Shown here: in pieces, positions 1 to 64,000 of the stretch
Layout: each line of letters opens with the position of its first letter
Position numbering within the stretch: position 1 is the first letter of the stretch
Assembly: GCF_014250675.1 (NCBI RefSeq)
Contig: NZ_JACHTG010000004.1
Span: 1,117,501 to 1,181,500, forward strand
Length of the DNA stretch: 64,000 nucleotides
Direction: 5' to 3'
Source: Cetobacterium sp. 8H
GTDB lineage: Bacteria > Fusobacteriota > Fusobacteriia > Fusobacteriales > Fusobacteriaceae
The notes under the pieces: generated by a model
What the model saw: only the letters and a program-made list of their open reading frames with translations
Database searches by the model: none
Told to the model about the DNA's origin: nothing
Program-made: the position numbers and the translations under genes

Positions 1-272
1 GAAAAACTATTTCCTCTTATATTTTTCATCTCACTTTCAGAGAATTTAGATATATCCTCTCCTAAAAAATTAATTATTCCATTAGAGATTTTTAAATCTT
101 CAGAAAGAAGATTTAAAAGGCTCATAGCAGTTACAGTTTTTCCGCTTCCACTCTCACCAACCACTCCTAAAGACTCCCCTTTTTTTAAAGAAAATGATAT
201 CTCATCAATAACAACTCTTTTAAATCTAGATATTTCTTCAATAGAAAGATTTTCCACTTTTAAAATGCTCAT
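1..272 (-). CDS. Peptide/nickel ABC transporter ATP-binding protein, C-terminus outside window
   Basis: Only the first 90 or so codons are present; the gene runs off the left edge. The protein starts MSILKVENLSIEE and carries a Walker A motif GESGSGKT near residues 39-46, followed by the usual TAMSLLNLL helix of Opp/Dpp-type ATPases. It would power uptake through the two permeases encoded directly upstream. The start lies 8 bases after the permease stop, with a GGAG site overlapping that stop. The DppD/OppD family is clear, but the substrate (oligopeptide, dipeptide or nickel) cannot be read from this fragment. Confidence 0.85.
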   Translation of the reverse strand, partial: MSILKVENLSIEEISRFKRVVIDEISFSLKKGESLGVVGESGSGKTVTAMSLLNLLSEDLKISNGIINFLGEDISKFSESEMKNIRGNSF

Positions 273-280
273 ATATACTC

Positions 281-1084
281 CTATTTTTTAATATATTCTT
301 TAATACCCTCGCCAAGAAGATTAAATCCAATAGCAACTAAACTTATTAAAACACCTGGAACAAAAGCGTAATATGGGTTTGTTCCAATATATTCTTGAGC
401 TCTATAAATGATTTCACCCCAAGTTGGTTGAGGTGGATTAACACCCATACCTAAGTAGCTAAGACTAGCTTCAGTTAAAATTGCTGTAGAAAAAGATAAA
501 GCAGCAACGACAATTATAGTTGAAAGTATATTTGGAAAAATATGAGAAAAAATAATTTTAATCTCTTTAACTCCCATAATTTTAGCCCAAGTTATATAAG
601 GAAGATTTTTAACTTCGATAACCTTAGCTCTACTGACTCTAAAAAAAGTAGGGATATTTAAAATTCCAATTGATATAGCAGTATTTTTAAGATCTTTTTC
701 GAAAATAGTTATGAAAACTAATAGAAATAGAATTGACGGAATAGACATAAAAGCATCTATTATTTTAGAAAAAATTTCGTCAATCCAGTTAGTAAAATAT
801 CCAGATATAGTCCCAAGACAAGTTCCAATGACACCACCTATAAGAACAGATATAAAGCCAACATAGAATGCTCCTTGAGAAGCAATCATTATTCTAGATA
901 GAATATCTCTTCCTAATTGATCTGTCCCTAAAAGATGTTTGAAAGAGGGTGGTTTTAATTTATTGAGTTCATCTATAAAATAAGGGTCATAAGGAGTCCA
1001 AAAAATGCTTAAAATCATAAAAAAGAAAAGTATTCCAATGATTGAAAGCCCTATTTTTAAGTTAGTATTTTCTTTTATATTCAT
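281..1084 (-). CDS. Peptide/nickel ABC transporter permease, DppC/OppC type
   Basis: This 267-residue inner-membrane permease has an N-terminal membrane segment, then the family motif GTDQLGRDILSR near residues 53-64. Further hydrophobic spans follow. The cytoplasmic EAA-like loop (EVKNLPYITWAKIMGVKE) contacts the ATPase. It pairs with the DppB-type permease upstream; its ATG overlaps that gene's stop by four bases (ATGA), a sign of translational coupling. Gene order binding protein, B, C, D matches classical dpp/opp operons. Substrate is not determined by the sequence. Confidence 0.9.
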   Translation of the reverse strand: MNIKENTNLKIGLSIIGILFFFMILSIFWTPYDPYFIDELNKLKPPSFKHLLGTDQLGRDILSRIMIASQGAFYVGFISVLIGGVIGTCLGTISGYFTNWIDEIFSKIIDAFMSIPSILFLLVFITIFEKDLKNTAISIGILNIPTFFRVSRAKVIEVKNLPYITWAKIMGVKEIKIIFSHIFPNILSTIIVVAALSFSTAILTEASLSYLGMGVNPPQPTWGEIIYRAQEYIGTNPYYAFVPGVLISLVAIGFNLLGEGIKEYIKK

Positions 1085-2043
1085 TTTTTTTCCTTCCCTT
1101 TTCTAATTCTTGGATCAATAATAGAGTAAGCAATATCAATAAAAAAGTTTATTAAAATTACTGCTAAACTTATATAAAGAACTATTCCTTGAACAAGAGG
1201 ATAATCTTTTCTGTTTATTCCTTCCATTAAAAGAGTTCCTAATCCAGGTAGAGCAAAAACATTTTCAATGATTATAGTCCCTGTAATTAGATAAATAGTA
1301 ATCATTCCAATAATAGTTATAACACTGATGAGTGAATTTCTTAAAATATGATTTCTATAAATTTCATTTTGGTTTAATCCTTTACTTTTAGCAACTCTAA
1401 CATAATCTTTAGTACTTTCTTCAATCATACTATTGCATAGATAGTGACTTACTAGTGGAACCTTACTTATACTTAAAGTAAGTACTGGAAGAATTAAAGA
1501 TTTCATAGAGGTAATTGGATATCTATTCCAATTTATAGTTCCTAAAGTTGGAAGAAGTTTAAGCTTTAATGAAAAAATATAAATTAAGATTATAGCTATC
1601 CAAAAAGTAGGAATTGAAAATCCAATTTGAGAAAAAACTTTCAAAAATTTAAAGAATCTAATTTTATTGTTTTTAGCTAAAAAAGTACCAAGAGGTATTG
1701 AAGTAACTAATACAATTATAAGAGTTGTCACAGTTATTATAAAAGTAGTAAAAACTCTAGACTTAATTAGTTCTAAAACTGTATAGCCAGAATAAGAAAA
1801 TGAGTTTCCAAGATTTCCTTTTAAAACTTGGAAGCACCATTTAAAAAACCTAATATATAGTGGTGAGTTTAATCCAAATTCTTTTCTTAGACGAGCTTCT
1901 AAGATGGGGTCTGTTTCAACTCCAAGTCTAGTTAAAACAGGATCCCCAGGAAGGAGTTCAAATAACAAAAAAATAATTAAAGAAACTATAAAGATTGTGA
2001 TGAGAGATGAAAGTATTTTTTTAAAATAATTCAACAGACTCAC
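1081..2043 (-). CDS. Peptide/nickel ABC transporter permease, DppB/OppB type
   Basis: A 320-residue permease with about six predicted membrane segments. It shows the DppB-family pattern: an N-terminal span, the periplasmic stretch LLPGDPVLTRLG, a long central permease domain and a C-terminal DPRIRKG. The predicted start is a GTG directly abutting the TAG stop of the binding-protein gene, without its own obvious ribosome site, so it is probably translated by coupling. A TTG three codons in is an alternative start. It forms the membrane channel with the 281-1084 product. Confidence 0.9.
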   Translation of the reverse strand: MSLLNYFKKILSSLITIFIVSLIIFLLFELLPGDPVLTRLGVETDPILEARLRKEFGLNSPLYIRFFKWCFQVLKGNLGNSFSYSGYTVLELIKSRVFTTFIITVTTLIIVLVTSIPLGTFLAKNNKIRFFKFLKVFSQIGFSIPTFWIAIILIYIFSLKLKLLPTLGTINWNRYPITSMKSLILPVLTLSISKVPLVSHYLCNSMIEESTKDYVRVAKSKGLNQNEIYRNHILRNSLISVITIIGMITIYLITGTIIIENVFALPGLGTLLMEGINRKDYPLVQGIVLYISLAVILINFFIDIAYSIIDPRIRKGKEKK

Positions 2044-3564
2044 CTACTGCTTATTCTTTTTCAATTTAATAGTTGAAACATCTATAAACGCAAAAGGATA
2101 AGTTTTATAGCCTGTGTATTTAGGTGATAGAGCTACCGCTACCCCTTGATCAATTAAATAAATAGATGCAATATCCTCATTCAATAATTTTTGGATCTCT
2201 TTATAGATTTCAATTTTTCTTTGTTGATCATAACTTTTAGTCGCTTCTATTAAAAGAGCATCCACTTTTTTATTAGAATAATTTCCCATATTTGAAGAAT
2301 AGTTTGTTTCGTATCTCTGAAGAATTCTTTTGGGATCAGGGTATCCAGCAACTCTTAAAAGAGCGGCTTCATATTTATGTCCTTTATATACTTCAGGAAG
2401 GTATTGTCCCCATGGAATAGGGTTTATACTAACGTCAACACCAATTTTAGATAAGTCTTCTTTAATGAAAAGAGCTAAATCATTTTCAAATGTATTTTCT
2501 GAAATTGTTGTTATAGAAAATTTCAAATCAGAGTATCCTGCTTCTTTTAAAAGTTCTTTTGCTTTTTCAGGATTATAAGGATAGTTCTTCTCTAGACCTT
2601 TTTCATAAAATTCCTTTAAATAAGGAGACATATGAGTATAAAGTTTCTCAGAAGTAGGTAAAGATAGACTATTTATAATTCTATCAATATCAATCCCTTG
2701 CCAGATAGCTTGTTTTACCCTTTTATCTTGAAATGGTTTAAAAGAATTATTCAAGTAAAGAATATTGACATCATTTCCAAGAGAAGATACAATTTCTATA
2801 TTTTTCTCTTTTTGAATCTCTTTGAATGTTTCTGAATTTAGAGGTAAAAAATCGATCTCTCCATTTTTAAAAGATAGAAGTCTACCTGCTCCTTCTTTAT
2901 AAACTTTAAATTCAACCTCTTTTATCTCAGGAGCTCCTAAATAGTAATTTTCAAAAGCTTCAAGTACAATCTTTTGACCAGGTATATACTCAACAAACTT
3001 GTAAGGACCTGCACCGATTGGAGTTTTTTCCAATTCAGCTTCAGACATCTTATTTGGTATTATTGATACATCTGCAATATTATAGATATCAGAGCTACTT
3101 TTTTCTTTATCCTTTATATTAATCTCAACAGTTTTATCATCTACAATGTTAACACCTTCTAAATTTTTACTCCATTCTCCAACAATAGGTTTTCCTGTAT
3201 TTATTCCTGAAATTCTTTCAAAAGAATATTTAACATCCTCTGAAGTGATATTTTTTCCATTGTGAAATTTAAGATTATCTTTTAACTTAAAAACATATGT
3301 TTTTCCATCATTTTTTATTTCATAAGACTCAGCTAATGCTGGGATAAGAGTTTTAGAATCAGGATCGAATTTAATGAGTCCACTATTAATATTTCTAATA
3401 ACTTCTTTTGTAGCAGCAGAAACATCAGTGTCAGGAGCAATAGAGTTAAATCCTACTTTAATTGGAATAACCATTCTTGTGTCATCTTCAATTTTTTCAT
3501 CTTTACATCCACCTAAAGAAAGTAAGGAAAGTGCTATTAAAGCAGTTATAATCTTCTTTTTCAT
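2044..3564 (-). CDS. Peptide/nickel ABC transporter substrate-binding lipoprotein
   Basis: This 506-residue extracytoplasmic binding protein (SBP family 5) starts with a lipoprotein signal, a KKK head, a hydrophobic stretch and the lipobox LGGC. The body has typical family blocks: LKFHNGKNITSEDVKYSFERI, a GAGPYKF strand and the NPEKAKELLKEAGY segment. Two ATG codons are adjacent; GGAGG ends one base before the first and four before the second, so the second (3564) is preferred, though 3567 is possible. It delivers ligand to the permeases encoded just downstream. Residues alone do not separate peptide from nickel or haem ligands. Confidence 0.9.
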   Translation of the reverse strand: MKKKIITALIALSLLSLGGCKDEKIEDDTRMVIPIKVGFNSIAPDTDVSAATKEVIRNINSGLIKFDPDSKTLIPALAESYEIKNDGKTYVFKLKDNLKFHNGKNITSEDVKYSFERISGINTGKPIVGEWSKNLEGVNIVDDKTVEINIKDKEKSSSDIYNIADVSIIPNKMSEAELEKTPIGAGPYKFVEYIPGQKIVLEAFENYYLGAPEIKEVEFKVYKEGAGRLLSFKNGEIDFLPLNSETFKEIQKEKNIEIVSSLGNDVNILYLNNSFKPFQDKRVKQAIWQGIDIDRIINSLSLPTSEKLYTHMSPYLKEFYEKGLEKNYPYNPEKAKELLKEAGYSDLKFSITTISENTFENDLALFIKEDLSKIGVDVSINPIPWGQYLPEVYKGHKYEAALLRVAGYPDPKRILQRYETNYSSNMGNYSNKKVDALLIEATKSYDQQRKIEIYKEIQKLLNEDIASIYLIDQGVAVALSPKYTGYKTYPFAFIDVSTIKLKKNKQ

Positions 3565-3660
3565 CATGCCTCCAAAATTGTTATCTAAGTTGTATTAAGT
3601 TTAGCACAGATTTACAATAAATTCTATACGTAGTATATAAATTACAAAAAATAAAAAAAA

Positions 3661-3776
3661 CTTGGCAACTACCTATCCTTCCAGAGGGCTGCCCCCCAAG
3701 TACTTTCGGCGTTTACGGGCTTAACTTCCAGGTTCGAAATGTGACTGGGTGTACCTCCGTAGCTATCGTTACCAAG
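3661..3776 (-). rRNA. rrf: 5S ribosomal RNA, isolated from other rRNA genes
   Basis: The reverse complement reads as a complete 5S rRNA of 116 bases. It begins CTTGGTAACGATAGC, contains the conserved block CCCAGTCACATTTCGAAC and the GAAGTTAAGCCC stretch, and ends GGTAGTTGCCAAG. Its ends pair as the terminal helix and are followed at once by eight T, so the helix may double as the terminator. No 23S or 16S gene lies within at least 3.6 kb downstream or 60 kb upstream. Confidence 0.95.
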
Positions 3777-3786
3777 CTATATAATT

Positions 3787-3815
3787 ATAATAACATTTTT
3801 TTTATGATTTGTCAA
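3787..3815 (-). promoter_or_regulatory. Promoter of the isolated 5S rRNA gene
   Basis: On the minus strand a consensus -35 TTGACA (3810-3815) is separated by exactly 17 bases from TATTAT (3787-3792), ending about 10 bases before the 5S sequence. It lies between the clpB terminator and the 5S gene, so the 5S appears to be transcribed on its own. Confidence 0.75.
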
Positions 3816-3818
3816 TAA

Positions 3819-3848
3819 AAAAAATGAGCGCTAAAACGCTCATTTTTT
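3819..3848 (-). terminator. Intrinsic terminator of clpB
   Basis: Perfect hairpin AAAAATGAGCG / CGCTCATTTTT with loop CTAAAA directly after the clpB stop, followed on the minus strand by a T run. It separates clpB from the 5S promoter. Confidence 0.9.
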
Positions 3849-3850
3849 AT

Positions 3851-6415
3851 TTAACGTATATTGAATATAATTTCATTTTCATCGTAGCCAACTTCAATAG
3901 TATCCCTATCTTTAACATCTCCTTTTAAGATAAGTTTAGCAATTTCGGTTTCAATGTGTTTTTGAATATATCGTCTTAAAGGTCTAGCACCAAATTGAGG
4001 ATCATATGCTGATTTAGCTAAAAATTCAGCAGCATTATCAGTGATCTCAAAATTGATTTTTCTATCTTTAAGTTTATTTTCAAGAGATTTTAATAGCTGT
4101 CTAACAATATTTTTAATCTCCTCAATACCAAGACCTTTAAATATAATTGTATCATCAACTCTGTTTAAAAATTCAGGTCTAAAGTTTGATAAAAGCATTT
4201 GATTTATATTAAATCTAGTTTCATCTTTTAAAGTTGGATCTTCTAAAATCAAATGACTACCAATATTTGATGTCATAATAATAAGAGTATTTTTAAAATC
4301 AACGACTTTACCTTGACCATCAGTTAATCTTCCATCATCTAAAACTTGCAAAAGAATATTAAAAGTATCAGGATGGGCCTTTTCAATCTCATCAAAAAGA
4401 ATTACAGAGTAAGGTTTTCTTCTGATTGCTTCAGTAAGTTGTCCACCTTCTTCATACCCTACATATCCTGGAGGCGCTCCTATTAATCTAGTAACAGAAA
4501 ACTTATCCATATACTCACTCATATCTATTCTAATTACATTTTCTTCGTTATCAAAAAGGAAGTATGCAAGAGATTTGGCAAGATAAGTTTTACCCACTCC
4601 TGTAGGCCCTAAAAAGATAAAAGAACCTATAGGTCTATTAGGATCTTTAAGACCAGCTCTAGCCCTTAAAATAGTCTCAGAAACAGCTTTAACAGCTTCT
4701 TCTTGCCCAACTACTCTAGCATTTAAATTATTCTCTAAACTTAATAATTTTTCTTTTTCACTTTCCATTAGTTTAGATAAAGGAATACCTGTCCATTTAG
4801 AGATTATTTCTGAAATCTCTTCAACGGTTACTTCTTGCTTAACTAATCTATTAGCAGGAACATCTTCTAAACGTTTTTGTTCTTCAATAAGTTCTTTTTC
4901 AAGAGTTGCTAATTTTCCATATTTTAATTCAGCAAGTTTATTCAGATCATATTTTCTTTCAGCTTCAAGAATTTCAAGCTTAACTTTTTCAATTTCAGAT
5001 TTAATATCTTTAACTTTATTTAAATCTTGTTTTTCATTTTCCCATTGAGTTTTTAAAATAGATTTTTTATCCATAAGATTTGAAAGCTCTTTTTCAAGAA
5101 TATCAAGTCTTTCTTTAGAGTATGGATCAGTTTCTTTTTTAAGAGCTTCTTTTTCAATTTCTAATTGCATAACTTTTCTAGTTAATTGATCTAATTCTTC
5201 CGGCATAGAATCCATTTCAGTTCTAATCATAGCAGCAGCTTCATCAATAAGATCTATAGCTTTATCAGGAAGTTGTCTATCAGGAATATAACGATTACTT
5301 AAAACGGCAGCCTCAACAATAGCACCATCAGTAATTCTTATACCGTGATAAACTTCAAATTTTTCTTTGATACCTCTTAATATAGATATAGTGTCCTCAA
5401 CTGTAGGTTCATTGACCATAACTATCTGAAAACGTCTTTCTAGAGCAGGATCTTTTTCGATATATTTTCTGTATTCATCTAAAGTAGTAGCACCAATAAC
5501 TCTGATTTCTCCTCTAGCTAACATAGGTTTTAATAGATTCCCAGCATCCATAGCACCGTCACTTTTTCCAGCACCAACAATAGTGTGAATTTCATCAATA
5601 AATAGTATGATTTCACCATTAGAATCCTCTACTTCTTTTAATACTGCTTTAAGACGTTCTTCAAATTCACCTCGGAACTTAGCTCCAGCAATTAAAGATC
5701 CCATATCTAAAGAGAAAACTTTTTTATTTTTTAAAGAATCAGGGACATCTCCATTTAAAATTCTTTGAGCAAAACCTTCAGCAATAGCCGTTTTCCCAAC
5801 ACCAGGCTCTCCAATAAGAACAGGGTTATTTTTAGTTCTCCTAGATATAATCTGTATAGTTCTTCTTATCTCACTATCTCTTCCTATAATAGGATCTATT
5901 TTACCTTGCCTAGCTAGTTCAACTAAATCTCGTCCATATTTTTCTAAAACCTCATATTTAACTTCTGGATTTGGTGAATCCACTTTTTTATTCCCTCTTA
6001 TTTCTAAGATAGCTTTTTCAAAAGCGGTTTTTTCAATTCCAAAGTTAGACATAAAATTAGTACTATCAAGTAAAGCTAAAAATATGTGTTCAACACTAAT
6101 ATAAGAATCTCCCATTTTCTTCATAAGGTTTTGTGCATCTACTAAAATTTGATTTGTTTTATTATCTATTCCAATAGAAGTTGTAGCACCTTGAACTTTT
6201 GGAAGACGACTACAAAGATTTTCAAGATTACTTTGAAGATTATTAGTATTAATCCCCATCTTATTAAGGACTCGAACAATAAGTCCCTCTTTATGGGCAA
6301 CTAAAGCTAAAGCTAAAATCTCCGGCTTAATTGTTTGTTGCATATAAGTTTGAGCAATAGTTTGAGCATCAGTTAAAACGAGCATCGAATTTTCTGTAAA
6401 ATCATTAGGATTCAT
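3851..6415 (-). CDS. clpB: ClpB disaggregase, AAA+ chaperone
   Basis: ClpB rescues aggregated proteins with DnaK in an ATP-driven hexamer. The 854-residue protein has the full layout: N-terminal Clp repeats (to about residue 145), first AAA+ domain with Walker A GEPGVGKT near 202, a middle coiled-coil of Glu/Lys-rich heptads (about 400-530), and a second AAA+ domain with GPTGVGKT and [22 protein letters not shown]. The longer frame begins with GTG at 6424, but that codon lies inside the AGAGGTG ribosome site; the ATG at 6415 is 8 bases beyond it. The gene follows a Cys-rich gene by about 35 bases and probably shares its promoter. Confidence 0.97.
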
Positions 6416-6450
6416 AGATATCACCTCTTAAATATAAATTAAAATAAAAT

Positions 6451-6753
6451 TTATTTTAAACTAATTATTTTGTCCTCTTGACCAGTCTCAATTAAATGTT
6501 CATTTCTTACAATTTCAATAACTTCCATCATTTTCTTTTGAATGTGGTCATAACCTACATCTTTAATATGAGGAAGAATACACTGAGAGCAATCTTTGAT
6601 ATCTCCTGCAGTATATCTGAAATTTCCACCACAATCTTTACCTAACATGTAAAGAGGGCAGTAACAGAATAAACAGTTAAACTTGTCAGTGTCCTCCATT
6701 TTATGGCATGGAAAAAACTCACAAGACTTATTTTGATTAAATTTATAATTCAT
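6451..6753 (-). CDS. Cysteine-rich small domain protein
   Basis: A 100-residue soluble protein with nine cysteines, including CEFFPCH, CLFCYCPLY, CGG and CSQC. This matches the Cys-rich small domain family (PF04071-like), members of which are often near cobalamin genes and are thought to bind metal; no function is established. It is the first gene of a transcript that continues into clpB, which hints at metal or redox stress, though that is inference. A GGGGAGG ribosome site precedes the ATG. Confidence 0.75.
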   Translation of the reverse strand: MNYKFNQNKSCEFFPCHKMEDTDKFNCLFCYCPLYMLGKDCGGNFRYTAGDIKDCSQCILPHIKDVGYDHIQKKMMEVIEIVRNEHLIETGQEDKIISLK

Positions 6754-6764
6754 AAAAACCTCCC

Positions 6765-6782
6765 CTAGAATAATTGTTCTAG
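6765..6782. promoter_or_regulatory. Perfect palindrome at the transcription start of the Cys-rich/clpB operon
   Basis: CTAGAA-N6-TTCTAG is a perfect 6-bp inverted repeat. It lies between the promoter -10 and the ribosome site, where a repressor would block initiation. It does not resemble CIRCE (TTAGCACTC-N9-GAGTGCTAA), the HrcA operator. The regulator is unknown. Confidence 0.5.
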
Positions 6783-6789
6783 TCTTAAT

Positions 6790-6818
6790 ATACTACTCTT
6801 GAGAAATTAAATCAAGAA
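6790..6818 (-). promoter_or_regulatory. Promoter of the Cys-rich/clpB operon
   Basis: The minus strand shows TTGATT, a 17-base spacer (TAATTTCTCAAGAGTAG) and TATATT, followed a few bases later by the CTAGAA palindrome and GGGGAGG. Good match to a housekeeping sigma promoter. Confidence 0.6.
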
Positions 6819-6896
6819 ATAAATCACAAGAAGGTAGATAACAAATTGTTATCTATTATTTTCTAGAGAAAATATAAAAATCCTCTAAAAAACTAA

Positions 6897-6940
6897 AAAA
6901 AGATGTAGCTTTAGTTTTTAAACTTAAACTACATCTTTTA
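6897..6940 (-). terminator. Intrinsic terminator after the DUF1385 gene
   Basis: A long hairpin with outer arms AAAAGATGTAG and CTACATCTTTT and partly paired inner bases lies just after the DUF1385 stop. A/T runs on both sides would let it work in either direction. Confidence 0.75.
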
Positions 6941-6946
6941 AATTTT

Positions 6947-7855
6947 TTAATATACTTCAGTTGCGTTATCAACTGGTTGATTTAAAACAACTTTAAGAGC
7001 AACAAGAGCAACTTCTAATTGATCTAAATCAGGTTCTTTAGTTGTAATCTTTTGTAAAGCTAACCCTGGAGCAGCAATCATTTTCACATACCATTTGTCT
7101 AAATGATTACTAGTGTATCTTTGAAGTTCATAAGATATTCCAGCGATTAAAGGCATAAATAGAACTCTTAAAACAACCTTTGTAAGAAGTTTCATAGTAA
7201 AATTAGCAGGCGGTGGTAAGATAAAATCTAGAGCAGTAAAAACAATAATAGCAATAAGCATAACAATAAGAAGAAAACTAGTTCCACATCTAGGATGAAG
7301 AGTTGTAAAGTTCTTAGCATTTTCAGGAGTTAAATCCAGATGGCTTTCATATGCATATATTGATTTGTGTTCAGCTCCATGGTATTGAAATACTCTTTGA
7401 ATATCTTTAGAAAAAGATATTAAGAAAATATATAATACGAAGAAACTTAGTCTTAATACGGCTTCTAAAATATTACTATGTATTTTATTATCTTTAAATA
7501 AAAAACTACTTATAACTGAGGGAAGAACAATAAATAGACCAATTCCCAAAGCTAAAGAGACAATGGTTGTCATTATGGCCTCTTTTTGAGAGAGCTGTTC
7601 TTCTTCAACCTCAGCTTGATTAGCCGAGAAGGTAAGTTCTTTTACTCCTAAAACCAGGGAGTCAAAAAGTGTAATAGCTCCTCTTAAAAAAGGTATTGTA
7701 GAAAGTTTATTTCTACTTTTAGATATTTTTGTTTTTTTATAAACAATGTCTCCGTTAGGTTTTCTAACTGCTGTAGCAAGAAGATCTGCATTTCTCATCA
7801 TAACTCCTTCAATAACAGCTTGTCCACCTACACTTGAAAATTTTTTACTATTCAT
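6947..7855 (-). CDS. DUF1385 (YqhQ-like) membrane protein
   Basis: A 302-residue protein of the DUF1385 family, recognised by the N-terminal GGQAVIEGVMMRN motif and the central FQYHGAEHKSIYAYE and LHPRCGTSFLL blocks. Several hydrophobic segments (about 90-120, 130-150, 195-215) mark it as an inner-membrane protein. Its biochemical role is unknown. It follows the nucleoside permease by about 20 bases and ends the operon. The start chosen is the ATG after GGATGG; an ATG three codons upstream (7864) lacks a good site. Confidence 0.85.
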   Translation of the reverse strand: MNSKKFSSVGGQAVIEGVMMRNADLLATAVRKPNGDIVYKKTKISKSRNKLSTIPFLRGAITLFDSLVLGVKELTFSANQAEVEEEQLSQKEAIMTTIVSLALGIGLFIVLPSVISSFLFKDNKIHSNILEAVLRLSFFVLYIFLISFSKDIQRVFQYHGAEHKSIYAYESHLDLTPENAKNFTTLHPRCGTSFLLIVMLIAIIVFTALDFILPPPANFTMKLLTKVVLRVLFMPLIAGISYELQRYTSNHLDKWYVKMIAAPGLALQKITTKEPDLDQLEVALVALKVVLNQPVDNATEVY

Positions 7856-7876
7856 TTTCACCATCCATAATTAAAA

Positions 7877-8758
7877 TTAGATTGTATTCTTGTCGTAAGG
7901 CTTTCCTGAAGCACTAGGTGCCACAGCCTTTCCAACAACTCCAGCAAGAGCTAGAAGAGTAAGAACATATGGAATCATTTGTATAAATTGAGGTGGAATA
8001 AAAGTAACGTATTGTTGAATTACTGTTTGAGCTGCATCAGCAAAACCGAATAACAAACTCGCAAATAAAACTCCCTTAGGATTCCACTTACCAAAAACAA
8101 GGGCTGCAAGTGCGATAAAACCTCTACCAGCTGACATCTCTTTAGAGAATTGACTAAGAGATCCTATAGATAGGTAAGTCCCACCAAGACCAGCAAAGAC
8201 ACCCGACATAACAACACCAAAGTATCTAACTTTTTCTACACTGATTCCAACTGTATCTGCAGCTAGAGGATATTCTCCAACAGCTCTCATTCTAAGTCCA
8301 GTCACAGTTTTATAAAGAAAATATCCAGACCAAATAGCAATACCATAAATGATATATATTAGTAAAGAGAAGTTAAAAACCAATGGAATTCTAGTTGCTA
8401 CAGGACTGTTAGAAGCTTGTTCAAATAAAACTCTTAACATAAAAATTGTAAATCCAGAAGCAAAAAGATTGATTGCAACTCCAGAAACTGTTTGATTTCC
8501 TTTATATTTTATACTTATTATAGCATGAATCAGAGCAATTAATCCACCAGAGATTGCTCCAGCAAGAATACCAAGAACCCAACTTCCAGTATAATAAGAG
8601 ATAACTGCTGAAGAAAAAGCACCTATAAGCATCATACCCTCAAGACCGATATTAACAACTCCACAAACTTCAGAAAACATACCACCGATTGCGGTAATAA
8701 GAATTGGAGCAGCTTGTCTGATTGTAGCTAAAATTAAACTTATAATAATATTTACCAT
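7877..8758 (-). CDS. Nucleoside-type ABC transporter permease, NupQ/YufQ-like
   Basis: A 293-residue permease of the BPD_transp_2 class used by BmpA-dependent nucleoside importers. About eight hydrophobic spans are visible. The motif GGMFSEVCGVVNIGLEGMMLIGA near the N-terminus and the AVGEYPLAADTVGISV loop, which contacts the ATPase, are typical. Its start overlaps the stop of the partner permease by one base (TAATG). Purine or pyrimidine nucleosides are the likely substrates from family knowledge; the binding protein is not encoded here. Confidence 0.88.
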   Translation of the reverse strand: MVNIIISLILATIRQAAPILITAIGGMFSEVCGVVNIGLEGMMLIGAFSSAVISYYTGSWVLGILAGAISGGLIALIHAIISIKYKGNQTVSGVAINLFASGFTIFMLRVLFEQASNSPVATRIPLVFNFSLLIYIIYGIAIWSGYFLYKTVTGLRMRAVGEYPLAADTVGISVEKVRYFGVVMSGVFAGLGGTYLSIGSLSQFSKEMSAGRGFIALAALVFGKWNPKGVLFASLLFGFADAAQTVIQQYVTFIPPQFIQMIPYVLTLLALAGVVGKAVAPSASGKPYDKNTI

Positions 8759-9807
8759 TATTCAGCTCCTCCTTTTGATCCTTTTTCCAACCAAGTTCTA
8801 ATCATATTTTCAGCAGCAATAAGTAATATTATTATAGCTTGAATCATGATTACCATCTGACTAGGAATACTTGTATTAAATTGCATAGCTCTTCCACCAA
8901 CTCTAAGAGCAGCAAAAAGGATAGCGGCAAGCAAAGCTCCAATAGGAGTATTTTTTCCTAGTAAGGCAACAGCTATTCCATCAAATCCGTAAGTAGCAGT
9001 TAAACCTGTTTTATAGGCATATTGTCCAACTCCACCAAGAACTCTTTCAACTCCACCAAGCCCAGCTAAGAATCCAGAAATTCCAAGAGTTAAAAGAATA
9101 ACGAACTTAACGTTAATTCCATTATTTTCAGCAGCCGAAGGATTATATCCAACCGCTTTAATATGATAACCTAAAACAGTTTTTTCTAGAATAAACCAAA
9201 CTACGAAAACTGCAACTAGTGCTAAAATGAATCCGTAATTTAGAGGAACTCTTACATCTAAAAGCTTACCTAATCTTGCAGCTTCAGCAACTGCAGGAGT
9301 CTGAGGATTAATTCCAGGAGCTTTTAGAGGATAGTTTAAGCAATATTGTTCAAAACTAACAGCGATATAGTTTAGCATGATAGTTGAAATAACTTCATGT
9401 ACTCCAAGTTTAGCTTTTAGCCATCCAGCTATAGCAGCCCAAAGGAAACCAGCACAACCACCAACTATTAAAATTACAAAAACGTTGTTAAAAAACACAT
9501 TTGTAACAAATCCACCAATAGCAGCAGCAGTTAAGCCAGCCATCATCATTTGCCCTTGAGCACCAATATTAAACATACCACCTTTAAAAGCGACTAAGAC
9601 AGCAAGTCCTGTAAAAATAAGAGGTGTAGCTTCTAAAAGAGTTCTTGCAATTGGAGTAACCCCATCAAAAGCTCCAGAAAATAAGTAATAGTAAGCCTTC
9701 ACAGGATTTTCACCCATATAAAGGATAATACCTGCACCAATAAGTAGAGCTAATAATACTGCAATTATAGGTACAAGAACATTTAAAATATTTTTATTTT
9801 TAATCAA
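8758..9807 (-). CDS. Nucleoside-type ABC transporter permease, NupP/YufP-like
   Basis: Permease partner of the 7877-8758 product, with the family blocks GGMFNIGAQGQMMMAGL and KAVGYNPSAAENNGI. About nine membrane spans are predicted. An ATG at 9846 would give 362 residues but overlaps the ATPase gene by 47 bases. The TTG at 9807, just after GGGTGG, gives 349 residues, close to the usual family length, and leaves a short overlap. Both starts remain possible. Confidence 0.85.
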   Translation of the reverse strand: MIKNKNILNVLVPIIAVLLALLIGAGIILYMGENPVKAYYYLFSGAFDGVTPIARTLLEATPLIFTGLAVLVAFKGGMFNIGAQGQMMMAGLTAAAIGGFVTNVFFNNVFVILIVGGCAGFLWAAIAGWLKAKLGVHEVISTIMLNYIAVSFEQYCLNYPLKAPGINPQTPAVAEAARLGKLLDVRVPLNYGFILALVAVFVVWFILEKTVLGYHIKAVGYNPSAAENNGINVKFVILLTLGISGFLAGLGGVERVLGGVGQYAYKTGLTATYGFDGIAVALLGKNTPIGALLAAILFAALRVGGRAMQFNTSIPSQMVIMIQAIIILLIAAENMIRTWLEKGSKGGAE

Positions 9808-11320
9808 GTTTACCACCCGCCATAAGTATTCCAATTTTTTCTTCATTTGCTTCTTCCCTAGAAAGAATTCCTGTTATTTTTCCAGCACACATAACTGCTA
9901 TTTTATCAGAAAGATTTAAAACTTCTGATAGTTCAGAAGAAACAACCATAACAGCTTTTCCTTTTGCTTTTTCGTTTAGAATTAACTTATGAATTGATTC
10001 GATAGCACCTATATCAACTCCTCTAGTAGGTTGTCCTGCAATAATTAAATTATTATTTTTCTTTTCAAGCTCTCTAGCAACAATTATCTTTTGTTGATTT
10101 CCTCCAGAAAGTCTACCAAAAGCGGTATCTACATTTCTAGGTCTAACATCATATTTTTCCATAAACATCTGTGCATCTTTTTTCAGTTTTGCAAAATTTA
10201 AAAGTCCAAACTTTGAATATTCATCTCTTTCTAAACCTAAAGCAAAGTTTTCCATAACGCTGAATTGAGATATAGCAGCTCTTTTATGTCTATCTTCAGG
10301 AATATGAGCTAATCCAAGTTGAGATATTTTTCTAGGTGTTTTCTTTTTTAAAACGATTCCATCTAGAATCATTTCACCAGAAGATACATCTCTTAATCCA
10401 GTTAAAGCTTCAACAAGCTCAGTTTGTCCACTTCCTTCAACTCCAGCAATACCTAAGACCTCTCCTTTTCTAATAGTAAACGAAGCATCACTTACTTTGA
10501 TGACATCAAGATGATCTTTGACACTAAGGTTTTTAACAGAAAGAACTAATTCTCCAAGCTCAACCTCAGGTCTTTCAGTGGTAAATAGAACTGCTCTTCC
10601 AACCATAGCATTTGCAATTTTTTCTTTAGTTGCTTCTTTGGTTGGGAAAGTTGCAATATCTTTTCCTCTTCTTATAACTGTTATATTATCTGAAATATCT
10701 AAAACTTCTTGAAGTTTATGGGAGATAAAGATAATTGTTTTCCCTTCAGCTATAAGGTTGTCCATAATTTTATAAAGCTCCTTAATCTCTTGTGGAGTAA
10801 GCACGGCAGTAGGCTCATCAAAAACTAAAAGATTAGCACCTTTAAAAAGTATTTTTAAAATTTCAACTCTTTGTTGCATACCGATTGATAAATCAGAAAT
10901 TAGTGCATCAGGATTGATAGATAATCCATATTTTTTTGAAACATCAATAACATCTTGTCTTGCTTTATCGATATCAAGGGTCATCCCTTTTTTAGGCTCT
11001 ACTCCTAAAATCATATTTTCAGCTACTGTTAGTGTTGGAACAAGCATAAAATGCTGATAAACCATTCCAATTCCTAAATTAGCTGCTTTACTAGGAGAAT
11101 CAATAATGACTTCTTCGTTATGGTAAAAAATTTTACCAGAAGTTGGTGTGTATAACCCATTTAACATTTTCATAAGAGTTGATTTACCAGCTCCATTTTC
11201 TCCGACTATAGCATGTTTTTCACCTTTTAAAATTTTTAAAGTGATATCATCATTAGCTATTACTTTGCCATCTAAGAAAGTTTTTCTTATATGTTGCATT
11301 TCTAAGATATAGTTATTCAC
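9800..11320 (-). CDS. Nucleoside-type ABC transporter ATPase, NupO/YufO-like
   Basis: A 506-residue ATPase with two fused nucleotide-binding domains. The first has Walker A GENGAGKST near residues 39-47 and signature LSIGMQQRVE. The second has the degenerate Walker A GVEGSGQTE and signature LSGGNQQK. This asymmetric pair is typical of sugar (RbsA) and nucleoside (YufO) importers. The adjacent YufP/YufQ-like permeases favour nucleosides. The usual BmpA-type lipoprotein gene is absent directly upstream, so the binding protein must be elsewhere. Confidence 0.9.
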   Translation of the reverse strand: MNNYILEMQHIRKTFLDGKVIANDDITLKILKGEKHAIVGENGAGKSTLMKMLNGLYTPTSGKIFYHNEEVIIDSPSKAANLGIGMVYQHFMLVPTLTVAENMILGVEPKKGMTLDIDKARQDVIDVSKKYGLSINPDALISDLSIGMQQRVEILKILFKGANLLVFDEPTAVLTPQEIKELYKIMDNLIAEGKTIIFISHKLQEVLDISDNITVIRRGKDIATFPTKEATKEKIANAMVGRAVLFTTERPEVELGELVLSVKNLSVKDHLDVIKVSDASFTIRKGEVLGIAGVEGSGQTELVEALTGLRDVSSGEMILDGIVLKKKTPRKISQLGLAHIPEDRHKRAAISQFSVMENFALGLERDEYSKFGLLNFAKLKKDAQMFMEKYDVRPRNVDTAFGRLSGGNQQKIIVARELEKKNNNLIIAGQPTRGVDIGAIESIHKLILNEKAKGKAVMVVSSELSEVLNLSDKIAVMCAGKITGILSREEANEEKIGILMAGGKLD

Positions 11321-11376
11321 TTAGAATCCTCCCTAAATTAGATTTAAATATTAGTTTATAAAAATAACCTCTTAAA

Positions 11377-11405
11377 ATTATAGTATGTTATGCAAAAGTA
11401 GTCAA
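11377..11405 (-). promoter_or_regulatory. Promoter of the nucleoside ABC/DUF1385 operon
   Basis: Minus-strand TTGACT (11400-11405), a 17-base spacer and a perfect TATAAT (11377-11382), about 55 bases upstream of the ATPase start. A near-consensus promoter with an AT-rich untranslated leader. Confidence 0.8.
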
Positions 11406-11411
11406 CGTTTT

Positions 11412-12923
11412 TTATTCCTCTCTTTTTATAATAACAAATGTTATATCGTCATTTTGTTCGCAACCATTTTGAAAATTGTTAATTTCAAACAATAATTTTT
11501 GTTTTATCTCTCTAGATGACAAGTGATGGGTTTCTAAAATTACATTTTTTAATCTATCAATTCCAAAAAGTTCCTTTTTAGAATTTTCAGCCTCAGTTAT
11601 ACCGTCAGTATAGTAAACAACGATATCTCCAACATTAATTTTTAGCTCCCCTTGTTTATAACTATAATCATCAAGGAAACCTATAGCGACTCCTTTAACA
11701 GAGTGAGTTTCAATTTGCTGTAGTTCATTGTTATAGACTATAAGAGGATTATGTCCAGCGTTAGAATAAGTTAACATTTTTGTATCATAGTTATATTTAC
11801 TATGCATCATAGTTATAAACATATCTTCAGTAATATCTGGATAGATTAGTTTGTTAAGTTTTCTAACATTACAACAAGGTTGCTCTCCTTGGAGTTCCAA
11901 AGTTTTCAAAACAGACCTTCCAAGAGCCATAAGAAAAGCTGCAGGAACACCTTTACCACTTACATCGGCAATGGTTATACTGAAGATTTTTTCATCAAGT
12001 AAAGAATAATCGTAGTAATCTCCACCAATCTCTTTAGCAGGTTCAAAAAAAGTTGCTACATCTAAACCAAGAACACGTTTAATTTTTTTAGGAATGATTC
12101 TCTTTTGAATCCTAGATGCAACTTCAAGTTCTTGGGACATTCTTTCTTTAACAACTAGGTCTGAATAAATTTGAGCATTATTAATTGCGATGGCAACTTG
12201 TATTGTAAGTGCAGAAATAGTCTCTTCATCACTTTTAATAAGTTTAGATTTATCTTCAATTATGAAAATAACTCCTAGTTCTTTTCCTTTTACAGTAAGA
12301 GGTGAAGCAATAATTTTTTCATCAGGAGTTATTGAAAACCCTTTAAGCATTTCATTGTATATTTTTTTAAAATCTTTTCTTGTGAATTGAGCTAAAATTT
12401 CTTCGGGATAACTTAGTTCTCCACGAAAATTAATTTCTCCTTTGATTCTTTTGTTTATAAGTTTTCCACCCTCCCAAAGATAAAGTGAGATACGCTTAGC
12501 ACCAGTTAAAACAAAATAGGCATCTAAAATAGTAGATATAATTTTATCTAATTCCATAATAGAAAGAACGGTCCTAGATAATGAGTTGATATTTGAAAGG
12601 CTAGCTACTCTTTGCTCTAAGACCTGATTACTATATTCTAATTGTTTAGATTTTGTAAGAAGAGAGTTATATGTTACTTCGAGTTCTTTTTTATATTCTC
12701 TTAATTCTTGGATAGAATTATCAAGTTCTAAGTCTTGTTTGATAATGTTGTTTATAGCAGCTTCATAATCATTTTTAAAATCTTCTGATATATTTGTTAA
12801 AAATTTTTTATCAATAAAACTTTTTAAAATTTGAGCCATCTCTTCAGTATTCTTTTTTTCTTGTTTTTTTAAAATGAAAAAGAAAGATGAAAGAAGAGCT
12901 ACAAGTATAAGATATACGATCAA
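11412..12923 (-). CDS. Membrane-anchored PP2C (SpoIIE/RsbU-type) phosphatase with GAF domain
   Basis: A 503-residue protein with an N-terminal membrane helix (IVYLILVALLSSFFFIL), a coiled-coil (about residues 45-115), a GAF-like domain (about 120-270) and a C-terminal SpoIIE/PP2C phosphatase domain. The metal-binding motifs EIGGDYYDY and ADVSGKGVPAAFLMALG are intact, as is the YTDGITEA block. Such proteins usually dephosphorylate anti-anti-sigma proteins; no RsbV or RsbW partner is visible here. A TTG start at 12923 lies 7 bases after GGGAGG and overlaps the stop of the lipoprotein gene (TTGA). Confidence 0.88.
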   Translation of the reverse strand: MIVYLILVALLSSFFFILKKQEKKNTEEMAQILKSFIDKKFLTNISEDFKNDYEAAINNIIKQDLELDNSIQELREYKKELEVTYNSLLTKSKQLEYSNQVLEQRVASLSNINSLSRTVLSIMELDKIISTILDAYFVLTGAKRISLYLWEGGKLINKRIKGEINFRGELSYPEEILAQFTRKDFKKIYNEMLKGFSITPDEKIIASPLTVKGKELGVIFIIEDKSKLIKSDEETISALTIQVAIAINNAQIYSDLVVKERMSQELEVASRIQKRIIPKKIKRVLGLDVATFFEPAKEIGGDYYDYSLLDEKIFSITIADVSGKGVPAAFLMALGRSVLKTLELQGEQPCCNVRKLNKLIYPDITEDMFITMMHSKYNYDTKMLTYSNAGHNPLIVYNNELQQIETHSVKGVAIGFLDDYSYKQGELKINVGDIVVYYTDGITEAENSKKELFGIDRLKNVILETHHLSSREIKQKLLFEINNFQNGCEQNDDITFVIIKREE

Positions 12924-13861
12924 TTTATAGCCTCCCAAGCGGAAAATTTAGTTTCTAATGAAGTTTTTATATTAGTATTTTTCCATTCTTTTCTCTTCCA
13001 GTTCACGAATTGCGAAACTCCAGTAGAGTCAGCTAAGATTAAGTTTTCTTTCATTTCGCTTGGAGATTTTAAGTTATAAAAATGTGAAAAAAGTTTATAG
13101 TTTTCAGTTGAAAAAGTATCTTTTCCATCGCCAACAAATATAAGGAGATTATTTTTTAATACTTTAAATCCTGAAAAATCTTTCGAATTTTGGAAAATAA
13201 TTGGATTTTCCAATGTTTCAGTTATTTTAGAAGAATATTCGTCAATAAAAATAGGTTTAGTTACAATATTTGAAGATTTGTAGTAAACAAAGTTTTTTTC
13301 TAATTTTTTTAAATTTTCAATAAGAGAAGTTCTCTCCATTAAAATATTTTCCATTAATAAGTTTTTATCAAGTTCAGTATAAAGATAAGAAGAATTATAC
13401 ATATCAATATTATCGGTAAGTTTTAATAAAAGATAATATTGTTTATTTAAGACCTTTTGAATCTCACCTGCATTTTCAGGGATTTCGATATTAAAAGTAT
13501 TTAAAAAATCTAATTCAGATTTTGTTAAATCTTCTGCATTTTTCATACCAATAATTTCATTATCAATCCATCCAGATTTGAAAAGAGATGAAAAATCATT
13601 TTCCATATCATTATCAAGTAAAAGGTTGATTGCATTTTTTTGAGCATCGTTGATATTCTTTAAAGTTTCATTGAGTTCTTTATAAAACGATATTTTTTCA
13701 TTATAAGATTTCGGATAGTTTATAGATATTAAATTTAAATTATACTCACCGTTAGGAATAGTATTTTGAAAAACAATATTTTGACTAGTATCTTTTCTGT
13801 GTGAAAATTCAGAACATCCCATTAAACCAACTAAAGAAAAAAGTATTAGTAATTTTTTCAT
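12920..13861 (-). CDS. Putative lipoprotein of unknown function
   Basis: 313 residues. The N-terminus MKKLLILFSLVGLMGC is a lipoprotein signal with lipobox LMGC, so the mature protein should be lipid-anchored outside the inner membrane. The rest is hydrophilic, helical-looking and rich in Asn, Lys and Glu; I recognise no domain. Its stop overlaps the start of the PP2C phosphatase gene, so the two are translationally coupled. A role as sensor or partner of that membrane phosphatase is plausible but inferred only from the overlap. Confidence 0.75.
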   Translation of the reverse strand: MKKLLILFSLVGLMGCSEFSHRKDTSQNIVFQNTIPNGEYNLNLISINYPKSYNEKISFYKELNETLKNINDAQKNAINLLLDNDMENDFSSLFKSGWIDNEIIGMKNAEDLTKSELDFLNTFNIEIPENAGEIQKVLNKQYYLLLKLTDNIDMYNSSYLYTELDKNLLMENILMERTSLIENLKKLEKNFVYYKSSNIVTKPIFIDEYSSKITETLENPIIFQNSKDFSGFKVLKNNLLIFVGDGKDTFSTENYKLFSHFYNLKSPSEMKENLILADSTGVSQFVNWKRKEWKNTNIKTSLETKFSAWEAIN

Positions 13862-13864
13862 AGA

Positions 13865-15634
13865 TCATATCATCTCCTTTATTTTTAAAGCTAAATTATG
13901 TGGAACAATAGCTTCTAAATCAGTTAAATTAGCATTTTTTATTCTTTCGACAGAACCAAAAGTTTTTAAAAGTAACTCTCTTCGTTTAGGTCCAATTCCT
14001 GGAATACTATCGAGTTGACTTGAAACAACTCTTTTATTTCTTAAAATTCGATGATAGGTGACTCCGAATCTATGAGATTCATCTCTAACTCTTTGAAGTA
14101 TTTTAAGAGCCTCATCGTTTTTAGAAAAAATAAATGGTTCATTACAACCATATTTAAAGATTTCCTCTTCTTTTTTTGCAATACTTAATAGCTCAGAAAT
14201 ATTATTTTTTCCTAAATTATTCAGTACTTCTCCAACCGCATTAATTTGTCCAAGACCACCATCGATAAGAATTATATCAGGGAAATCTTTTGGATTTAGT
14301 TTACTATATCTTCGTTCAATAACCTCTTTCATCATATGAAAATCATCAGGAGTATCCTTAGTAGTTATTTTAAATTTTCGGTAGTCTTTTTTTGATTTTT
14401 TCCCATCAACACTTACGCTCATGGATGCAACAGCATCTTTACCTTGAATATTAGATATATCAAAACATTCAATTTTAAAAGGAAATCGTTTTAAATTAAG
14501 TTTAGAATAAAGATCTTTTAAACCTTTTTCAACAACAGATTTTTTATTATAAAAATTTTCGATATCTTTTCTTAAGTTTAAAAGTCCCATATTAAGAAGT
14601 TCCATTCTTCTAGATTTTACTTTTGGGAAAAAAATATTTATTTTTTTATTGAAAAGAGTTTCTAAAGTTTTTAAGATGTAACTCTCTTTATGTGCTAATT
14701 TTTCTTGAAATATAATATTTTTAGGGAGAGGAAATTTAGAATAAAAATGCATTAAAATTTCCTCTAAAAGATCGTCATAAATAATTTCGCTTAGGTCTAT
14801 AGTCAATGAATTTTTTCCTAAGATTTTTCCTGCTCGAATATTTAAGACACATAAAAATATTCGGTTATCTTCTTTTATAAAAGTGAAAACATCTTCATCA
14901 ATATCTTTGCCATATTCACTAATTTGATCTTGAATATTTTGTTCGATCTCTTTCTTTTGCTCTCTAAACATGATAGCTTTTTCGAATTCCATATTTTGAG
15001 CGGCAATACTCATATTTTTTTCTATTTCAGCAAGAAGAGCTTTAGTATTACCTTTTAAAATTTCTTTAATATCATAAATATTTTTTGAATAAATTTCTGA
15101 GATATTTTTATTGATACAAGGACCACTACAAAGTTTCATATGAAATTTTAAGCATGGTCTAGAATAGAGTTTATTCATATCTCTATTACAGTCTCTAATT
15201 TGATAAAGTTTAGTTAAGGTTTTTTTTAGATTCCAGGCTCCAAAAGGAAATGGTCCAAAATAATCTCCAACTTTAGAATCTAATTTTTTTGTTGTTCTAA
15301 CAATAGAAATTTTAGGAAATAATTCTTTGGTTATGAGTATGTATGGATAAGTTTTTTGATCTTTTAAGTTGATGTTAAATTTTGGAGAAAATTTTTTAAT
15401 TAGATTATTTTCCAAAATAAGAGCATCAGTCTCAGAATTACAGATTATAAATTCTAAGTCATCAATATTCTTAACAAGTTCTCTAGTTTTTTCATCAATG
15501 TGCTCTCGGTTAAAGTATGAAGCTATTCTTTTTGAAAGATTTTTAGCCTTTCCGATATAAATAACTTTTGAACTTTGTTTCATCAAATAAACACCAGGAT
15601 TATCAGGAATTTCTTTATTAAATAAAGTTATCAT
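13865..15634 (-). CDS. uvrC: Excinuclease ABC subunit C
   Basis: UvrC makes both incisions during nucleotide excision repair. The 589-residue protein has the N-terminal GIY-YIG nuclease (PGVYLMKQSSKVIYIGKAKNL), a UVR motif (about residue 200), the RNase H-like endonuclease core (ECFDISNIQGKDAVAS, DGGLGQINA) and a C-terminal helix-hairpin-helix (SIPGIGPKRRELLLKTFGS). Length and order are standard. It starts 3 bases after the rapZ stop and is followed 3 bases later by the lipoprotein gene. Confidence 0.97.
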   Translation of the reverse strand: MITLFNKEIPDNPGVYLMKQSSKVIYIGKAKNLSKRIASYFNREHIDEKTRELVKNIDDLEFIICNSETDALILENNLIKKFSPKFNINLKDQKTYPYILITKELFPKISIVRTTKKLDSKVGDYFGPFPFGAWNLKKTLTKLYQIRDCNRDMNKLYSRPCLKFHMKLCSGPCINKNISEIYSKNIYDIKEILKGNTKALLAEIEKNMSIAAQNMEFEKAIMFREQKKEIEQNIQDQISEYGKDIDEDVFTFIKEDNRIFLCVLNIRAGKILGKNSLTIDLSEIIYDDLLEEILMHFYSKFPLPKNIIFQEKLAHKESYILKTLETLFNKKINIFFPKVKSRRMELLNMGLLNLRKDIENFYNKKSVVEKGLKDLYSKLNLKRFPFKIECFDISNIQGKDAVASMSVSVDGKKSKKDYRKFKITTKDTPDDFHMMKEVIERRYSKLNPKDFPDIILIDGGLGQINAVGEVLNNLGKNNISELLSIAKKEEEIFKYGCNEPFIFSKNDEALKILQRVRDESHRFGVTYHRILRNKRVVSSQLDSIPGIGPKRRELLLKTFGSVERIKNANLTDLEAIVPHNLALKIKEMI

Positions 15635-15637
15635 AGG

Positions 15638-16507
15638 CTACCAATTCCCACGTTCTTTCTCTCTGTGGAAAGTATAGATATTAGTTCCTTCAACATCTCT
15701 TAAATCGTTTTCTAATCTTCTAACAAAAGAGACAGAACGATGTTTTCCACCACTGCATCCGATACCAATAGTAAGATGTCTTTTTTCATCCTTCATATAT
15801 CCAGGTATTAAAAATAGAATTAAATCTAATATTTTTCTATATAGCTCTTGTGAAATGTCAAATTTCATAACATAATCATAAACTTCATTATCAAAACCAG
15901 TTTTTTCTCTTAGATCTGGCAAATAATATGGATTAGGAAGAGTTCTGACATCAAAAATCATGTCTGCGTCAATAGGAACTCCATGCTTGAATCCAAAAGA
16001 TTGTATATGGATGTTTAAAAATACACTTTTAGAAAATGATTCAACAGCATTTTCAATTTTTCTAGACAGCTCTTTTGCACTCAAAAAACTAGTATCGATA
16101 ATCAGATTAGCTTTATCTTTAATATCTTTCATAAGACAAAATTCATCTTGAATACTTTGTAGAAGAGTGTCTTTTGTAAGAGGATGTTTTCGTCTTGTTA
16201 GGTTATATCTGTTTAAAATAGCTTGTGTTGAGGCTTCTAAAAAAATTATTTTATAATCAATATTTAATCTATCCACATGAGAAAAAAAGTTTTCGAAATC
16301 ATTTTGATTTATAACAGTTCTAATATCTAAGCCAAGAGCTATTCGTTTAACGGAGTTGTCAATTTTAGAATTTTTTAAATCCTCTAATATTAAACCTGCA
16401 AAACGAAAAGGGATATTGTCCATAGTGAAAAAACCTAAATCTTCCAAAGTTTTTAAACCGGTAGATTTACCAGAGCCACTAAGACCAGTTAAAATAATCA
16501 ATTCCAT
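15638..16507 (-). CDS. rapZ: RapZ/YvcJ family nucleotide-binding protein
   Basis: A 289-residue P-loop protein. Walker A GLSGSGKST lies at residues 8-16 of MELIILTGLSG, and the C-terminal block GIGCSGGKHRSV is diagnostic for the RapZ family. In enterobacteria RapZ guides RNase E to the GlmZ small RNA; in Gram-positives YvcJ hydrolyses GTP and its role is less clear. The ATG at 16507 follows GGAGG by 9 bases; a longer reading frame to 16546 has no site. It heads the run rapZ-uvrC-lipoprotein-phosphatase. Confidence 0.93.
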   Translation of the reverse strand: MELIILTGLSGSGKSTGLKTLEDLGFFTMDNIPFRFAGLILEDLKNSKIDNSVKRIALGLDIRTVINQNDFENFFSHVDRLNIDYKIIFLEASTQAILNRYNLTRRKHPLTKDTLLQSIQDEFCLMKDIKDKANLIIDTSFLSAKELSRKIENAVESFSKSVFLNIHIQSFGFKHGVPIDADMIFDVRTLPNPYYLPDLREKTGFDNEVYDYVMKFDISQELYRKILDLILFLIPGYMKDEKRHLTIGIGCSGGKHRSVSFVRRLENDLRDVEGTNIYTFHREKERGNW

Positions 16508-16583
16508 TCTAAAATTCCTCCAAATATCTTTTAGATTATTATACAATAATACTAGGTAAAATTATATATAAAAAAATAAAAAA

Positions 16584-16607
16584 AGGATAAGGTTATTAGC
16601 CTATATC
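16584..16607 (-). terminator. Intrinsic terminator of the GrdX-like gene
   Basis: On the minus strand, GGATATAGG and CCTTATCC pair with one bulged base around a CTAATAA loop, followed by seven T. It is placed directly after the stop codon of the GrdX-like gene. Confidence 0.75.
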
Positions 16608-16609
16608 CA

Positions 16610-16993
16610 TTACATAAAATTAATTTTATCTATACTGTCTCTGATTAAATTTAAGTCAACAAATCTAAATTCTTCGAGTGAAATTTCATCTAAAGATTCT
16701 TTAGGTGTAAAACTAACTTTTGTTATTAAATCTAAAACGCCTAATATGATTTTAATTGAGTGAGAATTATCCTCAAGTTGATTATTTGTAATCAAGATAG
16801 ATTTAAATGGATTATCTAAATTTTCCAGATTATATAAAATTGGATCGCTTAAAAGTCTGTGTCCTTCTAAACATTTTGACTCTATAAATTTTAGAATATC
16901 TTCAATTTTATAATCTTCTAAAAAAATCACCTCGTCAGTTTCTTTAAAAAAGTTAAAAACTTTATTATTGTTTGTAATTATTTTATAATCCAT
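16610..16993 (-). CDS. GrdX-like protein
   Basis: A 127-residue soluble protein. The N-terminus YKIITNNNKVF, the central EGHRLLSDPI and the NPFKSILITN segment resemble GrdX, a small protein of unknown role encoded in glycine/sarcosine reductase clusters of amino-acid-fermenting clostridia. No grdA-E genes are near. The gene stands alone between rapZ and the carAB leader with its own terminator, and a GGAGG site precedes the ATG. The family call is from memory of the motif and is moderate. Confidence 0.55.
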   Translation of the reverse strand: MDYKIITNNNKVFNFFKETDEVIFLEDYKIEDILKFIESKCLEGHRLLSDPILYNLENLDNPFKSILITNNQLEDNSHSIKIILGVLDLITKVSFTPKESLDEISLEEFRFVDLNLIRDSIDKINFM

Positions 16994-17079
16994 AAAAATA
17001 CCTCCAAATGATACATAGATTTTCAGTACTAATATTACAACGTAAATTGGAATATATCAAGAGTAAAATAAAATAAAAA

Positions 17080-17108
17080 TTGACAACTTTTTAAAATTAG
17101 TATATACT
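17080..17108 (+). promoter_or_regulatory. Promoter of the carAB leader
   Basis: Consensus TTGACA (17080-17085), a 17-base spacer and TATACT (17103-17108). Transcription should start near 17115, giving a leader of about 220 bases before carA. Confidence 0.85.
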
Positions 17109-17141
17109 CATTCTCAGAGCAAAAATCAAGGAGGATGAAGT

Positions 17142-17291
17142 ATGATGTTTAGAAGTGGCACAAGAGTTAGAAAAAAGAAAAAATATTTCTTGTCGTTTTT
17201 AAATTTATTTATTTCATTTTTTACAAATATATTTGTGTTTTTTACTTTTTTAGTTTTTAATTTTAATATTTATATAAAAAAAGGAATATGA
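17142..17291 (+). CDS. U-rich attenuator leader peptide of carAB, 49 residues
   Basis: An ORF of 49 codons with a strong AAGGAGG site (17128-17134) and 7-base spacing to the ATG. The peptide begins MMFRSGTRVRKKKKY and continues with an almost unbroken run of Phe, Leu, Ile and Val. Hand count of 17186-17275 gives 59 T in 90 bases. The TGA stop (17289-17291) lies at the tip of the 5' arm of a terminator hairpin that precedes carA. This matches pyrL of the Escherichia coli pyrBI operon in design: when UTP is short, polymerase stalls in the U-rich tract, the ribosome catches up and blocks the hairpin. The peptide itself probably has no cellular role. Confidence 0.8.
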   Translation: MMFRSGTRVRKKKKYFLSFLNLFISFFTNIFVFFTFLVFNFNIYIKKGI

Positions 17292-17311
17292 TTTTCATAT
17301 TCCTTTTTTAA
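17276..17311 (+). terminator. Attenuator (intrinsic terminator) before carA
   Basis: Arms 17276-17291 and 17295-17309 pair over about 15 bp with a TTT loop (core GGAATATGA/TCATATTCC), ending in six T. The leader-peptide stop codon is inside the 5' arm, so a ribosome finishing the peptide would prevent folding. carA starts 25 bases later. Confidence 0.88.
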
Positions 17312-17335
17312 TGCAAAATTTTAGGAGGTTTCTGA

Positions 17336-18388
17336 ATGAAGGGGAAATTAATTCTTGAAAATGGAATGAGTTTTGAAGGAAAAATTTTTGGAGAATTAGG
17401 AGAAGGTGTAGGGGAACTTGTATTTAATACTGGAATGACAGGATATCAAGAGCTTCTAACAGATCCATCTTACTATGGACAAATAGTTGTTATGACTTAT
17501 CCGATGGTAGGAAATTATGGAATTAACTTAGAGGATATGGAATCTGACGGAATAAAACTAAAAGGGTTTATAATAAAAGAGGACGCAAAGCTACCAAATA
17601 ACTTTAGATGCGAAATGACTTTAGATGGATTTTTAAGACAACATGGAGTAGTAGGATTCAAAGGGGTAGATACAAGACATTTAACAAAAATAATAAGAGA
17701 AGAAGGAGCTATGAAAGCTCTTATAACTTCAAAAGAATTGACTCAAAAGGAAATAGATGAGCACTTTGCAGCGTTCACAAATACAGATGCGGTAGAAAAA
17801 GTAAGTACAAAAGAAATCTATGAGATTCCTGGAACAGGGAAAAGAATAGGGGTAATAGATTTTGGAGTTAAGAAAAATATTTTAAGATCTTTTGAGAAAA
17901 GAGGAATACATCAAATTGTTTTCCCATGGAATGTAACTGCAGAAGAATTACTTTCTCATGAGTTAGATGGAGTATTTTTATCAAATGGACCAGGGGATCC
18001 GGCTGAATTAACAGAAGTGATAAACGAAATTAAAAAGTTGGTTGGTAAACTTCCGATAGTTGGAATATGTTTAGGGCACCAACTTCTAGCATGGGCTCTT
18101 GGTGGGACTACGAAAAAATTAAAATATGGACACAGAGGATGTAATCACCCTGTTAAAGATTTAGAGAAGAACAGAATTTTTATAACATCTCAAAATCATG
18201 GATATGTTGTTGATAGAGTACCAGAATCAATGAAGGTTACGCATGTCAACTTAAATGATAACTCTATAGAAGGAATGAGAAGTGAGGAGCATAGAATACT
18301 ATGTGTTCAATATCACCCAGAAGCATGGCCGGGACCATCAGATTCTGAATATCTGTTTGATGATTTTTTAAAAGTAATAGAGGGATAA
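17336..18388 (+). CDS. carA: Carbamoyl-phosphate synthase small (glutaminase) subunit
   Basis: CarA hydrolyses glutamine and channels ammonia to CarB, starting pyrimidine and arginine synthesis. The 350-residue protein has the N-terminal CPSase domain (GYQELLTDPSYYGQIVVMTYP) and a class I glutaminase domain with the nucleophile in GICLGHQ and the catalytic HPE (YHPEAWPGP). Length is typical. GGAGG lies 9 bases before the ATG. It sits behind a leader-peptide attenuator, and carB follows 43 bases later. Confidence 0.97.
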   Translation: MKGKLILENGMSFEGKIFGELGEGVGELVFNTGMTGYQELLTDPSYYGQIVVMTYPMVGNYGINLEDMESDGIKLKGFIIKEDAKLPNNFRCEMTLDGFLRQHGVVGFKGVDTRHLTKIIREEGAMKALITSKELTQKEIDEHFAAFTNTDAVEKVSTKEIYEIPGTGKRIGVIDFGVKKNILRSFEKRGIHQIVFPWNVTAEELLSHELDGVFLSNGPGDPAELTEVINEIKKLVGKLPIVGICLGHQLLAWALGGTTKKLKYGHRGCNHPVKDLEKNRIFITSQNHGYVVDRVPESMKVTHVNLNDNSIEGMRSEEHRILCVQYHPEAWPGPSDSEYLFDDFLKVIEG

Positions 18389-18431
18389 TTTTAGAGAATA
18401 TTTGAAGTGAGTATATTGTAGGAGGAGTTAA

Positions 18432-21400
18432 ATGTTAGATAAATCAATAAAGAAGACGCTAGTAATAGGATCGGGTCCAATCATAATAGGACAAGCAGCA
18501 GAGTTTGATTATTCAGGGACTCAAGCTTGTGAAACATTAAAAAAAGAGGGGATTGAGGTTGTACTTATAAACTCAAATCCTGCAACAATAATGACTGATA
18601 AAGCGGTTGCAGATAGAATATATATAGAGCCTATAACAGCAGAGTTTGTAGAAAAAGTTATAGCTAAAGAAAGACCAGACTCAATACTTGCAGGAATGGG
18701 TGGACAAACAGCTTTAAATATGGCTGTTGAGCTTAATGATAAAGGTATCTTAGAGAAATATGGTGTTAGAGTTATCGGAACTTCTGTAGAATCAATAAAA
18801 AGAGGGGAAGATAGAGAACTATTTAGAGAGGCTATGGATAAAATTGGGGAGCCTGTAATAGAAAGTAAAATTGTAGAGAGTTTGGATGAAGGTTTTAGAG
18901 TAGCTAAAGAGATTGGGTACCCAGTAGTAGTAAGACCTGCTTATACTCTAGGAGGAACTGGTGGAGGAATAGCTGACACACCTCAAGAATTAGAAGATAT
19001 TCTGCTAAAAGGATTAAAACTTTCAAGAGTTGGACAAGTTTTAATTGAAAAATCAATCTTAGGTTGGAAAGAGGTTGAATACGAAGTAATAAGAGATAAG
19101 GATGGAAACTGTATAACAGTTTGTAATATGGAGAATATAGATCCGGTTGGAATACATACAGGGGATTCGATAGTTGTTGCACCGTCTCAAACACTTTCAG
19201 ATAGAGAGTATCAGATGTTAAGAACATCAGCATTAAAAATAATAAATGAAATAGGTGTTGTAGGGGGATGTAATGTGCAGTTTGCTCTTCATCCAAAATC
19301 ATTTGAGTATGCGATTATAGAAATCAACCCAAGAGTATCAAGATCTTCTGCATTAGCTTCAAAAGCAACAGGATATCCGATAGCAAGAGTTGCTACAAGA
19401 TTATCTTTAGGATACACTTTAGACGAAGTAATTAATGAAGTAACAGGAAAAACATTTGCTTGTTTTGAGCCTGCACTAGACTATATAGTAGTAAAAATTC
19501 CAAAGTGGCCATTTGATAAGTTTAAGAAAGCAAATAAAAGATTAGGAACAAAGATGATGGCAACTGGTGAGGTTATGGCAATAGGAAATAACTTCGAAGC
19601 AGCATTTTTAAAGGGACTAAGATCTCTAGAAATTGGAACATATAACTTAGAGCACCCAGTTGTAAAAAAGATGACTATGCAAGAGTTAAAAGAGATAGTT
19701 GTAAGACCTGATGATGAAAGAATATTTGTAGTAGCTGAAATGTTAAGAAGAGGTTATGTAAAAGAAAAGTTACAAAAGTTAACAGGAATAGATAAATTCT
19801 TTATGGAGAAATTAGAGTGGCTTGTTAAACAAGAAGAACTTATGAAAAAGATGGAACTTAAAGATTTAGATGAGAAGTTCTTAAAAAATGTTAAGAAAAA
19901 AGGATTTGCTGATAAAGGAATCGCCCAGCTTATGAACGTAAGCGAGAAAGATATAGCAAGAAAGAGAAAAGAGTATGGATTAAAACCAGTTTATAAAATG
20001 GTTGATACTTGTGCAGGAGAGTTTGCAGCAGATTCATCATATTTTTACTCTACATATGATCAATTTGATGAAGTAGAAGTTACAAATAATAAAAAGGTAA
20101 TAGTTATAGGGTCTGGACCAATAAGAATAGGACAAGGGATTGAATTTGATTACTGTACTGTTCACTCTATAAAAACTTTAAGAAACATGGGGATTGAAAG
20201 TATCATCATTAACAATAACCCAGAAACTGTATCAACAGATTTCTCAACAGCGGATAGATTATACTTTGAACCTCTTGTAACTGAAGATGTTATGAATATA
20301 ATAGATAAAGAAAAGCCAGCTGGAGTTATAATACAGTTTGGAGGACAAACAGCTATAAAGTTAGCTAATGATTTGAGAGATAGAGGGATAACGATTTTAG
20401 GAACTTCAGCAGAGATGGTAGATGCAGCAGAAGATAGAGAAAAATTTGAAGCTATCATGGAAAAGTTAGATATAAAAAGACCTAAAGGAAGAGCGGTTTG
20501 GGATATTGAAAGTGGAAAGAAAATAGCAGAAGAGGTTCAATACCCAGTGCTAGTAAGACCTTCTTATGTTTTAGGAGGACAGGGTATGGAAATTTGTCAT
20601 GACGAATTTAACCTTGTGAACTATTTAAATGCTTCTTTTGACAGAGATCCAGAAAATCCAGTTTTAATAGATAAATATCTAAATGGAATTGAAGTAGAAG
20701 TAGATGCTATTTGTGATGGAGAAGAGATATTGATACCAGGAGTTATGGAGCACTTGGAAAGAGCTGGAGTTCACTCGGGAGATTCAATAACAATATATCC
20801 TCCTCAAAATTTATATGAAGGAACAGAGAAGAAAATAGAAGAGATTACTAGAAAAATAGCAAAAGAATTAAAAATAAAAGGTATGATGAATATTCAGTTT
20901 ATAGCTTATGAAAATGAGTTATATGTAATTGAAGTAAATCCAAGATCATCAAGAACAGTTCCGTACATAGCTAAGATTTCAGGAGTTCCTGTAATCGATA
21001 TAGCTACGAAAGTAATTATGGGACAAAAATTAAAGGAATTGGGATTCGGAACTGGAATATATAAGAAACCATCAGTAGTAGCTGTTAAAGTTCCTGTTTT
21101 CTCAACAGAAAAGTTATCAGGAGTAGAAGTTTCTCTAGGACCTGAAATGAAATCTACAGGAGAAGTTTTAGGAGTTGGAAACACTGCAGATGAGGCAATC
21201 TATAAAGGACTTCTAGGAGGGGGAAGAGTACAAAACGTAAGAGAGAAAAAAGTACTTTTAACTATCAGAGATAAAGACAAAGATGAATTTTTACCAGTAG
21301 CTAAATCTTTAAAGAATTTAGGATGTCAGTTATTTGCAACAGAAGGGACTCAAAAATATCTTGAAGAGCACGGAATTGAAGCTACATCAGTAAGAAAAAT

Positions 21401-21638
21401 CAATGAAGAGAGTCCGAATATACTTGATCTATTAAAAAATAGAGAGGTAGATTTGTTAGTTAATACACCAACTAAAGCAAATGATGCTCAAAGAGATGGA
21501 TTTAAAATAAGAAGAACTGCAATAGAATACGGAGTAGAAGTGTTAACTTCAATTGATACTTTAAATGCAGTGATAAGAGTTCAAGAAAAAAATGTAGATA
21601 AAATGGACTTAGAGGTATTCGATATTTCAAAAATCTAA
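18432..21638 (+). CDS. carB: Carbamoyl-phosphate synthase large subunit
   Basis: CarB makes carbamoyl phosphate from bicarbonate, ammonia and two ATP. The 1068-residue protein shows the internal duplication: two ATP-grasp halves, each opening with a [18 protein letters not shown] dinucleotide-like motif (near residues 13 and 559), with [18 protein letters not shown] and [18 protein letters not shown] metal-binding blocks. The C-terminal MGS-type regulatory domain (about 930-1068) is present, so allosteric control by nucleotides is possible. A GGAGGAG site precedes the ATG. No clear terminator follows before the riboswitch promoter. Confidence 0.98.
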
Positions 21639-21645
21639 AAAAAAA

Positions 21646-21674
21646 TTGACAAAATAAAAAAAAGAGTATACACT
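21646..21674 (+). promoter_or_regulatory. Promoter of the Mn2+ riboswitch/ATPase transcript
   Basis: TTGACA (21646-21651) only 8 bases after the carB stop, with TACACT (21669-21674) at 17-base spacing, or TATACA at 15. It drives the riboswitch independently of carAB. Confidence 0.65.
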
Positions 21675-21689
21675 CTAGAAAAAAGAATA

Positions 21690-21827
21690 CTTTTCAGTAA
21701 TGCTGAGAGGGAGTAGTTGTAAGTATAGTGTCAACATCTCGATTCGAAAGAATCTGGTACTATACACCTGAATGGGTAACAAGACTTTTAGCGTAGGTTT
21801 TTATCTGCGCTAAAAGTCTTTTTTTTT
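21690..21827 (+). ncRNA. yybP-ykoY family (Mn2+) riboswitch
   Basis: The leader has the conserved family elements GGGAGTAG (21709-21716) and CTGAATGGGTAACAAGAC (ending 21785), separated by two hairpin arms (TAGTGTCAACAT, GGTACTATACACC). GCTGAGAG (21702-21709) can pair with CTTTTAGC (21785-21792) to close P1. The same 21785-21792 bases also form the 5' arm of the terminator, so P1 and terminator exclude each other. This predicts an ON switch: bound Mn2+ stabilises P1 and allows transcription of the cation ATPase. Family members control Mn2+ exporters elsewhere. Confidence 0.85.
21781..21827 (+). terminator. Riboswitch-controlled intrinsic terminator
   Basis: AAGACTTTTAGCG (21781-21793) pairs with CGCTAAAAGTCTT (21808-21820), ending in a T run to 21827. 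The 5' arm overlaps the P1 strand of the riboswitch. Confidence 0.88.
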
Positions 21828-21861
21828 ATTTTAATTTAAGAAAAATATAGATGGAGGAAAA

Positions 21862-24468
21862 ATGAAGGATTTTTATTCTAAAAGTAAGGAGTTTTTAATG
21901 GAACATTTTAATACGTCGCCAGATGGATTAAAATCAAAAGACTTAGAAGGTTTAAAGGGAAAATATGGAGAGAATGTATTAAACAGCAAGGAGAAGAAAA
22001 CTGCTTTTAAAATTTTTTTAGAGCAATTTAAAGATTTCTTGGTAATTATACTTTTGGTAGCAGCAGCAATTTCATTTATTTCAGGAAATAAAGAAAGTAC
22101 GATAGTAATTTTAGCAGTAATAACAATGAATGCTATACTAGGAACAGTTCAACATATGAAAGCGGAAGAATCTCTTGAAAGCTTAAAGAAAATGTCTTCA
22201 CCTAGAGCAAGAGTTATGAGAGATGGAAGAAAACAAGAGATAGATTCATCTGAACTTCTACCTGGAGATATTGTATTAGTTGAAGCAGGAGATGTGGTTC
22301 CTAGTGATGCTAGAGTTATAGAATCATATTCTCTTATGGTAAATGAAAGCTCTTTAACTGGAGAATCAGAAAGTGTTGAAAAAATAACAGATATTTTAGA
22401 TGATGGAAAGTTAACTGTAGGAGATCAGAAAAATATGGTTTTCTCAGGAAGTTTAGTAACTTATGGAAGAGGTAAGTTATTAGTAACAGCAATTGGAATG
22501 GATACTGAGTTAGGTAAAATAGCGTCACTTTTAGATAATACAGAAGAAAGTGCAACTCCACTTCAAAAATCATTAGAAAAATTTGGTAAAAAATTATCAG
22601 TAGCGATAATAGTTTTATGTATAGTGGTTTTCTTTATGAGTATAGCAAGGGGAATAAATACTCTTGATTCACTTATGTTCGCGGTAGCTTTAGCGGTAGC
22701 AGCAATTCCAGAAGCATTAGGGTCTATAGTAACAATAGTTTTAGCTATAGGAACACAAAAGATGGCGAAAGAGAATGCGATTATAAAGAAATTACATTCA
22801 GTAGAATCTTTAGGATGTGTATCTGTAATTTGTTCTGATAAGACAGGAACACTTACTCAAAATAAAATGACAGTAAAGAAAATATACGTAGATGGAAAAA
22901 TAGTTGAATCTGAAAAGATATCACTAGATAATCCGTTAGAAAAAGAGTTGTTAAGAAGTGCTTTATTATGTAGTGATGCTGTAAATCATGATGGACAAGA
23001 GATTGGAGATCCAACAGAAGTGGCTTTAGTAAATGTGGGACATTTACACAATATGAAAGAGGTTAAAGTTAGGGAAAAGTATCCTAGAATGGAAGAATTA
23101 CCATTTGATTCGGAAAGAAAACTGATGAGTACTACTCATGAGATTGACGGAAAATATTATCTGATAACTAAAGGAGCTCCAGATGTAGTTATAGATAGAG
23201 CTAAGTACATCATAAAAGCAAACGGAGAATATAAAGAGATAGAAACAAAAGATATTGAAGATATAAAAAAAGCTAATATAAAATTATCAGAAAGTGGACT
23301 TAGAGTTTTAGCTTTTGCAATAAAAGAGATTGATAGACAAGAGAAAATAAATTTTGATTCAGAAAATGAGTTTGCTATAGTTGGATTAATAAGTATGATT
23401 GACCCACCAAGAGAGGAATCGAAAAAAGCTGTTGAGGATTGTATCAAAGCTGGAATAAAACCAGTTATGATAACAGGGGATTATAAAGTGACAGCAAAAG
23501 CTATCGCAAAAGAGATAGGTATATATAAAGATGGAGATGAAACTTTAAACGGAGTTGAAGTTGAAGCGATGTCTGATGAAGAACTGATAAAGCATGTTCC
23601 AAATATATCTGTGTATGCAAGAGTTTCTCCAGAACATAAAATTAGAATAATATCAGCTTGGCAAAATTTAGGAAAGATTTGTGCTATGACAGGAGATGGA
23701 GTAAACGATGCCCCAGCTCTAAAAAAAGCGGATGTGGGAATAGCTATGGGAATAACAGGAACAGAAGTTTCTAAGGATGCTGCTTCAATGATATTAACTG
23801 ATGACAATTTCTCAACTATAATAAAGTCTGTAGTAACAGGAAGAAATCTATATGCAAATATTAAAAATTCAATTAGATTTTTATTATCAGGAAATACAGC
23901 AGGAATATTAGCTGTTTTTTATGCTTCTTTAATGGGATTGCCAGTTATATTTGCACCAGTACACTTATTGTTTATAAACTTATTGACAGATAGTTTACCT
24001 GCAATAGCTATAGGAATGGAGCCCTCACATGGGGATGTGTTGAATGAAAAACCTAGAGAAGCAAATGCTCCACTATTAGACAAAAAATTATCTAGTAGAA
24101 TTTTAATGGAAGGTCTATTGATAGCGATAGTTACAATGCTAGCATTCTATTTAGGTTATAGCAAAGGGAATGCAGCATTAGGAAGTACAATGGCATTTTC
24201 AACACTATGTTTAGGAAGACTTTTCCATGGGTTTAGTTGTAGAGGAAATGGATCAGTATTTAAATTAGGAATAACTAGTAATATGTTTAGTATATATGCG
24301 TTTGTACTAGGAGCAATACTTTTATATGTGGTGTTATTAGTTCCTTCGTTACATGAAATGTTTGCGATAGCAGATTTAACAGGAAAAAATTTCTTAGAAA
24401 TCAATGTATTAGCTTTTATACCTACATTGATAATTCAAATTTTAAAATTTATTAAATATGATAGATAA
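21862..24468 (+). CDS. P-type cation ATPase (Mn2+/Ca2+ exporter type)
   Basis: An 868-residue P2-type ATPase. It has an N-terminal cation-ATPase domain, the actuator motif LTGESE, the phosphorylation site CSDKTGTLT (Asp326), the hinge MTGDGVNDAPALKKADVGIAMG and about ten membrane spans. M4 reads PEAL (283-286) instead of the PEGL common in SERCA pumps. The Mn2+-type riboswitch in its leader makes Mn2+ export the likely main job, with Ca2+ also possible. GGAGG precedes the ATG. Annotation as a calcium pump from similarity alone would miss the riboswitch evidence. Confidence 0.9.
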   Translation: MKDFYSKSKEFLMEHFNTSPDGLKSKDLEGLKGKYGENVLNSKEKKTAFKIFLEQFKDFLVIILLVAAAISFISGNKESTIVILAVITMNAILGTVQHMKAEESLESLKKMSSPRARVMRDGRKQEIDSSELLPGDIVLVEAGDVVPSDARVIESYSLMVNESSLTGESESVEKITDILDDGKLTVGDQKNMVFSGSLVTYGRGKLLVTAIGMDTELGKIASLLDNTEESATPLQKSLEKFGKKLSVAIIVLCIVVFFMSIARGINTLDSLMFAVALAVAAIPEALGSIVTIVLAIGTQKMAKENAIIKKLHSVESLGCVSVICSDKTGTLTQNKMTVKKIYVDGKIVESEKISLDNPLEKELLRSALLCSDAVNHDGQEIGDPTEVALVNVGHLHNMKEVKVREKYPRMEELPFDSERKLMSTTHEIDGKYYLITKGAPDVVIDRAKYIIKANGEYKEIETKDIEDIKKANIKLSESGLRVLAFAIKEIDRQEKINFDSENEFAIVGLISMIDPPREESKKAVEDCIKAGIKPVMITGDYKVTAKAIAKEIGIYKDGDETLNGVEVEAMSDEELIKHVPNISVYARVSPEHKIRIISAWQNLGKICAMTGDGVNDAPALKKADVGIAMGITGTEVSKDAASMILTDDNFSTIIKSVVTGRNLYANIKNSIRFLLSGNTAGILAVFYASLMGLPVIFAPVHLLFINLLTDSLPAIAIGMEPSHGDVLNEKPREANAPLLDKKLSSRILMEGLLIAIVTMLAFYLGYSKGNAALGSTMAFSTLCLGRLFHGFSCRGNGSVFKLGITSNMFSIYAFVLGAILLYVVLLVPSLHEMFAIADLTGKNFLEINVLAFIPTLIIQILKFIKYDR

Positions 24469-24472
24469 TAAA

Positions 24473-24503
24473 TAAAAAAACTGCTGTTATGGCAGTTTTT
24501 TTA
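24473..24503 (+). terminator. Intrinsic terminator of the P-type ATPase gene
   Basis: AAAAAACTGC and GCAGTTTTTT pair around TGTTATG, directly after the stop codon. Confidence 0.88.
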
Positions 24504-24531
24504 TTTATGTGATGTTAAAGTGATATGGAAT

Positions 24532-24556
24532 AAAAAAAACACTCATATGAGTGTTT
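24532..24556 (-). terminator. Intrinsic terminator of the tRNA operon
   Basis: On the minus strand AAACACTC and GAGTGTTT pair around ATAT, followed by a run of T. It lies 12 bases after the tRNA-Met 3' end. Confidence 0.88.
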
Positions 24557-24567
24557 AAAATTTCAAA

Positions 24568-24644
24568 TGGTGCCTAGAAAAGGATTCGAACCTTCGACCG
24601 CTCGGGTATGAACCGAGTGCTCTAGCCAACTGAGCTATCTAGGC
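24568..24644 (-). tRNA. tRNA-Met (CAT)
   Basis: Full cloverleaf: acceptor GCCTAGA/TCTAGGC, D arm GCTC/GAGC, anticodon stem CTCGG/CCGAG with loop TTCATAC (anticodon CAT), T arm GAAGG/CCTTT with TTCGAAT, discriminator A and encoded CCA. The first pair is a normal G-C, so it is not an initiator. A lysidine-modified tRNA-Ile2 also reads CAT and cannot be fully excluded by eye. Confidence 0.9.
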
Positions 24645-24646
24645 AA

Positions 24647-24722
24647 TGGTGGAGATAAGCGGAGTCGAACCGCTGACCTACGCAGTGCAAGTGCGTCGCT
24701 CTCCCAACTGAGCTATATCCCC
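24647..24722 (-). tRNA. tRNA-Ala (TGC)
   Basis: Cloverleaf with acceptor GGGGATA/TATCTCC (one G-T pair), D arm GCTC/GAGC, anticodon stem ACGCA/TGCGT with loop CTTGCAC (anticodon TGC), T arm AGCGG/CCGCT and encoded CCA. Confidence 0.95.
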
Positions 24723-24724
24723 AA

Positions 24725-24799
24725 TGGTACCCCGTAGGGGAATTGAACCCCTGTTTATAGAGTGAAAATCTATTGTCCTAACCACTGAACGAACGGGGC
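24725..24799 (-). tRNA. tRNA-Glu (TTC)
   Basis: Cloverleaf with acceptor GCCCCGT/ACGGGGT, D arm GTTC/GGAC, anticodon stem ATAGA/TCTAT with loop TTTTCAC (anticodon TTC), T loop TTCAATT and encoded CCA. Confidence 0.95.
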
Positions 24800-24814
24800 G
24801 GTTAGTTTTTTTTA

Positions 24815-24890
24815 TGGAGCGGGAGACGAGGGTCGAACTCGCGACATTCAGCTTGGAAGGCTGACGCTCTACCAACTGAGCTACTCCCGC
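24815..24890 (-). tRNA. tRNA-Gly (TCC)
   Basis: Cloverleaf with acceptor GCGGGAG/CTCCCGC, D arm GCTC/GAGC, anticodon stem TCAGC/GCTGA with loop CTTCCAA (anticodon TCC), T loop TTCGACC, discriminator T and encoded CCA. First gene of the four-tRNA operon. Confidence 0.95.
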
Positions 24891-24902
24891 AATCACAAAA
24901 AT

Positions 24903-24931
24903 ATAGTATCATAATACAAAAAAAATGTCAA
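24903..24931 (-). promoter_or_regulatory. Promoter of the tRNA operon
   Basis: Minus-strand TTGACA (24926-24931), 17-base spacer, TACTAT (24903-24908), with the first tRNA starting 13 bases later. A strong stable-RNA-type promoter. Confidence 0.85.
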
Positions 24932-24941
24932 CGACTTTTTT

Positions 24942-25457
24942 TTATTTTTTTTCAATTATTTCTCCATTTTTTCCAACTATTGTTGAGTTCGCAGGAACAT
25001 CCTTTAAAACAACAGTATTTGCGCCAACTTTTACATTTTCGCCTAGAGTTATAGGGCCTAAAATTTTAGCTCCGGCCCCAATTATAACTCCATTTTTTAT
25101 TGTTGGATGTCTCTTTCCAGTATCTTTTCCAGTACCACCTAAAGTTACTTCATGGTAAATAGTCACATCATCGCCTATTTCAGCTGTTTCTCCGATAACA
25201 ACACCCATTCCATGATCTATGAATAATCTTTTTCCAATTTTAGCTCCAGGATGTATCTCTATTCCAGTAAAGAATCGAGATATCTGTGATAGTAATCTAG
25301 CTAAAAAGTAGTATTTATTTTTATAAAGTTTATGAGAAACTTTATAAAATAAGATAGAGTGGACAGACGGATACAGAATTAAAACCTCTAAAAATGTTTT
25401 AGCGGCAGGATCTAACTTCATTATATTATTTATATTCTCTTTCAATTCTTTAAACAT
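24942..25457 (-). CDS. cysE: Serine O-acetyltransferase
   Basis: CysE makes O-acetylserine from serine and acetyl-CoA, the substrate of CysK. The 171-residue protein is the short form found in many Firmicutes and lacks the long N-terminal helical domain of E. coli CysE. The left-handed beta-helix hexapeptide region is clear from about residue 65: [22 protein letters not shown], then [17 protein letters not shown] with the catalytic His, and [14 protein letters not shown]. It starts 7 bases after cysK. Confidence 0.95.
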
Positions 25458-25464
25458 TGTTATT

Positions 25465-26376
25465 TTACCCCATTATATTCATAGAGATATACTTTTCTCC
25501 TCCATCTGGAGATAGAGCCAATACTTTTTTTCCTTTACCTAGCTTATGAGCCACCTTTAAAGCTGCACAAACACTAGCCCCTGAAGAAATACCAACAAAA
25601 ATACCCTCTTTTTCTAGAAGTTGTTTAGCTGTATTTATTGCCTCTTCACTTGTTATTTTAATAATTTCATCTATATACTCAAAGTTATATATTTCAGGAA
25701 TAAATCCAGCACCAATACCTTGAATTTTATGAGAACCAGGTTTTCCCCCTGAAAAAACAGGGGACTCCATAGGCTCAACACCTATAATTTGTATATTTTT
25801 ATTTATCTCTTTTAATTTCTTACCTACTCCTACAATTGTTCCTCCAGTACCAATACCTGCAACAAAAGCATCCAAGTCTGGAATATCATCTAAAATCTCT
25901 ATTGCAGTAGTTTCGTAATGTTTTAAAGGATTGTTTTTATTTGAAAACTGTTGAGGAATAAAATAGTTTGTATTATCTTTTGCCAATTCTAAAGCTTTAG
26001 AGATAGCTCCTGTCATTCCTTTAGATCCTTCTGTTAAGATTAGTTCAGCTCCATAAGCTTTTATAATTTGTTTTCTTTCTTCACTCATAGTTTCAGGCAT
26101 GATGATTATAACTTTATAACCTTTTATTTTTCCAATCATAGCAAGAGCTATTCCTGTATTCCCACTAGTAGGTTCTACTATGATACTATTTTTATGTAGT
26201 ATTCCTTGTTGTTCAGCTTTTTCAATCATACTTAAAGCAGCTCTATCTTTTACACTTCCAGTTAAGTTATATTTCTCTAACTTAATATAAAGATCAGCAC
26301 ATTGATTATCAACCATTTTTTTTAACTTAAATATAGGAGTATTTCCTATAAAATCCAGAATATTTTCATAAATCAT
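25465..26376 (-). CDS. cysK: Cysteine synthase (O-acetylserine sulfhydrylase)
   Basis: A PLP enzyme joining O-acetylserine and sulfide to cysteine. The 303-residue protein has the PLP lysine in SVKDRAAL, the substrate loop [11 protein letters not shown], the PLP-phosphate loop [12 protein letters not shown] and a C-terminal GISSGAS. The reading frame is open to 26409, but the ATG at 26376 follows GAGGTGATTGGT and fits the family N-terminus [18 protein letters not shown]. It forms a two-gene operon with cysE. Confidence 0.95.
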
Positions 26377-26404
26377 ACCAATCACCTCACTAAGATTTTG
26401 GAAA

Positions 26405-26432
26405 ATCATACCATAAATATATCTGAAATCAA
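26405..26432 (-). promoter_or_regulatory. Promoter of cysK-cysE
   Basis: Minus-strand TTGATT (26427-26432), 16-base spacer, TATGAT (26405-26410), between the Rep_3 gene stop and the cysK ribosome site. No T-box or SAM element is visible in the short leader. Confidence 0.55.
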
Positions 26433-26456
26433 AGTATTTTTTTCACTTTCTCAGTT

Positions 26457-27392
26457 TTATTTTTTTAGAAAAATTTCAAGTGTTGATAAATCGTCTTTTT
26501 GATAGTGTATTCTAATGGTCATATTTTTTTCTTCATACAAAAAAGTATCGTTATTTTTTAAATTATATATTTTAATTAAAAGTTTTGAATTGAAATAGTA
26601 ACCATAATTATAAGATTCTTCATCTTTAAATTTTTTAAAAATATTCAAGATTTCAGTATGAAGCTCAAAAAGATTTTTAAAAAGTTTTGTTGAACGATAA
26701 ACAGGTTCACTCTCTTTTGGGGAAGAAATTTTTAAATTTATTTTTTTAAAAGTAAGGCCAAGTATTTTTGAATTTTTGTTAACACCATTTTTTACTTTGT
26801 CATAAGTTAAATTTAAATTAGCAATAGTTTCTAAATCTTTTAATATTGGCTTAAGAAGATTTTTTTCAATATCAAAGAAACGATCGTAACTATTTTCTAT
26901 TTCAAAAATTGAACGTAAAGTTTCTATCTCAATGTAAAGAGATTCATTTTTTATAGTTTTTAAATGTTGGAATAATCTATAAGAGTATTTTTCTTTAAAT
27001 TTTAAAATTTTATTAAGGTTTAAAATTTCTAAATCATTTTTTGTATGAAAAGAACAATAAATTTCAGGAGAGAAATTTATACTAATAGTTTCATTAAACA
27101 TAAAAAAAGAAGAGATAGGTTTTAGTTTGTAATAAAAATTTAGACTTTTAGAAGTGATAATAATCTCTTTATGTGATAATCTTGTTAAGGCGTTTTGTAA
27201 TTCTTCAGAACTCGATTCTTTTTTTAAATCAAAAATTTTACATAAAAAATCTTTAGTCGTTATTAATTTTGGGAGTTTTAAATCTACAATATTAAAAAAA
27301 TCACGCTCTTTTTTATTTAATTTTTTAGAAAATTCTATATATATAGAGTTGTCTGTAGTTGTAAATTTCTTAAAAATAGAAAAATCATTCAT
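26457..27392 (-). CDS. Rep_3 family plasmid-type replication initiator
   Basis: A 311-residue protein matching the Rep_3/RepB initiator family (PF01051) of theta-replicating plasmids. The strongest signature is the second winged helix: YSYRLFQHLKTIKN, then IEIETLRSIFEIENSYDRFFDIEKNLLKPILKDL, then the GLTFKKI strand (near residues 160-250). The N-terminal half (TRLSHKEIIITS) suits the first winged helix. It sits on a housekeeping chromosome stretch between cysK and a PTS operon, with no partition or mobilisation gene. It may be a remnant of plasmid integration or a domesticated DNA-binding regulator; a 9-bp inverted repeat lies in its upstream region. Confidence 0.7.
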   Translation of the reverse strand: MNDFSIFKKFTTTDNSIYIEFSKKLNKKERDFFNIVDLKLPKLITTKDFLCKIFDLKKESSSEELQNALTRLSHKEIIITSKSLNFYYKLKPISSFFMFNETISINFSPEIYCSFHTKNDLEILNLNKILKFKEKYSYRLFQHLKTIKNESLYIEIETLRSIFEIENSYDRFFDIEKNLLKPILKDLETIANLNLTYDKVKNGVNKNSKILGLTFKKINLKISSPKESEPVYRSTKLFKNLFELHTEILNIFKKFKDEESYNYGYYFNSKLLIKIYNLKNNDTFLYEEKNMTIRIHYQKDDLSTLEIFLKK

Positions 27393-27442
27393 AAAAGTGC
27401 ACTCCTAATTTATTTTTTTAAATATGATAATTTTTTTATATA

Positions 27443-27471
27443 GACGATATATAATAAGTGGTTATATCGTC
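27443..27471. repeat. Inverted repeat upstream of the Rep_3 gene
   Basis: GACGATATA (27443-27451) and TATATCGTC (27463-27471) form perfect 9-bp arms around an 11-base gap. It lies about 50 bases upstream of the Rep_3 start, in the divergent region shared with the PTS operon. Rep_3 initiators often bind an inverted repeat in their own promoter to repress themselves; that role here is inference. No tandem iterons are evident nearby. Confidence 0.6.
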
Positions 27472-27562
27472 GTTATACATTCTACATTATAAAAGCTTTA
27501 TTTTCAACTTAAACATTTGCATTTAGTATGTTAATAACGAAAAAAGGTGGTTTTTTATATAT

Positions 27563-27591
27563 TTGTATAAAAAAACAAAATGTAATACTAT
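27563..27591 (+). promoter_or_regulatory. Promoter of the PTS/glycosylasparaginase operon
   Basis: TTGTAT (27563-27568), 17-base spacer, TACTAT (27586-27591), with the first gene starting at 27635. No clear operator or cre site overlaps it. Confidence 0.65.
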
Positions 27592-27634
27592 TATTCTAGA
27601 AGTCAAAAATAAAAAGTAAAAAAGGGGAAAATAA

Positions 27635-27949
27635 GTGGATATTGAAGCTATTGCAATGGGAATTGTTGGAAATGCAGGAGAAAGTAGAAGTTTATCATAT
27701 GAAGCACTTAAAGAAGCTAAAAAAGGAAACTTTGATAAAGCAGAAGAGTTATTAGCAGAAGCTAAAAATAAGATGTATAAAGCTCATAGTATTCAGACAG
27801 AATTGATATGTAGTGAAGCGGATGGAGAAAAAATAGAGGTGAATTTATTACTTGTTCATGCACAAGATCATTTGATGAATTCAATTTTAGCAAAAGAGCT
27901 TATAGAAGAATTAGTATACCTACATAAAGAGATAAAAGAGGTGAAATAA
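27635..27949 (+). CDS. PTS EIIA, lactose/cellobiose (Lac) family
   Basis: A 104-residue three-helix PTS phosphocarrier. The phosphorylated histidine is His75 in LLLVHAQDHLMN, and IEAIAMGIVGNAGESRSLSYEAL is the typical first helix. It takes phosphate from HPr and passes it to the EIIB encoded at 30239. It starts with GTG after a GGGGA site and heads the operon; the asparaginase gene begins one base after its stop. Confidence 0.95.
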   Translation: MDIEAIAMGIVGNAGESRSLSYEALKEAKKGNFDKAEELLAEAKNKMYKAHSIQTELICSEADGEKIEVNLLLVHAQDHLMNSILAKELIEELVYLHKEIKEVK

Positions 27950-27950
27950 A

Positions 27951-28901
27951 ATGAAAACTTGGGGAATGATAGCAACTTGGAGAATGGCTATAGAGGGTGT
28001 AACGCTAGGTTCAGAAATGTTAAAAAATGGTGAAAAATGTCAAGATGCTTTAGAAAAAGCAGTTATATTTGTAGAGGACTATCCATTTTATAAATCAGTA
28101 GGTTATGGTGGACTTCCAAATGAAGAGTGCGAAGTAGAATTAGATGCAGCATTCATGGATGGAAAAACACTTTCAATAGGAGCCGTAGCTTCAATAAAAG
28201 ATTTTAAAAATCCAATTTCAATAGCAAGAAAATTAAGTGCAGATAGATATAATATATTTTTAGTTGGGGCAGGAGCAGAATCATATGCCCACAAAAATGG
28301 TTTTGTGAGACAGAATATGTTGACTGAAAGAGCTAGAAAAACTTGGGAGTTAAGAGTAAAAGAGATAAGAGAAAAGAATCTGTCACCTTATGATGGGCAT
28401 GATACTGTATGCATGATTGCAATAGATCAAGAAAAAGATATGGCAGTAGCAACATCGACAAGTGGTCTATTCATGAAGAAAAAAGGAAGAGTAGGGGATT
28501 CGCCAGTTTCTGGATCAGGATTTTATGTTGATAACGAGATTGGAGGAGCAGCAGCAACTGGTCTTGGTGAGGATATAATGAAGGGATGTTTATCATATGA
28601 GGTAGTTCAAAGAATGAAGAAAGGTGAAACACCTCAAAAAGCTGCACAAGGAGCAGTGGATGATTTTAGCAAAGAGCTTATAAAAAGAAGAGGAAAAGCG
28701 GGAGAAATCTCAATAGTAGCTTTAAATAATAGGGGAGAGTGGGGAATAGGAACAAATGTAGAATTTACGTTTTGTGCAGCAACACCTACCGAGCAGCCTA
28801 AAGTATATATAGCAACGCCAGTAAATGGAGAAGTGAAGATAGAAATAGCATCTGAAGAGTATATGAGAGCATATAAAGAAAAAATTCAAAGGGGGATATA
28901 A
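27951..28901 (+). CDS. N4-(beta-N-acetylglucosaminyl)-L-asparaginase family Ntn-hydrolase
   Basis: A 316-residue member of the aspartylglucosaminidase family. These enzymes autocleave to expose a threonine and split the bond between a sugar and the side chain of asparagine, giving aspartate and a glycosylamine. Thr152 in GHDTVCMIAID matches the nucleophile; the STSG and GLGEDIMKG motifs match the substrate pocket. No signal peptide is visible, so the enzyme should be cytoplasmic. It is sandwiched between PTS EIIA and EIIC genes with gaps of 1-2 bases, implying that the PTS imports its substrate. Exact substrate unproven. Confidence 0.9.
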   Translation: MKTWGMIATWRMAIEGVTLGSEMLKNGEKCQDALEKAVIFVEDYPFYKSVGYGGLPNEECEVELDAAFMDGKTLSIGAVASIKDFKNPISIARKLSADRYNIFLVGAGAESYAHKNGFVRQNMLTERARKTWELRVKEIREKNLSPYDGHDTVCMIAIDQEKDMAVATSTSGLFMKKKGRVGDSPVSGSGFYVDNEIGGAAATGLGEDIMKGCLSYEVVQRMKKGETPQKAAQGAVDDFSKELIKRRGKAGEISIVALNNRGEWGIGTNVEFTFCAATPTEQPKVYIATPVNGEVKIEIASEEYMRAYKEKIQRGI

Positions 28902-28903
28902 AA

Positions 28904-30229
28904 ATGAGTAAATTAATTGAAATTCTAGAAGAAAAATTAGTACCAGTAGCATCTTGGATAGGTAGTAACAAGCATATCAATGGAATAAGAAGAGCCTTTA
29001 TTTTAATGATGCCTTTACTTATGATAGGTTCTATCTTTTTAATGATAGCAGCTTTTCCATTACCAGCTTACCAAAAATTTATGTTAGAGACTTTTGGTCC
29101 AAATTGGAAATCAGTATTAGATATACCAGTGGATGCAACATTTTCATTGATTGCTGTATATGTAGCTTTTCTAGTAGCTCAGCAATTAGCTAATCAATAT
29201 AAATTAGATAGTGTTGCTGCAGGCTTATTGTCATTAGCATCTTTTTTAATTCTTACTCCTTTAACAAAGGTAGAGGGTGTGGGATCTGTTTTAACATTTA
29301 ACTGGTTAGGAAGCAAGGGAATGTTTGTTGCAATGGTTATAGGTATATTTACAGTAAGCATCTTCAGATTCTTTGTAAACAGAAATATTTTAATTAAAAT
29401 GCCAGATGGGGTTCCACCAGAAGTTATAAAGTCTTTTGAAGCACTAATTCCAGGAACAGTAATTTTATCATTAGCACTACTTTTAAGAATAACTATGATG
29501 AATACAGAATATGGAACGATTCATGATTTTATATATAAAATGTTAGCACTTCCATTAAGAGCTTTAGGAACATCATTTATAGGGTCTTTAATGACTGTAT
29601 TTGCAATCTCTATTCTATGGTCAGTTGGAATAAATAGTGGTTCAATGGTAAACGGATTTGTAAGACCATTTTGGTTAGAAAATCAAATTGACAATATAAA
29701 TGCTTTAAAAGAGGGATTGCCATTACCACACATCATAACAGAGCAATTTTTCGATATGATCTGGATGGGTGGAGCAGGAGCAACATTGTCATTATTGCTA
29801 GCTGTAGGAATTTTTGCAAAAAGTAGACATATAAAAAGTGTAGGAGCAATTGGTGCAGTTCCAGGAATATTCAATATAAATGAGCCAATTTTATTTGGAA
29901 TGCCAATAATATTAAACCCAATAATGTTAATACCTTTCAACGTAGTGCCTTTAGTTATGGTAACAACTCAATATTTAGCAATGTCAATTGGACTGGTTTC
30001 AAAGCCGTTAGGAGTAGCTTTTCCATGGCCAACACCAGCAGTTATAAGTGGTTTTTTAACAGTTGGAGATTTATCAGGAGCAATGATTCAAATTGTTAAT
30101 CTAATTATAGGGGCTATGATATACTTGCCTTTCTTAAGAATAATAGATAAAGCGAGTAAGTATGAAGAGGATAAAGTAGCTGAATTTGAAAAAGAAGAAG
30201 AAGCAAATAAAGAATTAAAAACTATATAG
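28904..30229 (+). CDS. PTS EIIC, lactose/cellobiose family permease
   Basis: A 441-residue membrane permease of the CelB type, with roughly ten hydrophobic spans. Family blocks include an N-terminal LEEKLVPVASWIGSNKHI, GVPPEVIKSFEALIPG, and GIFNINEPILFGMPIILNP with the sugar-binding Glu. The last 35 residues are charged and acidic. Lac-family EIIC proteins usually import beta-linked disaccharides such as cellobiose or chitobiose. Here the neighbouring asparaginase suggests a GlcNAc-asparagine-like ligand, which is inference. Confidence 0.93.
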   Translation: MSKLIEILEEKLVPVASWIGSNKHINGIRRAFILMMPLLMIGSIFLMIAAFPLPAYQKFMLETFGPNWKSVLDIPVDATFSLIAVYVAFLVAQQLANQYKLDSVAAGLLSLASFLILTPLTKVEGVGSVLTFNWLGSKGMFVAMVIGIFTVSIFRFFVNRNILIKMPDGVPPEVIKSFEALIPGTVILSLALLLRITMMNTEYGTIHDFIYKMLALPLRALGTSFIGSLMTVFAISILWSVGINSGSMVNGFVRPFWLENQIDNINALKEGLPLPHIITEQFFDMIWMGGAGATLSLLLAVGIFAKSRHIKSVGAIGAVPGIFNINEPILFGMPIILNPIMLIPFNVVPLVMVTTQYLAMSIGLVSKPLGVAFPWPTPAVISGFLTVGDLSGAMIQIVNLIIGAMIYLPFLRIIDKASKYEEDKVAEFEKEEEANKELKTI

Positions 30230-30238
30230 GAGGAAAAA

Positions 30239-30544
30239 ATGAAAAAAATATTATTGTTATGTTCGGCAGGAATGTCAACGAGTATTATAGTAAAAAAAAT
30301 GCTGGAAGCAGCAGATAAAAAAGGTTTAGAAGTAGAAATAAAAGCTATGGGGTTAGAGATGTTCCAAGAGAATTTAGGAAATTACGATATATTTTTATTA
30401 GGACCACAGGTAAAGTTCAAAAGGGATGAACTTAATAAGATAGCTCAAGAAAAAGGGAAAAGAGTAGAAGTAATAAATCCAATGGATTATGGAATGATGA
30501 AAGGGGACAAAATTTTAGAATTTGCTTTAAATTTAATAGATTAA
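30239..30544 (+). CDS. PTS EIIB, lactose/cellobiose family
   Basis: A 101-residue cytoplasmic phosphocarrier with the phosphorylated Cys8 in LLLCSAGMSTS and the LLGPQVKF strand. It relays phosphate from EIIA (27635) to the incoming sugar on EIIC. A GGAGG site lies 6 bases before the ATG. With EIIA and EIIC the permease set is complete. Confidence 0.95.
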   Translation: MKKILLLCSAGMSTSIIVKKMLEAADKKGLEVEIKAMGLEMFQENLGNYDIFLLGPQVKFKRDELNKIAQEKGKRVEVINPMDYGMMKGDKILEFALNLID

Positions 30545-30563
30545 TCTTATAAGGAGATGCCAA

Positions 30564-31961
30564 TTGAAAGCAATTATAGAAAGTTTTATTGAAAAAGATT
30601 TTAATAAAACTTTAAGTGATATAAAAAAGATACTGCAGATAAAAACTGTAAAAGATCTGCCAACTAAAGATGCACCTTTTGGAGAGGGACTGAAAATAGG
30701 GTTAGAAGAAGTCTTAGAAATAGCAAGAAAATTAGGCTTTAAAACAACAAATTTAGATAACTATATAGGATATGCTGAAATTGGATCAGGGGATGAGTAT
30801 ATAGCTATATTAGGACATATAGATGTTGTTCCAGCCGGAGATGAATCTAAATGGAGAGTTTCACCATTTAGTGGTGAAATAGTGGGGAATGAGATTATAT
30901 CAAGAGGGGCTTTAGATAATAAAGCCCCAATCATTTCAGCTCTTCATGCAATGTATTGTTTAAAAGAGTTAGAACTGACTGGTGGAAAAAAAATTAGAGT
31001 TATTTTTGGTACGAATGAAGAGAGTGGAGATGAGGATATAAAATATTATTTAAAAAAAGAAAATCCTCCAAAGTATGCATTTACTCCAGACGGACGATTC
31101 CCAGTAGTTTTTTCAGAAAAAGGCATCTATACATTCAGATACAGTGAGAATATTGATTTCAAAAATACAAATATTTTAGAATTATCAGGTGGTGAAAAAT
31201 CCAATGTAATACCTGAAAAATGTAGTTGTAAAATTAGATTATCAAATGAAGAAAACTTAATTAAAGAGATTAATGAGTTAGAATTAACAAGCAAGTACAG
31301 ATATAGTTTTAATTTAGAAGAAGATTGTATTGTTTTGACTTGTTTCGGAGTTTCAGCGCATGCAAGCTCACCACAAAAGGGAGTAAATCCAATAATTGGG
31401 ATGTTCACTTTATTAAATAGAGTGTTAAATGAAAATGATTCTTTGAAAAATTTTTCAAAATTTGTATCTAATATGATTGGTGAATACTATGATGGTTCAG
31501 GATTAGAAATAAATAAGAAGAATTTAGAGACAGGGGACTTAACTTTAAGTGTTGGAATAGCTAAATTAAATAAAAATAATGTTGAAATAAAAATAAATAT
31601 CAGATATCCGCAGGGAGTAACTGAGGAATTTTTAAATAAAACATTAGAAAAAAAAGCTGAAGAGAATGGAATAAGGTTTGTAAGAGACAACCATAATCCA
31701 CCTTTATATTTTGATAGAAATAGCACTCTTGTAAAAGCGTTGCAGAAATCATATTTAGATGTGACGGGTAGAGATGAAAAACCAGTAGCACTAGGGGGAG
31801 GGACATATGCAAAATTGATGCCAAACACAGTTGCATTTGGACCTAATTTTGTGGAGTATAAAGGAAATCCTCATGGAGTAAATGAATCTATAGACATTGA
31901 AATGTTAAGACAGGGAATGGTAATATATGCACTGGGAGTTTTAGAACTTCTGAAAAACTAA
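30564..31961 (+). CDS. M20 family dipeptidase, PepV-like
   Basis: A 465-residue zinc dipeptidase. Metal-binding and catalytic blocks are in order: GHIDVVPAGD (His and catalytic Asp), RGALDNKAP, GTNEESGDED (catalytic Glu pair), and a C-terminal GGGTYAKLMPN with a His in NPHGVNESI. Length agrees with PepV, an enzyme that trims dipeptides with a broad N-terminal residue. The start is TTG after AAGGAG. As last gene of the glycosylasparagine operon it could release the sugar-bearing asparagine from short peptides. Confidence 0.9.
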   Translation: MKAIIESFIEKDFNKTLSDIKKILQIKTVKDLPTKDAPFGEGLKIGLEEVLEIARKLGFKTTNLDNYIGYAEIGSGDEYIAILGHIDVVPAGDESKWRVSPFSGEIVGNEIISRGALDNKAPIISALHAMYCLKELELTGGKKIRVIFGTNEESGDEDIKYYLKKENPPKYAFTPDGRFPVVFSEKGIYTFRYSENIDFKNTNILELSGGEKSNVIPEKCSCKIRLSNEENLIKEINELELTSKYRYSFNLEEDCIVLTCFGVSAHASSPQKGVNPIIGMFTLLNRVLNENDSLKNFSKFVSNMIGEYYDGSGLEINKKNLETGDLTLSVGIAKLNKNNVEIKINIRYPQGVTEEFLNKTLEKKAEENGIRFVRDNHNPPLYFDRNSTLVKALQKSYLDVTGRDEKPVALGGGTYAKLMPNTVAFGPNFVEYKGNPHGVNESIDIEMLRQGMVIYALGVLELLKN

Positions 31962-31990
31962 AAGCCAAGGAAATCCTTGGCTTTTTTTTT
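31960..31990 (+). terminator. Terminator of the PTS operon, shared with hflX
   Basis: AAAAGCCAAGG and CCTTGGCTTTT pair around AAAT, ending in nine or more T. It sits between convergent genes and its last bases touch the hflX stop, so it may serve both. Confidence 0.9.
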
Positions 31991-33782
31991 AAAACTCTTG
32001 AACAATAAATTTATTATATCTATTATAAACCTCATCACTGATAGTAGCTATAAATTTAGTTCCGTCAGCTTCGTAAGATTCCTCTTCTATAATAGCATTT
32101 CTATGTAGATAAGCATTTACAGAACTTTCAGAATAAGGAATTAAAAATTCTACTTTTTTCATAGTTCTAGGAAGATGTTCAATAACTTTTTCCATTAAAA
32201 TATCAATATTTACTTCGTTTTTAGCACTGATTTCAACAATTTCCATTCCTGAATAAAGTTCTTTAAGTTTAGAAATTTGCTCTTCAGTCGCTACATCACA
32301 CTTATTAAGAGCAAGAATTGTAGGTTTGTCACCAGCTCCTAACTCAGAAAGAACATTTTCAACAGATTTAATTTGTTCTACCACTGTGTCACTAGAAGCA
32401 TCGACAAGATGAACAAGTAGATCAGAGAAAACTACTTCTTCTAAAGTAGATTTAAAAGCCTCAACAAGATCGTGAGGTAACTTTCTAACGAAACCAACTG
32501 TATCAGTAAGTGCAGCAATTCTTTTATCAGGTAAAACCATAGTTCTTGTAGTTGCATCTAAAGTTGCAAATAACATATTCTCTGCAAAAACAGCTTCTTT
32601 TTTAACAGTATTATCACTTGGATATAGGTCTACAAGAAGATTTCTAAGTGTAGATTTACCAACGTTAGTATATCCAACTAAAGAGACTCTTGGAATTCCA
32701 GAACTTTCTCTTTTAGTTCTTTGAAGGGCTCTAATTTTCTTTATTTTTTCTAATTCTTGTCTTAAAGCATGGATATCATCTTTAATTCTTCTTCTATCTA
32801 TTTCTAGTTTTTTCTCTCCAGGTCCTTTAGTACCAATTCCTCCACCTGTTCTAGACATAATACTACCAAGACCAATAAGTCTTTGGCTTCTATATTTAAG
32901 TTGTGCTAGTTCAACTTGTATTCTTGCCTCTCTAGTTCTTGCTCTTCTAGCAAAAATCTCTAGAATAAGTATTGTTCTATCAATAACTTTACAACCAGTT
33001 ACAGCTTCTAAATTTTTTATTTGAACTCCACTAAGTTCTTCATCAAAAATGATAAGGTTGGCATTTTTAATTTGTCTTAAAATGGCAAGCTCTCTAACTT
33101 TTCCGCTTCCAATATAGAATACATTATCAATTCTTTTAATTCTTTGTAAGATTCTACCAGAAACGTTAACCTCACATGCCTTTGCAAGTTCTTCTAATTC
33201 GTCTAAGCTCTCATCAGAATCTACACCAACAAGAATAGCATATTCACTTTCATCTTCAACAACATCATTTTTTCTTAATTCAGTTTCAATCTCTTGAACT
33301 TTCTCTAGATAATCAACATTTATAGCTTTTTCTAAAGGCAAATTTTCAAGTTCTTCATAAGTAAGTTCTTGATTTTGAACTTTACAATAACCAATATTTA
33401 CACCTGTAATATCAGTCTCTCCAACTCCAACAGCTAAAATAGCGTCAAGCTTTAGTTTCAATAAAGCAGATATATCAATCATAGAAAGTTTTGAATAACC
33501 ACTAGGGTGAGTGTGTATAACCTTCACACCGCTTAATTTTTTATTAGATAAATCTAAAATAGGAAGTTCAACACTATTACTATCACCTATTGCTACTTCA
33601 AGAATTCTTCCTTTACGATCTATAGACACACTAATTTCACGATTTATTAATCTAGTTACATCAGAAATCAAAGCTACTATTTCTGGACTAACAAGTCTAC
33701 CTTTTTCTACGCTCATGTCGTAGATGTTTCCAAGTTCAGCTAAAATGGAGTCTCTAACCCCTTCAACATTACCTTTTATCAT
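31989..33782 (-). CDS. hflX: GTPase HflX with N-terminal JAMM-like extension
   Basis: HflX is a ribosome-associated GTPase that rescues stalled ribosomes. The protein has the GTP-binding-HflX N domain (about residues 185-350) with TGGGIGTKGPGEKKLEIDRR, then the G domain with GYTNVGKST, DTVGF and NKCD. At about 597 residues it is far longer than E. coli HflX (about 426). The extra N-terminal 170 residues contain HTHPSGYSKLSMIDI, whose H-x-H-P-S-G-x4-S-x2-D spacing is that of RadC/JAMM metal sites. ATG at 33782 lies 8 bases after AAGGA; the ATG at 33791 is too close. Confidence 0.95.
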   Translation of the reverse strand: MIKGNVEGVRDSILAELGNIYDMSVEKGRLVSPEIVALISDVTRLINREISVSIDRKGRILEVAIGDSNSVELPILDLSNKKLSGVKVIHTHPSGYSKLSMIDISALLKLKLDAILAVGVGETDITGVNIGYCKVQNQELTYEELENLPLEKAINVDYLEKVQEIETELRKNDVVEDESEYAILVGVDSDESLDELEELAKACEVNVSGRILQRIKRIDNVFYIGSGKVRELAILRQIKNANLIIFDEELSGVQIKNLEAVTGCKVIDRTILILEIFARRARTREARIQVELAQLKYRSQRLIGLGSIMSRTGGGIGTKGPGEKKLEIDRRRIKDDIHALRQELEKIKKIRALQRTKRESSGIPRVSLVGYTNVGKSTLRNLLVDLYPSDNTVKKEAVFAENMLFATLDATTRTMVLPDKRIAALTDTVGFVRKLPHDLVEAFKSTLEEVVFSDLLVHLVDASSDTVVEQIKSVENVLSELGAGDKPTILALNKCDVATEEQISKLKELYSGMEIVEISAKNEVNIDILMEKVIEHLPRTMKKVEFLIPYSESSVNAYLHRNAIIEEESYEADGTKFIATISDEVYNRYNKFIVQEF

Positions 33783-33820
33783 ATTCCACATCCTTAATCT
33801 TTAATTTAGATTTTCTTTTA

Positions 33821-33849
33821 ATTTTACTACATCTAACTAAAAAATACAA
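33821..33849 (-). promoter_or_regulatory. Promoter of hflX
   Basis: Minus-strand TTGTAT (33844-33849), 17-base spacer, TAAAAT (33821-33826). Confidence 0.6.
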
Positions 33850-33876
33850 ACTTAATAACATAACTAAAAAAAATAT

Positions 33877-33905
33877 TTGCATTTGGAAAAAAAATGTAGT
33901 ATTAC
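33877..33905 (+). promoter_or_regulatory. Promoter of the symporter gene
   Basis: TTGCAT (33877-33882), 17-base spacer, TATTAC (33900-33905), about 50 bases before the start codon. Confidence 0.55.
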
Positions 33906-33955
33906 ATAGTATATTGATTATTTTAGAAACAAAATATAATACTGGGAGGAAAAAA

Positions 33956-35152
33956 ATGAAAAAAATTGGTCTTTTACCAAAACTGATTCTGGCGATTTTG
34001 ATTGGTATCGGTATTGGTATGCTAGGTATGGAAATGCCTGTAAGAATTTTAGCAACATTTAATGGAATTTTTGGAAACTTCTTAAAATTCGCAATTCCTT
34101 TAATAATTATTGGATTTGTGGCACCAGGAATAGGAGATTTAGGAACTGGCGCTGGGAAATTATTAGGAATAACAACAGGAATAGCTTATCTATCAACAAT
34201 TTTATCAGGAACATTTACATATTTTGTAAATACTGCCGTATTTAAAATGATATTAAATGCTGGTTCTATGTTAGAAAATGCAGATAATCCTGAGCATGCA
34301 TTATTATCTGGTTATTTAACAATTAATATGCCACCAATAATGGATGTAATGACAGCACTTTTAATGGCATTTATTTTAGGTATTGGTATAGCAATTGTAA
34401 AAGGACATGCTATAAAAGATATTATGGGAGAGTTCCAAACAGTTGTAGAAGGAATTATAAAGAATATAATTATTCCATTTTTACCTCTTCATATAGCAGG
34501 AATTTTTGCAAATATGACTTATGCAGGACAAGTTGTTACAATACTATCTGTGTTCTCTAAGGTTTTTGCTGTGATAATACTTCTTCATATAGCAGTGTTA
34601 CTAATATTATATTCAATAGCAGGAAGTTTATCTGGAGCTAATCCAATAAAATTATTAAAAAATATGATGCCTGCATATTTTACAGCTATTGGTACACAAT
34701 CATCAGCAGCTACAATTCCAGTAACATTAAATCAAACTAAAGAAAACGGAGTAAATACTGGAATAGCAGAATTTGTTGTACCATTATGTGCTACAATTCA
34801 TTTATCAGGAAGTACTATAACTCTTGTAAGTTGTGCTATGGCAATTATGATGTTAAATGGAATGGCAGTAACATTTGGAACAATGTTTGGATTTATATTG
34901 ATGTTAGGAGTTACAATGGTTGCCGCACCAGGAGTTCCAGGTGGAGCTGTAATGGCAGCATTAGGAATTATAGAAACAATGCTAGGATTCCCACCAACAT
35001 TAACTTCTTTAATGATTGCATTATATTTAGCTCAAGATAGTTTTGGTACAGCTTGTAATGTAACAGGTGATGGTGCTATAGCTATAATTGTAAATAAAAT
35101 AGCAGGATTTAAATTAGAAAAAAATCCGAAAGAATTTTTTGATAATATTTAA
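33956..35152 (+). CDS. Dicarboxylate/amino acid:cation symporter
   Basis: A 398-residue member of the SLC1/DAACS family (GltP/DctA/SstT). The serine-rich re-entrant loop GTQSSAATIPVTL and the motif CATIHLSGSTITLV, plus AAPGVPGGAVM and SFGTACNVTGDGA, are the conserved substrate- and cation-binding elements. About eight membrane helices. Glutamate, aspartate, serine or C4-dicarboxylates are all possible substrates. An in-frame extension to 33914 has no start signal; the ATG at 33956 follows GGGAGG. Confidence 0.92.
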   Translation: MKKIGLLPKLILAILIGIGIGMLGMEMPVRILATFNGIFGNFLKFAIPLIIIGFVAPGIGDLGTGAGKLLGITTGIAYLSTILSGTFTYFVNTAVFKMILNAGSMLENADNPEHALLSGYLTINMPPIMDVMTALLMAFILGIGIAIVKGHAIKDIMGEFQTVVEGIIKNIIIPFLPLHIAGIFANMTYAGQVVTILSVFSKVFAVIILLHIAVLLILYSIAGSLSGANPIKLLKNMMPAYFTAIGTQSSAATIPVTLNQTKENGVNTGIAEFVVPLCATIHLSGSTITLVSCAMAIMMLNGMAVTFGTMFGFILMLGVTMVAAPGVPGGAVMAALGIIETMLGFPPTLTSLMIALYLAQDSFGTACNVTGDGAIAIIVNKIAGFKLEKNPKEFFDNI

Positions 35153-35173
35153 TAAAGCTTTAAATAAAGGGGA

Positions 35174-35206
35174 AAGGTGGACTTAAAAGAGTTCACCTTT
35201 TTTTTA
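35174..35206 (+). terminator. Intrinsic terminator of the symporter gene
   Basis: AAAGGTGGACT and AGTTCACCTTT pair with one G-T around TAAAAG, then T8. Confidence 0.85.
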
Positions 35207-35262
35207 ATTAAGACTCTAATGTTAAAATTGTGTAAAAAATAAGTTAAAAAGATGTTTTTTAT

Positions 35263-35291
35263 TTTACATTTCATAGAATACATGATAAAAT
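35263..35291 (+). promoter_or_regulatory. Promoter of the Na/Pi cotransporter gene
   Basis: TTTACA (35263-35268), 17-base spacer, TAAAAT (35286-35291). A second TATAAT nearer the gene has only a weak -35. Confidence 0.5.
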
Positions 35292-35351
35292 CTGAAATGA
35301 TTAAATATTGTACAAAAAACAATTAAAATATAATAAAAAGTAGGAGGAAAA

Positions 35352-36983
35352 ATGTACTTAGATATCCTTTTTAAAGTTCTAGGGGGACTGGGTCTATTCT
35401 TATATGGAATGGAAAACATGTCTAAAGGAATGCAAAAGATGGCGGGAGAAAGGCTAAAGAAAATTCTTGCCATGTTAACAACAAATCGTTTTATGGCGAT
35501 AGTGATGGGAGTTTTTGTTACAGCTTTAGTTCAATCATCATCAGTAAGTACTGTAATGACGATAGGATTCGTTAATGCAAGTCTATTGACATTAAAACAA
35601 GCCCTAGGAGTTATTTTAGGAGCAAACATAGGAACAACAATAACAGGATGGATCCTGGTTCTTAAAATAGGTAAATATGGATTACCAATGGCAGGAGCAG
35701 CAGCAATATCATCAATGTTCTTTACAAGTGAAAAAGCAAGAACAAGAGCAATGACAATAATGGGATTAGGATTAATTTTCTTTGGTTTAGAATTGATGAG
35801 TAATGGTTTAAAGCCATTAAGATCAATGCCTGAATTCGTGGCATTATTCCATGCCTTTTCTGCGGATACATATATAGGAGTATTAAAAGCAGCAGCAGTT
35901 GGAGCACTTTTAACAGCAGTAGTTCAGTCATCATCGGCAACGTTAGGTATAACTATAACACTTGCAGTTCAAGGGTTAATTGATTATCCAACAGCGGTAG
36001 CACTAGTTTTAGGAGAGAATGTAGGAACAACAATAACAGCATTATTAGCATCATTAAATGGAACAGCGAATGCCAAAAGAGCTGCGTATGCACATACAAT
36101 AATAAATATTTTAGGAGTACTATGGGCTACTACAATATTTAGATTCTACTTACAGTTTTTAGAAAATGTAGTGGATCCAGACAATAATATAACTGCGGCA
36201 ATAGCTTCAGCACATACAATATTCAATGTATTAAACGTATGTTTATTTATACCATTTATAGGATACTTAGCAGATTTCTTATGTAAAATAGTTAAGCCTG
36301 ATTCACCAATAGCAAAAGAAAGAGTTACACATTTAGATATCTTAATGGCGGATACTCCTTCAGTAGTGGTAGATCAAACTCATAAAGAAATATTAGCGAT
36401 GGGATCACAAATAAAAAATATATTTATGAGACTAGATAATGTTTTTGCAGGAAGAGATAGAATAGATTCTCAAGTTGGTAAAATTGAGAAAATAGAAGAT
36501 AAATTAGATATTTATCAAAAAGAAATTTCAGATGTAAACTTCCACATATTAAATGGAACTTTAGATAATGCAAATACAGAAGAAACTAGAGAAAATCTAC
36601 AAACTTGTGATGAATATGAAACAGTAAGTGATTATTTATTAAGAATAGCTAAAACTTTAAAGAAAATGGAAGATAATGGAATAGAGTTAAATCAATACAA
36701 GAGAGCAACTTTGAACCAACTTCATACAAATGTAGAAGATCTATTTGATGATATAAATAGAGCTTATGAATTAAGAGATAGAGATATGTTTATATCGGCA
36801 ATAAGAAAATGTAACTATATAAAAGATGAGTATAAGAGAGCTAGAGCAGAACATTTAGAGCATGTTTCTGAAAATGTAATGCCAGCTATGTTAAGTACAG
36901 GATATATGGATATATTAAATAACTACAGAAGAATAAAAGATCATTTATACAATATAGTTGAAGTTTTTGCTAAAATAAACTAA
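35352..36983 (+). CDS. Na+/phosphate cotransporter with PhoU-like domain
   Basis: 543 residues. The first 310 form two inverted Na/Pi cotransporter repeats (PF02690), each with the QSSS motif: ALVQSSSVSTVMTIGF and AVVQSSSATLGITIT. GANIGTT and GENVGTT occur after each. The C-terminal 200 residues are helical and acidic, as in PhoU-like domains that gate this family. Length and layout agree with the NptA/YjbB class. It probably moves phosphate across the inner membrane; direction is not readable. Confidence 0.92.
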   Translation: MYLDILFKVLGGLGLFLYGMENMSKGMQKMAGERLKKILAMLTTNRFMAIVMGVFVTALVQSSSVSTVMTIGFVNASLLTLKQALGVILGANIGTTITGWILVLKIGKYGLPMAGAAAISSMFFTSEKARTRAMTIMGLGLIFFGLELMSNGLKPLRSMPEFVALFHAFSADTYIGVLKAAAVGALLTAVVQSSSATLGITITLAVQGLIDYPTAVALVLGENVGTTITALLASLNGTANAKRAAYAHTIINILGVLWATTIFRFYLQFLENVVDPDNNITAAIASAHTIFNVLNVCLFIPFIGYLADFLCKIVKPDSPIAKERVTHLDILMADTPSVVVDQTHKEILAMGSQIKNIFMRLDNVFAGRDRIDSQVGKIEKIEDKLDIYQKEISDVNFHILNGTLDNANTEETRENLQTCDEYETVSDYLLRIAKTLKKMEDNGIELNQYKRATLNQLHTNVEDLFDDINRAYELRDRDMFISAIRKCNYIKDEYKRARAEHLEHVSENVMPAMLSTGYMDILNNYRRIKDHLYNIVEVFAKIN

Positions 36984-36987
36984 TATA

Positions 36988-37011
36988 AAAGAGAGGAGAA
37001 ATCCTCTCTTT
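36988..37011 (+). terminator. Hairpin after the Na/Pi cotransporter gene
   Basis: AAAGAGAGGA and TCCTCTCTTT form a perfect 10-bp stem with a GAAA-type tetraloop. The following T run is short and interrupted, so termination may be partial and read-through into the next gene is likely. Confidence 0.6.
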
Positions 37012-37039
37012 ATTAATTTTTAAGAAAGTAGGGAAAGTT

Positions 37040-38167
37040 ATGAAAGAATTTTATTTTGATAACGCAGCAACAAGTTCTCCAAAACCAGAAAGTGTATATG
37101 AAGCGGTAGAATTGGCTATAAAAAAATATAATGCTAATCCAGGAAGAGCTGGGCATAGAAAAGCTATAGAAGCAGGAAGAAAAATATTTGAAGTGAGAGA
37201 TAAAATAGCAAAATTTTTTAATTTGAAAAATAATTTAAATGTTGTTTTTACTGCAAATGCAACAGAAAGTTTAAATTTTGCGATAAAAGGTACAGTTCCG
37301 AGTGGGGCTTCCGTAATAACAACAAACTTTGAGCATAATTCAAGTCTAAGGCCTCTTTTTTACATGCAGGATGAAAAAGGTGTGAAATTAACATTTGTTA
37401 ATACTTATAAAGAAATAGAGAGAAGTATAACTTCTGAAACTAAAGTGGTTGTTATAAATCATATTTCAAATGTTAATGGAACTGTCCAAGATATTAGAAA
37501 AATAGGTGAAATATGTAAAAAATATGGGTTGTTATTTATTTTAGATGCTTCACAAAGTGCGGGGTATTTAGATATAGATATGGAAAGAGATAACATAGAT
37601 GTACTTTGTACCACAGGGCATAAATCACTATTTGGAATTCAAGGAGTAGGAATCCTATGTGTGAGAGAAGGTGTTGATATAAAACCTCTATTAGAAGGTG
37701 GGACAGGTAGTTTTTCAAAACTATCTAGACAGCCTATGGAAATGCCTGAAAAATTAGAAGCAGGTACATTAAATACTCCTGGAATAATGAGTCTTGGTGC
37801 TGGAATAGATTTTATAAATAACTTTGGACTAGATAAAATAAGAAATCATGAGAATCAATTAACAGAATATTTCATACAAGAGCTAGAAAAAATAGAAACA
37901 ATAAAGGTGTATAAAAGTATTACTGAAAAACAGGGACCTGTTGTAAGTTTAAATATGGTTGGAATAGATAGTGCAGATTTAGCTTCTGTGTTAGATGAGG
38001 AGTTTGGAATAATGGTTAGACCAGGATTCCACTGTGCTCCATTAGCTCATAAAGCTATCGGGACTTATGAGATAGGAACCGTAAGATTTTCATTTGGATT
38101 TTTTAATAGTTTAGAGGATGTAAAATATGCAATAGAGGCACTAAAAAATATTAGTGAACAAATATAA
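37040..38167 (+). CDS. Cysteine desulfurase family aminotransferase (class V)
   Basis: A 375-residue PLP enzyme of the NifS/SufS-like class. The N-terminus FYFDNAATSSPKPESV, the PLP lysine in CTTGHKSLFGIQGVG and the catalytic-type cysteine in RPGFHCAPLAH are all present. It resembles the stand-alone subgroup of class V aminotransferases rather than IscS, and no scaffold gene (iscU, sufU) is adjacent. It probably releases sulfur or selenium from cysteine or selenocysteine. Confidence 0.88.
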   Translation: MKEFYFDNAATSSPKPESVYEAVELAIKKYNANPGRAGHRKAIEAGRKIFEVRDKIAKFFNLKNNLNVVFTANATESLNFAIKGTVPSGASVITTNFEHNSSLRPLFYMQDEKGVKLTFVNTYKEIERSITSETKVVVINHISNVNGTVQDIRKIGEICKKYGLLFILDASQSAGYLDIDMERDNIDVLCTTGHKSLFGIQGVGILCVREGVDIKPLLEGGTGSFSKLSRQPMEMPEKLEAGTLNTPGIMSLGAGIDFINNFGLDKIRNHENQLTEYFIQELEKIETIKVYKSITEKQGPVVSLNMVGIDSADLASVLDEEFGIMVRPGFHCAPLAHKAIGTYEIGTVRFSFGFFNSLEDVKYAIEALKNISEQI

Positions 38168-38174
38168 AAAAAAC

Positions 38175-38203
38175 TTGATTTAAAAAAAATCATATGTTAT
38201 ACT
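38175..38203 (+). promoter_or_regulatory. Promoter of the pyrBKDFCE leader
   Basis: TTGATT (38175-38180), 17-base spacer, TATACT (38198-38203). The -10 and spacing equal those of the carAB promoter. Confidence 0.8.
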
Positions 38204-38237
38204 CTTCAAAGTGTAAAAAATTTAGGAGGGTAAAAAA

Positions 38238-38357
38238 GTGAAAAGAAAAAAGTTGAATTTTTTTGTATATCTAATAGAAAAAAAGAAAAAAACTATATTT
38301 TCATTATTTTTATCTTTTAATTTTAATATTAATATTTGGAATAGAAGTTACAATTAA
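38238..38357 (+). CDS. U-rich attenuator leader peptide of the pyr operon, 39 residues
   Basis: An ORF of 39 codons starting with GTG 7-8 bases after TTTAGGAGGG. The peptide begins MKRKKLNFFVY, has a second basic cluster EKKKK, then a Phe/Leu/Ile/Asn-rich tail. The coding RNA is U-rich in two blocks, the second (38299-38337) ending just before the terminator. It shares the 16-base block TTTTAATTTTAATATT (38315-38330) with the carAB leader (17255-17270). The TAA stop (38355-38357) falls in the terminator loop, so a ribosome that finishes translation would disrupt the hairpin. This fits UTP-sensitive pyrBI-type attenuation. Confidence 0.78.
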   Translation: MKRKKLNFFVYLIEKKKKTIFSLFLSFNFNINIWNRSYN

Positions 38358-38382
38358 TTTGTAATTTCTATTCTTTTTTTTT
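38339..38382 (+). terminator. Attenuator (intrinsic terminator) before pyrB
   Basis: GAATAGAAGTTACAA (38339-38353) pairs over 15 bp, with one G-T, with TTGTAATTTCTATTC (38359-38373) around TTAAT, followed by nine T. The pyrB ribosome site AGGAGG begins right after the T run. Confidence 0.9.
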
Positions 38383-38392
38383 AGGAGGAAAA

Positions 38393-39460
38393 ATGAGAGA
38401 TTTTATTTCGATAAAAGATTTTACTAAAGGTGACATTTTAGAGATTTTAAGTGTAGTAAAAGAGTTAGAACAAAAAAATGAGACAGAACTTTTAAAAAAT
38501 AAAATTGTAGGAAGCTTGTTTTTCGAACCTTCTACTAGAACAAGACTGTCTTTTACTTCAGCTGCATACAGATTAGGAGCAAGGGTGTTAGGTTTTGATT
38601 CGCCTGATGCGACTTCATTAAAAAAAGGTGAAAGTTTAAGAGACACAATAAAGATGACAGAAGCATATTCTGATGTAATTGTGATGAGACATAATAGAGA
38701 TGGAGCAGCAAGGTTTGCAGCAGATATAGCAAAAGTACCCGTTATAAATGCAGGAGATGGAGCTAATGAGCATCCTAGTCAAACTCTTTTAGATCTATAC
38801 ACTATTCAAAAAGAATTTGGAAGTATTGAAAGTAAAAAAGTAGCATTTGTAGGGGATTTAAAGTACGGAAGAACAGTACATTCATTGACAAAAGCATTAC
38901 AGATGTTTAATTGTGAGTTTTATTTTGTAGCACCAAAGATTATTCAAATACCAGAATATATAACAAGAGAGTTGGATGAAAAAGGGATAAAATATCATTT
39001 GATAGAAGATTATAAAGATATACTTAAAGAGATAGATGTTATGTATATGACAAGAATTCAAAAAGAAAGATTTGAAAGTTTAGACGATTATGAAAAAGTT
39101 TCAGGTGTATATATAATAGATAAAGAAAATATTGTTGGAAAGTGCAAAGAGAATATGATAATTCTTCATCCATTACCGAGAGTAGATGAGATAAAGATAG
39201 ATTTAGATGATACAAAACATGCAAGATATTTTGAACAAGCAGCAAATGGGGTTCCAACAAGAGAGGCAATATTTGCAGTGGCCTTAGATAAAGTAAAAAT
39301 AGAGAATAATAAAAGAGTAGAACATGATATAAAGACTTCAGACACTGTTATATGTGGGAATGAAAAATGTATAACAAAATTTGAAGAAACTGAAAATAAA
39401 TATGTGGTAAAGGGGAAACATGTCTACTGTTACTACTGTAACAAAGATATAAAAAAATAA
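38393..39460 (+). CDS. pyrB: Aspartate carbamoyltransferase fused to a PyrI-type zinc domain
   Basis: PyrB joins carbamoyl phosphate and aspartate. The catalytic part (about residues 1-305) has the carbamoyl-phosphate loop FFEPSTRTRLSF, NAGDGANEHPSQTLLDLYT and HPLPRVDEI. The protein is 355 residues, and the extra tail contains C321-X4-C326-X19-C346-X2-C349, matching the zinc site of the PyrI regulatory chain (C-X4-C-X22-C-X2-C). The allosteric nucleotide-binding domain of PyrI (about 100 residues) is absent. The tail could stabilise the oligomer without CTP/ATP control. First gene of pyrBKDFCE. Confidence 0.95.
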   Translation: MRDFISIKDFTKGDILEILSVVKELEQKNETELLKNKIVGSLFFEPSTRTRLSFTSAAYRLGARVLGFDSPDATSLKKGESLRDTIKMTEAYSDVIVMRHNRDGAARFAADIAKVPVINAGDGANEHPSQTLLDLYTIQKEFGSIESKKVAFVGDLKYGRTVHSLTKALQMFNCEFYFVAPKIIQIPEYITRELDEKGIKYHLIEDYKDILKEIDVMYMTRIQKERFESLDDYEKVSGVYIIDKENIVGKCKENMIILHPLPRVDEIKIDLDDTKHARYFEQAANGVPTREAIFAVALDKVKIENNKRVEHDIKTSDTVICGNEKCITKFEETENKYVVKGKHVYCYYCNKDIKK

Positions 39461-39490
39461 AAAAATTTAAGATAGATTTAGGAGGAAAAG

Positions 39491-40291
39491 ATGTTTTTAG
39501 AGGATTGTAAAATATTAGAAAATTATCAAGTGAGTGAAAACTACTATTTGATGAAGATTGAATCAAATAAAGCTTCTCAGCATTCAAAAGCAGGACAATT
39601 TTTTATGTTGAAAGTAAAGAATGAGATAAGAATTTTAAGAAGACCAATTAGTTTGCATTTTGTAGATAAAGATAAAAATATCTTAGAGTTTTATTATGAG
39701 GTAAAAGGTGGAGGGACTAAAGAATTTACAGATTTAGAAGCTGGGGAGATAATGAATATTCAAGGTCCTCTTGGAAAAGGGTTCAAAACAGATGTTTTAG
39801 ATAAAAAATGTGTTGTTATTGGTGGAGGAATGGGTATAGCTCCAACAAAACTTTTAATAAATGATCTTAAAAAAAATAATGAGGTTATTTTTATAGCAGG
39901 GGGAAGAGATAAGAATGCTATAGAGATATTGAAAAATTTGGATCTTGAGGGTGTTAAAACTTATATAACAACAGATGATGGATCAGCTGGAGAAAAAGGA
40001 AATGTTATATCAGCTTTATGTAAAGTTTTAGAAGAGAATAAAATTGATATGATTCAAACTTGTGGACCACATAAAATGATGGAAGCTGTAGCAAAAAAAG
40101 CACAGGAGGCTGAAGTTTTCTGTGAGATCTCACTTGAAGAAAAAATGGCTTGTGGAGTAAAAGCTTGTGTGGGATGTTCAATAAAAACTTTGGACGGAAT
40201 GAAAAAAGTTTGTCACGATGGACCAGTATTTGATTCAAAGATAATAGTAGATGTAAATCCAAAAGAAAATCTTGGTTGTAACTGTAACTAA
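39491..40291 (+). CDS. pyrK: Dihydroorotate dehydrogenase electron-transfer subunit
   Basis: PyrK carries FAD and a 2Fe-2S cluster and passes electrons from dihydroorotate (via PyrD FMN) to NAD+. The 266-residue protein has the FAD-binding RRPISLHF, the NAD-binding GGGMGIAPTKLL and a C-terminal cluster motif EEKMACGVKACVGCSIK...VCHDGP. Length is normal. It precedes its partner pyrD by 16 bases. Confidence 0.96.
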   Translation: MFLEDCKILENYQVSENYYLMKIESNKASQHSKAGQFFMLKVKNEIRILRRPISLHFVDKDKNILEFYYEVKGGGTKEFTDLEAGEIMNIQGPLGKGFKTDVLDKKCVVIGGGMGIAPTKLLINDLKKNNEVIFIAGGRDKNAIEILKNLDLEGVKTYITTDDGSAGEKGNVISALCKVLEENKIDMIQTCGPHKMMEAVAKKAQEAEVFCEISLEEKMACGVKACVGCSIKTLDGMKKVCHDGPVFDSKIIVDVNPKENLGCNCN

Positions 40292-40307
40292 AAAGGGGTG
40301 CTTATTG

Positions 40308-41228
40308 ATGAATAGATTAAAAACAAATTTTTTAGGAATGGAGTTCAAAAATCCAATGGTGACATCTTCAGGGTGCTTTGGATTTGGAATGGAGTATAAA
40401 GATTATTTTGATCCCAATGTTTTGGGTGGAATAGTTGTAAAAGGAATAACAATGGAAGCTAGAGATGGAAACTATGGAACAAGAATAGCTGAGACTCCTG
40501 GTGGAATGTTAAATTGTGTGGGACTTGAAAATCCTGGTGTAGATTATTTTGAAAATGTAATTGTAAAAAATATAAAAGCTGCAGGAATAGAATGTCCAAT
40601 AATTGTAAATATAAACGGTAAAGTAATAGATGAATATGTAGAGATAGCAAAAAGAGTAGAAAAAATTGCTGAAGTAGACATGATAGAGTTAAATATCTCT
40701 TGTCCAAATGTAAAGGATGGAGGAATGGCTTTTGGAGCAAATCCAGATGTAGCAGGAGCTGTAACAAAAGCAGTTAGAGCTGTAACGACAAAGCCACTGA
40801 TAGTAAAATTATCGCCGAATGTAACAGATATTGTTCATATAGCTAAAGTTGTAGAAGCTAACGGAGCAGATGCAGTATCTCTTATAAATACACTTTTAGG
40901 AATGGCAATAGATATAAAATCAAAAAAACCAGTTTTAGGAAATACTTTTGGAGGATTTTCAGGACCAGCAGTAAAGCCTGTAGCACTTAGAATGGTATAT
41001 CAAGTATCACAAAATGTAAAGATACCTGTTGTAGGAATGGGAGGTATATCATCTACAGAAGATGCAATAGAGTTCATGATGGCGGGAGCAACTATGGTTT
41101 CTTTAGGAACTGGGTTATTCAGTAATCCAATTTTACCGGTAGAGATTAAAGATGGGCTAGAAAGATTCTGTGAAGAAAATGGATTAGAAAATATACAAGA
41201 GATTGTGGGAGCAGCACATCAAAAATAA
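40308..41228 (+). CDS. pyrD: Dihydroorotate dehydrogenase, class 1B catalytic subunit
   Basis: A 306-residue FMN enzyme oxidising dihydroorotate to orotate. Motifs: TSSGCFGFG at the N-terminus, NISCPNVKDGG with the catalytic cysteine/substrate region, KLSPNVTDI and GMGGISSTEDAIEFMMAGA at the FMN phosphate site. The neighbouring pyrK identifies the NAD+-linked class 1B form, suited to an anaerobe. An in-frame extension to 40272 is discarded because the ATG at 40308 follows GGGGTG. Confidence 0.96.
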   Translation: MNRLKTNFLGMEFKNPMVTSSGCFGFGMEYKDYFDPNVLGGIVVKGITMEARDGNYGTRIAETPGGMLNCVGLENPGVDYFENVIVKNIKAAGIECPIIVNINGKVIDEYVEIAKRVEKIAEVDMIELNISCPNVKDGGMAFGANPDVAGAVTKAVRAVTTKPLIVKLSPNVTDIVHIAKVVEANGADAVSLINTLLGMAIDIKSKKPVLGNTFGGFSGPAVKPVALRMVYQVSQNVKIPVVGMGGISSTEDAIEFMMAGATMVSLGTGLFSNPILPVEIKDGLERFCEENGLENIQEIVGAAHQK

Positions 41229-41252
41229 GAGATAGAAAATTTGGAGGGAAAA

Positions 41253-41978
41253 ATGAACGTTAAAGATAGATTGATAATAGCTTTAGATTATTCAAATATG
41301 GAAGATGCAAAAAAGATAGTAGATATATTAGGGGAAACAGTATCTTTTTATAAAGTTGGATTAGAACTTTTCTTAAACTCAAAGGGAGAGATGGTAGATT
41401 ATTTAACTGAGAAAGGGAAAAAAGTTTTCTTAGATTTAAAGTTTCACGATATACCAAATACAACAACTATGGCATCTTTATTTGCTGCAAAACAAAATGT
41501 ATTTATGTTTAATGTACATGCAAGTGGTGGAAGAGCAATGATGGAGTCGGTTGCTAAAAGAGTTAAAGAAGTAAACCCAGAGATACTATCAATAGCTGTA
41601 ACAATATTAACAAGTTTTTCTGAAGAGGGAATAAAAGAAACTTTCCAAAGTCAACTTTCATTAAAAGAATTAGCTTTGAACTTAGCTAAACTAACAAAAG
41701 ATGCTGGAATGGATGGAATAGTTTGTTCGCCTTGGGAAGCTAAAGCCATAAAAGAACTTTGTGGACAAAACTTTAAAACTGTTTGTCCAGGAGTTAGACC
41801 AAAATGGTCAGCGGCTAATGATCAAGAGAGAATAATGACTCCAAAAGATGCAATATTAAATGGATGTGACTATTTAGTTGTAGGAAGACCAGTAACTAAA
41901 AATGAAAATCCAGTAGAAGCAGCAAAAATGGTTTTAGCAGAGATTGAAGAGGGGATGAAAGAGGCCAATTTATGCTAA
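41253..41978 (+). CDS. pyrF: Orotidine 5'-phosphate decarboxylase
   Basis: PyrF performs the last step to UMP. The 241-residue protein has the signature FLDLKFHDIPNTT with the catalytic Asp-Lys-Asp array, the N-terminal IIALDYSNMEDA and the phosphate loop VVGRPVTKNENP. It is the longer PyrF form rather than the 230-residue enterobacterial one. The ATG at 41253 follows TTGGAGGG; an upstream in-frame ATG (41241) overlaps that site. Its end overlaps pyrC. Confidence 0.96.
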   Translation: MNVKDRLIIALDYSNMEDAKKIVDILGETVSFYKVGLELFLNSKGEMVDYLTEKGKKVFLDLKFHDIPNTTTMASLFAAKQNVFMFNVHASGGRAMMESVAKRVKEVNPEILSIAVTILTSFSEEGIKETFQSQLSLKELALNLAKLTKDAGMDGIVCSPWEAKAIKELCGQNFKTVCPGVRPKWSAANDQERIMTPKDAILNGCDYLVVGRPVTKNENPVEAAKMVLAEIEEGMKEANLC

Positions 41979-43180
41979 TGCTAATAAAAAATTGTAAAAT
42001 CTTATATCAAGGCGTAGAGGATATAAAAGATATTTTAGTAGAAGACGGGAAGATTTCTAAAATATATAGCTGTTTAGATGTAGAAGAGCTAGATATGGAT
42101 GAGATTGTAGATTTAGATAATAACTGGTTACTTCCTGGAATAATAGATGTCCACACACATATGAGAGATCCTGGACTATCTCACAAAGAGGATTTTGAAA
42201 CTGGAAGTATGGCTTGTGCAAAGGGTGGGGTTACAACTTTTATAGATATGCCAAATACAGTTCCAAATACTACAACAGAAGAGGTATTAAAGGATAAAGA
42301 AAACAACTCTAGGGGAAGAAGTTATGTGGATTATGGATTCCATTTTGGTGGGAGTAGATTGGATAATAGCTCGGAAATAAAAAAAGTTAGGGATAGAGTA
42401 GCATCTACAAAGATATTTTTAAATATGTCTACTGGAGATATGCTTGTTGAAGAGGAGAAGATTTTAGAAAATCTTTTTAGAGAATCAAAAATAGTTTCTG
42501 TTCATGCAGAAGAAGAGATGGTAGAAAAAGCCATAGGACTTTCTAAAAAATTTAAAAAACCACTATATCTTTGTCATCTTTCGAAAGCTTCAGAAGTTGA
42601 ACTTCTTAGAAAGGCAAAAGGAGAGGGAGTTAAGGTTTATGGTGAAGTAGCACCACATCATTTATTCTTAAATGAAACTCAAGCAGATAATCTACTTTTA
42701 ATGAAGCCAGAATTAAAATCAAAAGAGGATAATGAGGCTTTATGGATGGGTATATTAGATGGAACAATAGATACTATTGGAACAGATCATGCCCCTCATA
42801 CTTTAGAGGAGAAGAGTTCTAAAACAACTTATGGTATTCCTGGAATAGAAAATTCTTTAGTTATGATGTTAAAAGAGTTAGATAAAAAAATAAGCATGAA
42901 AAAATTACAAGAGATCATGTGTGAAAATCCAGCAAAAATATTTGGAATTTTAGGTAAGGGGAAAATAGAAGTTGGATATGATGCAGATTTTGTTGCTGTT
43001 GATTTAAAAAATAAAGAGATTATAAAGAATGAAGATGTGGTATCAAAATGTGGGTGGACACCTTATGATGGAATAGCTGGAGGGGGAAAAGTTTTAGCGA
43101 CTTTTGTCAGAGGTGAAATGATTTATAATGGAAAAGAGTTTATGAATAAAAATGGAAGAGGAGTGAGTTATAATGTCTAG
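41972..43180 (+). CDS. pyrC: Dihydroorotase
   Basis: PyrC cyclises carbamoyl aspartate to dihydroorotate. The 402-residue protein is a class I amidohydrolase type, with the metal ligands DVHTHMRDPG near residue 59, a central HAEEEMV, CHLSKASE, and GTDHAPH with the catalytic Asp. It overlaps pyrF by 7 bases (ATG within TTTATGCTAA) and overlaps pyrE by 8, indicating tight translational coupling. Confidence 0.95.
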   Translation: MLMLIKNCKILYQGVEDIKDILVEDGKISKIYSCLDVEELDMDEIVDLDNNWLLPGIIDVHTHMRDPGLSHKEDFETGSMACAKGGVTTFIDMPNTVPNTTTEEVLKDKENNSRGRSYVDYGFHFGGSRLDNSSEIKKVRDRVASTKIFLNMSTGDMLVEEEKILENLFRESKIVSVHAEEEMVEKAIGLSKKFKKPLYLCHLSKASEVELLRKAKGEGVKVYGEVAPHHLFLNETQADNLLLMKPELKSKEDNEALWMGILDGTIDTIGTDHAPHTLEEKSSKTTYGIPGIENSLVMMLKELDKKISMKKLQEIMCENPAKIFGILGKGKIEVGYDADFVAVDLKNKEIIKNEDVVSKCGWTPYDGIAGGGKVLATFVRGEMIYNGKEFMNKNGRGVSYNV

Positions 43181-43796
43181 AGCAAAGGATATAGCAAAAT
43201 CATTATTAGGAACAGAGGCAGTAAGATTAAATGTTAAGGAACCTTTTACATTCGTATCTGGAATTAAAAGTCCAATTTATTGTGATAATAGAAAGATGAT
43301 AGGATTTCCAAAAGAGAGACAAGTTGTAGTAGATGCATTCGTGGAAGTTTTAAAAGAGAAAGACTTTGATATCGTAGCAGGAACAGCAACTGCAGGAATT
43401 CCTTGGGCAGCATTTATAGCACAAGAGATGAATGTTCCAATGGCTTATATTAGAGGTGAGAAAAAAGCGCATGGAGCTGGAAGACAAATAGAGGGAGCTG
43501 ACTTTGCAGGAAAGAAAGTAATAATAATAGAGGATCTTATTTCAACAGGAGGAAGCTCTATAAAAGCGGTTGCTGCTGCAAGAGAGGCAGGAGCAACAGA
43601 AGTTGAAGTTTTAGCAATATTCTCTTATGAATTTGATAAAGCATACAAGAATTTCTCAGAAGATAATATCTTATGGACTACAATTTCAAATTTTGCATCA
43701 TTAATAGAAGTTGCAACAGAGGAGAAATATTTAGATTCAGCAGAAGCAGAGATAGCTTTAAAATGGAATAAGACTCCAGATACTTGGGGAAGATAA
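43173..43796 (+). CDS. pyrE: Orotate phosphoribosyltransferase
   Basis: PyrE attaches PRPP-derived ribose phosphate to orotate. The 207-residue protein has the PRPP-binding loop VIIIEDLISTGGSS (about 111-124), FVSGIKSPIYCDNR at the N-terminus and GTATAGIPWAAFIA. It is the last gene of the operon; a strong terminator follows. With carAB the window encodes the complete route to UMP. Confidence 0.96.
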   Translation: MSRAKDIAKSLLGTEAVRLNVKEPFTFVSGIKSPIYCDNRKMIGFPKERQVVVDAFVEVLKEKDFDIVAGTATAGIPWAAFIAQEMNVPMAYIRGEKKAHGAGRQIEGADFAGKKVIIIEDLISTGGSSIKAVAAAREAGATEVEVLAIFSYEFDKAYKNFSEDNILWTTISNFASLIEVATEEKYLDSAEAEIALKWNKTPDTWGR

Positions 43797-43801
43797 CAAA
43801 T

Positions 43802-43832
43802 AAAAATAGGAGGCATATAGCCTCCTATTTTT
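43802..43832. terminator. Bidirectional terminator between pyrE and the GltD-like gene
   Basis: AAAAATAGGAGGC and GCCTCCTATTTTT form a perfect 13-bp stem around ATATA, with A and T tracts on both sides, between convergent genes. Confidence 0.92.
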
Positions 43833-43834
43833 AT

Positions 43835-45067
43835 TTAGATAATATTACTTTTTTTAAGAATATTAGCTACAACAGTTTTAGCATCATTGACAGCAGCTAC
43901 AACAGTTTTAGGACCAGTAACTACATCTCCACAAGAAAAAACATTTTCAAGAGAGGTCTCAAAAGAGTCATTAACGACTACAGTTCCCCATTTATCAGTA
44001 CGAACTCTATTTTCAGAGAGAACAATATTCTTTTTAGGCCCTTGGCTCACAGCAACAATTATTGATGTATAAGGGAAAGCAACATCACTGTCATTAAGAG
44101 TGATAAGTTTTCTATTCCCACTTTCATCAGTAAACGATTCCGTTCTTAAAAAAATCATTAAGTCATCAGAAATCTCTTTTGGAGCAAGGTAGAATTTAAA
44201 ATCTACACCATCCTCTTTAGTCTCAGCAATTTCAACTTTAGTAGCAGGCATATCCTCTTCACCTCTTCTATACATGACAGTTACATTACTTCCCATTCTT
44301 TTAGCAGTTCTAGCGGCATCCATAGCTACATTTCCACCACCAATAACAAGTACATTATTGCCTAGGTGATAAGATTCGGGCGAGATTAAATAGTTTATAG
44401 CATAGTGGACATCTCCTCTGGTTTCACCTTTGATACCCATTGGTTTAGGATTCCAAACACCAGTTGATATGATAATATATTTAAATCCATCATCTTTAAG
44501 ATTTTGAATTGTATGAGTAGGACCAACTAAAGTGTTGTACTTTATTTTTACGCCCAGATTTAAAAGATAAGTTTCAAAAATATCAATAAGAGACTTTGAA
44601 AGTCTAAACTCAGGGATACCATATCTTAAAACTCCACCCAATTTAGAGAACGCTTCAAAAATTGTAACCTTGAACCCCTCTTTTGCAAGTAAGATAGCCG
44701 CGGTAATTCCAGCGGGGCCACCACCAATAATAGCGACACGATTGTCAGAACTATTTTGTTTTTTTAATGGTAGATTGGTTAAATACTTAGAAGAAATCTC
44801 TTTTTCTATTGCTGGGAAATTTATAGGAGTACCTTTTATTCCTTTAATACAATGCCCAGTACATTGGTTTTCATGAGGACAAAGGATTGAACAAAATACA
44901 GAAAGTGGATTGTTTTTAAATAAAATATCTCCAGCTTCTTCAATTTTGTTTTCTTTAAACAAATTTATAATATTTGGAATATCGGTAGAAATAGGACAGT
45001 GAATCTTGCAAAGTGGTTTTTTGCAATTTAAACATCTATTTGCTTCCTCTATTAAATTAATACTCAA
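43835..45067 (-). CDS. GltD-like FAD-dependent oxidoreductase
   Basis: A 410-residue NAD(P)/FAD protein related to the glutamate synthase small subunit. The N-terminal Fe-S domain has CLNCKKPLCKIHCP and CSILCPHENQCTGHC, the FAD site reads IIGGGPAGITAAI (about residue 115), and the NAD(P) site VIGGGNVAMDAAR. It is shorter than GltD (about 470) and no gltA lies next to it, so its electron partner is unknown. The reading frame starts with GTG at 45076 inside the AGAGGTG site; TTG at 45067 is 8 bases beyond. Confidence 0.85.
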   Translation of the reverse strand: MSINLIEEANRCLNCKKPLCKIHCPISTDIPNIINLFKENKIEEAGDILFKNNPLSVFCSILCPHENQCTGHCIKGIKGTPINFPAIEKEISSKYLTNLPLKKQNSSDNRVAIIGGGPAGITAAILLAKEGFKVTIFEAFSKLGGVLRYGIPEFRLSKSLIDIFETYLLNLGVKIKYNTLVGPTHTIQNLKDDGFKYIIISTGVWNPKPMGIKGETRGDVHYAINYLISPESYHLGNNVLVIGGGNVAMDAARTAKRMGSNVTVMYRRGEEDMPATKVEIAETKEDGVDFKFYLAPKEISDDLMIFLRTESFTDESGNRKLITLNDSDVAFPYTSIIVAVSQGPKKNIVLSENRVRTDKWGTVVVNDSFETSLENVFSCGDVVTGPKTVVAAVNDAKTVVANILKKSNII

Positions 45068-45087
45068 AAATATCACCTCTTTAAAAT

Positions 45088-45110
45088 GGCTGAGAATATT
45101 ATTCTCAGCC
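45088..45110. repeat. Perfect 10-bp inverted repeat between adh and the GltD-like gene
   Basis: GGCTGAGAAT (45088-45097) and ATTCTCAGCC (45101-45110) with an ATT loop. On the minus strand it follows the alcohol dehydrogenase stop but is followed only by ATTTTAAAG, so it is a weak terminator at best. It could be an operator or processing hairpin before the GltD-like ribosome site. Confidence 0.6.
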
Positions 45111-45121
45111 TGTTAGAAATA

Positions 45122-46279
45122 TTATAATGCTTTTTGAAGAATTTCTCTACTAATTTTTAAAGTTAAATCTCCGCTTTCAGATAAAGCAGTTCTTTTATTA
45201 TGCTCTAAAGATTTTATAATATCATCAAATTGAGCTTCCGTGATATTATAATCTGAAAGATGAGTTTTCATTCCTAGACTTTCAAAGAATTCACGTGTCT
45301 TGCTTATAGCTAGGTCAATTTTTTTATCTTCATTTTCTTCACAGATATGCCAAACACGTTCAGCATACTGAATAAGTTTCTTTCTCTTTTGTTCTTTTCT
45401 AACTTCCCAGATAGCAGGTTGTAACACTGCAAGAGTCTTAGCATGATCTATTCCAAATATAGCTGTAATTTCATGTCCGATCATATGTGTAGTCCAATCT
45501 TGAGGGACACCAGCACCAATAAGACCATTTAAAGCCATTGTAGCACACCAAACTAAATTAGCTCTAGCATCATAATTTTCAGGTTCATCTAAAGTAGTTT
45601 TTCCTACTTCAATTAGAGTCTGTAAAATTCCTTCAGCAGTTCTATCTTGGAATCTAGCATCTACAGGATATGTTACATATTGTTCAACAGTATGTATAAA
45701 AGTATCTACAATTCCGTTAGCTACTTGAGTTTTAGGTAGAGTAAATGTAAGTGTAGGATCTAAAATTGAGAATTTAGGGAAAGTAAACATACTAAAAACA
45801 GGAACTTTTATATTTTTATGACTGATAACTGCACCGTTATTCATTTCAGATCCAGTAGCAGGAAGTGTAACAACAGTTCCCATAGGAGTAGCTCTATCAA
45901 CAGGAGCAAGTTCAAACTCTGGAGTTAAAAGGTCTAAAGCATCTCCAGAATAGTTAGCAGCAAGTGCGATAAATTTAGTTCCATCCATAACAGAACCCCC
46001 ACCTACAGCAAGTAAAAAATCTATATTTTTTTCTTTTACAATTTCTACAGCTTTCATTAATGTATCAAATTGAGGATTAGGTTCAATTCCACCAAATTCA
46101 AAAACCTCTCTATTTGGAAGGTTTTTTAAGACAGTTTCTAAAGTACCGAATTTTTTAACAGAGCCTCCTCCATAAGTAATAAGAACTTTAGCATTTTTTG
46201 GTACCAATGAATCCAATTGATTAAGAGTATCTTTTCCAAAAACTATATGAGTAGGGTTATAAAAATCAAAATTTAACAT
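45122..46279 (-). CDS. Iron-containing alcohol dehydrogenase, YqhD/BdhA-like
   Basis: A 385-residue group III alcohol dehydrogenase. It has the nucleotide motif YGGGSVKKFG and VGGGSVMDGTKFIA near the N-terminus, VVTLPATGSEMN, and the metal ligands in HTVEQYV and HMIGHEITAIFGIDHAKTLA. It most likely reduces aldehydes with NADPH. The ATG at 46279 follows GGAGG by 8 bases; upstream in-frame codons overlap that site. A MerR-type promoter with a 19-base spacer precedes it, and the regulator is encoded just upstream, pointing to aldehyde detoxification. Confidence 0.92.
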   Translation of the reverse strand: MLNFDFYNPTHIVFGKDTLNQLDSLVPKNAKVLITYGGGSVKKFGTLETVLKNLPNREVFEFGGIEPNPQFDTLMKAVEIVKEKNIDFLLAVGGGSVMDGTKFIALAANYSGDALDLLTPEFELAPVDRATPMGTVVTLPATGSEMNNGAVISHKNIKVPVFSMFTFPKFSILDPTLTFTLPKTQVANGIVDTFIHTVEQYVTYPVDARFQDRTAEGILQTLIEVGKTTLDEPENYDARANLVWCATMALNGLIGAGVPQDWTTHMIGHEITAIFGIDHAKTLAVLQPAIWEVRKEQKRKKLIQYAERVWHICEENEDKKIDLAISKTREFFESLGMKTHLSDYNITEAQFDDIIKSLEHNKRTALSESGDLTLKISREILQKAL

Positions 46280-46314
46280 ATTATCATCCTCCAAATTTAT
46301 TTTGTTATATGGAA

Positions 46315-46345
46315 ACTATATACCTTAGAGTCAACTCTAAGTCAA
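46315..46345 (-). promoter_or_regulatory. MerR-type promoter and operator of the alcohol dehydrogenase gene
   Basis: Minus-strand TTGACT (46340-46345) and TATAGT (46315-46320) are 19 bases apart, the over-long spacing typical of MerR-activated promoters. Within the spacer, CTTAGAG-N4-CTCTAAG (46324-46341) is a perfect dyad of the NmlR/AdhR operator type. Confidence 0.85.
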
Positions 46346-46349
46346 GATA

Positions 46350-46718
46350 TTATTTACAAGAGCTCTCTTTATTATCATACCATGCTATTTTTAAATCTAA
46401 CTTATTCAAATTTTTGTAAAGATTTTCAATCTGTTCAAGTATATTTTTTCTATGTTGGAGTAATATATTTTTTCTTTCTTCACAGGTATGATCACCCTCA
46501 AGACTTAAATCTACAATTGATTTTATATCTTCTATTTTCATACCAGTATTTTTTAAACATTTAATAATTTCAATCCAAAAGATATCATCATCCGTAAAAA
46601 CTCTGACACCATTTTTATTTCTAGATATATTAACTAATAAACCACATTTTTCATAATATCGAATCGTATGTTCTGTTAATCCAGTAACAGAAACTACATT
46701 TTTTATAGAATAAGCCAC
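46350..46718 (-). CDS. MerR family regulator, AdhR/NmlR-like
   Basis: A 122-residue transcription factor. It has the winged-helix MerR DNA-binding motif SVTGLTEHTIRYYEKCGLL, RVFTDDDIFWIEIIKCLKNTGM, and a C-terminal coiled-coil. Cys54 in KCLKNTGM coincides with the conserved redox/aldehyde-sensing cysteine of NmlR and AdhR. GTG at 46718, 5 bases after GGAGG, is the chosen start; a TTG four codons upstream overlaps the site. It likely activates the adjacent dehydrogenase gene by untwisting its 19-base-spacer promoter. Confidence 0.88.
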   Translation of the reverse strand: MAYSIKNVVSVTGLTEHTIRYYEKCGLLVNISRNKNGVRVFTDDDIFWIEIIKCLKNTGMKIEDIKSIVDLSLEGDHTCEERKNILLQHRKNILEQIENLYKNLNKLDLKIAWYDNKESSCK

Positions 46719-46738
46719 ACAAACCTCCAACTATATAT

Positions 46739-47662
46739 CTAAATATGTAGTATTTTTTTTATGATATCTGATCTTAAAATAATACCTAAATATTTATTAT
46801 TTTCAACAACATATATTCTTGTTACACCACGATTTATAAAAAGATATGAAATCTCCATAAGAGAGGCTTCTTTATCTATAGTTATAACTCCTTCGGTTCT
46901 GTATAAATCTTTTATAACCATTGTTTTTTCATTTACTAAATAATTTTCAAAAGGCTCTCCGATTGTGATAAAACTTAAATCATTTAAAAGAGTCGTATGT
47001 TTTGGCATTCCAAAAGCTATAAGCTCTCTTTCAGTAATTTCACCCAAAAATTTATTGTTGTTATCAACTACAGGAATACCACTAACTTTTTCAATAATAA
47101 TTCTTTTAGCAATATCTTCTAGAGTATTTGTAACTTTAGCAGGTGAAGGGGTATGAGTATACAGATCTTCCGCAATAATATTGTGATCAATTTCAATCTT
47201 TGTTCTATCAAGAATTTCGATAGTCTTATCTGCGGATTTATAAGTTAAAATTTCATCTAAAACAGCCTTATTTTTTAAACATAATCTAGATATACCAGAC
47301 ATAATTTTTAAAATATTTTTATTTTTTAAAACATCTGCAAGAATAAGGATAATAATTTTTACCTCTTCAGTTTTGTCTCCCAAAGCTTTCATAAAAATAG
47401 GTTTTTCAGGAAAACCAATGGCAACAACGATATCATCAAAATATTCTAATCTAGCATGTGGGATAGCTATACCACATCCAATATAAGTTGATGCTTCTTC
47501 CTCTCTTTTTATAATAGCTTTTTTCATGATACTTCTTTCAATTTTTACTTGTTTATTAACTTTAGATACTTCATCTACAAGGTTAGATACAAGTTCTTCA
47601 AAACTATCCCCTTTTAAATTTGGAATAATTTTATCTTCAGAAAGATAACTGGACAATTTCAT
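46739..47662 (-). CDS. PTS EIIA (fructose/nitrogen type) fused to two CBS domains
   Basis: 307 residues. The N-terminal half (about 1-150) is a PTS EIIA type 2 domain with the phosphorylated His69 in GIAIPHARL. The C-terminal half holds two CBS repeats (about 168-225 and 245-305), which bind adenine nucleotides; IIIEKVSGIPVVDNNNKFLGEITE and FINRGVTRIYVVENNKYLGII are typical. No EIIB or EIIC is adjacent, so this is likely a regulatory phosphoprotein rather than a transport component. The merR gene follows 20 bases after its stop and may be cotranscribed. Confidence 0.88.
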   Translation of the reverse strand: MKLSSYLSEDKIIPNLKGDSFEELVSNLVDEVSKVNKQVKIERSIMKKAIIKREEEASTYIGCGIAIPHARLEYFDDIVVAIGFPEKPIFMKALGDKTEEVKIIILILADVLKNKNILKIMSGISRLCLKNKAVLDEILTYKSADKTIEILDRTKIEIDHNIIAEDLYTHTPSPAKVTNTLEDIAKRIIIEKVSGIPVVDNNNKFLGEITERELIAFGMPKHTTLLNDLSFITIGEPFENYLVNEKTMVIKDLYRTEGVITIDKEASLMEISYLFINRGVTRIYVVENNKYLGIILRSDIIKKILHI

Positions 47663-47752
47663 GTTTATCCTCTCCTTAACAATTTTTTAGTATATGTTAA
47701 CACAAGGGTATTATATAATGTTTTTTTATAAAATAAAATAAAATATTAAAAA

Positions 47753-47784
47753 AAATGGTTAAGAGTATATTCTTAACCATTTTA
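47753..47784 (-). terminator. Intrinsic terminator of the metG-galU-groEL gene run
   Basis: AAAATGGTTAAGA and TCTTAACCATTTT pair around GTATAT, with a T tract on the minus strand, just after the last gene of the nine-gene run. Confidence 0.9.
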
Positions 47785-47795
47785 AGTGATAAAAA

Positions 47796-48788
47796 TTACA
47801 TAACAATTTGATAAAGTTTAATTTGCTCATTTAGTTTATCAAAATCAACAGCTGGGATTGTAACATCCTCACTATTTATAAGGAAAGTAATCTCTTCTTT
47901 ACCTTTAGCTTTAGAGTATCTAGAGAATAAATTAAGGGCAAAATCAATTTCTTCATCAGAAAGTTCACCATATGCAACCATATGAGGTCCAGGAACTTCT
48001 TTACCTCTAATGAATAGAGTTCCGTAATTTTTGTATTCATCAATTTTTAAATTATCTTGTTCTTCTCTTCCAACAATTAGATATTTTCCTTTTTCAAATC
48101 TAAAGAATCTACCAATTTTTAAAAGATGGAAAAGATTTGAGTTTTCATCCTCAAGAAGTCCATCTTGCTCAAGGATTTTAAGTCTCTTAGAATAACCAGG
48201 ATCTGTTAAAAGACACCCTCCACCAGGAGTTGGATAATCAACAAGTCCATAGTTTTCCATAAGTTCCATTTGCACTTTTCTACTTCTTCCCTGGATATCA
48301 AGAAGTTGTGATCTATCTACCCAACCAAGTCTTTCAGGTTTACTTTCAGGTAAAAGTTTAGCTGAAAGAGGTCTAACGATAAGATCTTCAAGTCCAGGAG
48401 ATAGAGCTTTTACTTTTTCAAGAGCTTGATAATTTTGAGACATAGGTCTTTGTCCTAAAACCTCTCCAGAGATAATAAAAGATGCTCCAAATTTTTCCAT
48501 AAGATCACCGGCAGTTTTAAACATAAGTGCATGACAATCAATACAAGGGTTCATATTTTTCCCACGCCCATGTACAGGGTTTTTAAGAATATCAGTATGA
48601 ATGCTACTAAAGTTAACATATTCAAGCTGAACTCCTAATTGTTCTGCCATATTTTCTGCTTTTTCATTTTTTCCACCGAAGAAATGAGATACAAAGTTAA
48701 GAGCTATAACTTCAATCCCTTGATCTTTTATAACTTTTATTGCCAGAGCACTATCAAGTCCTCCAGAAAAAAGTGCTAATGCTTTCAT
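47796..48788 (-). CDS. PP-loop ATPase, ThiI/MnmA-like tRNA thiolation family
   Basis: A 330-residue protein with an N-terminal PP-loop SGGLDS (residues 8-13) and cysteines in NPCIDCHALMF, as in sulfur-transferring tRNA-modifying enzymes that adenylate their target. The remainder includes PTPGGGCLLTDPGYSKRLK, recalling ThiI/MnmA relatives. Databases sometimes call such proteins tRNA methyltransferases, which I do not support. The THUMP domain of ThiI is absent, so the exact modification is unknown. Last gene of the run beginning with DUF374. Confidence 0.75.
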   Translation of the reverse strand: MKALALFSGGLDSALAIKVIKDQGIEVIALNFVSHFFGGKNEKAENMAEQLGVQLEYVNFSSIHTDILKNPVHGRGKNMNPCIDCHALMFKTAGDLMEKFGASFIISGEVLGQRPMSQNYQALEKVKALSPGLEDLIVRPLSAKLLPESKPERLGWVDRSQLLDIQGRSRKVQMELMENYGLVDYPTPGGGCLLTDPGYSKRLKILEQDGLLEDENSNLFHLLKIGRFFRFEKGKYLIVGREEQDNLKIDEYKNYGTLFIRGKEVPGPHMVAYGELSDEEIDFALNLFSRYSKAKGKEEITFLINSEDVTIPAVDFDKLNEQIKLYQIVM

Positions 48789-48805
48789 AATTAAACCTCC
48801 ACTTA

Positions 48806-49318
48806 TTATTCGTGGTCAATATCTAAAAAAGTATTTTGTCTTAAATCGTTTTTTCCATCATAGAAGAAGTTAATATTTTTAGGAACAGAAGTAAAAACAT
48901 TTTTACTTATAGGAATCCATTTAGCTTCTTTTATATTGATTGCTCCACTTAAAAAATCTAAGATTCTTTGAGCATCTTTACCATTTATATTTTCTAGATT
49001 TAATGTTACCACTTTATCATTTTTTATATAATCTGCTATTTTTTTACATTCAGCAAAACTTTTAGGATTTACAAAAATAGTTTGACAATCCTCTTGTGAA
49101 CTGTTAACAACAGCCTTACTCTCAGCTTTAGGAACAGTATTGCTTATAAAAGAGTTATTAGTCTCTTCTTTAGGCATCGTTCTAATAGTAGGAACAGGAC
49201 CAGCTAAAACCTCTTCCTCTTCTTGAAGTTCATCATAAGAGTTTTCATCAGGATCAAAAGTAAGACCAACACTATCAGTAAAATCTTTAAAAGCATTTTT
49301 AAATTTAGTAATTTTCAT
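48806..49318 (-). CDS. sepF: Cell division protein SepF
   Basis: SepF anchors FtsZ to the membrane. The 170-residue protein has an N-terminal amphipathic stretch (MKITKFKNAFKDF), an acidic variable linker (about 20-75) and the conserved core with TIFVNPKSFAECKKIADYI and NINGKDAQRILDFLSGA. ATG at 49318 is 5 bases after GGAGG. It follows yggS by 8 bases, the same order (ylmE-ylmF) as in Firmicutes. Confidence 0.9.
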   Translation of the reverse strand: MKITKFKNAFKDFTDSVGLTFDPDENSYDELQEEEEVLAGPVPTIRTMPKEETNNSFISNTVPKAESKAVVNSSQEDCQTIFVNPKSFAECKKIADYIKNDKVVTLNLENINGKDAQRILDFLSGAINIKEAKWIPISKNVFTSVPKNINFFYDGKNDLRQNTFLDIDHE

Positions 49319-49337
49319 TGTAACCTCCATTGTTAGT

Positions 49338-50009
49338 TTATTCGAATATTTTACTACCTACTCTAATTAAAGTTGCACCCTCTTCAAGAGCAATTTTATA
49401 ATCGTTACTCATTCCCATAGATAACTCAGTTAGGGTGTCGTTGAAATAAAGTTTATTCAGTTCATCTTTAAGTTCTCTAATTCTTCTAAAACCAGATCTA
49501 ATAAAATCGTCATTATCAGTATACGGAGCCATAGTCATAAGCCCTTTTATATTGATATTTTTAAGATTTAATAGAGCGGGAATATCTTGAAGAAGTTCTA
49601 AGTAATCATATCCCTCTTTGGTCTCCTCTTCAAAAAGATTAATTTCTAATAGAACATCAATCTTTTTGTTATGTTCTGAAGCTCTTTTATCAATCTCTTG
49701 AGCAAGAGATAATTTATTGACAGAATGAATCATATCAATAAAAGAAGCAATATATTTAACCTTATTTTTTTGAAGATTCCCTATAAAGTGCCATTTTTTT
49801 TCAATTGGAAAATCAGAAAGTTCATCATTTTTTTTAGTTATAATTTGAACTCTATTTTCTCCTAAATTTTTAGCTCCACCTTCCAAAACTTTTTTAATAG
49901 TTTCAGAATCTACATATTTAGTAACCGCGATAAGTTCAACCTTTTCAGGATGTGGGGAATGAATTTCGATATCTTTAAAAATTCTATCTATATTTTCTGA
50001 AATATTCAC
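49338..50009 (-). CDS. PLP homeostasis protein YggS/YlmE
   Basis: A 223-residue single-domain alanine-racemase-fold PLP protein. The N-terminal IELIAVTKYVD-like block (VELIAVTKYVDSE) with its PLP lysine, GENRVQ, KWHFIGNLQKNKVKYI and the C-terminal LSMGMSNDYKIALEEGATLIRVGS are diagnostic. It binds PLP but is not known to be a racemase; loss disturbs vitamin B6 and amino-acid pools in E. coli. Upstream of sepF. Confidence 0.95.
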   Translation of the reverse strand: MNISENIDRIFKDIEIHSPHPEKVELIAVTKYVDSETIKKVLEGGAKNLGENRVQIITKKNDELSDFPIEKKWHFIGNLQKNKVKYIASFIDMIHSVNKLSLAQEIDKRASEHNKKIDVLLEINLFEEETKEGYDYLELLQDIPALLNLKNINIKGLMTMAPYTDNDDFIRSGFRRIRELKDELNKLYFNDTLTELSMGMSNDYKIALEEGATLIRVGSKIFE

Positions 50010-50026
50010 AAAATCCTCCTAAAAAA

Positions 50027-51106
50027 TTATATAAATTCACTAAAAACATCGTTTGCCATAAGAACACCCTTTTTAGAAAGGATATAGTTATTAGTGTCTG
50101 TCTTTATAAGAAAGCCTTTTTTAACCAATGTTTCACAAAGAGCTATATATTTTCCTCTAGGAGAAATCCCATCTGGAATAACTCTTAGGCCAAGTATATA
50201 TTCATAAACTTCTTTTTCATCTGGAGATACAAATTCCTCTTCTAAAATAGGTTTTATACCACTAGATATCTTACCATAATATTCAGAAAAGGTTAAGTCA
50301 TTTTTGTAACGTATTCCATTATAATATCCAGATGCACCTAAACCTATTCCTAAATACTCCTCATTTTTCCAGTATTTAGTATTATGTAGAGCTCTTTTTT
50401 CAGGAAGACAGAAGTTAGAAATTTCATATTGAATATAACCTTGTTTTTCAGCTTCATCTATAATTAATTCATACATAGAGGCTTCTAAATCGTTATCGGT
50501 TTCTTTATATTCACCTTTTTCAAGTTTAGTAAAAAATTCAGTTCCCTCTTCCCAAATAAGAGAATAGATTGAAAAGTGCTCAGGTCTTAAAGAAAAAAGT
50601 TTATTTAAATCAAGTTTTAAATTATCTAAAGTTTGGTTAGGAAGAGAAAACATTAAATCCAAGCTAATATTTTCAAATCCGGCTTCTCTTGCGAAAAAGA
50701 AAGCCTCCTCGCCTTCAGCAGAGGAGTGCATTCTTCCAAGTGTTTTTAAATTATCAGTATCAAAGCTTTGGATTCCTATGCTAACTCTATTTATACCAGC
50801 TCTCCTAAATTCTTTAAATTTTTCAAGATTTACAGTTTTAGGATTAACTTCTAAAGTAATTTCTGCATTTTCAACAATATTTAAGTTGGATAAAATTCTT
50901 GAAACTTGTTCAGGAGTAAGAAGGGACGGAGTCCCTCCCCCAAAGTAAACAGTGTCTAAAGAGAAATGGGGATACATATTGATCTCTTTAATAAGGGCGT
51001 CTACATACTTTTCTCTATCGTCGATTGTTGATTTGAAAGATAGAAAGTCGCAGTAGTTACATTTATTTAAACAGAATGGAATATGTATATATATTCCGTT
51101 TAACAT
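50027..51106 (-). CDS. hemW: HemW-like radical SAM haem chaperone
   Basis: A 359-residue radical SAM protein. It starts MLNGIYIHIPFCLNKCNYCDF, with the cluster CX3CX2C at about residues 12-19, followed by VYFGGGTPSLL and a HemW-type C-terminal domain (EEYLGIGLGASGY). Such proteins were once annotated as oxygen-independent coproporphyrinogen oxidase, but HemW is a haem-trafficking protein lacking that activity. Nothing in the window makes haem. Confidence 0.88.
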   Translation of the reverse strand: MLNGIYIHIPFCLNKCNYCDFLSFKSTIDDREKYVDALIKEINMYPHFSLDTVYFGGGTPSLLTPEQVSRILSNLNIVENAEITLEVNPKTVNLEKFKEFRRAGINRVSIGIQSFDTDNLKTLGRMHSSAEGEEAFFFAREAGFENISLDLMFSLPNQTLDNLKLDLNKLFSLRPEHFSIYSLIWEEGTEFFTKLEKGEYKETDNDLEASMYELIIDEAEKQGYIQYEISNFCLPEKRALHNTKYWKNEEYLGIGLGASGYYNGIRYKNDLTFSEYYGKISSGIKPILEEEFVSPDEKEVYEYILGLRVIPDGISPRGKYIALCETLVKKGFLIKTDTNNYILSKKGVLMANDVFSEFI

Positions 51107-51121
51107 AAAAATTCCTCCATT

Positions 51122-52822
51122 TTAGTCAACGAAAGCTTCGAAATCTTTCATTGTTTTAGCTAATTTTTCATTAGCTTTTTCCTCTGTTGAATCAACAACA
51201 CAGAAGTAATATTTTATTTTAGGTTCAGTTCCAGATGGTCTTGCAGTAATATATGTATTGTCATCTAAAATAAATTGGATAACATTTGATTTAGGTAGAG
51301 GAATAGGATCAACTATATCAGATTCAAAATCTATCTTTTTAATAACTTTTTTACCTAAAAGAGTTTCAAAATTATTATCTCTTAAGTTAGTCATTATTTT
51401 AGAGATAGCTTCAACACCCTCTTTCCCTTTTTTTGTAACTGCAATAATACCTTCTCTATAAAAGCCAAATTTTTTATAAAGTTTTTCAAGTTCACAAGGA
51501 ATAGAAGAACCTAAACTAGCATAATAAGCAGCCATTTCAGCTATAAGAAGCGTTGAAACAACGGCATCTTTATCTCTAGCATGAGTACCTACAAGGTATC
51601 CGTAAGATTCTTCAAATCCCATTAAGAATGTAGCGTCAAAAATTCCTTCTTCAAACTCTCTTATTTTTTCACCAATAAATTTAAATCCAGTCAGTGTTCT
51701 AAAAATTTTAACATTTTTTTCCTTAGCAATAACATCAAGCATAGGTGTTGAAACAACAGTCGATATAACAGCGCCATTCTTAGGAATATCCTGTTTATTT
51801 TCAAGGATATAGTTCATCAATAAAAGTCCTATTTGGTTTCCGTTAGGATACATCCAATTTCCGTTAGATTCTTTAACAGCAACCCCGATTCTATCAGCAT
51901 CAGGATCATTAGCCATACATATAGTAGCTCCAACTTTGTCAGCAAGATCTGTACTTAACTTGAAAACAGCTGGATCCTCAGGATTTGCATAAGAGCAAGT
52001 AGGAAAATTTCCATCTGGTTGTTCTTGTTCAGGAACAATAAAGATAGAATTGAAACCAGTTTCTGCAAAAGCTCTTTTAACAGGTCTTCCACCAGTTCCA
52101 TGAAGAGGGGAATAAACAATTTTAAAATTCTCTTTTCCAGGGATATTGTTATGAATTATTTGAAGTTTAACCGCTTCTAAAAACTTTGTGTCCATAGATT
52201 CATCGATATATTCAACAAGTCCTTTTTCAAAAGCTAAATCTTTATCCATAATTTTTATGTCATCAAAAGATTTAACATCATTTACCATATTTACAATACC
52301 GCTTGCTTGTGGCTCAATGATTTGACAACCATCATTCCAGTACACTTTATAACCATTGTATTCTTGAGGATTGTGAGAAGCTGTAACAACAACTCCAGCG
52401 ACAGCTTTTAACTCTCTTACAGCAAAAGAAAGCTCAGGAGTTGATCTTAAAGATTTGAAAAGATAAGCTTTTATTCCATTTCCAGCAAGAACAAGAGCAG
52501 TATTTAAAGCATACTCTTCAGAACCAATTCTACAGTCATAAGCAATGGCTACTCCCATTTTTTTTCCATCTTCACCAGTAGTTTTAAGGATATAGTTAGC
52601 TAAACCTTGAGTCGCCTTTCTGATGGTATATTTATTGATTCTATTTATACCAACACCTCTTACACCTCTCATACCACCAGTACCAAAACTTAGATTAGTA
52701 TAAAATCTATCTTCAATCTCTTTAGGATTGTTCTCAATAGCTTTTAAATCCTCTCTATCTTTTATATCGATATAATCCGAATTAAGCCATATATTATAGT
52801 TTTCTAAAGTAAATTTATCCAT
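51122..52822 (-). CDS. Phosphoglucomutase/phosphomannomutase
   Basis: A 566-residue alpha-D-phosphohexomutase of the PgcA type. The phosphoserine loop is VVVTASHNPQEYNGYK, metal binding is DPDADR, the sugar-selectivity loop GFEESYGYL and the phosphate-binding loop RPSGTEPKIKYYF. It interconverts glucose 1- and 6-phosphate, feeding the UDP-glucose enzyme encoded two genes upstream (galU). It is separated from groEL by 16 bases. Confidence 0.95.
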   Translation of the reverse strand: MDKFTLENYNIWLNSDYIDIKDREDLKAIENNPKEIEDRFYTNLSFGTGGMRGVRGVGINRINKYTIRKATQGLANYILKTTGEDGKKMGVAIAYDCRIGSEEYALNTALVLAGNGIKAYLFKSLRSTPELSFAVRELKAVAGVVVTASHNPQEYNGYKVYWNDGCQIIEPQASGIVNMVNDVKSFDDIKIMDKDLAFEKGLVEYIDESMDTKFLEAVKLQIIHNNIPGKENFKIVYSPLHGTGGRPVKRAFAETGFNSIFIVPEQEQPDGNFPTCSYANPEDPAVFKLSTDLADKVGATICMANDPDADRIGVAVKESNGNWMYPNGNQIGLLLMNYILENKQDIPKNGAVISTVVSTPMLDVIAKEKNVKIFRTLTGFKFIGEKIREFEEGIFDATFLMGFEESYGYLVGTHARDKDAVVSTLLIAEMAAYYASLGSSIPCELEKLYKKFGFYREGIIAVTKKGKEGVEAISKIMTNLRDNNFETLLGKKVIKKIDFESDIVDPIPLPKSNVIQFILDDNTYITARPSGTEPKIKYYFCVVDSTEEKANEKLAKTMKDFEAFVD

Positions 52823-52838
52823 TTTAAAAATCCTCCCC

Positions 52839-54467
<1,629 letters not shown>

Positions 54468-55346
54468 TTAAAACTTAATCTCATCTTTTAAATACTTGAT
54501 TAAATCTTCTCTAGTTTCTTCGTTTCTAAGCCCAAACTCAATGTTAGCTTTAAGAAGACCGATTTTGTTTCCTATATCATATCTTTTTCCTTTGAAGTTA
54601 TATGCAACTACCTTTTGCTCATCATTAATCATTTTTAAAATAGCATCTGTAAGTTGAATCTCTCCACCTTTTCCAGGCTCAGTTGTTTCTAAATATTTAA
54701 AAATATCTCCAGAAAGTAAATATCTTCCAAGACAAGCAAAATTAGATGGAGCTTCTTCAACACTTGGTTTTTCGATGAAATCAATCATTTCAACAGTATC
54801 TTCATCTAACGTTTTAGAAGGTTTAACAATTCCGTATTTAGATACATCTTTATTTTCAACTTCTTGAACACCAATAACACTAGAACCATATTTTTCATAG
54901 ACATCGATAAGTTGTTTAGCAACCGGAGCTTCAGGGTTATAAACGATATCATCTCCAAGAGCTATAAGGAAAGGTTCATCTCCAATGAAAGATTTAGCCT
55001 TTAAAATAGCATGTCCTAGTCCTAAAGGATGGTTTTGTCTAACATAGTAGATATTAGCCATGCTTGAAATATCATCGATTTTTTTAAGAAGCTCAAATTT
55101 ACCATCTTTTTCAAGAGTGTTTTCAAGCTCATAAGAAAAATCAAAATGATCTTCAATTGAATTTTTATTTCTACCAGTAACAATTACAATATCTGTAATT
55201 CCAGATTGAACTAATTCCTCAACAATATATTGAAGAGAAGGCTTGTCAACAATAACAAGCATCTCCTTTGGTTGAGCTTTTGTAGCAGGTAGAACCCTTG
55301 TTCCTAAACCTGCTGCTGGTATGACAGCTTTAGTAACTTTTTTCAT
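54468..55346 (-). CDS. galU: UTP-glucose-1-phosphate uridylyltransferase
   Basis: GalU makes UDP-glucose from UTP and glucose 1-phosphate. The 292-residue protein has the nucleotide motif [28 protein letters not shown] metal-binding region, [12 protein letters not shown] and [11 protein letters not shown]. Length is typical. It links pyrimidine nucleotides to envelope sugar synthesis, and the mutase gene two downstream makes its substrate. Confidence 0.97.
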
Positions 55347-55364
55347 TGTATTTCCCCCTAAAAT

Positions 55365-57287
55365 TTATTTTATTTTTGAACCTATTTTTACACTTGAATC
55401 TACTTCAACAAGTTTAAGTCTTTTCTTTTCAGTTGAGCTTAATAGCATTCCCTGAGAAAGAACCCCTCTTAACTTAACTGGTGGAAGGTTTAAAATAGCA
55501 AGAACTTTTTTACCAACTAACTCCTCAGGGTTAGGGTAATATTTTGCGATTCCAGAAACAATTTGTCTTATTTCATTTGATGTTTTTACTTTAAACTTAA
55601 GAAGTTTATCAGCGCCTTCAATATTTGAAGCTTCTAAAATTTCTACAACTTGAATATCAATTTTATCAAAGTCAGTGATATCGATAGGATTTTCAACTAC
55701 TAACTCCTCATTTATAGCAAGAGGATCTTTTTTAGCCTCTTTTTTTTCTACTTCTAATCTAGGGAATATAGGCTCAGGAGTTCCTAGAACGTGTCCTTCT
55801 GTTAAAAGGTCCCAACCTTTGATATCCTCTATTTTAGCAGCCATAATATCTTGTTCAAAACCAAGTTGGTTCCAGATCTTTTGAGAAGCAGTAGGCATGT
55901 AAGGAGCTGTTAATACAGCAACTTTATATAGAGATTGAACAAGGAAGTTCATAACAGTTCCAAGTCTTTCTTTTTTAGCCTCATCTTTTATTAATAGCCA
56001 AGGTGCAGTTTCATCAACATATTTATTCATTCTAGAAATGAATTTCCAGATAGCTTCTAAAGCTCTTGAGAATTCAACTCTGTTCATATGGTAGTCAACG
56101 ATACTAAGAGTCTCTTCCCAAAGTGTTTTAACTGAAGAATCGATATCTTCTAATTCGTTAGCTTTAACAATAACTCCGTTAAAGTATTTACCATACATTC
56201 CTAAAGTTCTATTTAAAAGATTTCCTAAATCGTTTGCAAGATCAGAATTTATTCTTGTTACGATAGAAGGAGTTGAATAATCTCCATCGTTACCGAAGTT
56301 AACTTCTCTCATTAAGCAATATCTGAATGCGTCAACACCATATTTTTTTACTTCATCTAAAGGAGCTACAACATTTCCTTTTGATTTAGACATTTTTTCA
56401 CCTTCAGAAGTCCACCATCCATGAGCTACAATCTTATCAGGAAGTTTAACTCCAGCAGATAAAAGCATACAAGGCCAAATTATAGCGTGGAATCTTAAAA
56501 TATCCTTTCCTAAAAGGTGTACAACTTCAGAGTTGTTCCAGAACTTATCAAAAAGCTCGGGGTTATTTTCATATCCAACAGCAGTTAAATAGTTTGTTAG
56601 AGCATCAAACCAAACATAAGTTATATGTCCTGGTGCAAACTCAATAGGGATTCCCCATTCAAAAGTGTTTCTAGAGATAGAAAGATCTTGTAAACCTTGC
56701 TTTATAAATGATATAACTTCATTTTTTCTAGAGTGTGGAAGAATGAAGTCAGGGTGTTTATCAATGTGCTCCAATAGCATATCTTGATATTTAGACATCT
56801 TAAAGAAATAAGATTCTTCTTTAACTGTTCTTAATTCTTTTCCACAATCAGGGCAGTGGTTACCATTAACAATTTGATTTTCAGGAACAAATGTCTCACA
56901 AGAAACACAATATTTCCCTTCATATTCACCTTTATAAATATCTCCTTTATCATGAACTGTTTTTAATATTTTTTTAACAGCATCTTTGTGTCTAGGTTCA
57001 GTCGTTCTTATAAAGTCAGTATAGTTAATATCTAATGCTTTCCACATTTCGATAAATCTAGGAGCCATAGAATCAGTCCAAGCTTGTGGTGTAAGACCTC
57101 TTGTCTTTGCAGCTTCTTCAACTTTTTGTCCGTGTTCGTCAGTTCCAGTTAAAAAGAAAACGTCAAACCCCATTGATTTTTTATATTTAGCAATAACATC
57201 CGCAGCTATTGTAGTATAAGCACTTCCAACATGAGGGTCTCCATTAACATAATATATTGGTGTAGTTACATAAAAATTTTTACTCAT
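55365..57287 (-). CDS. metG: Methionyl-tRNA synthetase
   Basis: A 640-residue class I synthetase. The HIGH-equivalent is GDPHVGSAYTTIAADV and the KMSKS loop reads GEKMSKSKGNV. A single zinc knuckle has CVSC and CPDC, the C-terminal 100 residues form a Trbp111-like tRNA-binding domain (IDIQVVEILEASNIEGADKLLKFKV). The shorter zinc form with fused binding domain matches the Firmicute/Fusobacterial type. It charges both methionine tRNAs. Confidence 0.97.
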   Translation of the reverse strand: MSKNFYVTTPIYYVNGDPHVGSAYTTIAADVIAKYKKSMGFDVFFLTGTDEHGQKVEEAAKTRGLTPQAWTDSMAPRFIEMWKALDINYTDFIRTTEPRHKDAVKKILKTVHDKGDIYKGEYEGKYCVSCETFVPENQIVNGNHCPDCGKELRTVKEESYFFKMSKYQDMLLEHIDKHPDFILPHSRKNEVISFIKQGLQDLSISRNTFEWGIPIEFAPGHITYVWFDALTNYLTAVGYENNPELFDKFWNNSEVVHLLGKDILRFHAIIWPCMLLSAGVKLPDKIVAHGWWTSEGEKMSKSKGNVVAPLDEVKKYGVDAFRYCLMREVNFGNDGDYSTPSIVTRINSDLANDLGNLLNRTLGMYGKYFNGVIVKANELEDIDSSVKTLWEETLSIVDYHMNRVEFSRALEAIWKFISRMNKYVDETAPWLLIKDEAKKERLGTVMNFLVQSLYKVAVLTAPYMPTASQKIWNQLGFEQDIMAAKIEDIKGWDLLTEGHVLGTPEPIFPRLEVEKKEAKKDPLAINEELVVENPIDITDFDKIDIQVVEILEASNIEGADKLLKFKVKTSNEIRQIVSGIAKYYPNPEELVGKKVLAILNLPPVKLRGVLSQGMLLSSTEKKRLKLVEVDSSVKIGSKIK

Positions 57288-57311
57288 TCATAATCTCCTT
57301 TCAAACATTTA

Positions 57312-57950
57312 TTATTTTTTTCCTAATTTTATTTCAGCTTCTTTATCTAATTCAAGAAGTTCATCTCTAATAATATCTAAATAATCCTCTTTTTTAGCAT
57401 CTTCAGGGATAAAGATTGGGTCTCCAATGATACAAACCATTTTTGAAAATGGTTTTGGCATTTGAAACTTATCCCAAGCTTTTTCAAAAGTCCACTTGTC
57501 ACTAAAAGCTACTCCTACAGGCAAAATAGCTTTCTCAGATTTTTGAGCTAAATATATCATGCCAGGTTTAACTTGGTAAATAGGGCCTTTAGGGCCATCT
57601 AGAGGTGTCCCTGCACTATATCCATCTTTTACAAGTTTTATTAGTTTCAAAACTGATTTTATAGAGTCTTTACCAGAAGAGCCTCTAACTATTGTGAAAC
57701 CCATTTTTTCAAGAGGAACTGAAATTAATTCTCCATCCTTAGATGGGCTAGCTAAAACAGCTTTATTTTCAGATATATTAGCTAATCCTATAGACGCTCC
57801 AACAAGTTTATTGTGCCAAAATCCACAAACATAACCTTCATTGTCTTTAACTAAAGGACTTTTTATGATTTCTACTCTCATAGTTTTTGAAATAATTTTT
57901 AATAAGTAGTATAGAATTAAGCCATACCTTTTGTATTTTTTATTTTCCAT
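57312..57950 (-). CDS. DUF374 lysophospholipid-acyltransferase-like protein
   Basis: A 212-residue protein of the DUF374 group of acyltransferases. FWHNKL (in place of the usual HX4D block), SPSKDGELISV, VRGSSGKDSIKSV and DGPKGPIYQVKPGMIYLAQ are characteristic. Relatives are found next to Kdo and lipid A genes, suggesting a role in outer-membrane lipid synthesis; the substrate is unknown. ATG at 57950 follows GGTGGG; the GTG at 57962 lies in that site. First gene of the nine-gene run. Confidence 0.85.
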   Translation of the reverse strand: MENKKYKRYGLILYYLLKIISKTMRVEIIKSPLVKDNEGYVCGFWHNKLVGASIGLANISENKAVLASPSKDGELISVPLEKMGFTIVRGSSGKDSIKSVLKLIKLVKDGYSAGTPLDGPKGPIYQVKPGMIYLAQKSEKAILPVGVAFSDKWTFEKAWDKFQMPKPFSKMVCIIGDPIFIPEDAKKEDYLDIIRDELLELDKEAEIKLGKK

Positions 57951-58007
57951 TAAAAAACCCACCTATAAATATAGTATTTTAAATTAATTATATCATAATT
58001 TTGATGT

Positions 58008-58043
58008 AAAAAAAAGCACCAACACAATAGTATTGGCGCCTTA
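58008..58043 (-). terminator. Intrinsic terminator of ybaB
   Basis: GCGCCAATAC and GTGTTGGTGC pair with G-T pairs around TATT, followed on the minus strand by eight T. Confidence 0.85.
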
Positions 58044-58052
58044 AAATCTAAA

Positions 58053-58406
58053 TTAGAATAGTCCAGGGATGTTGATTCCACCAGTAACAGCAGACATCTC
58101 TTTTTCAGCTAATTCATCAGCTTGTCTCATAGCCTCAGTAACAGCAGAAAGAACTAAATCTTCTAACATCTCTTTATCTTCAATAGCATCTTTAATAGTC
58201 TCTTCAGATATTTTTATAGAAACGATATCTTTTTGTCCGTTAGCTCTAACTACAACAGCTCCACCACCAACAGAAGCTTCAACTTCTTTTCCTTTTAAAG
58301 AATCTTGAACAGCAAGCATTTCTTGTTGCATAGCTTGAGCTTGTCTTAAGATATCAGCTTGAGAGTTTCCTCCACTAGTTTTTTGTCCTTTTATTTTTCT
58401 AACCAA
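58053..58406 (-). CDS. YbaB/EbfC family nucleoid-associated protein
   Basis: A 117-residue protein of the YbaB/EbfC DNA-binding family. The helix LRQAQAMQQEMLAVQDSLKGKEVEASVGGGAVVVRANGQ, the KISEETI strand and the C-terminal EKEMSAVTGGINIPGLF are highly conserved. Start is TTG 8 bases after AGGAGG. It is usually next to recR and dnaX in other bacteria; here it stands downstream of sppA with its own terminator. Confidence 0.94.
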   Translation of the reverse strand: MVRKIKGQKTSGGNSQADILRQAQAMQQEMLAVQDSLKGKEVEASVGGGAVVVRANGQKDIVSIKISEETIKDAIEDKEMLEDLVLSAVTEAMRQADELAEKEMSAVTGGINIPGLF

Positions 58407-58481
58407 TTTAATCCCTCCTAGAATTTATTGTGTAATTGTTATGATTATATCATATAAAAGAAGAAATTTTCAACTACAGAT

Positions 58482-60197
58482 TTAAAAGCTCATATATAAA
58501 ATTGGTTTAAATAATAGTTCATCCTCTTTTACTATTTTTTTAACTACATCGCTCTTATTAAGATTTCTGAAGTTAAGTAAAGTTTGTATAGATAAAAAGT
58601 TTGATTCAAACATTGATTTTAAATTTTCTTCATAAGGAACCTCAACTATAGAATAGTTATCTTTTATATTTAAATCTGTGGCTAAAGTTTTAATAGTAGT
58701 ATCTATTCCACCAATAGAGTTAACAAGACCAATATTTATAGCTTCTTCTCCTAGCCAAATTTTTCCTTGAGCAATTTTTTCAACTTCGCTAAGAGGAAGA
58801 TTTCTTCCGTATGCAACTTTATTTAAAAATTCGTTATAAACTTTTAAATTTGATTTATAGATTTTTTCTTTTTTTTCAGGTGTCATATCAGCAGTCAAAG
58901 AGTATAAATCAGAGAATTTTCCTAAAGAGACCTCTTCAAAATTTACACCAACTTTTTCACTTAATTTTTTAAAGTTAGGAATTAAACTAACAACCCCAAT
59001 TGAACCTGTGATACTATCTTTATTAGCAAATATTTTAGTTGCAGCGGTAGATATATAATATCCTCCAGAAGCAGCAACACTTCCAATGGAAACATAAACA
59101 GGTTTTGACATTTTTTTTATGCTATTATATATGATATCTGATGCTAGAGCAGATCCACCAGGGGAGTTGACTCTCAGTATAACTCCTTTAATTTTATCAT
59201 CTTTATCTACTTTTTCCAAAATTGGGATAATTTTTTCAGGAGTAATTGTACTAGAAGTCGAAGTCTTTGAATCGGAGTAATTGATTTCTCCTTCAGCATA
59301 GATAATTGCTATCTGATTCTTAGATAAACTTTTTTTAGGTAGTTGATAGTCTTGAATTTCAGTTAAAGATTCAATTTTTTTGTCTTTTTTGAAATTCTCC
59401 CAATAAGTTAGTGAAGAAATCAATTTATTTTTGTTTAAAATAGATGAACTTTCTCCCATTAAATCACCAGAAAGAGCTAGAGTATTAAATTTATTGATAT
59501 CCATAGATAAATTTTTAGAAATATCCTCACTAAATAAGGTATATCCTTTATCAAGAACTCTTTTTAAGTCTTGTCTATTTTCAGGAGACATCTCTTTTCT
59601 TGTATAATTTTCACCATAAGTTTTAAAGTCTCCAACATGTATAACATTCACATCTACACCTAATTTTTCTGTTAAATCTTTGAAATAAGGTAGATCTTTA
59701 ACATATCCAGTAATGTTGACAGTTGTAGATTCTGAAGGTGGCATAATAGATTCTGTAGAGTAACTACTCAGAAGAAGGTTATTATTATCCATAGATGTAG
59801 TATATGAGTATATAGGTTTTTTAGATTCTTTAAACTCATTCAATACTTCACCGAATTCACTAATTTGAGTTTTACTAAGTGTGTTTCCATCAAGAAATAA
59901 AACTAAACCAAGAATATTATCATCATCTTTTGAAGAATAGACCTTATTAAGAAGTTGATAAAAATTAATTGAATCAGTTTTTAAGTTTAAAGGTGTTTGA
60001 ATAAAAGTTTCTTTAAAATCATTCGAAAGGTCCACCTTTAAATATGTTTTTGTTGCAACTGGAGCTTTTTTAGTTTTTGAAAAATAGTTTATAGCCACAA
60101 TAACTATAACTATGAAAAAGATAAATTTAATAATCATAGACGAAATTTCTCTAATAACAAATTTTAAGAAGTCAAAAATATATTTTAATATAAACAT
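58482..60197 (-). CDS. sppA: Signal peptide peptidase SppA, 67-kDa type
   Basis: SppA degrades cleaved signal peptides at the inner membrane. The 571-residue protein has an N-terminal membrane anchor (about 20-38) and two tandem S49 domains, as in the long E. coli form. The catalytic lysine is Lys192 in GDFKTYGE and the nucleophile Ser377 in SVAASGGYY. It starts 3 bases after the pepF stop, forming a peptidase pair. Confidence 0.95.
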   Translation of the reverse strand: MFILKYIFDFLKFVIREISSMIIKFIFFIVIVIVAINYFSKTKKAPVATKTYLKVDLSNDFKETFIQTPLNLKTDSINFYQLLNKVYSSKDDDNILGLVLFLDGNTLSKTQISEFGEVLNEFKESKKPIYSYTTSMDNNNLLLSSYSTESIMPPSESTTVNITGYVKDLPYFKDLTEKLGVDVNVIHVGDFKTYGENYTRKEMSPENRQDLKRVLDKGYTLFSEDISKNLSMDINKFNTLALSGDLMGESSSILNKNKLISSLTYWENFKKDKKIESLTEIQDYQLPKKSLSKNQIAIIYAEGEINYSDSKTSTSSTITPEKIIPILEKVDKDDKIKGVILRVNSPGGSALASDIIYNSIKKMSKPVYVSIGSVAASGGYYISTAATKIFANKDSITGSIGVVSLIPNFKKLSEKVGVNFEEVSLGKFSDLYSLTADMTPEKKEKIYKSNLKVYNEFLNKVAYGRNLPLSEVEKIAQGKIWLGEEAINIGLVNSIGGIDTTIKTLATDLNIKDNYSIVEVPYEENLKSMFESNFLSIQTLLNFRNLNKSDVVKKIVKEDELLFKPILYMSF

Positions 60198-60200
60198 AGA

Positions 60201-62162
60201 TTACTCTCCTTTCTCTTTATTTATCTCCTCTTCTAAAAGATCTAGAAGTCTGTTAAATTCAGTTGATACAGCTAAAAAGGCATCTTTTTTGCTTAAATCT
60301 ACTCCCGCTTTTTTAAGTTGATTCATAGGATGATCATTTCCACCAGATTTCAATAGTTCAAGATAAGCATTTTTAGAAGCCTCTCTTTCTTCAGCAGTAT
60401 ATTTATCGCTAGTTATTCTGTTATATAGATTAGCAGATGATGCAAAGCTTGTTGCATATTGATATACATAGTATGGAGAATTATAAAAATGAGGAATTCT
60501 AGCCCAAATAATCTTTTGTAATTCATCCATAGACATCTCATCTCCGAAATATTCTGAGAATAGATTAGACATAATATTATTCAAAATTTCTGGAGTGATA
60601 GCCTTTCCACTCTCTACTATCTGATGAGCTTGATATTCGTAGTCAGCAAATAAAGTTTGAATATAGTAAGTTCCAACAATTCCACTTATAGCTTGTTCAA
60701 TTAGAGCGATTCTTTCTTTACTATCAGTTGTCTTTTTAAGCATATTATCTAATAATAATCTTTCATTAAAAGTTGATGCAACTTCAGCCACAAATATTGT
60801 GTAGCTACTTATTGGATAAGGTTGGTTTTCAGTAGAAAGCATAGAGTGCATAGTGTGCCCAAGTTCATGTGCTAAAGTGAATACAGAATCCATAGTTCCA
60901 TTATAATTTAAAAGCATATAAGGGTGTACGTCATAGATATTTATAGAGTAAGCACCACTTCTCTTATTAGATGTTTCATAGACATCTAGCCAACCTTCAC
61001 CTAGAGCGGTATTTAAACCATTGTAATAACTGTCTCCAAGAGGTTTAACAGACTCTAAAACTGATTCTTTAGCCTCTTCATATGAAAATTCTTTATTATA
61101 ATCAACAATATTAATTGAGTTATCATAATAGTGATACTCTTTAAGACCTAAGGCTTTTTTTCTAAGAGCTATGTACCTTTTTAAAGGAGCTGTATTTTCT
61201 TTAGTTGATTCTATTAGTGATTGATAAACTTCAACCGGGATATCTTTTGGATTTAAAGACTTTTCTAAACTACTTGAATAGTTTCGAGATTGGGCAGAGG
61301 CAAAGTCTCTTTGAAGAATACTTTTATATATAGATGCATATGTATTTTTATTTATATTAAAAGAATTATATAGTGCTTCAAAAGCTTTTTTTCTATCCTC
61401 TTGATTTCTATTTGTAGCAACAATTTTTGAATATGATGCATTTGTAATTGGAAGTTTTGTTCCATCAGAAAGTTCAACCTCATTCCATTTTATATCTGAT
61501 GTTGAAAGCTCACTGTAGATATCAGATGGAACTCCTAAATACTGTCCAAAATATGATAAAAGCTTCTCTTTATCAGCAGATAAAACATGTTCTTGAAGTC
61601 TATATATCTCCATTAAAGGAAATCTATTCGGTTCTAGAACTGGGTTTGTATTAATCCATTCAACCACAGTTTCTTTAGGTATAGTTAGAATTTCTGGAGT
61701 TATCCAAGATGAAGAGATTGAATAGTTAGCATAGATACTTTCGATCTCTTGTAGTTTTACAGAAGCTTCTTCATTTGTAGAATCTAAATCTCTTTGAAGA
61801 TATGGGTAAAGATAGATCTTATCAAGTAATCTTGAAATTTTTTCCTCTAGTTCAATAAATTCAATAAAAGTTTTAGAGTTATTAGCTAAGGTTCCTTTGT
61901 AAGCAGGAATTTTATTCATCATCTCTTTAAGGGAATCTAAATCTTTATTCCAAAGATCCCAATTAGGATAGATATCGTCTAAATTCCATTTGTATTTTGC
62001 GGGTATTTCATTTCTATTTTTTTGCATAGAAAGCTCCTCCTTTTTATTTTCAATTAATTTTGTATTACTTATTTCTTTAAATGGATTTTTGTTAGTCTCA
62101 TAAAAGTAGTGTCCCAAAACTCCTACATTAGCAATTATGATAAGAAGTATAAATTTTTTCAT
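60201..62162 (-). CDS. pepF: Oligoendopeptidase F, two possible starts
   Basis: A zinc M3 peptidase that cuts oligopeptides. The HEXXH site is LAHELGHTMHSML (His432) with a downstream Glu in VAEVASTFNE. From 62162 it has 653 residues and begins with a hydrophobic anchor MKKFILLIIIANVGVLGHYF, unusual for the cytosolic PepF. GGGAGGG precedes this start. A second ATG at 62027 (Met46, MQKNRNEIPAKYKWNLDDI, the normal family N-terminus) lies 8 bases after a strong AAGGAGGAG. Both anchored and soluble forms may be made. Operon with sppA. Confidence 0.93.
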   Translation of the reverse strand: MKKFILLIIIANVGVLGHYFYETNKNPFKEISNTKLIENKKEELSMQKNRNEIPAKYKWNLDDIYPNWDLWNKDLDSLKEMMNKIPAYKGTLANNSKTFIEFIELEEKISRLLDKIYLYPYLQRDLDSTNEEASVKLQEIESIYANYSISSSWITPEILTIPKETVVEWINTNPVLEPNRFPLMEIYRLQEHVLSADKEKLLSYFGQYLGVPSDIYSELSTSDIKWNEVELSDGTKLPITNASYSKIVATNRNQEDRKKAFEALYNSFNINKNTYASIYKSILQRDFASAQSRNYSSSLEKSLNPKDIPVEVYQSLIESTKENTAPLKRYIALRKKALGLKEYHYYDNSINIVDYNKEFSYEEAKESVLESVKPLGDSYYNGLNTALGEGWLDVYETSNKRSGAYSINIYDVHPYMLLNYNGTMDSVFTLAHELGHTMHSMLSTENQPYPISSYTIFVAEVASTFNERLLLDNMLKKTTDSKERIALIEQAISGIVGTYYIQTLFADYEYQAHQIVESGKAITPEILNNIMSNLFSEYFGDEMSMDELQKIIWARIPHFYNSPYYVYQYATSFASSANLYNRITSDKYTAEEREASKNAYLELLKSGGNDHPMNQLKKAGVDLSKKDAFLAVSTEFNRLLDLLEEEINKEKGE

Positions 62163-62212
62163 AAAAACCCTCCCTATTCCTTTAATATATTTTATATATT
62201 ACAACAAAAAAT

Positions 62213-62241
62213 AAAAAATAGGAAGAGAACCTTCCTATTTT
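62213..62241 (-). terminator. Intrinsic terminator of the NCS2 permease gene
   Basis: AAAATAGGAAG and CTTCCTATTTT pair around AGAAC; the minus strand continues into a T-rich tract. Confidence 0.85.
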
Positions 62242-62246
62242 AAAAA

Positions 62247-63485
62247 TTATTTTTCTTCATCCAATCTATCTTTTGGAAGTATTTTATTAAGAGTAACTCC
62301 TATAAGAGCAGCAATAGCTAGCCCAGATAAAGAAACAGTTTTCCAAATTATAATATTATCAATTGCAATTCCTAGTACAAAGATTAAAGAAGCAATTAGA
62401 AGGTTTCTTGAATTAGAAAAATCTAATTCAGCGTCAACAACAGTTCTAACTCCAACTGATGCAATCATACCAAATAGAATAATTGAAACTCCTCCCATAA
62501 CTGGTGTAGGAATTGTTTGTAAAATAACTCCGAATTTCCCAATAAAGCTAAGAACAATTGCGTAACAAGCAGCAATTCTTAATATAGCGGGATCATAAAC
62601 TTTAGTTACAGCAAGTACTCCAGTGTTTTCCCCGTATGTAGTATTAGCGGGACCACCAATAAGACCGGCAGCAACTGTAGCTACTCCGTCCCCTAATAGA
62701 GTTCTTGAAATTCCAGGGTTTTTAAAGAAATCTTTTCCAACAACAGCTCCATTTGTTGTGATATCTCCAATATGCTCAATAAAAACAACAAGAGCGATAG
62801 GAGCAATAGCAAGGATAGCTGTAAGTGAAAACTTAGGTAAAGTTAGTAAATCTTTTAGTGCTTCTGGAGAGAATCCAATCCAGCTAGCATTAGCAATAGG
62901 AGTGAAATCAACCATTCCTAAAAACATAGATACACCGTAACCTAAAATAACAGAGATTAAAATAGGAACAAGTCTAAAAAATGATTTTTCAAGAATAGAA
63001 ACACTAATCATAGTTATAACTACAATCATAGCAACAATTAAACTTTTTGAGTCAAAATGTCCATTTGAATAACCCGCCATAGATAGAGCAACAGGACTAA
63101 GTCTTAAACCGATAACCATGATAATAGGTCCTACAACTACAGGTGGAAAAAATGATTTTATTTTTTCAACTCCAAAAACTTTAATCATCCAAGACATGAA
63201 GATGTAAACAAAACCAGCAGAAATAACACCACCTTTAATAGCCGCAATTCCTTCTTCCTTTAAAACAAGAGAAAGAGCGCCAATAAAAGCGAAAGATGAT
63301 CCTAAGAACACAGGAACAATTCCTTTAGTACATAAATGAAAAAGTAAAGTTCCAATACCAGCGGAAAGAAGAGCCACTGATGGGTTCAGTCCAGTTAAAA
63401 AAGGAACTAAAACTGTGGCTCCAAACATAGCCAAAACGTGTTGAATTCCTAGTAATAACTTACTTTTTGTTGATAAATTAGTCAT
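62247..63485 (-). CDS. NCS2 nucleobase permease, uracil-type
   Basis: A 412-residue permease of the NCS2 (UraA/xanthine) family with about twelve hydrophobic segments. GIQHVLAMFGATVLVPFLTG at the N-terminus is close to UraA and to uracil permeases, and VVFIEHIGDITTNG with GGPANTTYGENTGVLAVTKV is the conserved core. Uracil is the most likely substrate, linking it to pyrimidine salvage. ATG at 63485 is 8 bases after GGAGG; an extension to 63515 overlaps that site. Confidence 0.9.
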   Translation of the reverse strand: MTNLSTKSKLLLGIQHVLAMFGATVLVPFLTGLNPSVALLSAGIGTLLFHLCTKGIVPVFLGSSFAFIGALSLVLKEEGIAAIKGGVISAGFVYIFMSWMIKVFGVEKIKSFFPPVVVGPIIMVIGLRLSPVALSMAGYSNGHFDSKSLIVAMIVVITMISVSILEKSFFRLVPILISVILGYGVSMFLGMVDFTPIANASWIGFSPEALKDLLTLPKFSLTAILAIAPIALVVFIEHIGDITTNGAVVGKDFFKNPGISRTLLGDGVATVAAGLIGGPANTTYGENTGVLAVTKVYDPAILRIAACYAIVLSFIGKFGVILQTIPTPVMGGVSIILFGMIASVGVRTVVDAELDFSNSRNLLIASLIFVLGIAIDNIIIWKTVSLSGLAIAALIGVTLNKILPKDRLDEEK

Positions 63486-63520
63486 TTTATAATCCTCCAT
63501 AAATTTTTTTACCATTAAAT

Positions 63521-63549
63521 AGACTACAGTATTTCAAGAAAAATGTCAA
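63521..63549 (-). promoter_or_regulatory. Promoter of the NCS2 permease gene
   Basis: Minus-strand TTGACA (63544-63549), 17-base spacer, TAGTCT (63521-63526). The -35 overlaps the stop codon of the preceding gene. No U-rich leader peptide is present, unlike carAB and pyrB. Confidence 0.65.
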
Positions 63550-64000
63550 TCTAAACTTAACGTTCCTAAAAGTTTTCCAGAGGAGAATTTAACGGTAGCT
63601 TTTTCGGAAGTAATAACATTGCTTATACAAGTTGAGTCACCTCTTTTTAAAGTGTGTTTAAATAGTGGATATTGAAATCCATCCAAAGTCAAATCTAAAA
63701 TTTCATCAGAAAAAGGAATAAAAGATACTATTTTTTCTTTTAAAAAATTAAAGCTTTGATTGTTTTTAACAAGAAAAAGTTTTTCAAATTCATTTATAAA
63801 AGTTAAATTATCATATTTAAAAATTAAATTTATATTTGTAAGGGCATGATCGATACGTCCACCAAGTCCACCAACAACATATATATCATCAAAATTTAAA
63901 GAAGAGACATACTGTATAAGAAGTTCGCCATCTGTAAAATCTTTATCTTTATTAAATTTTTTTAATTTAACAGATCGATCTATGAGCCACTCGATATATG
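63546..64000 (-). CDS. Thiamine pyrophosphokinase, N-terminus outside window
   Basis: The last about 150 codons are present; the gene runs off the right edge. The frame reads DDIYVVGGLGGRIDHALTNINL, the conserved GGRxDH substrate motif of thiamine pyrophosphokinase (thiN/TPK), followed by a C-terminal beta-rich domain (TLKRGDSTCISNVIT, ending KLLGTLSLD). The enzyme makes thiamine diphosphate from thiamine and ATP. Confidence 0.85.
   Translation of the reverse strand, partial: YIEWLIDRSVKLKKFNKDKDFTDGELLIQYVSSLNFDDIYVVGGLGGRIDHALTNINLIFKYDNLTFINEFEKLFLVKNNQSFNFLKEKIVSFIPFSDEILDLTLDGFQYPLFKHTLKRGDSTCISNVITSEKATVKFSSGKLLGTLSLD

Follow-up and report, generated by a model that had tools for sequence, protein, structure and literature searches.

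A putative GlcNAc-asparagine (GlcNAc-Asn) operon of Cetobacterium sp. 8H is quite probably controlled by the product of a divergent gene, a Rep_3-type protein, through two sites, O1 and O2, in the intergenic region. Control of PTS operons is generally ascribed to regulators of the PRD, GntR, LacI, or DeoR type, and the usual annotation of a Rep_3 protein is "replication initiation protein." Related genes face PTS operons elsewhere in the Fusobacteriota, and their comparison gives good bioinformatic support to the proposal that a new class of PTS regulators has arisen from plasmid initiators.

A PTS operon with glycosylasparaginase and dipeptidase genes

The window (the whole stretch of 64,000 nucleotides that was analyzed) is part of a 1.75-Mb chromosomal contig in a genome of 2.57 Mb. 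The operon comprises the following features:

27563 to 27591, plus strand: putative promoter of the PTS-AGA operon, TTGTAT-N17-TACTAT, aligned with the TTGAC..TATAAT promoters of orthologous loci
27635 to 27949, plus strand: PTS Lac-family EIIA, with a GTG start (PF02255, E = 1.5e-35)
27951 to 28901, plus strand: N4-(beta-N-acetylglucosaminyl)-L-asparaginase (glycosylasparaginase, AGA), predicted to be cytoplasmic, nucleophile T152 (PF01112, E = 1.1e-64; active-site columns; PDB 1p4k, E = 9e-58)
28904 to 30229, plus strand: PTS Lac/cellobiose-family EIIC (TIGR00359/TIGR00410, E = 9.8e-131, over the cut-off)
30239 to 30544, plus strand: PTS Lac-family EIIB (PF02302, E = 1.2e-20)
30564 to 31961, plus strand: PepV/Sapep-type M20 dipeptidase (NF005591, 437.8 bits; cut-off, 435)
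31960 to 31985, no strand assigned: bidirectional intrinsic terminator at the operon end, with an 11-bp stem (from the sequence)

As the gaps between the five genes measure only 1 to 19 bp and the terminator at 31960 to 31985 follows the last of them, they are read as one unit, and EIIA-AGA-EIIC-EIIB-PepV is confirmed as a single operon (27635 to 31961). EIIA, EIIB, and EIIC are all of the Lac-family PTS (PF02255, PF02302, PF02378, and TIGR00410). The first-pass annotation had described such a PTS interleaved with a glycosylasparaginase, followed by a PepV-like dipeptidase and lacking a phospho-beta-glycosidase. The five plus-strand genes and their family matches bear this out, and no phospho-beta-glycosidase was found within the operon. 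The start that it gave, 27563, lies ahead of the first gene and falls on the likely −35 box rather than on a codon; the gene set itself was right. No Rfam element was detected between 25000 and 34500.

The gene neighborhood search that had been suggested along with that description recovered the same five genes, in unchanged order, in 13 other Fusobacteriaceae loci with sufficient sequence; in one of these (locus L044 of genome G027), AGA is split into two ORFs. A scan of named genomes yielded 341 AGA relatives, and neighborhoods were taken from the best 80 loci, where the genes near AGA were PepV (65 loci), EIIB (60), EIIC (59), and EIIA (56). In most of these best 80 named loci, which belong to other bacteria, AGA adjoins Lac-type PTS genes, PepV genes, or both, and clusters of AGA, PTS, and PepV are widespread throughout the Bacillota. 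The conserved five-gene order and the company that AGA keeps elsewhere argue that the arrangement is not due to chance.

The divergent gene encodes a Rep_3-type protein

The gene that is divergent from the operon (26457 to 27392) and the intergenic region between them were outside the coordinates covered by the first-pass annotation. They hold the following features:

26457 to 27392, minus strand: Rep_3-type (RepE-like) protein of 311 residues with WH1, WH2, and a C-terminal domain of ~85 residues; proposed regulator (PF21205, E = 1.7e-9; PF01051, E = 1.9e-5)
27444 to 27470, no strand assigned: O1, inverted repeat ACGATATA-N11-TATATCGT (ACGA-N19-TCGT), from the footprint; proposed autoregulatory operator
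27479 to 27507, minus strand: putative promoter of the Rep3-type gene, TTGAAA-N17-TAGAAT (consensus match only, 10/12)
27536 to 27547, plus strand: O2, direct half-site AACGAAAAAAGG, with the presumed operon −35 lying 26 bp downstream; proposed activator site

The family profile of the protein matches RepE in the PDB (3e-8), and a Foldseek comparison of its AlphaFold2 model finds RepE-DNA complexes (E = 2.5e-8); among the matched structures are iteron-bound RepE and the operator-bound RepE dimer (2z9o). The pLDDT of the model was 42 with a single sequence and 65.6 with three sequences, the latter being sufficient for a fold match and insufficient for the C-terminal domain. Sequence, profile, and fold agree on two winged-helix domains (WH1 and WH2) homologous to those of RepE, and no PRD, EIIA, or EIIB domain was found in the protein. 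Judged by homology, the product is of the Rep_3 type, with two winged helices, and belongs to neither the GntR nor the PRD regulators.

A Rep3-type gene is divergent from EIIA in all 12 of the other AGA loci of Fusobacteriaceae whose upstream sequence is long enough. Outside the nearest relative, the proteins from the Fusobacteriaceae loci are only 35 to 44% identical, versus 74 to 90% for AGA; conservation that is low relative to the enzyme is usual for local regulators. When 17 genomes with AGA loci were searched for the Rep3-type family, only two weaker matches were obtained outside F. mortiferum. The regulators of the homologous operon in the Bacillota are of the PRD/EIIA type (loci L087, L091, L093, L105, and L122) or, in Enterococcus, of the GntR-UTRA type (L139 and L159). 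PRD/EIIA regulators of the LicR/MtlR type occupy the same regulator position there but have no sequence relation to the Rep3-type protein.

Two conserved sites in the intergenic region

O1 is conserved and lies between the putative promoter of the Rep3-type gene (27507 to 27479, minus strand) and its start codon. The inverted repeat (ACGA-N18/19-TCGT, counted with spacers of N16 to N19) was present near the Rep gene in 35 of 51 Rep3/PTS intergenic regions, compared with a mean of 0.26 and a maximum of 3 in 200 rounds of dinucleotide shuffling. Of 163 control intergenic regions taken from these loci, 0 contained it, and it was absent from all 24 Rep3 genes of plasmids (small contigs). Exact O1 is missing from 16 of the 51 to 52 regions, and 5 regions lack both O1 and O2. 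Strict O1 sites, among them that of the window, number three in the 2.57-Mb genome, two of them upstream of a Rep3 gene, and 19 in eight other genomes, where 13 are upstream of a Rep3 gene; the genome-wide total is not above that of a reversed-pattern control, and what is distinctive is the location. The third strict site in this genome lies inside a gene; we ascribed it to chance.

A further conserved block, AACGAAAW, emerges from footprint alignments of the orthologous loci and lies upstream of the promoter on the PTS side. An ACGA at this site (O2) precedes a PTS-directed TTGAC (−35) in 34 of 52 regions (mononucleotide shuffles, 0.38), at distances of 4 to 45 bp, mostly 27 or 28 and otherwise mainly 26, 18, or 15. 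No O2 was seen in the opposite orientation, in the 163 control intergenic regions, or at the 24 plasmid Rep3 genes. The O2 of the window is in register and is excluded from the count of 34, its −35 being TTGTAT, a weaker match, and not TTGAC. After the set was thinned to 26 regulators with less than 50% identity, O1 was found with 15, O2 with 17, and at least one of them with 23 (nulls, 0.11 and 0.06). O2 is situated near −60 of the PTS promoter, which is a usual position for an activator. The ACGA half-site that it shares with O1, its fixed distance to the −35, and its restriction to the PTS side fit an activator and a single protein that reads both sites.

On the F plasmid, inverted repeats situated between the promoter and the repE ORF serve as the binding site of the RepE dimer, and RepE also binds the iterons, with the monomer as the active initiator (PMC13028717). 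The protein in the window resembles RepE and other Rep_3 initiators in its two winged-helix domains, in the inverted repeat between its own putative promoter and ORF, and in a direct half-site with the same core elsewhere. By analogy, one form of it, the dimer, would bind O1 and limit its own expression, and another form would bind O2 upstream of the operon −35 and bring about activation. An inducing signal and a role for the C-terminal domain are presumed along with the DNA binding itself.

It is rather unlikely that the protein binds O1 and O2 but represses the operon, or that it controls itself alone while the operon answers to another factor. Autorepression is the role for which RepE is best known (PMC13028717), the symmetric form occurs in O1 only, and activation is deduced solely from where O2 lies; nevertheless, an activator upstream of the −35, and one protein reading both sites, would fit a second site that carries the ACGA half-site, keeps a set distance (mainly 26 to 28 bp) to the −35, stands on the PTS side only, and is found 0 times in the opposite orientation and 0 times in control promoters.

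Probable substrate of the operon and comparison with known systems

AGA shares 40% identity with the glycosylasparaginase of Elizabethkingia (PDB 1p4k; E = 9e-58). Eight of eight checked positions of that enzyme (Trp11, Asp66, Thr152, Thr170, Arg180, Asp183, Gly204, and Gly206), which we take to be catalytic or aspartate-binding residues, are kept as W10, D65, T152, T170, R180, D183, G204, and G206. The Ntn-hydrolase features, i.e., the HDT nucleophile and the aspartate-binding residues, are present, and the protein sequence supports a true glycosylasparaginase (EC 3.5.1.26). A cytoplasmic location is likewise supported by the N terminus (MKTWGMIATW), which has no signal peptide. AGA is the sole Asparaginase_2 protein in the genome and is 90% identical to its counterpart in an uncultured Cetobacterium and 79% identical to that in Fusobacterium mortiferum. 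R11, R127, and K177, which were considered for phosphate recognition, are basic in nearly all AGA relatives and not in the Elizabethkingia enzyme; in Leptotrichiaceae AGAs that adjoin PTS genes, however, position 11 is occupied by C or T.

The operon probably serves the use of GlcNAc-Asn. This compound, possibly together with short glycopeptide stubs, would be imported via the Lac-family PTS, probably as the 6-phosphate, and cytoplasmic AGA would split it into aspartate and a 1-amino sugar. The latter would decay to GlcNAc(-6-P) and ammonia and proceed via NagA, and any peptide residues may be trimmed by PepV. A single clear copy of nagA is present in the genome, through which GlcNAc-6-P would be taken onward.

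The fructose-asparagine (fra) system also catabolizes a sugar-asparagine, with transporter and enzyme families that differ from the PTS/AGA/PepV set. The operon contains PTS, AGA, and PepV genes only and no fra enzymes, in agreement with the earlier view that it is distinct from fra.

The ega locus of Enterococcus faecalis, as outlined in PMC11160706, consists of the glycosylasparaginase EgaG, EIIB and EIIC of a Lac/Cel PTS, a dipeptidase, and a GntR regulator, and it has been published as required for GlcNAc-Asn use (Combret et al. 2024, Res Microbiol 175:104169; cited in PMC11160706). On that outline, the enzyme, the PTS family, and the kind of dipeptidase are common to both systems, and the window shows the same grouping of AGA beside a Lac/Cel-type PTS and a dipeptidase. 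The differences lie in the gene order, in the inclusion of EIIA in the Cetobacterium operon, and in the regulator: no GntR-family regulator was found at the locus, where the divergent gene is of the Rep_3 type. Because GlcNAc-Asn use has been published for ega, the operon is of a known kind, and the new type of system that the first-pass annotation implied is not supported. Its proposal of GlcNAc-Asn uptake and cleavage probably holds, given the AGA residues, the cytoplasmic AGA, the Lac-family PTS, and nagA, but it missed the regulator.

The alf-2 cluster of L. casei is likewise directed at a core N-glycan stub and combines a cytoplasmic glycosylasparaginase with PepV, although PepV is dispensable there for the use of 6′-fucosyl-GlcNAc-Asn (PMC6960285). 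It differs in having an MFS permease and an alpha-fucosidase in place of a PTS, a sugar kinase, and a GntR regulator; its hallmarks, the permease AlfH and the fucosidase AlfC, are absent from the operon.

A different substrate, such as chitobiosyl-Asn, a fucosylated stub, or another N-glycosyl-asparagine or beta-aspartyl compound, with a correspondingly different PTS specificity, seems unlikely. The EIIC score is barely over the cut-off of the cellobiose family, which is of mixed specificity, and AsnA2 of L. casei also accepts fucosylated GlcNAc-Asn (PMC6960285); yet ega, which has the same pairing of enzyme and PTS, was published for GlcNAc-Asn (as outlined in PMC11160706), Enterococcus AGAs are 60 to 61% identical to that of the window, and the operon has no glycosidase.

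Rep3-type genes across the Fusobacteriota

Rep3_C matches were found in 64 of 98 Fusobacteriota genomes. We took 42 regions around such matches on long contigs; 4 of them held solely genes outside the subfamily of the window protein, and the remainder contained 39 genes belonging to that subfamily. Almost all 39 have a divergent gene directly upstream, mostly across a gap of ~80 to 540 bp, and for 31 of these chromosomal genes (counted outside AGA operons) the divergent neighbor is a PTS component, of the Lac, fructose, mannose/sorbose, glucose, or ascorbate-like class. The other eight face a GH1 gene, DUF7916 genes (two cases, each followed by EIIB-EIIC), a SelA-like gene, a PRD-like gene, amidohydrolase genes (two cases), and a gene for a peptide-binding protein. 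Two further chromosomal copies are present in the Cetobacterium genome, one at a fructose PTS/tryptophanase locus and the other at a Lac PTS/MupG locus. No relatives of the family were found in a scan of viral contigs.

In a phylogenetic tree, all 52 chromosomal Rep3-type genes fall on one side of a single branch that separates them from the 24 Rep3 genes of plasmids, with moderate support (SH-aLRT, 84) and long branches; the chromosomal set was gathered with a profile built from the same family, which favors its clustering. Arrays of at least three copies of ~22-bp repeats lie upstream of 22 of the 24 Rep3 genes on small contigs and of 0 of the 52 PTS-linked genes. Compared with RepE and other Rep_3 initiators, the PTS-linked proteins lack iterons, are chromosomal, face PTS operons, have an extra C-terminal region, and form a separate branch. 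The window gene lies on a 1.75-Mb chromosomal contig with conserved synteny and not on an autonomous replicon. That it is a remnant or part of an integrated plasmid, unrelated to the operon, is highly improbable: the Pfam family is that of initiators and genuine plasmid Rep3 genes are plentiful in the phylum (this genome has two, on its 29-kb contig C1), but the iteron counts led us to reject the gene as a mark of plasmid integration, and the separate branch, the conserved divergent synteny with PTS operons, and operators common to regulators less than 50% identical all speak against it.

Domesticated plasmid initiators acting as local regulators of PTS operons are the best reading of these comparisons. 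The Rep_3-type protein of the window would be a relative of RepE-like initiators that has lost its replication role and controls the operon, and related proteins would act likewise at many other Fusobacteriota PTS operons. The open-access literature searched yielded no paper that describes Rep_3 proteins in the role of PTS regulators. We consider it likely that the Fusobacteriota possess a phylum-wide, previously undescribed class of regulators that came from plasmid initiators, each controlling the adjacent PTS operon through a pair of sites in the style of O1 and O2 and replacing PRD or GntR regulators.

The operon would carry the published scavenging of GlcNAc-Asn over to the Fusobacteriota. 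If the chromosomal copies are regulators, dozens of genes are misannotated in this gut- and disease-associated phylum, and the control of sugar uptake would be predictable from a short DNA motif. A plasmid replication switch, between monomer and dimer and between inverted and direct repeats, would then have been reused for metabolism.

Variants of the AGA operon

Outside Cetobacterium sp. 8H, the glycosylasparaginase (AGA) operon was found in several forms. In genome G027, AGA is made up of two overlapping ORFs (L044, 5224-6188), likely the result of a frameshift, and the remaining operon is intact. A metagenome bin labelled Spirochaetes (L086) carries the fusobacterial order EIIA-AGA-EIIC-EIIB-PepV with an AGA of 73% identity, and no Rep3-type gene was found at this locus. 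The C. difficile AGA operon contains a 172-aa gene resembling GRDB, a component B of glycine/sarcosine/betaine reductase (L105, 6403-6921). For the GlcNAc-Asn utilization locus (ega) of E. faecalis, a pseudogene of a putative oxidoreductase has been mentioned, with citation of a glycine reductase paper (PMC11160706). The arrangement differs in Leptotrichiaceae (L172 and L177), where it reads DUF7916-EIIB-EIIC ... AGA-M20; L172 has two Rep3-type genes.

Rep3-type genes beside other PTS operons

Two paralogues of the Rep3-type gene, the proposed local regulator, adjoin other PTS genes on contig C4 of the Cetobacterium sp. 8H genome:

L052, 5836-11729 (C4:611500-627500): Rep3-type paralogue with MupG/Lac PTS genes
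L051, 5163-11213 (C4:476000-492000): Rep3-type paralogue with fructose-type PTS

At L052, the paralogue is flanked by MupG and Lac EIIA on one side and by Lac EIIB, a 351-aa protein and EIIC on the other. The 351-aa protein appears porin-like by eye and had no Pfam match. Both putative operators, the inverted repeat O1 (C4:620162) and the half-site O2 (C4:620256), are present, and L052 is putatively a MurNAc-glycoside uptake locus controlled in the manner proposed for the window's AGA operon (Rep3-type protein, O1 and O2). At L051, the fructose-type PTS lies on one side of the paralogue, and a tryptophanase-like lyase and an SNF-family transporter lie on the other.

In the tree of Rep3-type proteins, those of L172 and L177 fall on a different branch from those of Fusobacteriaceae AGA loci. 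The grouping tends to match the class of the adjacent PTS, whether mannose/sorbose, fructose or Lac (L164, L167, L169-L171 and L069-L072), as though the regulators had travelled with their class of transporter.
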